DNA from: Candidatus Omnitrophota bacterium
GTDB taxonomy: Bacteria > Omnitrophota > Gorgyraeia > Gygaellales > Profunditerraquicolaceae
DNA length: 42,167 bases
Direction: 5' to 3'
Assembly (NCBI GenBank): GCA_026416665.1
Contig: JAOAET010000040.1
Span: 1 to 42,167 of the forward strand
Position numbers and translations under genes: made by a program. This document shows, piece by piece, positions 1 through 42,167 of the stretch. The notes under the pieces are model-generated. The model saw only the letters and a program-made list of their open reading frames with translations, made no database searches and was not told the DNA's origin. Within the stretch, counting starts at the first letter, position 1. Each line of letters opens with the position of its first letter.

Positions 1-492
1 ATGCACAGTGGGATTAAGTGCCCTACTTAACACATTAAAACGAAACATATCCTGCGACCTGCGTTCTGAATCAATAAATACTTTTAAATTAGCAATAGCA
101 GTAGTAAGCGCTTGTGCAAAAGTAATTATTTCTTCTGAACGTCTTGTATAAACTGTTTTGCTCCTAATTACTAACGCACCAAAAGTAGTAGCCGTCTCCT
201 TAAGAGGAAGTATCACTTTATCTTTCAATATAAGTGGTTTATTTAACTGCCAGATTTTTCGTAAACTTTTTTTCAGCGGAGGAACAACTTTTACCTTTCT
301 GTCTAAAGATACTTCTACAACAAATTGCTTCTTTGCTGTATCCCACAATAGAACAGTAAATTTCTTGGCTAACTTTACATCTTTTGCATCCTTTAGCATA
401 TTATAAACTGCATTGGCTATATCTAACTGAGCACCTAAAAACTTAGACGCCTTATTTAGACTCATCCATGAGTAATCAAAACATAAAGCCAC
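1..492 (-). CDS. GAF-like sensor domain protein, C-terminus cut off by window edge
   Basis: This is an open frame of 164 codons with no stop before the window edge. I start it at GTG (492) because AAGGAG sits 7-8 bases upstream, directly after the frame-restored stop of the upstream CheC-like gene. The N-terminal 130 residues have the alternating pattern of a GAF/PAS-type sensor fold, with a 'PLKETATTFGALVI' core strand and a long C-terminal helix ending in 'LKVFIDSERRSQDMF'. Such helices usually lead into an output domain (GGDEF, HD-GYP or kinase), but that part lies outside the window. Co-transcription with a CheC-type phosphatase suggests a signalling role. The family call is from sequence pattern only. 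Confidence 0.55.
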   Translation of the reverse strand, partial: MALCFDYSWMSLNKASKFLGAQLDIANAVYNMLKDAKDVKLAKKFTVLLWDTAKKQFVVEVSLDRKVKVVPPLKKSLRKIWQLNKPLILKDKVILPLKETATTFGALVIRSKTVYTRRSEEIITFAQALTTAIANLKVFIDSERRSQDMFRFNVLSRALNPTVH

Positions 493-506
493 GGGTCTCT
501 CCTTAT

Positions 507-1150
507 TTATTCTTTCTGTTGTCGCAGTAAATTTTTAGCTTTTTTAAGTATGTTTGCAATTGTTTCGGCATCAAAGATAATGAAAAATGTTCCTTCTAAT
601 TCTTTTTTTTCTCACAAAAACGCGCTTCTACTATCATTGTCTCAAAGTACTGATCCCTATCAATACCTGAAAAAGCTAATACAGCTAACGATTTCACTGC
701 TCCGCTAGTTAAGGTTACTGTAGAAGGAAATGCTGATATTCCCGTAAATGCCGAAAGAGCAGATAAGTAAGAACTAACTATAATGTTTCCTACCTCTTTA
801 AGAGCCGATATACCAATCTCTGTAAATGCTGATGGTTTATCTTGAGCTGTTCCGATAAGTAAATCAATAAGTATGGCCGAATCCTTCTTAGGTAAAATCA
901 TTAAGGCATTACCTCGCGCACCTCCCCATATCTGCACATGAATTCCAATAATTGGCTCTTCTGGGTCTACCTTAAGAAACTTAGAAAGCTTAGAAGATGA
1001 AACTACAGTTGCTGAAGGTAAATCTAACTCAATACGCTTACCTAAAATCTGGGCAAGCGCAGTCGTAGCATTACCTGCGCACATATTTCCAATTTCTGTC
1101 AATATATCACGCTCAGCATCGGTAAGAATAAGTGGCTGTTTTTTTGCCAT
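507..1150 (-). CDS. CheC/CheX-type CheY-P phosphatase, interrupted by a -1 frameshift at an A8 run
   Basis: The protein carries two phosphatase-type helices of the CheC family, D15xxxE19xxN22 ('DILTEIGN') and S115xxxE119xxN122 ('SALKEVGN'), so both putative active sites that dephosphorylate CheY-P are intact. The 0-frame stops at 596 after 184 residues, just past a run of eight A (602-610 region). In the -1 frame translation continues 'ELEGTFFIIFDAETIANIL...' to a TAA at 507-509, which is the expected final strand and helix of the family. The full product would be about 213 residues. The junction GAG AAA AAA AAG contains the classic slippery heptamer A AAA AAG. It is therefore a programmed frameshift, a real mutation, or a one-base homopolymer error. 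RBS AAGGAG precedes the ATG. Confidence 0.8.
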
Positions 1151-1183
1151 AGTATACTCCTTTTATCTTATTATATATCTACT

Positions 1184-2650
1184 CTACGAACTTTTCTCAT
1201 ATTTTTTCTTTATTAAATGTGCCTGCCTTAATGCCTCCTCCTTAGTTTTTATTTTGCCTATAGCCCGTAATTCTTCTAGTTTACGCAAGACCACACCTAC
1301 TAGTTTTGAAGGACCAATAGATAATTCTTTCATAATATCATAACCATCTACCAACTTCTGCACGGGCATTTCCTTTTGTTTTTTAAAATAATCGTCCATA
1401 AGCTTAGGTAAGACATACTCATACCTTTTACGAATCTTCTCTAGTAACAAATAATCAGAGGTAGCCCGTTCATCAGCTAAAGCAAGCAAGATAATAAGGG
1501 GTAACTGTGGCCCTGCATCACGAAAAAAACGAAATTTTGCCCGCGGTGTAATAGGATAATTAGTTACCAGATACCCTGGTCTTAAATGAAGCAAAATCAA
1601 CTTGGTTAAAATACGCAATTCCTCATTGGATAAACGAAGACGTTTACCTGTTTCATAAACAATTTGTGCACCCTTACGTTCATGACCATAAAAACGCACT
1701 TTACCTTTTCTTACAGTAAAGGTAAAGGGTTTACCTACATCATGTAATAGCGCAGAAAGTTTAAGCAGTTGCATACGATTATGAGAACCTGATAATTCTT
1801 CTTGAAGATACTCAGTCAAACAAGAATTATTTTTCTTGCGAGCAATTAATTCTTCAAGTTTTTGATAAGTTTTTATACTGTGGCTGAAAACTAATAACCT
1901 ATCTTTACGATAACGTTCTTCAAATAGTTTTAGTTTTTTAAGCTCAGGAAACAGAATTTCTAAAATGCCATAACTGTGCATCATTTTGATTACCCTATAG
2001 GAAAAATTGCAATTTAATATCTTAAATAACTCGTCCCTTAATCTTTCTGGACTAACTTTTTGCAGTAAGGCTTTTTTTTGCTTCATAGTAGCAAGGGTAT
2101 TTTTCTCTAAGGAAAAGTTAAACAGTGCAACAAAACTGAATGCACGAAGAATCCTTAAAGGGTCATCATCAAAAGCGAAAGGATTGATACAACGCACTAT
2201 ACGTTTTTTAAGGTCATTGTATCCACCATAAGGGTCAATAAGTATTTGCTTTAATGGCGAATTAAAAAAATTTTCTTCTATATTAATTGCCATAGAATTG
2301 ATGGTAAAATCACGTTTGGCGAGGTCTTTTAAAATATCTTTATCTCTAAAGTCAGAAAAATCAAAGGTAAACTGTTTGTTATCAATTCTCTTAACTAACC
2401 GAGCACAACCGTGTTGTTTATCCAAGACAACAAAACCTGCATTAAGTATCTTACTTAGACGTTTTGCAAAATTTATTGCACCAGAAGGAAGACAAAAATC
2501 AAAATCAGGGTTGGTCTTCTCTTGATTTAAGAGTATATCACGGATACTACCCCCAACTAGATAAAGAGGCACAGGTAGGCTAATACTAAAATTAAGAATA
2601 GGCTTAAGAATTTTTTCATACTTTACACGCCAACTGTTGAATGGCTCCAT
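1184..2650 (-). CDS. tRNA nucleotidyltransferase / poly(A) polymerase family protein with HD domain
   Basis: The 488-residue protein has the class II nucleotidyltransferase head: 'LVGGSIRDILL' near residue 32, the metal-binding 'DFDF' aspartates about 20 residues later, 'KRDFTINSMAIN' and 'DDPLRILRAFSFVA'. A central HD domain follows ('LSALLHDVGKP'), with another His in 'GHERKGAQ'. The family adds CCA to tRNA 3' ends or polyadenylates RNA, and sequence alone does not separate the two activities. CCA addition is attractive because the tRNA-Phe in this window lacks an encoded CCA. No clear Shine-Dalgarno is seen before the ATG, which lies 7 bases after the upstream phosphoesterase stop, so the gene is probably read in the same operon. 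Confidence 0.85.
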   Translation of the reverse strand: MEPFNSWRVKYEKILKPILNFSISLPVPLYLVGGSIRDILLNQEKTNPDFDFCLPSGAINFAKRLSKILNAGFVVLDKQHGCARLVKRIDNKQFTFDFSDFRDKDILKDLAKRDFTINSMAINIEENFFNSPLKQILIDPYGGYNDLKKRIVRCINPFAFDDDPLRILRAFSFVALFNFSLEKNTLATMKQKKALLQKVSPERLRDELFKILNCNFSYRVIKMMHSYGILEILFPELKKLKLFEERYRKDRLLVFSHSIKTYQKLEELIARKKNNSCLTEYLQEELSGSHNRMQLLKLSALLHDVGKPFTFTVRKGKVRFYGHERKGAQIVYETGKRLRLSNEELRILTKLILLHLRPGYLVTNYPITPRAKFRFFRDAGPQLPLIILLALADERATSDYLLLEKIRKRYEYVLPKLMDDYFKKQKEMPVQKLVDGYDIMKELSIGPSKLVGVVLRKLEELRAIGKIKTKEEALRQAHLIKKKYEKSS

Positions 2651-2657
2651 AAATTAA

Positions 2658-3131
2658 TTAAAGATTAATAATCTGGGCTTTTAAACTATAAGTGTCAAGC
2701 AAAGCAATGGTGGATTTTCCAGATAACCAGCCACAGCATTCTCCAGGATTAATAATAAGTTTATCAGGTAATTCTTTTATCAGGAGTTTATGGGTATGTC
2801 CACAGACAATTATATTAGCATCATTATTATCTACATCTACTGTCTCAATATCATGCACCAAACATAAACGCCTCCCTTCAAACTGCCCGTAAAAAGGTGG
2901 TTCACAAATTTTACCTTCAGATTTTTTTAAAAGTCCTTTTTTTTCTCCATCATTGTTCCCAAATACACCTTGCCAAGGACAATTAAGAAGCATCAAAACA
3001 TCCAAAACAAAAGGGGCGATAAAATCTCCCGCGTGAAGACAAAGGTCTGTCTTTTTCTCATTAAATACAGATACTGCTTTCTTAATTTGAGGAAGATTAT
3101 CGTGTGTGTCAGAAAGGATTCCGATAAGCAT
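2658..3131 (-). CDS. YfcE/MJ0936-type metallophosphoesterase
   Basis: At 157 residues this is a minimal calcineurin-like phosphoesterase. The five metal-binding blocks are visible in order: 'SDTHDN' (residues 7-12), 'HAGDF', 'GNNDGEK', 'VHD' and 'GHTHK'. These coordinate two divalent metals, and related proteins (YfcE, MJ0936) hydrolyse phosphodiesters in vitro with unclear physiological substrates. It lies 5 bases after the DUF151 gene and 7 before the nucleotidyltransferase gene, so it belongs to the same transcription unit. The physiological substrate cannot be inferred. Confidence 0.85.
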   Translation of the reverse strand: MLIGILSDTHDNLPQIKKAVSVFNEKKTDLCLHAGDFIAPFVLDVLMLLNCPWQGVFGNNDGEKKGLLKKSEGKICEPPFYGQFEGRRLCLVHDIETVDVDNNDANIIVCGHTHKLLIKELPDKLIINPGECCGWLSGKSTIALLDTYSLKAQIINL

Positions 3132-3136
3132 CTTAA

Positions 3137-3538
3137 TTATTTAAATAATTCCATCTGTTTCAAAACCTCTTCTTCTACGAAAATAGGTGCGTGTGCGCGC
3201 ACACTTAAGGCAATGCTATCGGAAGGACGGGCATCTACTATTACTGTTTTGCCATCGGCGGTGCTTAAAACCAGTTTTGCAAAAAATATGTTATTTTCTA
3301 ATTTATCAATAAGAACACGCTCTAACTTAGCACCCAGTGCCTGAATACAAGAAAATAATAAGTCATGGGTAATTGGTCTAGGAGGCTTTACCCCCGAAAT
3401 CTTAGACTTAATTGCGGCAATTTCATTTAAACCTATAACTATAGGCAGTAACCGTTCTCCTTTTTTCTCCTTTAGAACAATTAGCTGCTCGTGGCGTTTC
3501 TCATCGATTACTAACTTATTAAGTTCCATTTCTATCAT
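3137..3538 (-). CDS. DUF151 / bifunctional nuclease (BFN) domain protein
   Basis: The 133-residue protein matches the BFN family across its length: 'LLPIVIGLNEIAAI', 'PPRPITHDLL' and 'VDARPSDSIALSVRAHAPIFVEEEVL' are the typical conserved blocks. Members are small DNA/RNA nucleases in plants and bacteria, with mostly unassigned bacterial roles. The ATG is preceded by AGAGG at a suitable distance. A second in-frame Met at codon 4 is possible. The start lies 2 bases after the nrdR stop, implying tight co-transcription and probably translational coupling. Confidence 0.88.
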   Translation of the reverse strand: MIEMELNKLVIDEKRHEQLIVLKEKKGERLLPIVIGLNEIAAIKSKISGVKPPRPITHDLLFSCIQALGAKLERVLIDKLENNIFFAKLVLSTADGKTVIVDARPSDSIALSVRAHAPIFVEEEVLKQMELFK

Positions 3539-3540
3539 AG

Positions 3541-4041
3541 CTAACCTCTCTTATATCTTTTATCTTTTTTGGATTTATTATTTTTGCGTTCTTTATCAAG
3601 CATTGCTTTAAGTTCCTCCATAAACTGTTCAACATCGCGAAAGCTTCTGTATACTGAGGCAAAGCGAACATAAGCAACCTCATCTAGTTCTTTAAGTTTC
3701 TCCATTACCAACTCACCTATTCTGGTTGAAGTAACCTCGCGTAAAGGTTTTTTTTGTAAGGTGCGTTCAACCTGAATAACAATATCCTCCATCTGCTCCA
3801 TACTAATCGAACGCTTCTCACAAGCCTTCATAATCCCAGCAAGAATCTTTTTACGGTCAAAAGGCTGGCGCCTGCCATCACGTTTAATCACCATTAAAGC
3901 TGGTTCTTCAATATATTCATAGGTAGTAAAACGCCTGCCACAGCGAAGACACTCTCTTCTACGACGGATTGCTCGGTCGTCCTGGATAGAACGGGAATCT
4001 ACAACTTTATCCTCCTTATGTCCGCAGGCAGCACAACGCAT
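3541..4041 (-). CDS. nrdR: Transcriptional repressor NrdR
   Basis: The N-terminus is a four-cysteine zinc ribbon (C3, C6, C31, C34) with the characteristic '[30 protein letters not shown]' pattern in between. It is followed by an ATP-cone domain (about residues 49-139, starting '[16 protein letters not shown]'). NrdR senses ATP/dATP and represses ribonucleotide reductase genes at paired NrdR boxes. At 166 residues it is slightly longer than usual, with a basic Lys/Arg tail. RBS GGAG precedes ATG. No reductase gene lies in the window, but dCMP deaminase and glyA immediately upstream give a deoxynucleotide and one-carbon context. Confidence 0.95.
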
Positions 4042-4077
4042 TTTCTTCTCCGCTTAAGAAAAATTTATATAAAAAAT

Positions 4078-4548
4078 TTAATCCTTCATTTTCCGTAAGG
4101 TAATCTTAGCTTCCTTAAGCAATCGAGATGACAGTTCATCGGGATATCCCTCTTTAATTACTATCTCTTTGATACCAGCATTAATCAACATCTTCGCACA
4201 GATAATACAAGGATGATTGGTAATATAAATGGTGCTGTCACGCACACTAATACCATAAAGGGCTGCTTGAATAATTGCATTTTGTTCAGCGTGTAAACCT
4301 CGACATAATTCATGGCGCTGGCCCGAAGGAATCTTAAGTTTTTCACGAATACAACCAACATCTAGACAATGGGCAAGTCCACGGGGTGCTCCATTGTAAC
4401 CCGTAGAAAGCATCCGTTTATCTTTTACAATAACTGCACCAACACTGCGCCTCAAACAAGTAGAACGTTGCGAGACAAGACCAGCAATCTGCATAAAATA
4501 CTCATCCCAACTTATTCTATCTTTGTGCTTCTTCTTAGAGATAGCCAT
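4078..4548 (-). CDS. Deoxycytidylate (dCMP) deaminase, ComEB type
   Basis: This is a zinc-dependent cytidine/dCMP deaminase of 156 residues. H86-A-E88 gives one zinc ligand and the catalytic Glu, and 'PCIICAKM' provides C114 and C117 as the other ligands. Upstream, '[21 protein letters not shown]' is the dCMP-deaminase signature, and the extra Cys/His loop (C61, C66, H79, C82) resembles the second zinc site of ComEB/T4-type enzymes. It converts dCMP to dUMP, feeding dTMP synthesis. The ATG directly abuts the glyA stop codon (TAGATG), so the two are co-transcribed; GlyA provides methylene-THF for thymidylate synthesis. Confidence 0.92.
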
Positions 4549-5811
4549 CTATTTAATAACTCCTTGTAGTTCTGAATAAAGAGGAAACCTTTCGGTCAAT
4601 TTTAATACTGCTTTTTTAATCAAAGATAATTTTCTGGGGTTATCCCGATATCGTAGCGTATCATTAATCCATTCAGCAATCTGAACCATTTCTTTTTCCT
4701 TCATCCCCCGTGTGGTCACTGCCGGTGTGCCAATCCGAATACCACTTGCCTCCGCTGGCGGCAGAGGGTCAAATGGAATAAGGTTTTTATTGACAGTGAT
4801 ATTTACTTGCTCAAGCAAAATCTGTGCCTGTTTTCCCGTAATCTTTTTTGGGGTTAAGTCTACTAAGAATAGATGGTTATCTGTACCACCAGAAACAATA
4901 CGAAATCCCAGTTCTTGCATACTTTTTGCAAATGCCTTACTATTTAAAACAATCTGCCTCTGATATTGTTTAAACTCTTCTGTCATTGCTTCAGTAAAGG
5001 CAACTGCCTTAGCCGCAATTACATGCATTAACGGACCTCCCTGCATACCAGGAAATACATTTGAGTCCAACGCCTTCGCATACTTTTCTTGTGCTAAGAT
5101 AAAGCCACCACGAGGTCCACGTAAGGTCTTATGAGTTGTAGAAGTTACAAAATCAGCGTAAGGCACAGGAGAGGGATGAACCCCTGCCGCAACTAATCCA
5201 GCAATATGTGCCATATCTACAAACAAAAAACACCCCACTTCGTCAGCAATCTGACGTAAAAGTTTAAAATCAATTTCTCTTGAGTATGCTGATGCCCCAG
5301 CAAGGATCATCTTTGGCTTGTGCTGATGAGCAAGTTTACGTATATTTTCGTAGTCAATCATCTCGGTATTCGGGTCAACACCATAAGGCACAACGTGGTA
5401 AAACATACCAGAGAAGTTATGTTTTAAACCGTGTGAAAGATGCCCTCCGCAAGCAAGATCCATAGCAAGATACGTATCACCTGGTTTTAAAGCAACATAA
5501 AAAATAGCCATGTTTGCTTGGGTACCAGAGTGTGGCTGAACATTTGCATAAGCTGCACCAAAAAGTTTTTTAGCACGCTCTATACAAAGCTGTTCCACCA
5601 CATCCACAAATTCACAACCACCATACCAACGTCTGCCGGGGTAACCTTCTGCATATTTATTAGTTAACACAGAGCCTTGTGCTTCAAGCACTGCTAAAGA
5701 AGCAAAATTCTCAGAGGCAATTAATTCAATATTATTCTGCTGGCGTTTTACTTCTGACTTTATTGCTGCGTATATTTGCGGATCAATTTTTGATAAGTGT
5801 TTCATTTTCAT
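4549..5811 (-). CDS. glyA: Serine hydroxymethyltransferase
   Basis: The full-length 420-residue PLP enzyme interconverts serine + THF with glycine + 5,10-methylene-THF. Visible landmarks are '[11 protein letters not shown]', '[13 protein letters not shown]', '[12 protein letters not shown]', '[17 protein letters not shown]' and the PLP-lysine segment '[14 protein letters not shown]'. C-terminal '[16 protein letters not shown]' is also canonical. It overlaps the rpiB stop by 4 bases (5808-5811). The product supplies glycine and one-carbon units for the neighbouring purine operon and for thymidylate synthesis. Confidence 0.97.
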
Positions 5812-6263
5812 CTTATTCTGCTTCTGCGCTCAATTTCTTCAATTAGTTTAATCCTACGTTTATGTCTGCCACCCTCAAAATTTGTTTCCAACCAAGCATC
5901 TACTATAGCCTGTGCTTTTTTCTTACTTACAAACAAAGCCCCTAAAGACAAAACATTCGCATTATTATGCTGACGGGACAAAATAGCTGCCTTTACATTA
6001 TAACATAAGGCAGCGCGTATCCCGTGCACTTTGTTCGCTACTATTGAAACTCCTATGCCTGTTTTACAGATAACAATACCGCAACCTGCTTTTCCCTCTG
6101 CCACTTTTTTCGCCACCGCATAGGCATATACTGGATAGTCGCAGGACTCTTCAGAGAAAGTCCCCACGTCAATTATCTTAAATCCCTTTTTCTTTAGATA
6201 CACTTTTAAATTCTCTTTTAGGCGAAAACCACCGTGGTCAGAACCAATAGCAATTATCTTCAT
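5808..6263 (-). CDS. rpiB: Ribose-5-phosphate isomerase B
   Basis: I start at the ATG at 6263 ('[13 protein letters not shown]'), not the longer upstream frame. The RpiB fold begins here and GAGGA lies just upstream, within the end of the preceding gene. The product is 151 residues, the normal length. '[11 protein letters not shown]', '[17 protein letters not shown]' (catalytic Cys region) and 'NVLSLGA' are the family blocks. It interconverts ribose-5-P and ribulose-5-P, the source of PRPP for purine synthesis. It is placed between the TsaC-phosphatase fusion and glyA, as in Bacillus. Confidence 0.95.
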
Positions 6264-6270
6264 ATTTTCC

Positions 6271-7332
6271 TCACACCAATTCCGCAACACGCTTAACTGC
6301 TGTTTTGATAACCTGGTAAACCCTTTGATAAAATTCTTCACTATGACCAATAGGATCAGGTATTTCTAAACCATTGTCTCTGACATTAGCAAATTCTTTA
6401 AGTAAAAATAACCTATTTTTCACCCAAGGAGCTGTCTCAAGAATATAGCGCTCGTGAGATTTCTCCATAACCAAAATAAGGTCAGCTTTCTGCAGAAGCT
6501 GTCTTGTGAGATGTCGCGAACGATGCGCAGACACATCTATCCCATCACGACGAAGAACCTCAATGGTAGCTGCACTTGCTCCTATACCAGAAATAAACAT
6601 TGTGCCTGCAGAGATTACTTCTACATCTAAACGACCTAGTCTATTCAATTCCTGTCGCAGTAATGCCTCCGCCATAACTGAACGACAAGAGTTACCCGTA
6701 CAAACAAATAAAATAAGCTTCTTCTGAGCAATAAAAATAACTTCTTGACTATTTAGAACACCTTCACGAACTATTTGATAGGGTTTTCTACTTAAATCTA
6801 ACACTGTAGAAGATACTCCCAATTGTGTTGGTCCGCTGTCTAAAGCCATATCTACATGGCCGTTTAAATCCCGAAGAGCTTCTTGACAAGTCCGTGGGGC
6901 AGGTTTTCCTGATATATTAGCAGAAGGACAAACCACAGGCACACCTGCTAGATGAATAATTTTTTGTGCAATCAGGTTATCTGGCATACGCACACCTACT
7001 GTTTCTTGGGTATCTGTAGGAATAATCATTGTTAATGGACCTGGCCAGAAACGTTCAGCTAGTTTAAACACAGCTGTTGGAATATTAGTACTAATACTAA
7101 ACAACGTATCAATTTCAGCAATATGTAAGGAAAAATGTTTCTTTGCAGGACTTTTTTTTACCTTAATTAACCTTTTAATGGTTTGGGGATTAGAATTATC
7201 TGCAGCAATACCATAGACTGTCTCTGTGGGAATAATTACTAAACCTCCTTGACGAATAATCTCACTTGCATATACAAGTTTTTTCTCATCAGGACATTGT
7301 GGGTCAACTTTCACTACTTCGGTCTTGCTCAT
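6271..7332 (-). CDS. Fusion of TsaC/Sua5/YrdC (threonylcarbamoyl-AMP synthase) and low-molecular-weight protein phosphatase
   Basis: Residues about 15-195 form a YrdC-like domain ('PTETVYGIAADNSN', 'KKSPAKKHFSLHI', 'CPSANISGKPAPRT', 'STVLDLS'), which makes threonylcarbamoyl-AMP for tRNA t6A37. Residues about 205-350 form an LMW phosphatase. Its P-loop is C211-TGNSC-R217 and the general acid is D326 in 'IPDPIGHS'. The P-loop 'CTGNSCRS' is closer to the protein-arginine phosphatase YwlE (CTGNTCRS) than to classical tyrosine phosphatases (CLGNICRS). Arg-P activity is therefore possible, but I infer it from one residue. Fusion as one 353-residue chain is unusual; the genes are separate neighbours in Bacillus. 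No clear SD is seen upstream of ATG. Confidence 0.92.
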   Translation of the reverse strand: MSKTEVVKVDPQCPDEKKLVYASEIIRQGGLVIIPTETVYGIAADNSNPQTIKRLIKVKKSPAKKHFSLHIAEIDTLFSISTNIPTAVFKLAERFWPGPLTMIIPTDTQETVGVRMPDNLIAQKIIHLAGVPVVCPSANISGKPAPRTCQEALRDLNGHVDMALDSGPTQLGVSSTVLDLSRKPYQIVREGVLNSQEVIFIAQKKLILFVCTGNSCRSVMAEALLRQELNRLGRLDVEVISAGTMFISGIGASAATIEVLRRDGIDVSAHRSRHLTRQLLQKADLILVMEKSHERYILETAPWVKNRLFLLKEFANVRDNGLEIPDPIGHSEEFYQRVYQVIKTAVKRVAELV

Positions 7333-7448
7333 AAATAAAGATTAAACGACTTGACTTTGTTTGTCTGTCTTGCCTTATATTGTCTTTAACCTTTAAGGAA
7401 TACTCTTATCGTATATTCCAGAAAATTTCTACTGCATAAATGGCGAAA
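7333..7448. other. Intergenic spacer between purD and the tsaC fusion
   Basis: This 116-base AT-rich spacer separates the purine operon from the tsaC-rpiB-glyA group. I find no convincing hairpin with a T-run and no good promoter, so it is unclear whether transcription continues through it. Confidence 0.4.
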
Positions 7449-8756
7449 TTAGCTTGTCATTGCCAGTGCCTTTGCACCTATATCCCGACGATAATGTATA
7501 CCTTCAAAATGAATTTTTTCTACTGCTTGGTAAGTTTTTTGTAACGCCTCTCTCAAACTACGCCCAAGCCCAGATATAGATAAAACTCTACCACCAGAAG
7601 TTAAAAATACCTTCTTACCATCTGACTGTTGTTGCCCTATACAGGTCCCCGCATGAAAAACTAAAACATCCTTTATATGCTGTGCTTCTTCCAATCCGGT
7701 AATTATCTTCCCCTTTTCAAAAACACCAGGGTAACCTCCAGAAGCACAAACTACACAGCTACAATAACGGCTATCCCAGTTAAGCCCCCCCGAGCGTTTT
7801 ACTTTACTCAATGTCCCGAAAGCGGTAGCTAACATGGTCTCTAATAAATCTGACCTAAGCCGTGGAATAATCGCCTGTGTCTCAGGATCACCAAAACGAA
7901 CATTAAATTCTAAAACCTTAGGCCCGTCTTTGGTAATCATTATCCCAGCATAAAGTACACCTTGATAGACAATCCCCTCTTTAATAATTCCGTCTATTGT
8001 TCTATAGATAATTTTTTCTAATATCTCCTGAAAAAGTTTATGGCTAACCAAAGGCGTAGGAGAATAAGCTCCCATCCCACCAGTATTAGGTCCTTGGTCA
8101 TTATCAAAGACCCTTTTGTGGTCTTGGCTGGAAGCAAGCGGAATAACTTCCCGTGAATCTGTGAATACCAAAATAGATGCCTCTTGACCAGATAAACATT
8201 CCTCAATAATTACCTTATTGGCGGCATTACCGAAAATCTTTTTTTCCATCATTGCGGTTACTGCCTCAATAGCTTCTTCTTTAGTTTTGGCAACTACTAC
8301 ACCTTTACCGCTGGCAAGACCATCGGCTTTAACTACACATGGGGCACCAAATTTGTCAATATACTTCTTTGCCTCTTCAGGGTTATCAAATACCTCAAAT
8401 GATGCAGTAGGGATGTTATATTTCTTCATTAAAAACTTAGCAAAAACCTTACTTGCCTCAAGCTGTGCAGCTTTTTTATTAGGACCAAAAATAGCTAACT
8501 TGTGCTGTTTAAAAATATCTACTATACCTGCAGCAAGTGGTGCTTCTGGTCCAACTATCGTCAAGGTGATTTTTTCTTTTCGAGCAAAAGTAACTAGTTC
8601 TTCAAAATTGTCTAAAGAAAGATTAATACACTCTGCCTGTTCGGTAATGCCGCCATTTCCAGGGATGCAAAAAATCTTAGAGCATAGTTTTGAATGAGAC
8701 AATTTCCACACTAAAGCATGTTCTCTTGCCCCTGAGCCAAGTACCAGAACTCGCAT
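7449..8756 (-). CDS. purD: Phosphoribosylamine-glycine ligase (GAR synthetase)
   Basis: The 435-residue ATP-grasp enzyme joins phosphoribosylamine and glycine, step 2 of purine synthesis. Landmarks are 'VLGSGAREHALVWKL' at the N-terminus, 'PCVVKADGLASGKGVVVA' in the ATP-grasp domain, and 'GVLYAGIMITKDGPKVLEFNVRFGDPETQ'. RBS AAGGA precedes the ATG. It is the last gene of the purine operon, 18 bases after purM. Confidence 0.97.
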   Translation of the reverse strand: MRVLVLGSGAREHALVWKLSHSKLCSKIFCIPGNGGITEQAECINLSLDNFEELVTFARKEKITLTIVGPEAPLAAGIVDIFKQHKLAIFGPNKKAAQLEASKVFAKFLMKKYNIPTASFEVFDNPEEAKKYIDKFGAPCVVKADGLASGKGVVVAKTKEEAIEAVTAMMEKKIFGNAANKVIIEECLSGQEASILVFTDSREVIPLASSQDHKRVFDNDQGPNTGGMGAYSPTPLVSHKLFQEILEKIIYRTIDGIIKEGIVYQGVLYAGIMITKDGPKVLEFNVRFGDPETQAIIPRLRSDLLETMLATAFGTLSKVKRSGGLNWDSRYCSCVVCASGGYPGVFEKGKIITGLEEAQHIKDVLVFHAGTCIGQQQSDGKKVFLTSGGRVLSISGLGRSLREALQKTYQAVEKIHFEGIHYRRDIGAKALAMTS

Positions 8757-8774
8757 AAAAATATCCTTTTAGAA

Positions 8775-9779
8775 TTAAACAATGTCTACTGTTTTCTTAC
8801 CTTTTATTATTCTGCCAATCTCCCAACAGGGAATTTTAAATTGTGCTAAAAAGTGCATAATCTGTTGGCTTTTTTCTGCAGATACAATCAGCACCATCCC
8901 TATACCCATATTAAAAGTATGATACATTTCTTTTTCAGGGATATTGCCTTTTAACTGAATAAAACGAAAAATTTCCGGAACTGTCCAAGAAGATTTTTCA
9001 ATTTGTGCACTTAAATTAACAGGCAATATCCTGGCTATCTTGTCATAAAATGCTCCTCCAGTTATGTGTGCAATCCCATGCACTGCCTGTTTAAATTGCC
9101 TGATAGTCTCTAAAACGGGTTTAACATAAATCCGAGTAGATTTTAACAATTCATTACTCATTCTTTTTTGCTCAACCGTAGTTAAAACTTTACGAACCAA
9201 TGAAAAACCATTAGAATGCAAACCCGTGGAAGCCAAACCAATTATTCTGTCTTTTATGTCTATTTTTGTGCCATCAATAATGAAATCTTTTTCCACCACT
9301 CCAACACAAAACCCAGCGATATCATATTCTCCCTCTTTATACATCCCAGGCATCTGTGCTGTTTCTCCACCAACCAGGGCACATCCTGCGTCTTGACAAC
9401 CTTTGGTTATACCTTTTACTACTTCTTGCAATATGTCTTGTTCTATTTTGGAATAGGCAAGGTAGTCTAGAAAAAAAATTGGTTTAGCTCCTACACAAAG
9501 GATATCGTTCACATTCATTGCTACACAATCAATTCCTATTGTATCGTGTTTATTTACTAAACGCGCAATCGCCAGTTTTGTCCCTACTCCGTCAGCAGAA
9601 GAGACCAAAACCGGTTTGTGCCATTTATCCTTTTCAAACTCAAATAAACTACCAAATCCTCCAATACCTTTTAATACCTCTCTCCCATAAGAACAGCTAA
9701 CTAACTTGGCTATTCTTTGTTTAAAAAGCGTAGCTGCCTGAATATCTACTCCTGCTTTTTTATAGGTAAGCTTTTTCAT
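8775..9779 (-). CDS. purM: Phosphoribosylformylglycinamidine cyclo-ligase (AIR synthetase)
   Basis: I choose the ATG at 9779 ('MKKLTYKKAGVDI'). It begins exactly where PurM proteins begin and overlaps the preceding stop as ATGA, a sign of translational coupling; the longer frame would add ten atypical residues. 'VSSADGVGTKLAIA', 'GIDCVAMNVNDILCVGAKPIFFLDYLA' and 'ALVGGETAQMPGMY' are the standard AIRS blocks. The enzyme closes the imidazole ring (FGAM to AIR) with ATP. Confidence 0.96.
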   Translation of the reverse strand: MKKLTYKKAGVDIQAATLFKQRIAKLVSCSYGREVLKGIGGFGSLFEFEKDKWHKPVLVSSADGVGTKLAIARLVNKHDTIGIDCVAMNVNDILCVGAKPIFFLDYLAYSKIEQDILQEVVKGITKGCQDAGCALVGGETAQMPGMYKEGEYDIAGFCVGVVEKDFIIDGTKIDIKDRIIGLASTGLHSNGFSLVRKVLTTVEQKRMSNELLKSTRIYVKPVLETIRQFKQAVHGIAHITGGAFYDKIARILPVNLSAQIEKSSWTVPEIFRFIQLKGNIPEKEMYHTFNMGIGMVLIVSAEKSQQIMHFLAQFKIPCWEIGRIIKGKKTVDIV

Positions 9780-11170
9780 AGAGTTTTTCCTGTCCAACAA
9801 TAAGTGCACAGTTTTTCCCTTGGTAAACCAATTGCCTCTACCATATCATTAAGCCGTTGATAAACAAGCGTTGTGACTTCCAAATCTTTTCGTATCCAAT
9901 CAACCATTGCCCTGTGTTTTGAAGAATTTTCATCTACATACTCGGTAACATCTTGAATATCCCTACCCTCTAAGGCGCGTATGGCTTTGCGGGCAGCTAA
10001 CTCTTGCGTGGTGCGTGTAGAGAAATTAAATTTGCAAGGAAACATAAGCGGTGGGCAAGCAATACGCAAATGTATTTCTTTTACTGCGCACTGTTTTAGT
10101 TTTGTTATAGTAAAATTTTTAAACTGGGTCCCGCGTACAATGGAATCATCGCAAATAATTACTCGTTTACCTTTAATAATCTCCTCAATGGGAATAAGTT
10201 TCATCTTTGCTACAAGGTCCCTTGTCTTTTGTGACGGTGGTGTGTAACTACGCCCGTAACCTGGTGTGTATTTTACTAAAATTCGTCGGTAAGGAATTCC
10301 TGACTCCATAGCATAACCGAGGGCATGGGCTGTGCCTGAATCAGGAATACCACTTACCAAATCTGCTGCTACTGTTTCTCTTCGGGCTAAAGCCCTTCCA
10401 CAATTCTCGCGAACAATCTCAGTGTTCACTCCCTCGTAACAAGACGCAGGAAATCCCGTATAAATCCATAAAAAGGCGCAGGTCTGATTAACACCATTAC
10501 CTTTTTGTTTAACTTTTATCCCTTCGGCAGTAAGTAAAATTATTTCAGCAGGAGCAAGATATCTTTTGATTTTGTAACCAAGATTGTGAAACGCTGCCGT
10601 CTCAGTAGTAACTGCTAAACTGCCTTTTTTTTCGCCTATTACAAGAGGAAAATAACCGTAGCGGTCACGCGCTGCATAAATACCTTCTTCAGCCAAAATT
10701 AATAAAGAACAGGAACCTTGAATTTTTCTAAACATAAGTTGTATCCCATCAACAATATCCTTACCACCTAAAATAAGTTTTGCCACCAGTTCGGTATGAT
10801 TGACACTACCATCCGCAACCTCGCCAAAAGATTGTCCTTGTTGGTATAATAGTTCAGTAAGTTGTTGGGCATTGTCAATGAAACCATTGGTAACAATGGC
10901 AAAAGGACCAAATTTGGATTTTACAAAAATAGGTTGTTCATCCTTAGAGCTAATCACTCCTATTCCTTTGTTACCTGGCATATTTTCGTACTCACAAAAA
11001 AACTTAGATTTAAACTGGCTGTCACTTATATTATGAATCTTTCGTATAAGTGTCTTATTCCAAACCGCAAGCCCTGCAAACTCTGTGCCTAAATGTGAAT
11101 GGTAATCAGTTCCAAAGAAAAGCTCACTACGACAATCACCTTGAGAAACCACACCAAAAATCCCACTCAT
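9776..11170 (-). CDS. Second amidophosphoribosyltransferase-like protein, catalytic Cys replaced by Ser
   Basis: This 464-residue PurF paralogue begins 'MSGIFGVVSQGD'. The residue after Met, which is the N-terminal Cys nucleophile of Ntn glutamine amidotransferases, is Ser here. Cys13 is the nearest cysteine. The phosphoribosyltransferase half keeps its PRPP loop ('VIICDDSIVRGTQ') and flap region ('GIPDSGTAHALGYA'). C-terminal 'CTYCWTGKTL' matches the Fe-S ligand pair of Bacillus-type PurF. I recall a PurF-like subfamily in Bacteroidetes starting 'MGGFFGVVSKEDC' that has the same layout, so this is probably a distinct subfamily and not decay. Function is unknown: perhaps ammonia-dependent, a regulatory partner of the true PurF, or an altered amidotransferase. 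It is coupled to purM by ATGA. Confidence 0.85.
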   Translation of the reverse strand: MSGIFGVVSQGDCRSELFFGTDYHSHLGTEFAGLAVWNKTLIRKIHNISDSQFKSKFFCEYENMPGNKGIGVISSKDEQPIFVKSKFGPFAIVTNGFIDNAQQLTELLYQQGQSFGEVADGSVNHTELVAKLILGGKDIVDGIQLMFRKIQGSCSLLILAEEGIYAARDRYGYFPLVIGEKKGSLAVTTETAAFHNLGYKIKRYLAPAEIILLTAEGIKVKQKGNGVNQTCAFLWIYTGFPASCYEGVNTEIVRENCGRALARRETVAADLVSGIPDSGTAHALGYAMESGIPYRRILVKYTPGYGRSYTPPSQKTRDLVAKMKLIPIEEIIKGKRVIICDDSIVRGTQFKNFTITKLKQCAVKEIHLRIACPPLMFPCKFNFSTRTTQELAARKAIRALEGRDIQDVTEYVDENSSKHRAMVDWIRKDLEVTTLVYQRLNDMVEAIGLPREKLCTYCWTGKTL

Positions 11171-11197
11171 AAGCGTCGGTTATAAATTTGGCTATCT

Positions 11198-12625
11198 CTA
11201 ACAGCTTAAATTTTTATTCCGTTCTAATGCAAATTTATCAAAACAATATTGTTTTACAGGATACTGTCCGCTCCAACAAGCAGTACAGTAATGCTTCTTT
11301 TCATAAACTAGACACTTAAGCATACCCTCTAGACTTAAGTATCCTAAACTATCTACTTCCAGATATTGACGAATTTTTTCTATTGTATCCAAACGATTAG
11401 CGATTAACTCTTCAGGTCTATGAAAGTCTATTCCATAAAAACAGGCAAAGCGATGAGGAGGACAAGAGATACGTAAATGTACCTCTTTTACCCCTGCCTG
11501 ACGCAGAGTGCGCATTCTAATCTTAGAAGTTGTTCCCCGCACAATGGAATCGTCTACTACTACAATACGTTTGCCTCTTAAAACTTCTTTTAAAAGATTA
11601 AATTTTATACGCACGCTTAACTGGCGTTCCCCCTGAAATGGTTGGATAAAGGTTCTGCCTACATAATGATTGCGAATAATACCCATCTCAATCGGTAAAC
11701 CTGCTTCTTGTGCATAACCCAATGCCGCGGAATAACCAGAGTCTGGTACAGGAATCACACAGTCTGCTTTTACAGGATGTTCACGTGCCAATTGTATCCC
11801 CAATTTACGCCTCAATTGGTGAACATTCTCTCCAAATATAAAAGAATCAGGCCGTGCAAAATATACATGTTCGAAAATACAAAAAGCATGTCTTTGTGGA
11901 GGGCTTGGCATTTGATAAGACTTAATTCCTTTATCGTTAATCACTACAATTTCTCCTGGTGAAACTTCCCGGATAAAACGCGCACCAATTAAATCAAAAG
12001 CACAGGTCTCTGAAGCAAGACAATACGCCCTATTTAGCTTACCCAGACATAGTGGGCGAAAACCCAAAGGATCACGCACACCGATAAGATTATTTTCATT
12101 CATAAGTACAAGTGAATAAGCACCTTGCGTCTTCTGTAAAGCAGAACTGAGGCGTTTAATTATGTCCTGAGAACGGACTTTAGCCATTAAGTGAATAATT
12201 ATTTCAGAATCAGTAGTGGTCTGGAAAATAGATCCCTGCTGTTCTAATTCTTTACGTAACATTAAAGAATTCACAAGATTTCCATTGTGGGCAATACAAA
12301 CAGACCCATAGGCATCATCAATAAGTAACGGCTGAGCATTTTTTAAAACACTTGCACCTGTGGTGGAATAACGCACATGGCCAACTGCAGCCTTTCCTTT
12401 TAATCGTTGCAGAATCTCTTCTTGAAAAACATCGTTTACCAATCCCGTTGCTTTATATCCGTTTAGTATACCTGAGTTATTAACTACAATCCCTGCTGCT
12501 TCTTGTCCTCGATGTTGCAACGCAAAAAGTCCAAGATAGGCCAGCCAAGATGCCTTTGAATGTCCCCAAATACCAAATATTCCGCAATACTCACGGGGTT
12601 GGTCAAACCAAATGTCTCTTGGCAT
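11198..12625 (-). CDS. purF: Amidophosphoribosyltransferase (glutamine PRPP amidotransferase)
   Basis: I start at the ATG at 12625, with GGAG six bases upstream; an ATG at 12637 is the alternative. The protein then has a 13-residue propeptide before C14 ('EYCGIFGIWG'), the nucleophile exposed after cleavage. 'ALQHRGQEAAGI' and 'HNGNLVNS' are glutaminase blocks, and 'VVVDDSIVRGTT' is the PRPP loop. Cysteines in 'HAFCIFEHVYFARPDS', 'RFACFYGIDF' and 'HYCTACWSG' match the [4Fe-4S] ligands of the Bacillus-type enzyme, where the cluster governs oxygen-sensitive stability. It catalyses the first committed purine step. It overlaps purQ by about 23 bases. Confidence 0.96.
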   Translation of the reverse strand: MPRDIWFDQPREYCGIFGIWGHSKASWLAYLGLFALQHRGQEAAGIVVNNSGILNGYKATGLVNDVFQEEILQRLKGKAAVGHVRYSTTGASVLKNAQPLLIDDAYGSVCIAHNGNLVNSLMLRKELEQQGSIFQTTTDSEIIIHLMAKVRSQDIIKRLSSALQKTQGAYSLVLMNENNLIGVRDPLGFRPLCLGKLNRAYCLASETCAFDLIGARFIREVSPGEIVVINDKGIKSYQMPSPPQRHAFCIFEHVYFARPDSFIFGENVHQLRRKLGIQLAREHPVKADCVIPVPDSGYSAALGYAQEAGLPIEMGIIRNHYVGRTFIQPFQGERQLSVRIKFNLLKEVLRGKRIVVVDDSIVRGTTSKIRMRTLRQAGVKEVHLRISCPPHRFACFYGIDFHRPEELIANRLDTIEKIRQYLEVDSLGYLSLEGMLKCLVYEKKHYCTACWSGQYPVKQYCFDKFALERNKNLSC

Positions 12626-13364
12626 ATTCAACTCCATTTCTAAATATCAATAATCCATGTCCATCATTATTACTGGCTGTCTTATGCCAGTGAGGGTGTT
12701 GATAAACATCAATGTGACGCTCAGGATGAGGCATTAACCCCAATATTCTTCCAGTTTTGTCGCAAATACCAGCAATATCTTCTACTGAGCCATTAGGATT
12801 GTTTACGTAACGAAAGACAATTTGCCTATTGGCTTTTATCCTTTCTAAAACTTCCTTGTTTTTCACCACAAACTTTCCTTCTCCGTGAGCAATGGGCAGA
12901 TAAATGGTTGTAGGAATATTGCGTGTCCAAACACACTCACTTGACTGAGGCTGGTGTCTTAAATAAACCCATTCATCACGAAAAAGACCACTGTCATTAA
13001 TAATTAAACTTGCTTCCTGAGTCCACTGGGTATTACCAGGTAATAAACCACTTTTAACAAGAATCTGAAAACCATTACAGATACCAATAATTAGGCGACC
13101 ATTCAAAACAAACTCAGTAAGGCTTTGGCGGAGACGACAACGTAACTCATTAGCGAAAACCTTTCCTGCGGCTATATCATCGCCATAGGTAAAACCACCG
13201 GGTAACGCCAGAATATGATATTGTAACAAATTGCGCTCAGCTTTTAATAAAGTATTAATGTGAACCAATTCTACCTCTGCCTGTGCACGTTTGAAAGCAA
13301 AGGCAGTTTCGTAATCGCAGTTTGTTCCTGCTGTTCTTAAGACGCATACTCTTGGTTTACGCAT
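12603..13364 (-). CDS. purQ: Phosphoribosylformylglycinamidine synthase, glutaminase subunit
   Basis: The 253-residue class I glutamine amidotransferase has the nucleophile C96 in 'GICNGFQILVKSGLLPG', the oxyanion 'LPGGFTYGDD', the catalytic-type 'AHGEGKFV' and the triad 'PHPERH'. It supplies ammonia to PurL. It is somewhat longer than the Bacillus subunit (about 227) through insertions in the middle. Start ATG lies 9 bases after the LOG gene stop, and the 3' end overlaps purF. Confidence 0.95.
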   Translation of the reverse strand: MRKPRVCVLRTAGTNCDYETAFAFKRAQAEVELVHINTLLKAERNLLQYHILALPGGFTYGDDIAAGKVFANELRCRLRQSLTEFVLNGRLIIGICNGFQILVKSGLLPGNTQWTQEASLIINDSGLFRDEWVYLRHQPQSSECVWTRNIPTTIYLPIAHGEGKFVVKNKEVLERIKANRQIVFRYVNNPNGSVEDIAGICDKTGRILGLMPHPERHIDVYQHPHWHKTASNNDGHGLLIFRNGVEYAKRHLV

Positions 13365-13372
13365 AGTTTAAC

Positions 13373-14056
13373 TTAACAAATATCACGATGCCGACGATAA
13401 AAACAATCAATAATCTTTACCACATCCTTTGGTTCATCTACTACTTTAAATAGCTGTAATTCTTCTTTAGTTATACAACCGCTCTTATAAGGAGTATCTT
13501 CTAACCAGTGCACCAGACCTTGCCAATATTGGCTTCCTACTACTACCACGGGAAAGCGTGGAATACGAAGTGTAGCAATAAGATTAATGGCCTCAGTAAA
13601 TTCATCTAATGTCCCCCAACCACCAGGCATAATTACAAATGCCTTAGCGTATTTGACAAACATTACTTTACGAATAAAAAAGTATCTAAAATCTAACAAA
13701 GTATCTACGTAAGGATTAGGATGCTGTTGTAGAGGAAGTTGTATATTTAAACCAATAGAACGACCTTTGGCACGCTTTGCACCTTTATTGGCTGCTTCCA
13801 TTAAACTTGGACCACTTCCTGTAATGATTGTGTAACCTTGCTTTGCTAAAAGATAAGCAACTTCTTCTGCTAATTTATAATATGGGTGAGTTGGTGGTAA
13901 TCGGCTTGACCCAAAAATAGAAACACCTTTTTTTACATCGGCAAGGGTCTCAAAACCGTCTACAAACTCAGCCATAATACGAAATATACGCCACGGCTCT
14001 TCGGTATCAAACTCATGCTTCTGGAACAAAGGGTTATTAGTTTTCTTGTTTACCAT
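13373..14056 (-). CDS. LOG family protein (Rossmann-fold nucleotide 5'-monophosphate phosphoribohydrolase family)
   Basis: This 227-residue protein has both LOG signatures: 'ITGSGPSLMEAANKGA' (usual GGGxxGxME pattern, slightly altered) and 'PGGWGTLDEFTEAI' (PGGxGTxxE). Plant and bacterial LOG enzymes release the base from nucleoside 5'-monophosphates, and some bacterial relatives (PpnN) degrade purine monophosphates. The gene lies inside the purine operon between purL and purQ, which suggests AMP/GMP or an intermediate as substrate, but that is an inference. RBS AAAGGAG precedes ATG. Confidence 0.88.
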   Translation of the reverse strand: MVNKKTNNPLFQKHEFDTEEPWRIFRIMAEFVDGFETLADVKKGVSIFGSSRLPPTHPYYKLAEEVAYLLAKQGYTIITGSGPSLMEAANKGAKRAKGRSIGLNIQLPLQQHPNPYVDTLLDFRYFFIRKVMFVKYAKAFVIMPGGWGTLDEFTEAINLIATLRIPRFPVVVVGSQYWQGLVHWLEDTPYKSGCITKEELQLFKVVDEPKDVVKIIDCFYRRHRDIC

Positions 14057-14111
14057 TGCCGCTCCTTTTCTAATGGGCTTTCTTTTTATCTTACCGGTGA
14101 TATACTAATTA

Positions 14112-17054
14112 TTACCACGCCAAAGGTCTCTTCCACGCATCTCGTAATAACCCGATATCTGCACGAATACATGGTTTACCATCTAAACCAAAAACCACAA
14201 AATCTTTTTTCTGACAGACACAACCAATACATCCAAAGCTTATACCTTCTAACATACGCTCAAACGCCTCTTTATGTCGCCGTGGCACCTCTACAATAAA
14301 ACGCGAATTGGATTCAGAGAACAAAATAGTGTCATTAGATATACGTTTAGTTAATGACTTTTTCTTCTTATTAATGCTGTTACCACCATCACTAACAAAA
14401 GGCACCTCTTTTAAAAATATTGTCATTCCCTTATTACCTGCAAAAGCCATCTCTGCACAGGCAACCGCTAAACCACCCTCTGAACAATCATGCATTGCAG
14501 AAATTAGCCCTGCGCGAACTGCTTTGCTGAGCGCCACAAATGTTTTTTTTGCACTCTCTACTCGCACCCGCGGAACGGAGTTGCCCACCGCCCCCAATAA
14601 CTTGTAATAGTAGGAACCTGCTAACTCCTCATAGGTATTACCAACAATATAAATCAAATCATCAACATTCTTGGTATACATAGAAATCGCATGCTTTATA
14701 TCATCCATCACTGCTATTGCTGAAATAAGTAAGGTTCCAGGAATTGGTTTTGAAACACCTTTTGTTGAATATTCGTTATTTAAAGAATCTTTACCTGAAA
14801 TAAATGGTGTTCCAAAACCCTTAGCTGTGTCATAACAACCTAAAGCAGCACGCACTAGTGTTCCCAAACGGTCAGGTTTATCCGGATTACCCCAGCAGAA
14901 ATTGTCTAAGAGCGCAACCTGGTCCAACGAACCACCTACAGCAATAATCTGGCGAAGTGCCTCGTCAATACAGGAAGCAGCCATCCAATAAGGGTCAATA
15001 AGGCCATAACGAAAATTGATGCCACAAGAGACAATCACTGCTTTCTCTGAATCCAAAAATGGGCGAACTATAGCTGCATCTGACGGACCATCATTAAATA
15101 CACCTACCAGTGGTTTTAATACTGAACCGCCCTGAACTTCGTGGTCATATTGCCGTATCACCCACTCCTTAGAACAGATAGAATAATCTGATAAAAGCTT
15201 TTCAAGGATTTTTGTGAAATCTTTCTTTGGTGGTATCTTTGGTTCAGGAAACCGTGGCTGTATAAACCTTGCTTTTTTTTCTGGTTTAGGAAGACCTTCG
15301 TGTAAGAAGGTCATATCAAGGTCACAAACAAGATTTCCTTGGTAGTAAAGTTGTAATCGCTTGGTATTCGTAAACTCACCAATAACCGTTGCTTCTACGT
15401 TTTCATTCTTAAAGATTTCTTCTAAACGTAACCAATTTTCTTTAGGCACAGATAAAACCATTCGCTCCTGCGACTCAGAAATCCAGATTTCCGTATAAGA
15501 AAGCCCTGAATACTTAAGGGGAACTTTTTCTAAATCTACTCTGCAACCCAAAGCTTGAGCCATCTCCCCTACTGCCGAAGACAAACCACCTGCTCCACAA
15601 TCAGTAATGCAAGTATATAACCCTGCATCGCGTGCTTGTAAAATAGCATCTACCATTTTCTTTTCTTGAATGGGATTACCTATCTGAACAGCGCCACTTG
15701 AAATTGTCTCTGACTCATGAGTTAATTCTCCAGAAGAGAAAGTTGCTCCGTGTATGCCATCGCGACCAGTCTTGCCACCCACCAAAACAATTAACTCACC
15801 TTTAGAGGCCTTCTTAAATGCTTTATCGCGCGGCAGAACTCCTGCAGTGCCACAATAAACTAAAGGATTACAAACAAAACCTTCATCAAAAAGAACAGCA
15901 CCATTTACTGTTGGTATACCCATTTTGTTACCATAATCGCGCACTCCTGCCACCACCCCTTTGGCAATACGTTTGGGATGCAGTGTCCCAGGTGGAAGTT
16001 TAGAAAATGAATAATCTGGAGGACCAAAACAAAAAACATCGGTATTAAAAATTGGCTTTGCGCCTAGCCCTGTACCTAAAGGGTCACGAATTACACCACC
16101 AATACCCGTATTTGCTCCCCCAAATGGCTCTAGTGCCGACGGATGATTATGTGTCTCGACTTTGAAACAAATATTATTTTTCTCGTCAAAACTAATTACG
16201 CCAGCATTGTCCCGAAATACTGAAACACACCAAGGCTTATTAAGTTCCTGGGTAACTTTCATAATGGTGGTTTTTAACAAATTATCTATCTTTAGACGAC
16301 GAACTCTCTTGTTTCCTATTAATTTCTCTTCATAGCGGATTTTTCCCCGAAACGTTTTATGCGCGCAATGCTCAGACCAAGTCTGCGCAATAGTCTCTAG
16401 TTCGCAGTCTGTGGGATTACGTCCAAGACTTTGAAAATACTTTTTAATCTGGCGCATCTCTATTAAACTTAGAAAAAGTTGTCCATCCTTACTTATTTGC
16501 TGCAGTTTTCTATCAGACGCGCCCAACAAATCCACTGTTACCAAATTAAAATGGTAATCAATCTTACCGATTGGCAAAGATCCCTTATTGTCTTCTGTTA
16601 CGATATGCTGGATAAGTTTGTTATAAAGAAGTTTTTCTTGGACGAGATTTATTTCTTTGGCACTTAAGTTACCACGTATAATATATTTTTTAGCGGTCTT
16701 AACTGCCGAAACCCCTTTTATCCCTAAGTCACTTATTCCTTTTAATACCGAATCTTCAACAGGGTCCATCACACCAGGATTATAAGCGACTTCTATAACA
16801 TGGATATTCTTAGCAGACCTTATACTATCTTTATTTGATACAATGTGTGCTTCCTGAACAATGGGGTCAACCAGAAGTTCGTCGGTTATCTTCTGAATAT
16901 CATTGTGATTCAATTCACCATAAATGTTATAGACCTGTACGAAGGAAACGGATTTAACCTTTTTTATACCCAGGTCTAAAATATCTTTTCTTATCCCTTC
17001 TCCAACTGCGTCAAAAATCCCTTCTTTTTCTCTAATTTCAATTTTCCAAAACAT
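14112..17054 (-). CDS. purL: Phosphoribosylformylglycinamidine synthase PurL with two N-terminal PurS-like modules
   Basis: This 980-residue protein is intermediate between small PurL (about 740) and the large PurL with glutaminase (about 1300). Residues about 1-80 and 85-165 look like a tandem PurS-type repeat: 'EGIFDAVGEGIRKDILDLGIKKV' and 'PVEDSVLKGISDLGIKGV' align with each other, and each is followed by a strand ending in '...YNIYGEL' or '...KYIIRGNL'. The rest is a normal PurL ('TWSEHCAHKTF', 'KVETHNHPSALEPFGGA', 'GAGGLSSAVGEMA', 'HDCSEGGLAVACAEM'). PurQ is separate, so the complex would be PurS-free PurLQ. It converts FGAR to FGAM. RBS CGGAG precedes ATG. Confidence 0.94.
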   Translation of the reverse strand: MFWKIEIREKEGIFDAVGEGIRKDILDLGIKKVKSVSFVQVYNIYGELNHNDIQKITDELLVDPIVQEAHIVSNKDSIRSAKNIHVIEVAYNPGVMDPVEDSVLKGISDLGIKGVSAVKTAKKYIIRGNLSAKEINLVQEKLLYNKLIQHIVTEDNKGSLPIGKIDYHFNLVTVDLLGASDRKLQQISKDGQLFLSLIEMRQIKKYFQSLGRNPTDCELETIAQTWSEHCAHKTFRGKIRYEEKLIGNKRVRRLKIDNLLKTTIMKVTQELNKPWCVSVFRDNAGVISFDEKNNICFKVETHNHPSALEPFGGANTGIGGVIRDPLGTGLGAKPIFNTDVFCFGPPDYSFSKLPPGTLHPKRIAKGVVAGVRDYGNKMGIPTVNGAVLFDEGFVCNPLVYCGTAGVLPRDKAFKKASKGELIVLVGGKTGRDGIHGATFSSGELTHESETISSGAVQIGNPIQEKKMVDAILQARDAGLYTCITDCGAGGLSSAVGEMAQALGCRVDLEKVPLKYSGLSYTEIWISESQERMVLSVPKENWLRLEEIFKNENVEATVIGEFTNTKRLQLYYQGNLVCDLDMTFLHEGLPKPEKKARFIQPRFPEPKIPPKKDFTKILEKLLSDYSICSKEWVIRQYDHEVQGGSVLKPLVGVFNDGPSDAAIVRPFLDSEKAVIVSCGINFRYGLIDPYWMAASCIDEALRQIIAVGGSLDQVALLDNFCWGNPDKPDRLGTLVRAALGCYDTAKGFGTPFISGKDSLNNEYSTKGVSKPIPGTLLISAIAVMDDIKHAISMYTKNVDDLIYIVGNTYEELAGSYYYKLLGAVGNSVPRVRVESAKKTFVALSKAVRAGLISAMHDCSEGGLAVACAEMAFAGNKGMTIFLKEVPFVSDGGNSINKKKKSLTKRISNDTILFSESNSRFIVEVPRRHKEAFERMLEGISFGCIGCVCQKKDFVVFGLDGKPCIRADIGLLRDAWKRPLAW

Positions 17055-17086
17055 GAAAAACTCCGAGGAAGGCCATTTAAGATGTC

Positions 17087-18379
17087 TTATAAACCTACCT
17101 TGCGGAAAATGGTCTTTACGTGGCGTAGATAAAAGTTTAAGTCCATCAGTTTATCTAACTGCTCAGCAGTAATATACCGGGCAAAAACTGGATCAGCCAG
17201 TAAATTAGTGCGGAAATCTCCTTGTCCCTGCCAAGTCTTCATTGCACAACGTTGAACAATATCATAAGCAGCAGGTCGGCTTAAACCTTTTTCCATAAGT
17301 GCAATCAGAACTCTCTGGGAGAAAATCAGTCCTTTCGTCTTAATCAGATTTGCTGCCATATTTTGCGGATAGACAATTAAACCTTCTATTACTTCAATGC
17401 ATTTATGCAACATATAATCCAAGACAATAGTAGAATCAGGCAGAGTAATCCTTTCCACAGAGGAATGGCTAATATCGCGTTCATGCCATAGGGCAATGTT
17501 TTCAAAAGCAGTTAAGGCATTTGCACGCAAGATTCGACTTAGACCACAAATACGTTCACAGATTACTGGATTGCGTTTGTGAGGCATTGCAGAAGAACCT
17601 TTTTGCCCTTTGGCAAACGGCTCTTCTACCTCTAGCACCTCTGTGCGCTGTAGATGCCTTATCTCTTGAGCAAATTTTTCTAAAGAGGCACCTATACCAG
17701 CAAGGGTAGACAGATAATACGCATAAATATCCCGTTGAATTACCTGTGTAGCGATATTTACAGGACGCAATCCTAATTTCTTACACACATATATTTCTAC
17801 TTTAGGATCAATATTAGAATAGGTACCTACCGCACCCGAAAGTTTTCCACAACAGACTTCTTCTTTTGCACGCTTAAGACGTTCTATGTGACGTTTTATC
17901 TCATCGTACCAGAGAGCAAGCTTAAGACCAAAAGTAGTGGGCTCAGCATGCACGCCGTGTGTACGACCTATACATACCGTATCTCTATACTGACGTGCCT
18001 TCTTGGCTAAGACATTTGACAGTTTCTTTAAATCTTCTAACAAAATATCTGAAGCTTGTACTAACTGTACATTAAGCGTAGTATCTAGGAGATCCGATGA
18101 AGTAAGCCCAATGTGCAAATACTGCGCATCTTTACCAAGAGAGTTGGCTACATCGGTAACAAAGGCAACTATATCATGTTGAGTCTTTTTCTCTATTTCC
18201 TGAATTCTTTTTACAGAAAATCTTGCTTTCTTACAAATACGCTCTACTGCCTCAGCAGGCACAAGGCCTAACTTACTATGTGCCTGGCAGACAAGTAGTT
18301 CTATCTGGAGCATAATGCGGAATTTGTTTTCGTCTTGCCAAATACTGGTCATTTGCGGAAGACTATAACGTGGTATCAT
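17087..18379 (-). CDS. purB: Adenylosuccinate lyase
   Basis: The 430-residue fumarase/aspartase superfamily enzyme carries the signature 'GSSAMPHKRNPVICE', plus 'HDIVAFVTDVANSLG' and 'GRTHGVHAEPTTFG' with the catalytic His residues. It acts twice in purine synthesis (SAICAR to AICAR and adenylosuccinate to AMP). It is the promoter-proximal gene of the purine operon. RBS AAGGAG lies 6-7 bases before ATG. Confidence 0.96.
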   Translation of the reverse strand: MIPRYSLPQMTSIWQDENKFRIMLQIELLVCQAHSKLGLVPAEAVERICKKARFSVKRIQEIEKKTQHDIVAFVTDVANSLGKDAQYLHIGLTSSDLLDTTLNVQLVQASDILLEDLKKLSNVLAKKARQYRDTVCIGRTHGVHAEPTTFGLKLALWYDEIKRHIERLKRAKEEVCCGKLSGAVGTYSNIDPKVEIYVCKKLGLRPVNIATQVIQRDIYAYYLSTLAGIGASLEKFAQEIRHLQRTEVLEVEEPFAKGQKGSSAMPHKRNPVICERICGLSRILRANALTAFENIALWHERDISHSSVERITLPDSTIVLDYMLHKCIEVIEGLIVYPQNMAANLIKTKGLIFSQRVLIALMEKGLSRPAAYDIVQRCAMKTWQGQGDFRTNLLADPVFARYITAEQLDKLMDLNFYLRHVKTIFRKVGL

Positions 18380-18402
18380 ATTTTCTCCTTGGTAGAGGAA
18401 TT

Positions 18403-18431
18403 ATTATAACAAAATTATACCCCTTCTGCAA
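18403..18431 (-). promoter_or_regulatory. Promoter of the purine operon (purB)
   Basis: On the minus strand TTGCAG (18431-18426), 17 bases, then TATAAT (18408-18403). Transcription would begin near 18396, giving a leader of only about 17 bases before purB with AAGGAG inside it. No room is left for a riboswitch or attenuator, so any purine control would act at the promoter. A second TATAAT-like hexamer lies just upstream but has no good -35. Confidence 0.65.
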
Positions 18432-18460
18432 ACAAAAACGAAAAAATTGTAATAAAATCC

Positions 18461-18488
18461 TTGACAAAAAATATAAAACTGTTATACT
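18461..18488 (+). promoter_or_regulatory. Promoter of the cold-shock gene
   Basis: Consensus TTGACA (18461-18466), a 16-base spacer and TATACT (18483-18488), divergent from the purine promoter. The predicted start near 18495 gives a leader of about 110 bases in front of the cold-shock ORF. Confidence 0.75.
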
Positions 18489-18518
18489 GATTTTGTAATG
18501 AGCAAGGAGTTTAAGTAA

Positions 18519-18584
18519 TTGGATTTGTTTATTAACCGTAAAGCTTTAAACTTTAAAATAAAGCTTTACGGTTTTTTTATCTGA
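18519..18584 (+). CDS. Possible 21-codon leader ORF (TTG start) ahead of the cold-shock gene
   Basis: AAGGAG (18504-18509) is followed after 9 bases by TTG and an open frame of 21 codons plus TGA, encoding a basic/hydrophobic peptide starting '[12 protein letters not shown]'. The ORF spans the whole terminator-like hairpin at 18534-18578, and its stop lies 1 base before the cold-shock SD. This geometry would let ribosomes disrupt the hairpin. There is no homology evidence, so it could be chance. Confidence 0.3.
18534..18578 (+). terminator. Terminator-like hairpin in the cold-shock leader (possible attenuator)
   Basis: A perfect 15-bp stem (18534-18548 with 18559-18573, arms aaccgtaaagcttta / taaagctttacggtt) has a 10-base loop and merges into seven T. 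It stands between the promoter and the cold-shock ORF, so it could stop transcription unless opened. The stem is AU-rich, which would make it temperature-sensitive. Confidence 0.6.
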
Positions 18585-18604
18585 AGGGAGGTGAAAGAAG
18601 ACCC

Positions 18605-18808
18605 ATGGCACGTGGTAAAGTAAAATGGTTTAGCAACCAAAAGGGTTATGGCTTTATCACCGCAGAAAACGGAAAAGATATTTTCGTTCACTATAGCGCA
18701 ATAAAAGGTGATGGCTATAAAACTTTAGAGGAAGGACAAGAAGTAGAGTTTGAGGTTACCCAAGGTCCCAAAGGCGACCAGGCAACCAATGTAACAAAGA
18801 CTTCTTAA
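18605..18808 (+). CDS. CspA-family cold-shock protein
   Basis: The 67-residue OB-fold protein has RNP1 'KGYGFIT' and RNP2 'DIFVHYSAI', and begins '[17 protein letters not shown]'. It is a single-stranded RNA/DNA-binding chaperone of the cytoplasm. A strong SD (GGGAGGTG, 18586-18593) lies 11 bases from ATG, somewhat farther than usual. Own promoter, an unusual leader and a downstream terminator make it a monocistronic unit. Confidence 0.95.
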
Positions 18809-18821
18809 ACTTTCGCACTGT

Positions 18822-18868
18822 AAAAAAGCCGTTGTAGCGTAATGTTATAACGGCTTTTTATTTTTTAT
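18822..18868 (+). terminator. Intrinsic terminator after the cold-shock gene
   Basis: An 11-bp stem aaaaagccgtt / aacggcttttt (18823-18833 with 18849-18859) is followed by a T-rich run, 14 bases after the cold-shock stop codon. Confidence 0.8.
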
Positions 18869-18962
18869 TTGATAAAAAATTTAATTCAATATATAATTAA
18901 AGATACCTCTATCAAATTAAAAATTTATTCTTCTTGTTAACTAAAACATAAATAATCAAGAA

Positions 18963-19703
18963 ATGAAAAAATATCTTCTCGAAAAACTTCCTTCTCACTT
19001 TATAATTTTATCAACTATTATTCTTGTTGTAATAGTGTTTCTTGTATTATATGGCAATACCACAATGATAAATAACATCTATAAGCAGCGTCTTGAGATT
19101 ACCAAACTAAAAGAAGAAATCTCTAACCTCAAAAAAATATTAACCGAAGACCTTCAGATGAATCAACCGCAAGAAGACTTTACAAAAATTTACGATATTC
19201 CTGTTGGTTCTTCAGCAGTAAAAGGCCCTCAAGATGCACCAATAACTATTGTCGGTTTTCTTGATCTTGAGTGTCCTTACAGCGCACGTTTTCAACCAAT
19301 TATCGACCAGTTGCTTAAGACCTATCCTGATAAGGTGCGCTTTGTAGCAAAACACTTTCCTCTTCCTTTTCACCCAAACGCACGCCTAGCAGCAAAAGTT
19401 GTCCTAGCTGCAGGAAAACAAGGTAAGTATTTCCAGATGCAAGAGGCTATCTTGAAAAATAATCGCTCGCTTTCTGAAGAAAAGTTTCTTAAGCTCGCCA
19501 AGGAACTTAAACTTAATATCCGCCGTTTTAAAAAAGATTTATCAACCTATGACACTGAATGGGATAATCTTATTGAAAGTGACTTTCAACTCGGAACTTC
19601 TGTGGCAGTGATGGGAACTCCTACTTATTATATCAACGGCCGCAAAACTAGAGCGCGAGATATTAACTCACTTAAACAAGAAATTGAGCAACTTTTAAAG
19701 TAG
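18963..19703 (+). CDS. Membrane-anchored DsbA-like thioredoxin-fold protein with a single cysteine (CPYS)
   Basis: The 246-residue protein has one N-terminal membrane helix (about residues 12-30), a short coiled coil (about 40-62) and a DsbA/DSBA-like domain (about 78-245). The active site is C104-P-Y-S107, and C104 is the only cysteine in the protein. The cis-Pro loop 'VMGTPTYYING' is kept. A CxxS site cannot make the usual disulfide, so reductase, isomerase or glutathione-type mixed-disulfide chemistry, or a structural role, is more likely than dithiol oxidation. It is probably periplasmic. There is no clear SD at the ATG. It is isolated between the cold-shock terminator and a tRNA. Confidence 0.85.
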   Translation: MKKYLLEKLPSHFIILSTIILVVIVFLVLYGNTTMINNIYKQRLEITKLKEEISNLKKILTEDLQMNQPQEDFTKIYDIPVGSSAVKGPQDAPITIVGFLDLECPYSARFQPIIDQLLKTYPDKVRFVAKHFPLPFHPNARLAAKVVLAAGKQGKYFQMQEAILKNNRSLSEEKFLKLAKELKLNIRRFKKDLSTYDTEWDNLIESDFQLGTSVAVMGTPTYYINGRKTRARDINSLKQEIEQLLK

Positions 19704-20040
19704 TTATAATCACCAATTATATTTTTAGAGATAAAACTCCTCAACCAACTCAAACTTTTGAAATATAAATTGGCTCTAGTCCAAGGAATAGGCCTAACCA
19801 AGCCTAACCATAAGTATGAAAAGTAGAAACAAAATAAATTAATCTACTCTTAAGCAGCAGATTTTCTGAAAAATAAAAATGCCGAGAGAGGGAATCGAAC
19901 CCCCCACGCCGGCCTTTTCAGGGCCGCGCTCTACCACTGAGCTACCTCGGCAAGATAAAATCGCTAAATTTTAAAAATTACTTTATAATATTAACACAAA
20001 ATATCCAAAAAGCAAGTCTATTAAAAACACATTCAAGAAA
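19704..20040. other. Intergenic region flanking the tRNA
   Basis: Apart from tRNA-Phe this AT-rich 340-base stretch shows no credible ORF. I could not identify a convincing promoter for the tRNA or a terminator for the DsbA-like gene. Confidence 0.5.
19880..19951 (-). tRNA. tRNA-Phe (GAA)
   Basis: The reverse strand folds as a complete 72-nt tRNA. Acceptor GCCGAGG/TCTCGGC (one G-U) is followed by D arm GCTC-AGTGGTA-GAGC, anticodon stem CGGCC/GGCCG with loop CTGAAAA (anticodon GAA), a 5-base variable loop, and T arm GGGGG-TTCGATT-CCCTC. The discriminator is A. The following bases are TTTTT, so CCA is not encoded and must be added enzymatically. Confidence 0.95.
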
Positions 20041-20045
20041 TTTAT

Positions 20046-20444
20046 TTATAGATTTGCGTTATGAGCAATCTCAATAATCTTAGTAAAGACTTGTTCTGCT
20101 AAGGCCAAATCTGGCATCTTTAGTTTGTTTCGTGCACTAACTCTTACTTTTGTCACTGTTGAGGTAACACGTAACAGATAAATCCTTAATTTTCCTCCAC
20201 CGACATCAGTTAGAATATATCCGCGATTTACATCTTGCTGAAGTACTGCCCCACGGACTTTTGCTACCTGTAAAGCTGCCTCCCATAAAGAATCATAAGG
20301 TGTCTCTGAATCACCTTGAATGGTATCTTTTCCCACTGCATACATTGCTACTCCACCCACTGCTGCGCCGACTAAAATAGGAGTGCATCCGCAAGTGATA
20401 AAAAATAGGTAAAGACACAGAAATATTGCCAATAGCTTTTTCAT
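20046..20444 (-). CDS. DUF3568-like small lipoprotein
   Basis: The 132-residue protein has a signal peptide 'MKKLLAIFLCLYLFFITCGC' with a cysteine at the expected lipidation site. A Gly/Ala segment ('GAAVGGVAMYAVGKDT') follows, then an alpha/beta domain resembling DUF3568 ('SLWEAALQVAKVRG...GYILTDVGGGKLRIYLLRVTSTVTKVRVSAR'). These are exported proteins of unknown function. Its ATG overlaps the stop of the small transporter subunit, and its SD AAAGGAG lies inside that gene, so it is the third gene of the transporter operon. Confidence 0.7.
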   Translation of the reverse strand: MKKLLAIFLCLYLFFITCGCTPILVGAAVGGVAMYAVGKDTIQGDSETPYDSLWEAALQVAKVRGAVLQQDVNRGYILTDVGGGKLRIYLLRVTSTVTKVRVSARNKLKMPDLALAEQVFTKIIEIAHNANL

Positions 20445-20545
20445 CGCATCTCCTTTCGAGAAAAGATACGGCTAAAACAAAAAACAAGTAAGCCAATAAT
20501 GAAAAACCAAGATATTGCTAAAAATAACCAACCCGCTGGATTCAT
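20441..20545 (-). CDS. MetS-like small subunit of the NSS transporter (34 aa)
   Basis: ATG at 20545 overlaps the transporter stop as ATGA, and its TGA overlaps the next gene's ATG. The 34-residue product ('MNPAGWLFLAISWFFIIGLL...' then a basic tail 'RIFSRKEMR') is one membrane helix with a positive C-terminus. That is the form of MetS, the tiny subunit encoded next to MetP-type NSS transporters and needed for their activity in Corynebacterium. Position, size and topology support the call; residue identity cannot be tested by eye. Confidence 0.75.
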   Translation of the reverse strand: MNPAGWLFLAISWFFIIGLLVFCFSRIFSRKEMR

Positions 20546-22110
20546 ATCTTCTTTGCTATAACTTGTCTCTTTCTTATCCAAGCAATTTTAACTAAAACAG
20601 CTAAAACCGTAAGCAGACCAAACACCCCAATACGTGCCCCTAAAACAAAGGGTTTATCTTCTTTTGAAACATTCTGCATTAATAACATTGCCCAGAACCC
20701 TTGACGGTCAAATAACCAACCCCCTAAAATTAATAACAAGAAAAGTGGTGTAATAAATCTAATTATCCACTTGTAAATTCCTGGCAACCGCATATCTGCT
20801 CCGTGATGAATCTCATCCCAAGCACGCTCCATACCAAATACCCAAGCAAAAAGAATTGTCTCAATAGTAGCAAAAACTACCAAGAAAAATGTCCCACCCC
20901 AGAAATCTAGTTCATCTACTACCCCATTCTTTAAGAAAAATACAGGCGCCTGACACATAAGAAAAGAAACCATAGAAAAAATAATGACTGCTTTTTTCCG
21001 ATTAAGATTAAACTCATCTTCTAAAAACGCTACCGCAGGCTGGATAAGAGATACTGAAGAAGTTACTGCTGCCAAAAACAATAAACTAAACCATACAAAA
21101 CCAAAAACTTGTGCCAAAGGAAGTTTGTTTAACACAAGCGGAATCGTGACAAATCCTAAATTAAAAAGACCCCCTGAAACAATTTGTCGCATCTGTTCAG
21201 GACCAAAGAAAACAAATGCTGCCGGAATAACAATTGAACTGCCGAGAATAACCTCGGCGAATTCATTGGTAGCAACACTGGTCAACCCTGAAAGAACTAC
21301 ATCATCCCCTCGGGAGAGATAACTTGAATAAGTAAGAATTACCCCTATCCCCACACTTAAGGTAAAGAAGACCTGCCCTGCTGCCTCAAGCCAAACTTTA
21401 GGATTTGATAGACTAGAAAAGTCTGGATTCCATAAGAAACCAAAACCATTCAGAACATTCCAATCAGGCTTTGTAGGATTAGGTGCACCAAGTGTCAAAA
21501 CCCGCACAAAAAGAATGAATCCAAACAAAAATAAAAGCGGCATAGCAAATTTACATAGCCGCTCAATACCCCCTTTAATACCGTGATAGATTACCCAAAT
21601 ATTAAGTAGAAAAGTAATCAAGAAAAATACATATGCTGTGCCTATTCCTTGAAAGAAATTGTTATGTTCTAATCCCTGGAAACCTGCTAAGAAACTGCGC
21701 ATGGTAGCCTGGTCCTGTATGGCGGTATATTTACCAGTAATTGCAAAGAAACTATACGCCAACGTCCAAGAAGCAATGTAGCAATAATAAGTGAAGATAA
21801 CTAGCGGGCCGAAAATTCCAATGACACCAAAATATTTAATGAAGCGATTTTTCTGGTGGAGACTATGAAAAATCCCTGGAGCAGTAGAATGGCCAAAGCC
21901 ACCTCCAAACCTACCCAAAGTCCACTCAATCCACATCAAGGGAATACCCAGAAGAAGAAGAGAGACAAAATACGGTATCATAAAAGCACCGCCGCCATTT
22001 GCAGCGGCCTTAGCAGGAAAACGCAAAAAATTGCCTAAACCCACTGCAGAACCAGCAACAGCCATTATAATACCCAAACGTGAACCCCAACTATCTCTTG
22101 TCTTTCTCAT
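20542..22110 (-). CDS. Neurotransmitter:sodium symporter (NSS/SNF) family transporter, MetP-like
   Basis: The 522-residue multi-spanning protein opens with the NSS hallmark 'RDSWGSRLGIIMAVAGSAVGLGNFLRFP', the unwound TM1 that binds Na+ and substrate. It continues with about 12 hydrophobic segments, including 'GIGVILTYSSYLSR' in the TM6 region. Bacterial members import amino acids such as methionine, alanine, leucine or tryptophan with Na+. Pairing with a MetS-like subunit favours a MetP-type amino-acid importer. SD GGAGG lies 10 bases before ATG. Confidence 0.93.
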   Translation of the reverse strand: MRKTRDSWGSRLGIIMAVAGSAVGLGNFLRFPAKAAANGGGAFMIPYFVSLLLLGIPLMWIEWTLGRFGGGFGHSTAPGIFHSLHQKNRFIKYFGVIGIFGPLVIFTYYCYIASWTLAYSFFAITGKYTAIQDQATMRSFLAGFQGLEHNNFFQGIGTAYVFFLITFLLNIWVIYHGIKGGIERLCKFAMPLLFLFGFILFVRVLTLGAPNPTKPDWNVLNGFGFLWNPDFSSLSNPKVWLEAAGQVFFTLSVGIGVILTYSSYLSRGDDVVLSGLTSVATNEFAEVILGSSIVIPAAFVFFGPEQMRQIVSGGLFNLGFVTIPLVLNKLPLAQVFGFVWFSLLFLAAVTSSVSLIQPAVAFLEDEFNLNRKKAVIIFSMVSFLMCQAPVFFLKNGVVDELDFWGGTFFLVVFATIETILFAWVFGMERAWDEIHHGADMRLPGIYKWIIRFITPLFLLLILGGWLFDRQGFWAMLLMQNVSKEDKPFVLGARIGVFGLLTVLAVLVKIAWIRKRQVIAKKI

Positions 22111-22190
22111 TTAATTGCAACCTCCGAATACATCACGCTATCAACGTAACAGTAAAAGTTATAAAAATTTTTTAATAAATTTTGATTTTT

Positions 22191-22219
22191 ATTATACTCT
22201 GATACATAAATGTCGTCAA
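22191..22219 (-). promoter_or_regulatory. Promoter of the NSS transporter operon
   Basis: Minus-strand TTGACG (22219-22214), 17 bases, TATAAT (22196-22191). It lies just after the nnrE stop and gives a leader of about 75 bases ahead of the transporter. Confidence 0.7.
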
Positions 22220-22250
22220 TTGTCAAAAAGCTTTGTTTTACCTTAACACA

Positions 22251-22892
22251 TTACAAAGGCACACCTAAATCTGCAACTACGATCTTGCCACATAGACTTT
22301 TTCCCGACTTACTCAACATACCCTTTTTAGGTAAGACAAAAGTCACGGTTAAATCCGCCTGCACACAAACACCCCAGACCTTGCCACTTGTAGCATCTAA
22401 TCCTGAAGGGATATCAATAGAAACAACGGGTTTGTTGGCAGTATTAATCCACCTTATAACTTCGGCATAAAGACCTTTGACAGCACTATTTAATCCTGTT
22501 CCTAGAAGACCATCAATAATGCACTGATATTTTTTAGAATCTATGTTATAAAGATTTTTCTCATTAATTCTCCAAATATTTTTAGTGATTTTCTGCAGTA
22601 TCCGTAAATTTTTTCCCGCTTCTTTAAGAATTTGTTTCTTGGCTGCGGCAATAAACACATCTGTTTTTATACCCGCAGTAATAAGGTGTCTGGCAGCCAC
22701 AAAACCATCTGCCCCATTATTGCCTTTACCACAAAAAACTGCTACACACTTTGGAGAAAAATGATTGATTACTGTCTCAGCTACTGCCCTACCTGCATTT
22801 TCCATAAGTAAAAGTGCAGGTATTCCCAATACCTTTTGGACATACTCGTCCCACTGTCTTGATTGCCTTGCAGTAAAAAAATTTCTCATCAT
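22251..22892 (-). CDS. nnrE: NAD(P)H-hydrate epimerase (YjeF N-terminal domain only)
   Basis: The 213-residue protein matches the YjeF_N Rossmann domain: 'LLMENAGRAVAETV', 'VFCGKGNNGADGFVAARHL', 'DGLLGTGLNSAVKG' and 'VVSIDIPSGLDATSG'. It epimerises damaged R-NAD(P)HX for repair by a dehydratase. The dehydratase domain (NnrD), often fused, is missing here and must be elsewhere. Two tandem ATG codons are possible starts. It lies 4 bases after the lipoprotein gene, in the same operon. Confidence 0.92.
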   Translation of the reverse strand: MMRNFFTARQSRQWDEYVQKVLGIPALLLMENAGRAVAETVINHFSPKCVAVFCGKGNNGADGFVAARHLITAGIKTDVFIAAAKKQILKEAGKNLRILQKITKNIWRINEKNLYNIDSKKYQCIIDGLLGTGLNSAVKGLYAEVIRWINTANKPVVSIDIPSGLDATSGKVWGVCVQADLTVTFVLPKKGMLSKSGKSLCGKIVVADLGVPL

Positions 22893-22896
22893 AAGA

Positions 22897-23304
22897 TTAA
22901 CGTTTATTAAAGGCTGCCTCTACTTTTTCTGCAATGTAATCTCTGGCATAATCACTCTGTGAGGTAAAAGTTATATATGTATTTTTTTCATCTATTGACT
23001 CAAAAAATAAACCCACAGGCGTTGTATCGGTCTCTGAAACATATACAGCAATAAGTTTACGTTGAGGACTATCTTTGTAAATATATGCCCCTGCCTGTTT
23101 TAGAAGAATACGGGTCTGGTTAACACAATTGTCATAGTCCATCTTAACTTTTATAGTTCGTCCCCCGGGGAAACGTTCTTCTAATGCCTGGGTAGAAATA
23201 CCAGCTAAACCTCTACTTGCCTCCTTTACCGAAGCACATCCCATTATAAAAAATAAAAAAATAAAGATTACAAAACTTATATTTTTTCTATTAAGAAATT
23301 GCAT
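22897..23304 (-). CDS. Small lipoprotein of unknown function
   Basis: I start at ATG 23304, with GAGGAGGAG close upstream. The product then begins 'MQFLNRKNISFVIFIFLFFIMGC', a clean lipoprotein signal with lipobox I-M-G-C; a longer upstream frame is less likely. The mature part of about 113 residues has strand-helix-strand character ('RTIKVKMDYDNCVNQTRILLKQAGAYIYK'). I do not recognise a family. It follows the cNMP/patatin gene and precedes nnrE. Confidence 0.75.
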   Translation of the reverse strand: MQFLNRKNISFVIFIFLFFIMGCASVKEASRGLAGISTQALEERFPGGRTIKVKMDYDNCVNQTRILLKQAGAYIYKDSPQRKLIAVYVSETDTTPVGLFFESIDEKNTYITFTSQSDYARDYIAEKVEAAFNKR

Positions 23305-23353
23305 ATCTCCTCCTCTTTTACTGTGCAATAAAAAATATACCTTAGTAACTTTT

Positions 23354-25366
23354 TTACTGTGCAATTAAATTTTTTATTTCTGCAATGTGCCTTTGTGCCT
23401 CCTGCTGTCCACGAATAGCAAAATCCTCTGCGCGGTGAAGCTCCATCCAATGCAACCCAGTTGTATCAGGATGTAGCACCACATCCGCTAGCTGTGTTTC
23501 TTTTTTGGCAACCTCTGATTGCATAATCTCAAAACTAGAAAAGATAAAATCAAGTATATTAGTGCTCAGTTGCTTACGCAAGTATTCTTTTAGGCTAAAC
23601 CACTGTCTCTTTTTAATAGTTTGGACCCCCTCCGTAAAATCTTGTTTTGATTTTTCAATACGCTTTAGGATATCTTCTCTGTCTGGAGTAAGATTTACTG
23701 CGATAATTTTAGATACACCCATCTCCACCAAAACTTCTGTAGGAACAGGACACATTACTCCTCCGTCAAAAAGCATTTCTCCTTTTTTGGTAAAAGGTGC
23801 AAATACCCCAGGCATAGAGCAACTGGCCATAATAGCATCAATAATAAGCCCTCTATCAAATACAATTGGCTGTTTTTTCTTTACATCGGTAGCTACAATT
23901 TTAAGTGGTATCTTTACATCATAAAAAGTTTTTTCTCCAATATACTGTTTAAAAACATTATAAATTTTGTTACCTTTAATAAAACCAAGAAGGGGAAAAG
24001 TAAAATCTAAAAGATTTAAAATGTATTTGGGCTGACGAAATTTTTTTACTATTGACAGGATATCCCCAGAAGAATAACCTAATGCCCAAAGACTGGCAAT
24101 AAAAGAACCAATACTTGACCCTGAGATAACATCTATAGGGATATTTTCTTCTTCTAAAACCTTTAGCACGCCGATGTGACAGAAACCATATGCCACACCC
24201 ACACCTAAAGCAAGACCAACAAGACAGTTTCCTTCCTGACGGGCAATACGCCGTATTATTCGTGAATAATCTTCCTGGGGCCGTTCTAAAACAACACGAG
24301 CAGAAACTTTTTTTCTAATATGAGGCAAAGTAGCATAGATATCTTGATGCAATATATTTTTTATCTCTTCAGCTTTAAGTCTGAATTTATTTGATTGGTT
24401 AATAATCACTTTTATTTTAGAGATAGGAAAGGCAAATTCTTCTTTTAATACCTTAATAAGTTTTTCCGTCCTTCTTAGATTAGCTAAAGTGCTATTTGTT
24501 AATAGATGAATTATATCTGCTTGGTTAAGTATCCTTAAAATAGTTTTATCTCTTGAACTGGGTAAATCAAGAATAATAAAATGGTAGTCATTGACGAGGC
24601 GGCTTAGCACATCTACTAACATATTTGGCCAGCGTGAGTCGTTTTTTTGATAGTAAAAGTAAACACTATCTATACCCGCCTTATCTGAAATAATACAGTG
24701 TTCTAATCTCTTTTGGTCAATTACTACCTTAGATAAGTTACACATACGGCAGTGGCTGCTTATTTTTAATAATCTGGGCATGCGATGGTATTTATCCTTT
24801 TGACAAATATCTACAATAATTACCTTCTTATTAGTCTGTTGTGCGATACCAAAGGAAAGATTAGCAGCATAAACAGTTTTTCCTGTATAGGAATAAGAAC
24901 TTAAAACTGCAATAACCGTACTTTCAAAAATAGTTTTTGGGTGCAGGTCTTTACGTTTCAGACGACGAGATAAGGTGGTGCTTAGGTCAATACCCAATTG
25001 AGGGATACGCTGCAACAGGCGTAAGAAATCTTGTCGGGGAATGCTAAGTAAGACACAATCATTAAGCGCCTGGGCAGTAACAGAGTGTGGCTCTCCAGTT
25101 AATACAGAGATAATACCAAAATATTGTCCACGATGCAGGTATTCTAAAATATTAGTTCTGCCTAGCGGGTCAGTCGTTGAGATAACTACCCTTCCCCGAA
25201 GGACACAATAAAAGCCTGTTGGGGGTTGATTCTCTTTATAAATAATCTGACCCTTTCTATATTCCTCAAATTGGGCAACTGAACATAAAATCTGCCATTG
25301 ACGACTGTTGAGTTTAGCGAAAAGCGGAATTTCCTTAAGAATGTATTCGTAACTATCCTGCCTCAT
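23354..25366 (-). CDS. Three-domain protein: cyclic-nucleotide-binding fold, MinD/ParA-like ATPase, patatin-like phospholipase
   Basis: Residues about 10-135 form a cNMP-binding (CRP-type) fold, but its phosphate cassette reads 'YFGIISVLTGEPHSVTAQA', lacking the usual Glu and Arg. Residues about 150-375 resemble a ParA/MinD ATPase with a degenerate loop 'SYSYTGKTVYAANLSFG'. Residues about 383-590 are patatin-like: nucleophile elbow 'GSSIGS' (Ser about 418) and dyad 'FDGGVM' are intact, but the oxyanion motif GGGxRG has become 'GVGVAYG'. Domain order resembles bacterial NTE-type proteins. Lipid hydrolysis is plausible, and ligand sensing may be changed. ATG 25366 is preferred over TTG 25369. 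It overlaps the glycosidase gene by about 14 bases. Confidence 0.82.
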   Translation of the reverse strand: MRQDSYEYILKEIPLFAKLNSRQWQILCSVAQFEEYRKGQIIYKENQPPTGFYCVLRGRVVISTTDPLGRTNILEYLHRGQYFGIISVLTGEPHSVTAQALNDCVLLSIPRQDFLRLLQRIPQLGIDLSTTLSRRLKRKDLHPKTIFESTVIAVLSSYSYTGKTVYAANLSFGIAQQTNKKVIIVDICQKDKYHRMPRLLKISSHCRMCNLSKVVIDQKRLEHCIISDKAGIDSVYFYYQKNDSRWPNMLVDVLSRLVNDYHFIILDLPSSRDKTILRILNQADIIHLLTNSTLANLRRTEKLIKVLKEEFAFPISKIKVIINQSNKFRLKAEEIKNILHQDIYATLPHIRKKVSARVVLERPQEDYSRIIRRIARQEGNCLVGLALGVGVAYGFCHIGVLKVLEEENIPIDVISGSSIGSFIASLWALGYSSGDILSIVKKFRQPKYILNLLDFTFPLLGFIKGNKIYNVFKQYIGEKTFYDVKIPLKIVATDVKKKQPIVFDRGLIIDAIMASCSMPGVFAPFTKKGEMLFDGGVMCPVPTEVLVEMGVSKIIAVNLTPDREDILKRIEKSKQDFTEGVQTIKKRQWFSLKEYLRKQLSTNILDFIFSSFEIMQSEVAKKETQLADVVLHPDTTGLHWMELHRAEDFAIRGQQEAQRHIAEIKNLIAQ

Positions 25367-26585
25367 CAATTAAAAGACCTGTCTTACATATGCGAGCATA
25401 AGCATACGCACTTTCACGTATAGTTCGCTGATAACTTGAATAATCAACTGCACATAAACCGAAACGTGGTTCAAAACCATAGTCCCATTCAAAATTATCT
25501 ATTAGTGACCAATACAAATACCCTTTTACTGGAACAGCTCGCTTAATTGCTTCGGAGACTTGTTTCAGATGATTATAAATATACCGCCAACGTTGACGAT
25601 CATCTAAAGTACAAATGCCGTTTTCTAAAATAATAATTGGCAGATTATATCTTTTTAAACTAAGTAATATGTTTAATAAACCCTGCGGGTATATCTCCCA
25701 ACCCATTGAGTTTTTCTCTAAGGTATTGTGTCCTTGTGCGCATTGATTATTTAGCCACTCCTTAATAGACCAACTCTGCACATCAATCAAGTGGCGAGTA
25801 TAGTAATTAAGACCAAGAAAATCAAGTTTTTTTCTTCCTACTAATTCATTAAGTATTTTTAAATTAAACATATAATGCCGAAAAGCACTCATAAATTTAT
25901 TTCTAAGGTTATTATTACAAGGCACAAAAGCTACCATGTTATGTGCAATACTTACTAAAGGACTTGGTAATTTTTTCTGACGATAGTAATTATGAATAAA
26001 CTCGTATGCCTTAATGTGGGCTTTTATTAGATTAGACAATACCTTATTTGCTTTAATAACAGAGCGCTGCTGTGGTGGCCAACGACCAGCAATAAAGGCG
26101 TAATATACATAAACCATTGGCTCATTAATCGTAACCCAATAACGAACTTTCTCTGCTAATGCCTGAAGAATCTTCTCTACATATAACAGGTAGTATCTTA
26201 CGCTATCTGAGCAATTCCACCCTCCTTGTTGGCTAAACCACAAAGGATTGGTAAAATGATGCAGGGTTATAATTGGTTCAATATTTAACGTACGTAAGTA
26301 GGACACGCAGTCATAATAGTGCTGTATCTGTTGGTCAGAAAACTTCTCAGGTTGGGGATTTACTCTACTCCATTCTATAGAGAAACGGTGACAATTATGA
26401 TTTAGTTGTTTGGCAATGTCAAAATCCTCTTTGTATTTCTGATAATGCAGACAAGCATTTCCTGAGGCAGTAATACGAGGGTTTTTTAGCTCCCAATGCC
26501 ACCAATCGGCATTGGTATTATTGCCTTCTACCTGATAAGCAGAAGTAGCTGCGCCCCAAAGAAAATCAGATGGAAAATCATTCAT
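25353..26585 (-). CDS. Glycoside hydrolase family 1 (beta-glucosidase type)
   Basis: The 410-residue TIM-barrel enzyme begins with the GH1 signature 'FLWGAATSAYQVEG'. The acid/base is E155 in 'TINEP' and the nucleophile is E321 in 'IILENG'. 'EWSRVNP' and 'HHFTNPLWF' are further active-site blocks, and 'YWSLIDNFEWDYGFEPRFG' closes the barrel. It lacks a signal peptide, so it acts in the cytoplasm on imported beta-glycosides or on an internal glycoside. It is somewhat shorter than the usual 440-450. It lies downstream of the structured RNA and its terminator, with a promoter that places the start of the mRNA only about 5 bases from ATG. Confidence 0.93.
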   Translation of the reverse strand: MNDFPSDFLWGAATSAYQVEGNNTNADWWHWELKNPRITASGNACLHYQKYKEDFDIAKQLNHNCHRFSIEWSRVNPQPEKFSDQQIQHYYDCVSYLRTLNIEPIITLHHFTNPLWFSQQGGWNCSDSVRYYLLYVEKILQALAEKVRYWVTINEPMVYVYYAFIAGRWPPQQRSVIKANKVLSNLIKAHIKAYEFIHNYYRQKKLPSPLVSIAHNMVAFVPCNNNLRNKFMSAFRHYMFNLKILNELVGRKKLDFLGLNYYTRHLIDVQSWSIKEWLNNQCAQGHNTLEKNSMGWEIYPQGLLNILLSLKRYNLPIIILENGICTLDDRQRWRYIYNHLKQVSEAIKRAVPVKGYLYWSLIDNFEWDYGFEPRFGLCAVDYSSYQRTIRESAYAYARICKTGLLIDEAG

Positions 26586-26591
26586 GCGTAT

Positions 26592-26620
26592 ATTATAACA
26601 TTGAAAAAAGAAAATCCCAA
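26592..26620 (-). promoter_or_regulatory. Promoter of the GH1 gene, overlapping the upstream terminator
   Basis: TTGGGA (26620-26615), 17 bases, TATAAT (26597-26592) on the minus strand. The -35 is part of the 3' arm of the terminator stem. Initiation near 26590 would give an essentially leaderless mRNA for the glycosidase, which has no SD. Confidence 0.5.
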
Positions 26621-26880
26621 CATCTCTGTTGGGAACAAAAAGCCGATAAAGGTAGGATAGCCCTTATCCGGCAACCCAGCCACCATATCAAGCACCTCGT
26701 AGGATAGCCTACGCTCCCGGCGCAGCGAAACCCAATATTGAAGCACCTGACACAGGTCTGTGGCTTTGCCCCGAAACTGCGCGTCGACACGCACAGGTTG
26801 GGGTCCTGGCGTATTGGTCTCATCCGAGTAATATGTCGCCAGGACGTCCCCCGATTTCTCGGGGTTTGCCTTTATCGGCT
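26603..26880 (-). ncRNA. Structured RNA with class I c-di-GMP (GEMM-I) riboswitch motifs and large insertions
   Basis: A GC-rich island closed by a 12-bp stem (26880-26869 with 26652-26641). Reading 5' to 3' on the minus strand it contains GEMM-I blocks in order: GGCAAACC (26870-26863), a hairpin capped by GAAA, GGGACG (26850-26845), CAAAGCC (26768-26762), and TATGGTGGCTGGGTTGCCG ending near 26669. P1 (GGCAA/TTGCC, 26870-26866 with 26674-26670) and P2 (AGCCAC/GTGGCT, 26765-26760 with 26683-26678) both pair. Unlike known aptamers, 76 bases forming two hairpins sit between GGGACG and CAAAGCC, and P2 is also expanded. It has its own promoter and ends in an intrinsic terminator. The GEMM relation is by motif recall; ligand binding is unproven. 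Confidence 0.72.
26604..26634 (-). terminator. Intrinsic terminator of the structured RNA
   Basis: An 8-bp stem TCCCAACA / TGTTGGGA (26634-26627 with 26622-26615), loop GAGA, followed by TTTTCTTTTTT on the minus strand. It separates the RNA from the GH1 gene and could act as the expression platform of a riboswitch. Confidence 0.85.
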
Positions 26881-26886
26881 ACTCAA

Positions 26887-26915
26887 ATTATATCATACAC
26901 CTTGTACTTTTTCAA
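26887..26915 (-). promoter_or_regulatory. Promoter of the structured RNA
   Basis: TTGAAA (26915-26910), 17 bases, TATAAT (26892-26887) on the minus strand. Predicted initiation at about 26880 coincides with the first base of the RNA closing stem. Confidence 0.8.
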
Positions 26916-26932
26916 GTGATTAGCAGAAACTA

Positions 26933-27361
26933 TTAGTTCTTAGAAGAAGTAGAAGTAACAAGATATTTACTTAATACTGCCCACGTCTTTGGGCCGACTT
27001 TACCGTCAACAGCAAGACCATTATCCCGCTGAAAGGCTTCAATTGCTGCCTGTGTTTTAGGACCGATTTTACCATCAATAGCGCCTTTATAATAACCAGC
27101 ATTAGCAAGAGCAGTCTGAATTTCTGTAGGTGTGGGCGCATAAGGGCCGGGTGGTGGCAGAGTTTCTGTAATAGGCTGCTCTGTCGTTGAAACAACTTTT
27201 GCAGAACCCCTGGTGAGGTTACTAGTAGCTGTTTTTAGGCGATTTAGGTCCTCAGGAGACATAGGTTGTTGCATTTGTTCAAGTGTCTTCTCCTTCTTAG
27301 AACAACCCCATAAGGTAGAAATTAGACATAAGCAAAGAAGTAAACTTGTAAATTTTCTCAT
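26933..27361 (-). CDS. Lipoprotein with peptidoglycan-binding domain
   Basis: The 142-residue protein has a lipoprotein signal ('MRKFTSLLLCLCLISTLWGC', lipobox L-W-G-C), a linker of about 65 residues rich in Pro/Thr, and a C-terminal PG_binding_1 domain (about 84-136: 'IQTALANAGYYKGAIDGKIG...TQAAIEAFQRDNGLAVDGKVG'). It probably tethers the outer membrane or an envelope complex to the cell wall. SD AAAGGAGGAG is strong. The structured RNA lies directly downstream. Confidence 0.88.
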   Translation of the reverse strand: MRKFTSLLLCLCLISTLWGCSKKEKTLEQMQQPMSPEDLNRLKTATSNLTRGSAKVVSTTEQPITETLPPPGPYAPTPTEIQTALANAGYYKGAIDGKIGPKTQAAIEAFQRDNGLAVDGKVGPKTWAVLSKYLVTSTSSKN

Positions 27362-27416
27362 TCTGCTCCTCCTTTTCCTAAAAAAGTTTTTATTTTATTG
27401 GGTATTCTTAGACGAT

Positions 27417-27444
27417 ATTGTAATACTCTACTTAAAAAAAGCAA
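27417..27444 (-). promoter_or_regulatory. Possible promoter of the peptidoglycan-binding lipoprotein
   Basis: TTGCTT (27444-27439), 16 bases, TACAAT (27422-27417) on the minus strand, about 60 bases before the ATG. Confidence 0.45.
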
Positions 27445-27459
27445 GAAAAAATTCTTTGT

Positions 27460-27906
27460 TTAGCCAGTTAACTTTTTTCTTACTAAGTCGCTAATTAACT
27501 TCCCATCTGCCCTTCCAGCGGTTCTTGTAGTTACTTCTTTCATAACCCTTCCCATATCTTTAAGTGAGCTTGCTCCTAATTCAGCAATAACTGTCTCTAT
27601 GATAGAATTTATTTCTTCTTCAGACAACTGAGCTGGAAGATATTCTTTCAAAATAGCAAGCTCTTTTGTCTCTTTTTCTGCCAAATCAGTCCTACCACCT
27701 GCAGTAAATTGGGCAATAGAGTCTTGTCGTTGCTTGATAAGCTTTTGAATAACTGCCGCTACTTCTACGTCATCAAGATTTTTTTTCTTTTTCTCCAACG
27801 CGGCGTAGCTTAACGCTGCGCGTAGAAAACTTAAGGTAGAAACCCGCACTGAATCTTTTGCCTTCATTGCCTCTTTAAAATCATTAAGTATTTTTTCTTC
27901 TAACAT
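27460..27906 (-). CDS. GatB/YqeY domain protein
   Basis: The 148-residue all-helical protein matches YqeY throughout: 'DFKEAMKAKDSVRVSTLSFLRAALSYAALEKKK', 'AVIQKLIKQRQDSIAQFTAGGRTDLAEKETKELAILKEYLPAQLS' and 'DMGRVMKEVTTRTAGRADGKLISDLVRKKL'. It is related to the tRNA-binding tail of GatB; its own function is not settled. SD AAAGGAG precedes ATG. Confidence 0.93.
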   Translation of the reverse strand: MLEEKILNDFKEAMKAKDSVRVSTLSFLRAALSYAALEKKKKNLDDVEVAAVIQKLIKQRQDSIAQFTAGGRTDLAEKETKELAILKEYLPAQLSEEEINSIIETVIAELGASSLKDMGRVMKEVTTRTAGRADGKLISDLVRKKLTG

Positions 27907-27920
27907 ACCAATTCTCCTTT

Positions 27921-28820
27921 TTAAAAGACAACTATTTTTCTAAACTCTGCAAGACGTCTATGTAAATCAGACATAGTAAGTTCAGCTGTCCGCTCCATTC
28001 CAAAACCTTCCACATTAAAAGAAGCAGCTATTGTCCCATAAACCAGAGCTTGTTTAATCTGTTGAGATTTAAACCTTTTTTGAGTAGAAAGGTATCCCAT
28101 AAAACCTCCGGCAAAAGTATCTCCTGCGCCCGTCGGGTCAATCACACAATCAGTGGGATAAGCAGGTATTGAGAAGATACCTTCATCACTGTAAAATAAT
28201 ACACCGTGTTCGCCTTTCTTAACAAGCACAAGAGGAACCCCTCTTTGTCTTATCCATTTTGCAGCCTTAAGCAAATTGTGTTGACCACTTAATGCACGTG
28301 CCTCTTGGTCATTGGCAACAAATATATCTACTTTCTTAAGAAGTTTAAGTAAAGACTTTCGTTTATTGTGTATCCAGCAATTCATACTATCTAAACCTAC
28401 TAACCGAGGTTTTTCCATACACTCTAAAAGCCTTGTCTGTAAATCCGGGTCTATGTTAGCTAAAAAAACATTTTTTATTTTCCTCTGATAGCTAATAAGC
28501 TGTGGACAAAACTCAACAAGAACACCTAACTCTGTTCTTTTGGTATAGGCAACGTTCATATCCCCTTGATACTCACCATGCCAATGAAAGGTTTTACCTG
28601 CTGAGCGTATCAGGGAATCTAAAACAACTCCTTTTTTTTCTAAGAATGCTATGTACTCAGTAGGAAAATCTTTGCCAACAATTGCTACAAGGTGTACTGT
28701 GGTAAATAAACGTGCCGACATAGAGAAATGCGCAGCCGAACCACCGAGCATTTTTTGGCGAAAGCCATAAGGTGTCTTAACTGTATCTAAAGCTACTGTA
28801 CCTAAAACCACAATACTCAT
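27921..28820 (-). CDS. PfkB family sugar/nucleoside kinase
   Basis: The 299-residue ribokinase-fold protein has 'GGSAAHFSMSARLF' near the N-terminus and the catalytic/anion-hole block 'DPTGAGDTFAGGFMGYL' near residue 230. It phosphorylates a sugar or nucleoside with ATP, but the substrate cannot be told. 'DSMNCWI' and 'VANDQEARALSG' fit a group often annotated as adenosine or sugar kinases in uncultured bacteria. It lies downstream of uppP in the same direction. Confidence 0.88.
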   Translation of the reverse strand: MSIVVLGTVALDTVKTPYGFRQKMLGGSAAHFSMSARLFTTVHLVAIVGKDFPTEYIAFLEKKGVVLDSLIRSAGKTFHWHGEYQGDMNVAYTKRTELGVLVEFCPQLISYQRKIKNVFLANIDPDLQTRLLECMEKPRLVGLDSMNCWIHNKRKSLLKLLKKVDIFVANDQEARALSGQHNLLKAAKWIRQRGVPLVLVKKGEHGVLFYSDEGIFSIPAYPTDCVIDPTGAGDTFAGGFMGYLSTQKRFKSQQIKQALVYGTIAASFNVEGFGMERTAELTMSDLHRRLAEFRKIVVF

Positions 28821-28836
28821 ACTAAGTTACCTGTTC

Positions 28837-29598
28837 TTAAATTTTCAGTAAACCCAGATAAATAAGAACTCCTGAAAGAACACCCATTACCAGACAATAA
28901 TAACCAAACCAATAAAAGCCTGCTTTAGTAAGTATTCTCTTAAGTAACCACAAACCAAATAATCCCGAAACAAAGCTTGAAAGAAACCCCATAAAAAAAT
29001 CAATAGGATTCTTTGTAAAAGCGAAATTTATTTCTTTTGCTTCAAGCAGGGTTGCTCCCAGAACAGCGGGGATAGAAATTAAAAAAGAAAAACTAAAAGC
29101 ATTTAACTTATCAACTCCTCTTAATAAAAGAGTAGCTATGGTAATTCCTGACCGTGATATCCCAGGGATAATTGCCACCGCCTGACTTAAACCTACAAAA
29201 ACAGAATCTGTTGTGTTTATATTGTTGCGTGTATTAAGCGGTACTTTCTTCGTATAAATAAGTAATAATCCACTGAATAACCAACTAAAAACTAAAACTT
29301 TTGCTGAACTAAATAAAAGTTCTACCATATCTTTGGTTAACACAGCAACAACCGCAGTAATTGCAGTAACCACAGTAATAAATCCTATGATTCTTATATT
29401 TCGTAAAGCCTGTTTTATCTGCCCAAAGAAAAATATTACTACTGCCAAGAGAGTCCCTAAATGTAAGACTATGCTTATTTCTAATTCTTCTCCTTTAAAA
29501 CCGAAAATATTCTGTAGAAGAACCAGATGGCCAGAACTGCTAATAGGCAAAAATTCGGTTAAACCCTGAATAATCCCCAACAAAATATATAGCACCAT
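28837..29598 (-). CDS. uppP: Undecaprenyl-diphosphatase (UppP/BacA)
   Basis: The membrane protein of about 253 residues begins 'MVLYILLGIIQGLTEFLPISSSGHLVL', containing the catalytic (E/Q)GxTEFLPxSSxGH motif. The second conserved motif is 'IIPGISRSGITIATLL'. It dephosphorylates undecaprenyl pyrophosphate to recycle the lipid carrier for peptidoglycan. I favour ATG 29598; a TTG at 29613 overlapping the upstream stop would add five residues. Neither start has a good SD. Confidence 0.93.
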   Translation of the reverse strand: MVLYILLGIIQGLTEFLPISSSGHLVLLQNIFGFKGEELEISIVLHLGTLLAVVIFFFGQIKQALRNIRIIGFITVVTAITAVVAVLTKDMVELLFSSAKVLVFSWLFSGLLLIYTKKVPLNTRNNINTTDSVFVGLSQAVAIIPGISRSGITIATLLLRGVDKLNAFSFSFLISIPAVLGATLLEAKEINFAFTKNPIDFFMGFLSSFVSGLFGLWLLKRILTKAGFYWFGYYCLVMGVLSGVLIYLGLLKI

Positions 29599-29609
29599 AT
29601 AATTACATT

Positions 29610-30242
29610 TCAATTGTGTTTCTCTAAAAAATTTTGCATATCATATGGCAAAGTTGATTCTACAATTATCTTTTCACCTGTAAATGGATGGACAAATTCA
29701 ATCCTCCTGGCATGTAAAAGTAATCTGCGTGCACGTAATTTAAAGTCCCTGCGAAAAGTAAATTTCGATTCCCCTACAAGCGGATGATTAATTGCTTTGA
29801 AATGCAAACGAATCTGGTTAGTTCTGCCGGTAATCGGTCGCACTTCTACCAAAGCATAATCTTTTCTTTGTTGTTTTACTCTATATAAAGTAATTGCCTG
29901 TTTATGTTCTATCTGTTTTTTAATTACTCCAGCTTTTGGAATAATATTACCCTGCACACAGGCCAAATATGTCTTTTTCACCCGATGTTTTTTAAAAAGT
30001 TCCATTACCTTCTTCTGTGCAGACTTACCTTTAGAGAAAATTACTATACCTGAGGTCTCCCGATCAATACGGTGGCAAGGATAAAGTTTATACAAAGCAT
30101 TTTGTGGCCTTAACTCATTATTAACAATCTCGGTAAGACTGCGACTGCGTGCCTGTGGTTCGAAAGTAACCACTAAACCCGGAGGCTTTTCTACAATAAG
30201 AAACCAGTTATCTTCAAAAAGAATAGGTATCTTCTTATGCAA
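29610..30242 (-). CDS. RluA/RluD-family pseudouridine synthase (short form without S4 domain)
   Basis: The 210-residue catalytic domain contains the active-site Asp in 'HRIDRETSGIVIFSK', plus 'KTYLACVQG' and 'GRTNQIRLHF'. The start appears to be TTG at 30242, overlapping the end of nadA, with GAGAGGA about 9 bases upstream; no ATG fits before the first conserved strand ('ILFEDNWFLIVEKPPGLVV'). It converts uridine to pseudouridine in rRNA or tRNA; the target site is not predictable. Confidence 0.9.
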   Translation of the reverse strand: MHKKIPILFEDNWFLIVEKPPGLVVTFEPQARSRSLTEIVNNELRPQNALYKLYPCHRIDRETSGIVIFSKGKSAQKKVMELFKKHRVKKTYLACVQGNIIPKAGVIKKQIEHKQAITLYRVKQQRKDYALVEVRPITGRTNQIRLHFKAINHPLVGESKFTFRRDFKLRARRLLLHARRIEFVHPFTGEKIIVESTLPYDMQNFLEKHN

Positions 30243-31146
30243 TCTGCAACATCCTCTCTATAGCCTTTTTAGCACGACAACGAATCTCTTCGGAAACACA
30301 AACCTCATCTTTTAGCGTCTGAAGCGACCAAAGCACTTTTTCTTGAGTGATACGTTTCATATTAGGGCAGACCGCTGCCTCTGAGGCAGCATAAAACTCT
30401 TTATGCGGATTATCTTTTTTTAGTCTATAGATAATGCCTACTTCTGTTCCTACAATAAACTCCCTTGCCCGGTTTTCTTTAACAAACTTTGCCATTCCAC
30501 TTGTAGAAAGCACCTCATCCGCTAAAGCAATAACTTCTTTGCGACACTCGGGATGTACAATAACCTTTGCTTTTGGATGAAATTTCTTTTCCCGAATAAT
30601 GTCTGAGACCCTAATACATAGGTGGGTTGGACAAAAACCATCCCAGGTAATCAATCTGCGTCCAGTTACTTTTGATACATAATCTGCCAGGTGCTTGTCC
30701 GGAACAAAAAGAATCTGCTTTTTGTCTTTTAAAGCATTAATTACCTTAACAGCGTTAGTAGAAGTACAGCAGACATCTAATTCTGCTTTCACCTGCGCTG
30801 AGGTATTTACATATCCCACTACTGTCGCCTTAGGATACTTTTCTTTTAAAGCACGTAGTTGCTTAACAGTAAGCATATTTGCTAAAGGACAGGAAGAATC
30901 TTTATCAGGAATAATCACTTTCTTATCGGGACAAAGAATTGAAGCAGTCTCTGCCATAAAATATACTCCACAAAACACTATTACTTTTGCTTTAGTGTTT
31001 GCAGCTATCCGTGAAAGTTCCAATGAGTCACCTCGGAAGTCTGCAATATCCTGTACTTCTGGTAATTGATAGTTATGGACTAAAATAATTGCATTGTGTT
31101 TTTTCTTAAGTTGGTTTATTTTATTTATAAGATTCTTTTGTTTCAT
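30235..31146 (-). CDS. nadA: Quinolinate synthase
   Basis: The 303-residue enzyme is the three-domain NadA with three cluster cysteines in the usual contexts: 'VIVFCGVYFMAETASIL', 'DVCCTSTNAV' and 'VHPECRKEV'. 'LVHNYQLPEVQDIADFRGDSLELSR' and 'ITWDGFCPTHLCI' are further conserved blocks. It condenses iminoaspartate with DHAP to quinolinate in NAD synthesis and needs an oxygen-labile [4Fe-4S] cluster. NnrE, also an NAD-related gene, lies in the window but in another unit. Confidence 0.95.
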   Translation of the reverse strand: MKQKNLINKINQLKKKHNAIILVHNYQLPEVQDIADFRGDSLELSRIAANTKAKVIVFCGVYFMAETASILCPDKKVIIPDKDSSCPLANMLTVKQLRALKEKYPKATVVGYVNTSAQVKAELDVCCTSTNAVKVINALKDKKQILFVPDKHLADYVSKVTGRRLITWDGFCPTHLCIRVSDIIREKKFHPKAKVIVHPECRKEVIALADEVLSTSGMAKFVKENRAREFIVGTEVGIIYRLKKDNPHKEFYAASEAAVCPNMKRITQEKVLWSLQTLKDEVCVSEEIRCRAKKAIERMLQIA

Positions 31147-31151
31147 AATAT

Positions 31152-31967
31152 TTATATCCCTTTTTCTTGCTGGTAACTACGCATTACCAGGGTGTACCCA
31201 AGTCCGTCTGTACCACGAATCTTAAGCGGTATTTTTCGCTCATCTGTAGAAATCCATATTTCAAAACGTTCAGGGACACTTACAAAATAATGTGCCTGAA
31301 ACTCTCCTGCAGGAATTTTAATCTGCTTTATTCCTTCATAGCGTATAGTAAAATCCTGGGTAGGTAAAGAAGCAACAAAACTCCAACCTGGCTGAAAGGA
31401 AGTATTCTTACGCGCAATCGTCGGCAAGAGTATAGCGTTGTGAATGAATTTATCTTTCTGTAATATCATAACTGTGGTGCGTTTACCTACTTGTTTGGTA
31501 ATCTTTAAACTGAACATCTGCTGATTATAATCTTCCACAATATACTCCTTACGTGGCCATAGCACTATCTTGCGTTCTACTTTTATAGGTAAATCCGTCT
31601 CTGGGTCACTCCAAATCGTCTCTAAATCTTGAAAATGCATAAGCTGTGTAGTAAAAGTTCTAATATCCACTAATCTGCCTTCTATCTTTTTTCGTTCTTG
31701 ATAACGAAACTCAGCGCTACCTAAACGCTTTCCACCCAGTATTACGTCATAAGAAATTTTTTCTGGTATGGGTAAAATTTCTTCCTGTGTCGGTAAAGGA
31801 ATGGGTAATAATTCTTTTATTTGTATTTTTTCTTCTAATTTTTCTTCCGATTTAGTCGCAGGTGGCATAATTTTAACTACACAAGGCCGCCTCAGTTGAA
31901 CTGCAATAAAATAAGCTGATATTATAACCACCCCAATTAACAAAATAAGATATATATAACGTCTCAT
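31152..31967 (-). CDS. DUF3108-like exported protein
   Basis: The 271-residue protein has one N-terminal membrane or signal helix (about residues 4-23), a Pro/Glu linker, and a beta-rich domain starting 'SYDVILGGKRLGSAEFRYQE' that resembles DUF3108. Later strands 'YEGIKQIKIPAGEFQAHYFV' and 'FEIWISTDERKIPLKI' also fit. It is probably periplasmic; function unknown. Located 5 bases before nadA. Confidence 0.72.
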   Translation of the reverse strand: MRRYIYLILLIGVVIISAYFIAVQLRRPCVVKIMPPATKSEEKLEEKIQIKELLPIPLPTQEEILPIPEKISYDVILGGKRLGSAEFRYQERKKIEGRLVDIRTFTTQLMHFQDLETIWSDPETDLPIKVERKIVLWPRKEYIVEDYNQQMFSLKITKQVGKRTTVMILQKDKFIHNAILLPTIARKNTSFQPGWSFVASLPTQDFTIRYEGIKQIKIPAGEFQAHYFVSVPERFEIWISTDERKIPLKIRGTDGLGYTLVMRSYQQEKGI

Positions 31968-31994
31968 TTTAAAACTCTTGCAACTATTTTAAAT

Positions 31995-32035
31995 TAAAAA
32001 AGAAAAAACAATAAGCCGCCTCTTTTTGGCGGCCC
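31995..32035 (-). terminator. Intrinsic terminator after the small coiled-coil membrane protein
   Basis: A 6-bp GC stem GCCGCC/GGCGGC (32033-32028 with 32020-32015) is followed on the minus strand by TTATTGTTTTTTCTTTTTT. It divides the 82-residue gene from DUF3108-nadA. Confidence 0.75.
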
Positions 32036-32061
32036 ATCTATAATTGGTTTTAACCACCCAG

Positions 32062-32307
32062 CTATTTCTTAAGCCGACGTTCAATTTCCCGTAAACGGCG
32101 TTCCATATCTTCAACCAGAAGTCTGCAATACTGGACGCGACGTTCAAATTCTTCAATTTTCTGTTTAATACTGGGAAAATGGTCATAAATTTCATTTTTC
32201 ACTATTCTTCGTATATACAGCTTAAGACGTATAATAAGACCAATAATTAAAGTCGCCACAACGATAGGGATTATAAATCCTAATACCTCTTCGGATATAA
32301 CTATCAT
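32062..32307 (-). CDS. Small membrane protein with C-terminal coiled coil (hypothetical)
   Basis: Start ATG 32307 follows AAGGA by 7 bases. The 81-residue protein begins 'MIVISEEVLGF', has one membrane helix ('IIPIVVATLIIGLIIRL') and then a highly charged coiled coil ('IKQKIEEFERRVQYCRLLVEDMERRLREIERRLKK'). The layout resembles phage-shock or envelope stress proteins of the PspB type, but similarity is too weak to name it. It has its own promoter and terminator, so it may be monocistronic. Confidence 0.72.
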   Translation of the reverse strand: MIVISEEVLGFIIPIVVATLIIGLIIRLKLYIRRIVKNEIYDHFPSIKQKIEEFERRVQYCRLLVEDMERRLREIERRLKK

Positions 32308-32356
32308 TGGCAATTCCTTACTAAAATTGGTCCTATCTTCTATCTCATAATATATT

Positions 32357-32384
32357 ATTCTACTGCTTAATTTGCAGTTGACAA
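32357..32384 (-). promoter_or_regulatory. Promoter of the small coiled-coil membrane protein
   Basis: TTGTCA (32384-32379), 16 bases, TAGAAT (32362-32357) on the minus strand, immediately after the birA stop. Confidence 0.6.
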
Positions 32385-32390
32385 CATAAA

Positions 32391-33389
32391 TTATCTTAAC
32401 ATTTCAATCTCACCAATTACGAACTTACAGAGCCTTCCCTCTGCCGTTCGTACAAGTAACCCCCCATCTTCATCTATATCCACTGCCTGTGCCTCAAGAA
32501 TATCAAAGTGAGTTTTTATTCTTACTTGTTCTCCCAAAGTTATGTTCATTGTCCGCCACTTCTCTAAAATAAGGTTTTCTTTTTTACTTCCCAGTAGAAA
32601 ATAATTTTTTTCAAGGCAACGCAAAATTTCCTGTAAAATCAGTGTGCGGTTCAAATGTTTTAGATTATGTTTAGCAAACAAACGTAAAGAGACAGCCTGA
32701 CTTGGTAGACAGCTTTTTGGAGTATTTACATTAAGACCTATCCCCACCACTACAACTGGCATATGTTGTACTGGTAAATGTACCTCTGTTAAAATTCCTC
32801 CTACTTTTTTAAAATCAATCAGTATATCATTAGGCCACTTAAGGGCAACAGATATATCAACAGCTTTTTTAATTGCCTCACAAACTGAAACTCCTGAAAG
32901 CAAAGTGATTATACCTAATTTCTCTAACTTAAGTTTTGGTCGTAAGATTACTGAAAAATATAAACCACAATAACTTGGTGAATACCAAGTCCTTCCTAAT
33001 CTTCCTCTACCTTTTGTCTGAGCCTCAGCTACAACAAGAGTCCCCTCAGGAGCTCCACGGTTAGCATACTGAAAAGCATAATCCATAGTGCTGGAGACAC
33101 TTTCAAAATAATGAATTGCTCTTCCTATCAATTTAGTATCTAACCCCGCAGCAATTTCACAAGGATAAAGCCGGTCAGGGGTTTCCTCTAAGCGAATACC
33201 AGAGTGAAAAGATACAATACCATAACCCAGTTCTTTTAAATGTTCTATTGTAGAAAAGATACTTGCCTTAGGTAAACCGGTTGCCTTACTTATTTTATCC
33301 AAACTAGTAGGTGTGGCAGTTTGTTTAAGGACAGCCAAAACTGCTGTTTCCCTAGCAACTCCTAAACAACTATGCAGTGCTTTATTCAA
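32391..33389 (-). CDS. birA: Biotin-protein ligase with N-terminal winged helix (BirA)
   Basis: Residues about 12-70 form a winged-helix DNA-binding domain. The ligase follows, with the biotinoyl-AMP loop 'GRGRLGRTW' (about residue 127), 'LKWPNDILID' and 'KVGGILTE', then a C-terminal SH3-like cap. It attaches biotin to carboxylase subunits and, with the HTH, can repress biotin genes. No biotin gene is in the window. The start is probably TTG at 33389, 7 bases after the PilZ gene, and lacks an SD. Confidence 0.92.
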   Translation of the reverse strand: MNKALHSCLGVARETAVLAVLKQTATPTSLDKISKATGLPKASIFSTIEHLKELGYGIVSFHSGIRLEETPDRLYPCEIAAGLDTKLIGRAIHYFESVSSTMDYAFQYANRGAPEGTLVVAEAQTKGRGRLGRTWYSPSYCGLYFSVILRPKLKLEKLGIITLLSGVSVCEAIKKAVDISVALKWPNDILIDFKKVGGILTEVHLPVQHMPVVVVGIGLNVNTPKSCLPSQAVSLRLFAKHNLKHLNRTLILQEILRCLEKNYFLLGSKKENLILEKWRTMNITLGEQVRIKTHFDILEAQAVDIDEDGGLLVRTAEGRLCKFVIGEIEMLR

Positions 33390-33395
33390 GGTAAA

Positions 33396-33944
33396 CTATT
33401 GTGTCTGTTTTGTTCTGAGGATTTTTTGGATATCGTGCAGTTGTTCTAAAATAAGATATAATAACCTAAGTGTCTCTTTCTGAAAGGTGTCCTGTTTTTT
33501 ATCTTTTGATTCACTTGATTGTTCTTGCAGTTGTAGTTGTTTCTCTTTTCTACGCAATAATCCTTCTCTGATTTCTTTGTCTTCTTGCTGGGCTAAGTAG
33601 TCAATAAAATCAGAAAGTCGTTGACGATCGGTATCCTCTAAAAAAACTGTAAAAAAAATCCCTACTCCATAATAGGTAGTTTCTTCTGTTTTATGTAGAT
33701 AATTACACCGAAACACACTTCCTTTACAATGCACTTGTCCCGATGAAAGCCCATTTTTTAAGTAATCAGGTATATCCAGAACAATGTCTACAGATGAGCC
33801 TGCTTCTAACGGCTGCCTTACCAGAATGTATGTGCCTAATCGACTAATATTCTCTGTCGTAGAATTTATTTCTTTCTTCTGATAGATTATTCGTATAGGT
33901 ACCTGTGCATGAAAGCGGTGTTCTCTTCTTTTCTCGGTTATCAA
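33396..33944 (-). CDS. PilZ domain protein (putative c-di-GMP receptor)
   Basis: I start at TTG 33944. GGAGGTG lies 5 bases upstream and TTG overlaps the previous stop as TTGA. The 182-residue protein has the c-di-GMP signature of PilZ: RxxxR in 'KRREHRFHAQ' and a (D/N)xSxxG motif in 'TENISRLGTYI'. The PilZ barrel spans about residues 5-125 and is followed by a charged, Gln-rich helical tail. It would act as an effector of c-di-GMP. It is translationally coupled to the NIL-ferredoxin gene, although no functional link is evident. Confidence 0.82.
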   Translation of the reverse strand: MITEKRREHRFHAQVPIRIIYQKKEINSTTENISRLGTYILVRQPLEAGSSVDIVLDIPDYLKNGLSSGQVHCKGSVFRCNYLHKTEETTYYGVGIFFTVFLEDTDRQRLSDFIDYLAQQEDKEIREGLLRRKEKQLQLQEQSSESKDKKQDTFQKETLRLLYLILEQLHDIQKILRTKQTQ

Positions 33945-34348
33945 AAATACACCTCCATAGCATGTGCGGGACAAATCTTAATACAGATTTCACAAGCAAT
34001 ACACTTATCGTCATGAAAAACTACTTTGCGGCTTTGAGGGTCAATACTAAAAGCACCTGCGGGACATATTGGTACACATACTCCACAATGAGTACATTTC
34101 TCATCGCGACGCACAATATCTTCACTCAACAGTTGTATTTTTACTCCTGAGCGTTCTAAATATGCAATACCCTGTTTAAAATTCTCTTCCTCACCGCTTA
34201 GTTCTAAAACCATTAACCCTTCTTCTTGTGGGGTAACCGATGCCTTAAGGATATTAAAATTAAGGTCGTAATCCTTAACCAGACGATAAACGATTGGTTG
34301 ATCAACAAGCCGATGTGGAAAATGTAACACAATTCTTTTAGAAATCAT
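33941..34348 (-). CDS. NIL domain-2x[4Fe-4S] ferredoxin (HcyB-like partner for homocysteine synthesis)
   Basis: Residues 1-75 form a NIL domain ('RIVLHFPHRLVDQPIVYRLV...LMVLELSG'). Residues about 80-135 carry two complete cluster motifs, 'CTHCGVCVPICP' and 'CIACEICIKICP'. In methanogens and some anaerobes a protein of this layout (MA1822 type) works with a DUF39 protein to make homocysteine from aspartate semialdehyde and sulfide; the DUF39 gene is two genes upstream here. The start overlaps the Nfu stop as ATGA. Confidence 0.88.
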   Translation of the reverse strand: MISKRIVLHFPHRLVDQPIVYRLVKDYDLNFNILKASVTPQEEGLMVLELSGEEENFKQGIAYLERSGVKIQLLSEDIVRRDEKCTHCGVCVPICPAGAFSIDPQSRKVVFHDDKCIACEICIKICPAHAMEVYF

Positions 34349-34566
34349 ACTGAAATTACCTCTTTAACTTGTGGAACCTCTTGTTTTAAAAGTCGCTCGA
34401 CAGCAAATTTAAGGGTCATCTGGCTCATTGGGCAACAACCACAAGCACCAGTTAAACGCACTTTTACTATACCATCATCTGATACATCTATCAGCTCAAT
34501 ATCTCCACCTTCTGCTGCCAACATTTGCCTGACTTTCTCTAAGGCCTTTTCTATTGCTTCCCGCAT
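34345..34566 (-). CDS. NifU C-terminal-like (Nfu) Fe-S carrier
   Basis: The 73-residue stand-alone NifU_C domain has the cluster-binding CxxC at C42 and C45 within 'GACGCCPMSQMTLK', and 'VRQMLAAEGGDIELIDV' typical of the fold. Nfu proteins carry [4Fe-4S] clusters to apo-targets. Placed between DUF39 and the ferredoxin, it probably matures their clusters. SD AAAGGAG precedes ATG. Confidence 0.92.
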   Translation of the reverse strand: MREAIEKALEKVRQMLAAEGGDIELIDVSDDGIVKVRLTGACGCCPMSQMTLKFAVERLLKQEVPQVKEVISV

Positions 34567-34615
34567 AACTTTCTCCTTTAGGTTAAAAAATTATCTTTAT
34601 TGGCCAATTATGTAG

Positions 34616-35818
34616 TTAACTACACGGCCGTTCTCGTAGTAGTTTACAGGTATATCCAGATTCTACACCTGGTAATGGAGCTACTGGCTCAGTTAGAAAA
34701 AATTTACCTTGTCTTATCCAAGATTTTAACTCTTCAGCTATCTCTCTTGCTTTAGCATAGCTTGAAAGACCCCCTGTAGGGACCTTTTTACCCATAATCT
34801 CAATAAAACCGGATTTTAACTGGGCATAACTTACCTCTCCTAAAACCTTACCTGTTGCCTGTGGATAGTCTACACTATAATCCACAACTGGTGCAAATAT
34901 CTCTTCATCAGAAATAGCAGCATAACGCAAAACTTCTTCATCAAGAACAGGTATAGGCACACCTATGCCTACGGTTAAAGATACACCGTAACCAAGCATA
35001 CTGGTTCCCCTTAACCACTCTGCTTGCATCTGTTTTAAGTCACCAATTACTGCTAATGTCCCTGCCCCTCTACACGGAATCCCGTTTTCTTTACGTGGAG
35101 CAACGGGATTATGTTGAGTTCCGTGCCAAATAATATACCCTACACCACCGCCTAAGAATATACGGGTACCTATTCCAATTGTGCGATAAAAAGGGTCTTT
35201 TAACAAAGGTGACAGTTGTCCAGCTGAGCAGTAATTGGCATTACCTAAATTGGGCTTGAGCGCTCCCATATAGGTATAAATCATACGGTCAGAGAGATTA
35301 ACTGCTACATTATAGTTCTGATAAGCATTACGCATATTAAACAAAACCGCTTCATTCAGGTCCTTTATATTAATCCAAGTCTCAAGTCTTTTACGGGGAT
35401 AGCAATCTGTTCCATAAGTAGTAGCTTCCAATCGAATATCTTTTCCTGCGACCAACTCTTCAATCACATGTGCTCCACCATATTTAAATTCGCCTGGATA
35501 GACCTTGTTGCGAGGGTCATCATCAGGAAGCGCAGCAGCTCCCAAATAAATATCGACTGCTGCAAAAGCAGCATAGGCAGGCACATCATTTAGTTTACAA
35601 ATGCCACCACCTAATTTTATCTTTGGCTTGGAATGGCCAATGTTAAAGTAAGCACCTGATGAACACATTGGCCCGAAAGTCCCGGTAGTTACAACATCAA
35701 CCTCTTCAGTAGTTTTCTTTAGACCTTTTTTCTTTACAAGGTCAATAACCTCTTCTGCTGTGACTACAACTACCTCCTTTTGTTTTATCTTCTTATTTAT
35801 CTGAGCTATTGTGCGCAC
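34616..35818 (-). CDS. Homocysteine biosynthesis protein (DUF39, HcyA-like)
   Basis: The 400-residue protein has 'TTGTFGPMCSSGAYFNIGHSKP', 'KLGGGICKLNDVPAYAAFAAVDIYLGA', 'TYGTDCYPRK' and 'GTQHNP', typical of DUF39 and rich in conserved cysteines. Start GTG 35818 follows AAGGAG. Together with the NIL-ferredoxin it forms the reductive sulfurtransferase route from L-aspartate semialdehyde to homocysteine, first shown in Methanosarcina and Desulfovibrio. The cell thus may not need O-acetylhomoserine sulfhydrylation. No CBS domains are apparent at the C-terminus. Confidence 0.9.
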   Translation of the reverse strand: MRTIAQINKKIKQKEVVVVTAEEVIDLVKKKGLKKTTEEVDVVTTGTFGPMCSSGAYFNIGHSKPKIKLGGGICKLNDVPAYAAFAAVDIYLGAAALPDDDPRNKVYPGEFKYGGAHVIEELVAGKDIRLEATTYGTDCYPRKRLETWINIKDLNEAVLFNMRNAYQNYNVAVNLSDRMIYTYMGALKPNLGNANYCSAGQLSPLLKDPFYRTIGIGTRIFLGGGVGYIIWHGTQHNPVAPRKENGIPCRGAGTLAVIGDLKQMQAEWLRGTSMLGYGVSLTVGIGVPIPVLDEEVLRYAAISDEEIFAPVVDYSVDYPQATGKVLGEVSYAQLKSGFIEIMGKKVPTGGLSSYAKAREIAEELKSWIRQGKFFLTEPVAPLPGVESGYTCKLLRERPCS

Positions 35819-35879
35819 TTTAAAACTCCTTAGCTTGCTTTAAAACATATTTTATTTATTATAGCAAAGTTAACAAAAA

Positions 35880-36980
35880 TTATCCAAATAAATCTGTGGA
35901 AAGATAACGTTCGCCACTGTCACAGATAATGGTGACAATCATTTTTTTATAATTCTCTGGTCGCTGGGCAAGCTGTAAAGCTGCCCAGACATTTGCTCCC
36001 GAAGAAATTCCTGCCACAATACCCTCTTCTCTTGCTAAGCGCCGGGCCATATCCCGTGCCGCAATGTAATTAACTTTTACAATCTCATCTATCAAATTTT
36101 TCTCTAACAACGGTGGCACAAAACCAGCTCCTATACCTTGAATATTATGAGGATTTGCCTTGCCTCCAGATAAGACTGCTGATTCCTCTGGTTCAACTGC
36201 GATGATCTTTAGTGACGGCTTTTTCTTCTTGAGTGCTTGGGCAATACCAGTAATAGTGCCACCTGTTCCTACTCCTGCAACAACAATATCTACTCTGCCA
36301 CAGGTATCTTGCCAAATTTCTTTAGCAGTAGTTAAACGATGGATAGCAGGGTTTGCTGGATTAGTAAATTGACTTGGACAAAAAGAATTTTTTATTTTCT
36401 TTAACAGATGTTTTGCTTTTCTTACTGCTCCGTTCATTCCCTTTGCTGCATCTGTTAAAACTAACTGTGCTCCTAGTGCCTTCAACAGTTTCCTACGTTC
36501 TAAGGACATATTTTCTGGCATAGTTAAGATTACCCTTAACCCCTTTACCGCTGCTACAAAAGCAAGCGCTATACCAGTATTACCACTGGTTGCCTCAATA
36601 ATTACTGTATCTTTATTAATTAAACCTTGTCTTTGGGCATCTTCAATCATAGCTAAACCAATTCTATCTTTGACACTTGCCAGGGGATTAAAAAACTCTA
36701 ATTTAGCAACAATAGTTGCCTGGGAACCTCTGCCTATCTTAGAAAGATAAACAAGAGGGGTGTTACCTACCAATTCAGTAATATTTTTAGCTATATTAAG
36801 ACGAGGTTTAAGATACTCAGAAGATATAGCAAAACTCCTTCCTATCCTAATGGCTGGAATAGTGCCTTTTTTTATCTTTTTATATACAGCTATACGGCTC
36901 ATCCGCAGACGTCGGGCAACTTGCTGGATGCTTAAATAGATAGTTTTGTTTTTATTTTTAGCAAAATTTTTCTGCACCAT
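35880..36980 (-). CDS. Cysteine synthase fused to an N-terminal excisionase/MerR-like helix-turn-helix
   Basis: Residues about 14-58 are a DNA-binding module of the excisionase type ('[33 protein letters not shown]'). Residues about 65-366 are a full cysteine synthase: '[11 protein letters not shown]', PLP lysine K104 in '[11 protein letters not shown]', '[12 protein letters not shown]' and the PLP-phosphate loop 'VGTGGTITG'. It makes cysteine from O-acetylserine (or phosphoserine) and sulfide. The HTH suggests autoregulation, and a 14-bp palindrome lies 7 bases upstream of the ATG. The ATG has no clear SD. Fusion of these domains is unusual. Confidence 0.92.
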
Positions 36981-36986
36981 CTTTAG

Positions 36987-37009
36987 TTAACAATTGTTAA
37001 TTTAACAAT
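36987..37009. promoter_or_regulatory. Palindromic operator candidate upstream of the HTH-cysteine synthase gene
   Basis: TTAACAATTGTTAA (36987-37000) is a perfect 14-bp palindrome. A third half-site TTAACAAT follows at 37002-37009, overlapping the -10 element. This is a likely binding site for the HTH encoded by the gene itself. Confidence 0.5.
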
Positions 37010-37033
37010 AACACGCCTTAAAGTAAATTGCAA
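37005..37033 (-). promoter_or_regulatory. Promoter of the HTH-cysteine synthase operon
   Basis: TTGCAA (37033-37028), 17 bases, TATTGT (37010-37005) on the minus strand. The initiation site would fall inside the palindrome at 36987-37000. Confidence 0.5.
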
Positions 37034-37057
37034 GTTCTTTTTAAAATAAATAATTTT

Positions 37058-38113
37058 TTACCTAGCAGAATCAATAATACCACCACCAATTACTATGTTA
37101 TTAAGGTAAAATACAGCAGACTGTCCTGGAGTAACAGCAAACTGCTGTTGAACAAAAACTACACGCACTGCTTTCTTTAGAGGATACACCCACGCCGGTG
37201 AAATTGGTGAGCCATAACGAATACGCACACCCAAATATGCAGGTTCGTTTAGTTGTCCTGAAGGATATGCTAAATTACGCACAAGCATTTTTTTACTAAA
37301 TAAATTTTCTCTGGCGCTTACTATAAGAGTGTTTTTTTGTGCATCAATTTTTTTTACATAGACCGGAAAACCACAAGAAACACCCAGTCTATTACGTTGA
37401 CCAATGGTGTAAAAAGCAATACCTTGATGCCTTCCTAAAATTTTTCCTTTAGTATCTACAATAAGACCTGGTTTACCTAGACCATCAACATAATTTTTTA
37501 AAAAGTCCTGATAACTGTTTGGTATAAAACAAATCTCTTGACTGTCTTTTTTCTGAGCAACTGGCAAACGTAACTGAGAAGCTAACCGCCGCACTCTTTG
37601 CTTGGATAACTGTCCAAGTGGGAAAATAATTTTTGACAACTTATCTTGACTTAAACGATAGAGAAAATATGACTGGTCTTTTCGGTAATCAGTAGCTGTT
37701 GCCAGATAGAACCTGCCAGATTTCTTAATAATACGGGCATAATGGCCTGTCGCAATATAATCTGCTTTATTTTTTTTAGCTAATTTAAACAATAAAGCAA
37801 ATTTAATACGCTCATTACAGAGCACACAGGGATTAGGTGTTCGTCCACGGCTATACTCAGAAACAAAATTGTGAATAACAATTTTTTGCATTTGGTTAGT
37901 TACATCTGTTACTGTATGTGCTATCTTAAGCCTCTTGGCTACTTCTACCGCATCACCTACTGCCTGGTCATTAGAATAAATACTGCCTTTTTTTGTAGTA
38001 AAACAAAACCGCATGGTAAGCGCTTCTACTTCAAAACCCGCTTTGCAGAGAAGATAAGCACTAACTGCTGAGTCTACTCCTCCACTAAGTGCAATTAAAA
38101 CTTTTTTTCTCAT
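37058..38113 (-). CDS. mnmA: tRNA-specific 2-thiouridylase MnmA
   Basis: The 351-residue enzyme has the PP-loop 'VLIALSGGVDSAVSAYLL', the first catalytic Cys in 'NPCVLCNERIKF' and the second in 'SQEICFIPN'. 'DYIATGHYARI' and 'GQRNRLGVSCGFPVYV' are also typical. It thiolates U34 of Lys/Glu/Gln tRNAs using persulfide sulfur. Placement next to the cysteine/homocysteine genes makes this a sulfur-handling region. ATG directly abuts the thiE stop. Confidence 0.96.
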   Translation of the reverse strand: MRKKVLIALSGGVDSAVSAYLLCKAGFEVEALTMRFCFTTKKGSIYSNDQAVGDAVEVAKRLKIAHTVTDVTNQMQKIVIHNFVSEYSRGRTPNPCVLCNERIKFALLFKLAKKNKADYIATGHYARIIKKSGRFYLATATDYRKDQSYFLYRLSQDKLSKIIFPLGQLSKQRVRRLASQLRLPVAQKKDSQEICFIPNSYQDFLKNYVDGLGKPGLIVDTKGKILGRHQGIAFYTIGQRNRLGVSCGFPVYVKKIDAQKNTLIVSARENLFSKKMLVRNLAYPSGQLNEPAYLGVRIRYGSPISPAWVYPLKKAVRVVFVQQQFAVTPGQSAVFYLNNIVIGGGIIDSAR

Positions 38114-38731
38114 TTATCTTTTTTTAAAATTAAAAAGTTTTTGAAATTTCAAAATCTCTGCTAAGACATCTTTCTTGGTTATTACTGCTGAGATTGCACA
38201 TAAGGCATCAGCACCCGCCTTTACTACTTGTTTGGCATTTGAAAGATTAATCCCACCAATAGCTACTACCGGAATATCTACTGCCTGTTTTACCTTTTTA
38301 ATTAAATCTATTCCACAAGGTCTTTTTGCATCGGATTTTGTCTTGGTAGCAAATATAGGACCTACTGAAATGTAATCTGCACCATCTGACTGAGCCTTCT
38401 TAGCTTCTTCTACAGAATGAACACTTATTCCTATAATCATTTTTTTCGGAGCAATTCTACGAGCAACCAAACAAGGTAAATCCTCTTGCCCTAAGTGAAC
38501 ACCGTCGGCTTTCACTGCTAAGGCAAGGTCAAGTCGGTCATTAACAATAAATATCGTTTTTCCTTTACACATAGAACGTAACTTAAGCGCCTGAATGTAT
38601 TGAATTGATAACGGTGTCTCTTTACTGCGATACTGCACTGCACAAACCCCTGCACGTAAGGCACATTCAACATCATAGAATATACCATGAACTGACAATA
38701 AAGAGTTAGTTATAAAATAATATCCTTGCAT
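38114..38731 (-). CDS. thiE: Thiamine-phosphate synthase
   Basis: The 205-residue TIM barrel has 'VCAVQYRSKE', 'IFIVNDRLDLALAVKADGVHLGQEDLP', 'GISVHSVEEAKKAQSDGADYISVGPIF.T.TK' and 'VVAIGGINLSNAKQVVKAGADALCAISAV'. It joins HMP-PP and THZ-P into thiamine phosphate. No other thiamine gene or THI-box is seen nearby. It is upstream of mnmA with no gap. Confidence 0.94.
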   Translation of the reverse strand: MQGYYFITNSLLSVHGIFYDVECALRAGVCAVQYRSKETPLSIQYIQALKLRSMCKGKTIFIVNDRLDLALAVKADGVHLGQEDLPCLVARRIAPKKMIIGISVHSVEEAKKAQSDGADYISVGPIFATKTKSDAKRPCGIDLIKKVKQAVDIPVVAIGGINLSNAKQVVKAGADALCAISAVITKKDVLAEILKFQKLFNFKKR

Positions 38732-38782
38732 TGGGAAGAATTGTTTTTACTTAATTTAATCAAGACAAACTCAAAATTAAGA

Positions 38783-39385
38783 TTATATATTACCAGACTT
38801 CTCCTTATGAGTAAAAACACGGCCTATTTCTTTTTTAAAGATATAAACTATCCATACAACAACCAATAAAAATAACACCAACAAAGTCAATATAGGAAAT
38901 CTCTTAAAACCTTCCTTGCCCACTAAACAAGCAGTCAAGACAATAAGCCCAGCTATCACCATTCCCATTGTTACTGCTAAAAAGGCATACCAAAACCGAA
39001 GACGAAAAATACTTGCTGCCAGACAACCTGTCCAAGCACCGGTCATAGGTAAAGGCACAGCTACAAAAAGTAATAACCCTAATGTCTCGTATTTCTGAAT
39101 AATCTCTGCTCTCTGCTTGGTCTGAGAGTAAAATCTATTTATCCAATTTTCCCATCTTTTAAAACGAAGTAATGCATCTGATAGGGGTCTAAAACCGATT
39201 AAAAGAGGCACAATAGGAATAAAATTACCTGCTACAGATAACAGAAACGCCTTCTGTGGCGAGAAACCTAAAGCCAATCCTAGTGGGATTGCGCCTCGTA
39301 ACTCTGAAACCGGCAAAGCTGCCATAAATACCACTAACCACTCAGCTGGCAACTTATCAACCCATTGACGTATTAATTCTATCAT
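38783..39385 (-). CDS. COG2426-type small membrane protein ('small multidrug export' family)
   Basis: The 200-residue protein has about five hydrophobic helices and begins 'MIELIRQWVDKLPAEWLVVFMAALPVSELRGAIPLGLALG', the conserved start of the Sm_multidrug_ex family, with 'AGNFIPIVPLLIGF' and 'VAVPLPMTGAWTGCLAA' following. The export role in the family name is not well tested. It sits downstream of the hppA terminator. Confidence 0.85.
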   Translation of the reverse strand: MIELIRQWVDKLPAEWLVVFMAALPVSELRGAIPLGLALGFSPQKAFLLSVAGNFIPIVPLLIGFRPLSDALLRFKRWENWINRFYSQTKQRAEIIQKYETLGLLLFVAVPLPMTGAWTGCLAASIFRLRFWYAFLAVTMGMVIAGLIVLTACLVGKEGFKRFPILTLLVLFLLVVVWIVYIFKKEIGRVFTHKEKSGNI

Positions 39386-39429
39386 ATCTTTTCTCTTTAT
39401 TATATCATTAATGTGCTAATTAATGGGCT

Positions 39430-39480
39430 ATAAAATAAAAACGGCAGGGTAAAAGTAAAGCCATTTTTGCCCTGCCGCTT
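39430..39480 (-). terminator. Intrinsic terminator of hppA
   Basis: An 8-bp stem CGGCAGGG / CCCTGCCG (39477-39470 with 39449-39442) and TTTTTATTTTAT on the minus strand, 15 bases after the hppA stop. The other strand also ends in a short T-run. Confidence 0.85.
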
Positions 39481-39494
39481 TTATGGGTAATAAA

Positions 39495-41594
39495 TTATTT
39501 AAAGAAGGAGTTTCTCACAATAAAAGCAGCAAACACAATAGAAACCATGGACATAAGCTTAATAAGAATATTAAGTGAAGGACCTGAGGTATCTTTAAAA
39601 GGATCACCTACTGTATCTCCAACTACACCTGCTTTATGTGCAGGGGACCCTTTTCCACCGTGATGGCCCTCTTCAATATATTTCTTAGCATTATCCCAAG
39701 CCCCCCCTGCATTAGCCATCATAATCGCTAAAACAAACCCTGAGACCAAAGCCCCTGCTAAAAGTCCTGCCTCTGCCTCTACCCCAACAAAAATACCCAC
39801 TAAAAGTGGCACGATAATTGCAGTTAATGCCGGAGCAACCATTTCTTTTTGTGCTGCAGCGGTTGCAATAGTTACAGCTCTGGCATAATCTGGCTTTGCT
39901 TTCCCTTCCATAAGACCAATTATCTCCTTAAACTGTCTACGCACCTCTATAACAATTTTCCCTGCAGCTCGACCTACTGCACGCATAGTTAAGGAACAGA
40001 AGAAAAAAGGAAGCATTGCGCCAATGAATAATCCAACTAACACATTAGGATTCATTAAACTCATCACAATATTCTTGCCTGAAATTAAAAGTATTTGTTC
40101 TCTATATGCAGCAATTAGCGCCAAAGCAGTTAAAGCAGCAGAACCAATAGCAAAACCTTTTCCTGTAGCAGCTGTGGTGTTACCTAATGCATCTAAAGCA
40201 TCTGTTCGTTTACGCACCTCACCAGGCAAATGAGACATTTCTGCATTACCACCAGCATTATCTGCAACTGGCCCATAAGCATCCGTAGCCAAAGTAATCC
40301 CTAAGGTTGAAAGCATACCTACAGCAGAAATAGCTATGCCATATAACCCTGCGTTTACATCTTGTGCACCACCAGAGAGATAATAACTTGCCAGAATAGC
40401 TATCCCCACAACTACTACTGGTAAGCCTGTGGACATCATTCCTACTGCCAAGCCCTCAATAATAACGGTAGCAGGGCCGGTTATGGCTGAGTCAGCTATT
40501 CCTCTAGTAGGCTTAAATCCACTTGAAGTATAATATTCGGTTAAAACTCCAATGCAGACCCCTGCAATTAAACCAGCTAAAACTGACCAATAAACTCCCA
40601 TATGGTCAGGCATCACGAACTTAATCAGAAAATAGGAAATAACCGCTACTAAAATAGCACTTGTAAATACTCCTTTGCGTAAAGCTACCAATAAAACCTT
40701 TTGTGAGGCCTCTTCTTTACTTCGAACAAAAAATGTTCCAATAATTGAAGCTATCACACCCACTGCTGCCATTACCATAGGAACAGTTACTCCTTGGATA
40801 CCTAAACCTGCTGCCACGCCTAAAGCAGAGGTGGCTACAATTGAACCTACATAAGATTCATACAAGTCTGCTCCCATTCCAGCAACATCACCAACATTAT
40901 CACCAACATTGTCGGCAATAACCGCAGGATTACGCGGGTCATCTTCAGGAATTCCTGCCTCTAATTTTCCAACAAGGTCAGCACCAACATCCGCTGCCTT
41001 AGTAAAAATACCACCCCCTACCCTAGCAAACAGTGCCATAGAAGAAGCACCCATTCCAAAACAAAGCATAGTTGAAGTAATTGCTCCTATCTTGTCAGTT
41101 CCTGCGGGGGTCGGATTTACAGAATAAAACCAATTAAGGAAATAATACCAGATACTTAAATCCAATAGTCCCAACCCTACTACTGTTAACCCCATCACTG
41201 CACCACTTGAGAATGCAACACGCAAAGCAGAGTTTAAACTCTTTATTGCTGCAGCTGCTGTGCGATTAGATGATTGGGTAGCAATGGTCATTCCAATAAA
41301 CCCTGATAGACCTGAAAAGAAACCACCGGTTAAAAAAGCAAAAGGAACAAATATTACCAGGTAACCTTTTATAGCCAAATATAGAAGCACAACAAACATT
41401 ACGGCAAAAAATACTGCCACACCAGTATATTGCCGTTTAAGATACGCCCAGGCACCAATACGCACAGCCTGGGCAATTTCTTTCATCTTTTCATTCCCTT
41501 CATCTTTTTTAAGGATACTTAAGGCAAGATACAAAGCAAACCCTAAAGCAAGGATTGCTCCTACTGGTGCAAGTAACAAAAGATCGGCGTTCAT
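39495..41594 (-). CDS. hppA: Membrane-bound ion-pumping pyrophosphatase, K+-dependent type
   Basis: The 699-residue protein has about 16 membrane helices. PPi/Mg-binding motifs are '[36 protein letters not shown]' and '[17 protein letters not shown]', and the C-terminal '[28 protein letters not shown]'. The '[16 protein letters not shown]' segment has Ala where K+-independent enzymes have Lys, so potassium dependence is expected. Whether H+ or Na+ is pumped cannot be settled by eye. It couples pyrophosphate hydrolysis to an ion gradient, useful in energy-limited anaerobes. SD AAGGAGG is strong. Confidence 0.95.
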
Positions 41595-41640
41595 CTTAAA
41601 ACCTCCTTATTATTTAATAATCTGTAAATAAATTAGCACA

Positions 41641-41669
41641 AGAGTAACATAAAATTTGTTAATCGTCAA
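41641..41669 (-). promoter_or_regulatory. Possible promoter of hppA
   Basis: TTGACG (41669-41664), 17 bases, TACTCT (41646-41641) on the minus strand. The -35 is good, the -10 weak. Confidence 0.4.
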
Positions 41670-41883
41670 CAGAAAAATCTTAAAAGTAGTGTTAAGAAAA
41701 TTGTTCGCTTTAGAAATTATTAGAAAAGTAACTTGTGTGTAGGCACAACTTTCGGTTGTGGTATCTTACAACTTTTAATCTCTTTTACTTTTATTCTGCT
41801 GGGTGGAATTAGTTATTATGCTAAGAAGGTGGTTTAATTAAATAAGTTCAATGTCAGAAAGTAGAAACAGATTTAAACTCAGC
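41670..41883 (+). promoter_or_regulatory. Candidate CRISPR leader
   Basis: This AT-rich stretch of about 210 bases lies between the hppA promoter and the first repeat. The repeat orientation (3' end ATGAAAC) puts it on the leader side. It contains a small hairpin CACAAC/GTTGTG (about 41753-41769). I see no cas gene in it. Confidence 0.4.
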
Positions 41884-42167
41884 CTTTATATCCCACATGG
41901 TTCAGATGAAACTATTGCTGAGACTTGATATAAACCGATACATCCTTTCTTTATATCCCACATGGTTCAGATGAAACACCATTTTCAAAAGTAGAAATCA
42001 ATGTTTTATACTGCTTTATATCCCACATGGTTGAGATGAAACTATAAAATCACGATAAATGCCTTCTCTGTTAAAATACTTTATATCCCACATGGTTCAG
42101 ATGAAACAGGTCAAAGCCCTTTCTCTTAAGGTAAGTCTCATCCCTTTATATCCCACATGGTTCAGAT
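41884..42167 (+). CRISPR. CRISPR array, at least five repeats, continuing beyond the window
   Basis: A 29-bp repeat (CTTTATATCCCACATGGTTC followed by AGATGAAAC) starts at 41884, 41949, 42014, 42079 and 42144, the last cut by the window end. The period is exactly 65, so all four complete spacers are 36 nt and they differ from one another. The third repeat has one substitution (GGTTGAG for GGTTCAG). The ATGAAAC 3' end suggests a type I or III system with crRNA read left to right. No cas genes are in the window, so the type is undetermined. Confidence 0.97.

Follow-up and report, generated by a model that had tools for sequence, protein, structure and literature searches.

A structured RNA with its own promoter and terminator

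The window, that is, the whole stretch of 42,167 nucleotides analyzed here (contig JAOAET010000040.1 of the Candidatus Omnitrophota assembly GCA_026416665.1), carries a whole transcription unit on its minus strand, extending from 26915 to 26604 between a gene for a lipoprotein-like protein and a gene for a glycosyl hydrolase family 1 (GH1) protein (Table 1). The sequence comprises a promoter, a 12-bp closing stem, a c-di-GMP-I (GEMM-I) aptamer core, and an intrinsic terminator with a T-run, and the RNA predicted from it is ~240–280 nt long. Its blocks follow one another in the order GGCAAACC, GAAA hairpin, GGGGAC, CAAAGCC, and TATGGTGGCTGGGTTGCCG, and its fold is more stable than those of shuffled sequences (z = -7.5; none of 200 shuffles equally stable). 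Every element of the unit that an earlier note had described from the sequence, with a near-consensus promoter starting at a 12-bp stem, GEMM-I blocks in order, and an intrinsic terminator, was found. The next gene after GH1, at 23354–25369, encodes a single protein with cyclic-nucleotide-binding, MinD/ParA-like, and patatin phospholipase domains.

Table 1 Parts of the RNA unit and adjoining genes in the window.
Feature	Position	Strand	Basis
Upstream gene, outside the RNA: lipoprotein-like protein with peptidoglycan-binding domain	26933–27361	-	Pfam PF01471
Promoter: -35 TTGAAA (26915–26910), 17-nt spacer, -10 TATAAT (26892–26887)	26887–26915	-	Sequence, homologs
Closing stem, 5′ arm AGCCGATAAAGG; first base is the predicted transcription start; A14 = 26871, G20 = 26870, G21 = 26869	26869–26880	-	Sequence, fold, homologs
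C22 and AAA, then GAAA-capped hairpin CCCCGA-GAAA-TCGGGG (26864–26849), the GEMM-I P2 (alias P1b)	26849–26868	-	Rfam alignment, covariation
Core G42-A43-C44	26846–26848	-	Sequence, Rfam alignment; numbering of PMC3764141
Insert hairpin 1: GTCCTGGCG (26845–26837) with CGCCAGGAC (26811–26803)	26803–26845	-	Compensatory changes, fold
Insert hairpin 2: CCC (26802–26800) with GGG (26772–26770); inner stem 26796–26789 with 26784–26777	26770–26802	-	Fold, covariation, two-hairpin parse
Pocket G45-C46 and A47-A48-A49, GCAAAGCC	26762–26769	-	Sequence, Rfam alignment; numbering of PMC3764141
P3 with enlarged distal arm; receptor side ACCTGTG...TATGGT	26673–26765	-	Rfam alignment; distal-arm covariation
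TTGCC: C92 = 26671 (ligand contact), C93 = 26670	26670–26674	-	Sequence, homologs; numbering of PMC3764141
Linker GATAAGGG (26668–26661), can pair with CCTTTATC (26652–26645) as a competing local hairpin	26645–26668	-	Fold
Closing stem, 3′ arm CCTTTATCGGCT, then TTTT	26641–26652	-	Sequence, fold, homologs
Intrinsic terminator TCCCAACA-GAGA-TGTTGGGA (26634–26615) and T-run	26604–26634	-	Sequence, fold, related loci
Promoter of the GH1 gene: -35 TTGGGA (26620–26615), 17 nt, -10 TATAAT (26597–26592); ATG at 26585	26592–26620	-	Sequence, other GH1-linked loci
Downstream gene, outside the RNA: glycosyl hydrolase family 1 (GH1)	25353–26585	-	Pfam PF00232

Homologs in one class of Omnitrophota

Full-length relatives carrying both insert hairpins were recovered by BLAST from three other genomes (67–78% identity). 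A pattern describing the 3′ end, TGGCTGGGYTRCCG...CYTTTATCGG, matched 18 stretches among 84,980 species genomes, every one in Omnitrophota; the same pattern had no match in the viral contigs of IMG/VR, and a viral origin was rejected on these grounds. R1, a covariance model of this closing-stem type derived from 14 uninserted members, gave scores that split a closing-stem group (above ~72 bits, up to 131), usually with one copy per genome, from ordinary GEMM-I RNAs. R1 misses copies with long inserts, that of the window included, so that the counts of stand-alone RNAs are lower bounds.

Overall, ~80 distinct homologs were found in ~22 family-level lineages of a single Omnitrophota class. The best R1 score in 57 genomes of other classes was 70 bits, within the range of ordinary GEMM-I RNAs, and the strict pattern found nothing beyond this class in the genomes searched. 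Many genomes of the same family (e.g., in genera g13 and g29) had no detectable copy. Parsing by complementarity yielded 86 elements, or 82 once those with false or nested 5′ arms (L046, L049, L103, and L122) were dropped, as was done before terminators and downstream genes were counted; L121 is doubtful.

The source genome of the window contains 7 GGDEF matches and 6 ordinary c-di-GMP-I aptamers, and the c-di-GMP signal is therefore probably in use in this organism. A weak c-di-GMP-I match (L008, contig C19, 29.2 bits) was also seen there, as was a second match to R2, the covariance model of the insert-bearing form described below.

The c-di-GMP-I aptamer core

Scanned with the Rfam model of c-di-GMP-I (RF01051), a check that the earlier note had proposed, the window RNA matched over the full model at 32.6 bits (E = 9.8e-05 in a 401-nt stretch) against a gathering score of 35. 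This score is low because of the insert, and the alignment of the core is correct except around it. All of the 20 uninserted homologs scored above the cut-off for c-di-GMP-I or c-di-GMP-I-GGC (59.7–82.4 bits), and several insert-bearing copies reached 35–42 bits against RF01051. No second aptamer family was matched in Rfam by the window stretch, where hits to FsrA, mir-23, and TeloSII lay far below cut-off and were taken as chance.

In the numbering of PMC3764141, the GG of GATAAAGG corresponds to G20, which contacts the ligand, and G21, which pairs with C46; A47 and A48 belong to the ligand pocket, and the CC of TTGCC to C92, another ligand contact, and C93. The pocket residues G20, A47, A48, and C92 are all present in the window (26870, 26767, 26766, and 26671). 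The pairing GGCAA/TTGCC, previously read as P1, is thus not P1 of c-di-GMP-I, as its GG and CC are G20/G21 and C92/C93. Among the homologs, G20 and G21 are invariant in a set that was itself selected for GG at this site, and A47-A48 (in CAAAGCC) and C92 are nearly always retained, a few homologs lacking C at C92. The window RNA has the GAAA loop, and its tetraloop receptor reads CCTGTG in place of CCTAAG, most homologs having retained CCTAA.../TATGG. Given this variant receptor and the score below cut-off, its affinity for c-di-GMP may differ.

A two-hairpin insert beside the ligand pocket

The earlier note had also reported a 76-nt insertion forming two hairpins between GGGACG and CAAAGCC. 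The coordinates of its first hairpin held, whereas the placement did not: the insert (26845–26770) is best placed between GAC (G42-A43-C44) and GC (G45-C46), beside the ligand pocket. Hairpin 1, of 9 bp, shows compensatory changes at three pairs in four homologs, and hairpin 2 abuts it with no gap. When 12 chosen examples were folded, two adjacent hairpins filled the insert almost exactly, and an automatic parse recognized the same architecture in 27 of 28 inserts, compared to 8.7% of shuffles, the lone exception being a parse error. Over the whole structure of the four closest RNAs, including the insert and the distal arm of P3, 14 pairs changed on both sides (0 of 500 shuffles as high), and in 13 divergent inserts 89% of the cells were paired versus 75%.

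This elaboration is recurrent among GEMM-I RNAs of Omnitrophota and is not specific to the stand-alone RNA. R2 matched in 162 of 384 genomes across the phylum, other classes included. As the R2 matches listed span at least 66 nt, where an uninserted core would span ~45, well over 100 GEMM-I RNAs bear the insert; the weakest of the matches not listed may lack it. Its carriers include ordinary cis riboswitches of Omnitrophota, a GEMM-I RNA without closing stem in the complete genome G180 (1,974,201 bases), and stand-alone RNAs of other families (L017, L034, L227, L228, and L229), and it is absent from most orthologous stand-alone RNAs. The insert brings Rfam scores down to the cut-off or beneath it, and aptamers of this kind have therefore likely been under-counted in Omnitrophota.

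Other arrangements were seen as well. In a tandem GEMM-I of another class (L199, genome G273), an uninserted c-di-GMP-I-GGC aptamer precedes a second aptamer that bears the two-hairpin insert, and some other stand-alone members (L027/L044, L030, L098, L026, L054, and L045) carry extra structured sequence within the arm of the GNRA hairpin, a site unlike that of the window's insert.

Conservation of the closing stem and alternative folds

The homologs have in common a near-invariant closing stem (GCCGATAAAG/CTTTATCGGC) together with the promoter, a predicted start at the stem, the core, and the terminators. A promoter with 0–2 mismatches precedes 70 of the 86 parsed elements, compared to 6.5% of shuffled flanks; its spacer is 17 nt in 58 of these 70, and in 64 the -10 box ends 6–8 nt before the stem, which places the predicted start at the first base of the stem. 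Termination signals, either a hairpin terminator or a T-run following the stem, were found in 77 of 82 homologs, hairpin terminators occurring in 4.4% of shuffles. Stem positions 4, 5, 7, 8, and 10 hardly vary, whereas every pair of the P2 helix does; since the homologs were picked via the stem sequence, this invariance is partly a sampling effect. Compensatory changes were nonetheless seen at four of ten stem pairs (positions 1, 2, 3, and 9), and in the structures of 26 members 97.8% of the cells were paired and 11 pairs changed on both sides, a count that no shuffle equaled. The homologs of the same lineage and the covariation for which the earlier note had proposed to look are both at hand, the latter in the closing stem, P2, P3, and the insert.

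The partner of G20 in the stem is C in 85 of 86 elements, and that of G21 varies freely (C 64, T 12, A 5, and G 5). As the conserved stem reaches a base that contacts the ligand, its formation could be coupled to c-di-GMP binding via G20, and a competition between stem and ligand-bound pocket is possible. Of the two alternative folds suggested previously, the competition is in this way retained, though for a reason other than the pairing then invoked.

Linker and 3′ arm together are more stable than with shuffled linkers (mean z -1.83 over 82 sequences, which are not independent). The local hairpin between GATAAGGG and CCTTTATC in the window has 8 bp; the closing stem, with the same core, is more stable by 5.7 kcal/mol. 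In several homologs the linker folds into a hairpin of its own. A literal linker copy of the 5′ arm was considered as a family-wide rule and rejected, the best match being 5.28 of 8 versus 4.99 when shuffled and reaching 7 or more in only 12 of 82 sequences; the idea was retained for the window and its near relatives alone. According to these folding models, strand exchange is possible in the window RNA and its near relatives, without being a rule of the family.

Independence from neighboring genes

The gene downstream of the RNA varies by lineage. It is a codirectional GH1 gene at 29 loci (families f1, f4, and f7) and elsewhere encodes an RsmE-like methyltransferase, CobO, or others. A convergent gene follows the RNA at ~15 loci, where a 5′ leader is accordingly ruled out; this gene encodes alanine racemase in f17, and in f25 (L074, L051, L191, and others) the end of the RNA adjoins a convergent gene for a receiver (REC)-GGDEF (GGDDF)-MshEN protein, likely a c-di-GMP signaling protein. 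In the window, the -35 box of the GH1 promoter falls inside the 3′ arm of the RNA terminator and its -10 box ends six bases before the ATG, so that the GH1 mRNA is probably leaderless; the other GH1-linked loci are alike. A cis riboswitch is expected to be the leader of the gene it controls; here, promoter and terminator belong to the RNA itself, GH1 is served by another promoter, and other or convergent genes are found in other lineages. With downstream genes that differ or converge, the RNA is a stand-alone unit rather than a leader belonging to the neighboring GH1 gene.

Alternative explanations

The RNA might still be an ordinary cis riboswitch of GH1 in which c-di-GMP would choose among the closing stem with its T-run, the local hairpin, and the second terminator, and thereby allow read-through into GH1. 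The directly downstream, codirectional GH1 gene at those 29 loci and the alternative hairpins at the closing stem would fit, as would the tandem terminator-like structures, which resemble the c-di-GMP-I riboswitch Bc1, an aptamer followed by two terminators (PMC11218506). Unlike the Omnitrophota RNA, Bc1 forms the leader of a gene and controls the expression of that gene. A GH1 promoter past the terminator, together with the retention of the RNA beside other or convergent genes in other lineages, makes the cis reading rather unlikely. The convergent REC-GGDEF-MshEN gene of f25 would instead suit a riboswitch acting by c-di-GMP-dependent antisense read-through into its neighbor, as proposed for many c-di-GMP riboswitches, the family with the strongest antisense tendency among riboswitches (PMC9943018). 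Yet terminators come after the RNA, and the next gene is codirectional in the window and in most lineages, so that such a role appears very improbable.

The near-invariant stem sequence could also point to an sRNA acting in trans, from which the ligand would free a stem arm to pair with mRNAs, one example being the flank GATAAAGG in leaders of ordinary GEMM-I RNAs. Indeed, CCTTTATCGG is complementary to such a leader, that of L002, in the same genome. However, the 10-mer occurs only four times in the genome, twice within the RNA itself, and pairing in trans via CCTTTATCGG was rejected on this basis. Moreover, GATAAAGG is a usual GEMM-I flank in Omnitrophota and the match thus follows from shared ancestry, so that a regulatory sRNA of this kind is unlikely. 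Decay of a former GEMM-I, with a core past ligand binding in which insertions pile up freely, would explain the score of the window copy under the Rfam cut-off and the variable insert sizes, but the pocket residues are conserved, as are promoter, stem, and terminator, and the insert-bearing copies show covarying helices; we consider it highly improbable. The two-input riboswitch envisaged in the earlier note is not supported, given the absence of the insert from most orthologs, its presence in many other GEMM-I RNAs, and the lack of a second aptamer match in Rfam; no finding favors a second ligand. A more far-reaching reading, in which the two hairpins beside the pocket would make up another sensor of their own or a domain for protein binding, c-di-GMP would drive strand exchange at the closing stem with G20, and the RNA would integrate two signals and act in trans, we regard as improbable.

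A putative c-di-GMP-binding RNA acting in trans

The conserved promoter and terminators, the unrelated or convergent neighboring genes, and the Rfam matches of the uninserted homologs uphold the suggestion of a stand-alone RNA in which a c-di-GMP-I aptamer has been retained. We favor, with a probability of roughly 60%, a stand-alone structured noncoding RNA with a c-di-GMP-I core, an expanded member of a family of one Omnitrophota class, that would bind c-di-GMP and act in trans in the manner proposed for merRNA. This preference draws on the precedent of merRNA, a stand-alone c-di-GMP-I RNA of Bdellovibrio bacteriovorus proposed to store c-di-GMP (PMC3627812), on the proposal that Omnitrophota are mostly predators or parasites (PMC10066038), and on the GGDEF matches and aptamers in the genome. 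The putative RNA would act as a reservoir or buffer of the messenger; taken on its own, the reservoir role is the likeliest single function, at somewhat less than even odds by our analysis. The closing stem would keep both ends together and perhaps tune the pocket, its last conserved pair using G20, and the inserted hairpin pair and enlarged P3 would be structural elaborations rather than a second sensor. So strongly conserved a stem sequence exceeds the needs of storage, and a protein or RNA partner may be involved.

The Omnitrophota RNA shares with merRNA, as the latter is described, its stand-alone nature, a c-di-GMP-I aptamer, and the lack of a conserved downstream gene (PMC3627812), and the hosts are alike, Bdellovibrio being predatory and Omnitrophota proposed predators or parasites (PMC10066038). 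merRNA is 445 nt long and reported only in Bdellovibrio (PMC3627812); the Omnitrophota RNA, for its part, is predicted to start at a near-invariant closing stem, and some of its members carry the two-hairpin insert. The core blocks, pocket residues, GAAA hairpin, and P3 are those of GEMM-I (RF01051) and c-di-GMP-I-GGC (RF03167), families that are classed as cis-regulatory in Rfam and whose consensus has neither a closing stem with a remote 3′ arm nor a two-hairpin insert between C44 and G45.

In the literature searched, merRNA is the sole c-di-GMP-I RNA of the stand-alone kind for which a reservoir role has been proposed, and reports of it come only from Bdellovibrio. A second and far wider family in unrelated putative predators or parasites would make the holding of c-di-GMP on RNA testable as a recurrent strategy.
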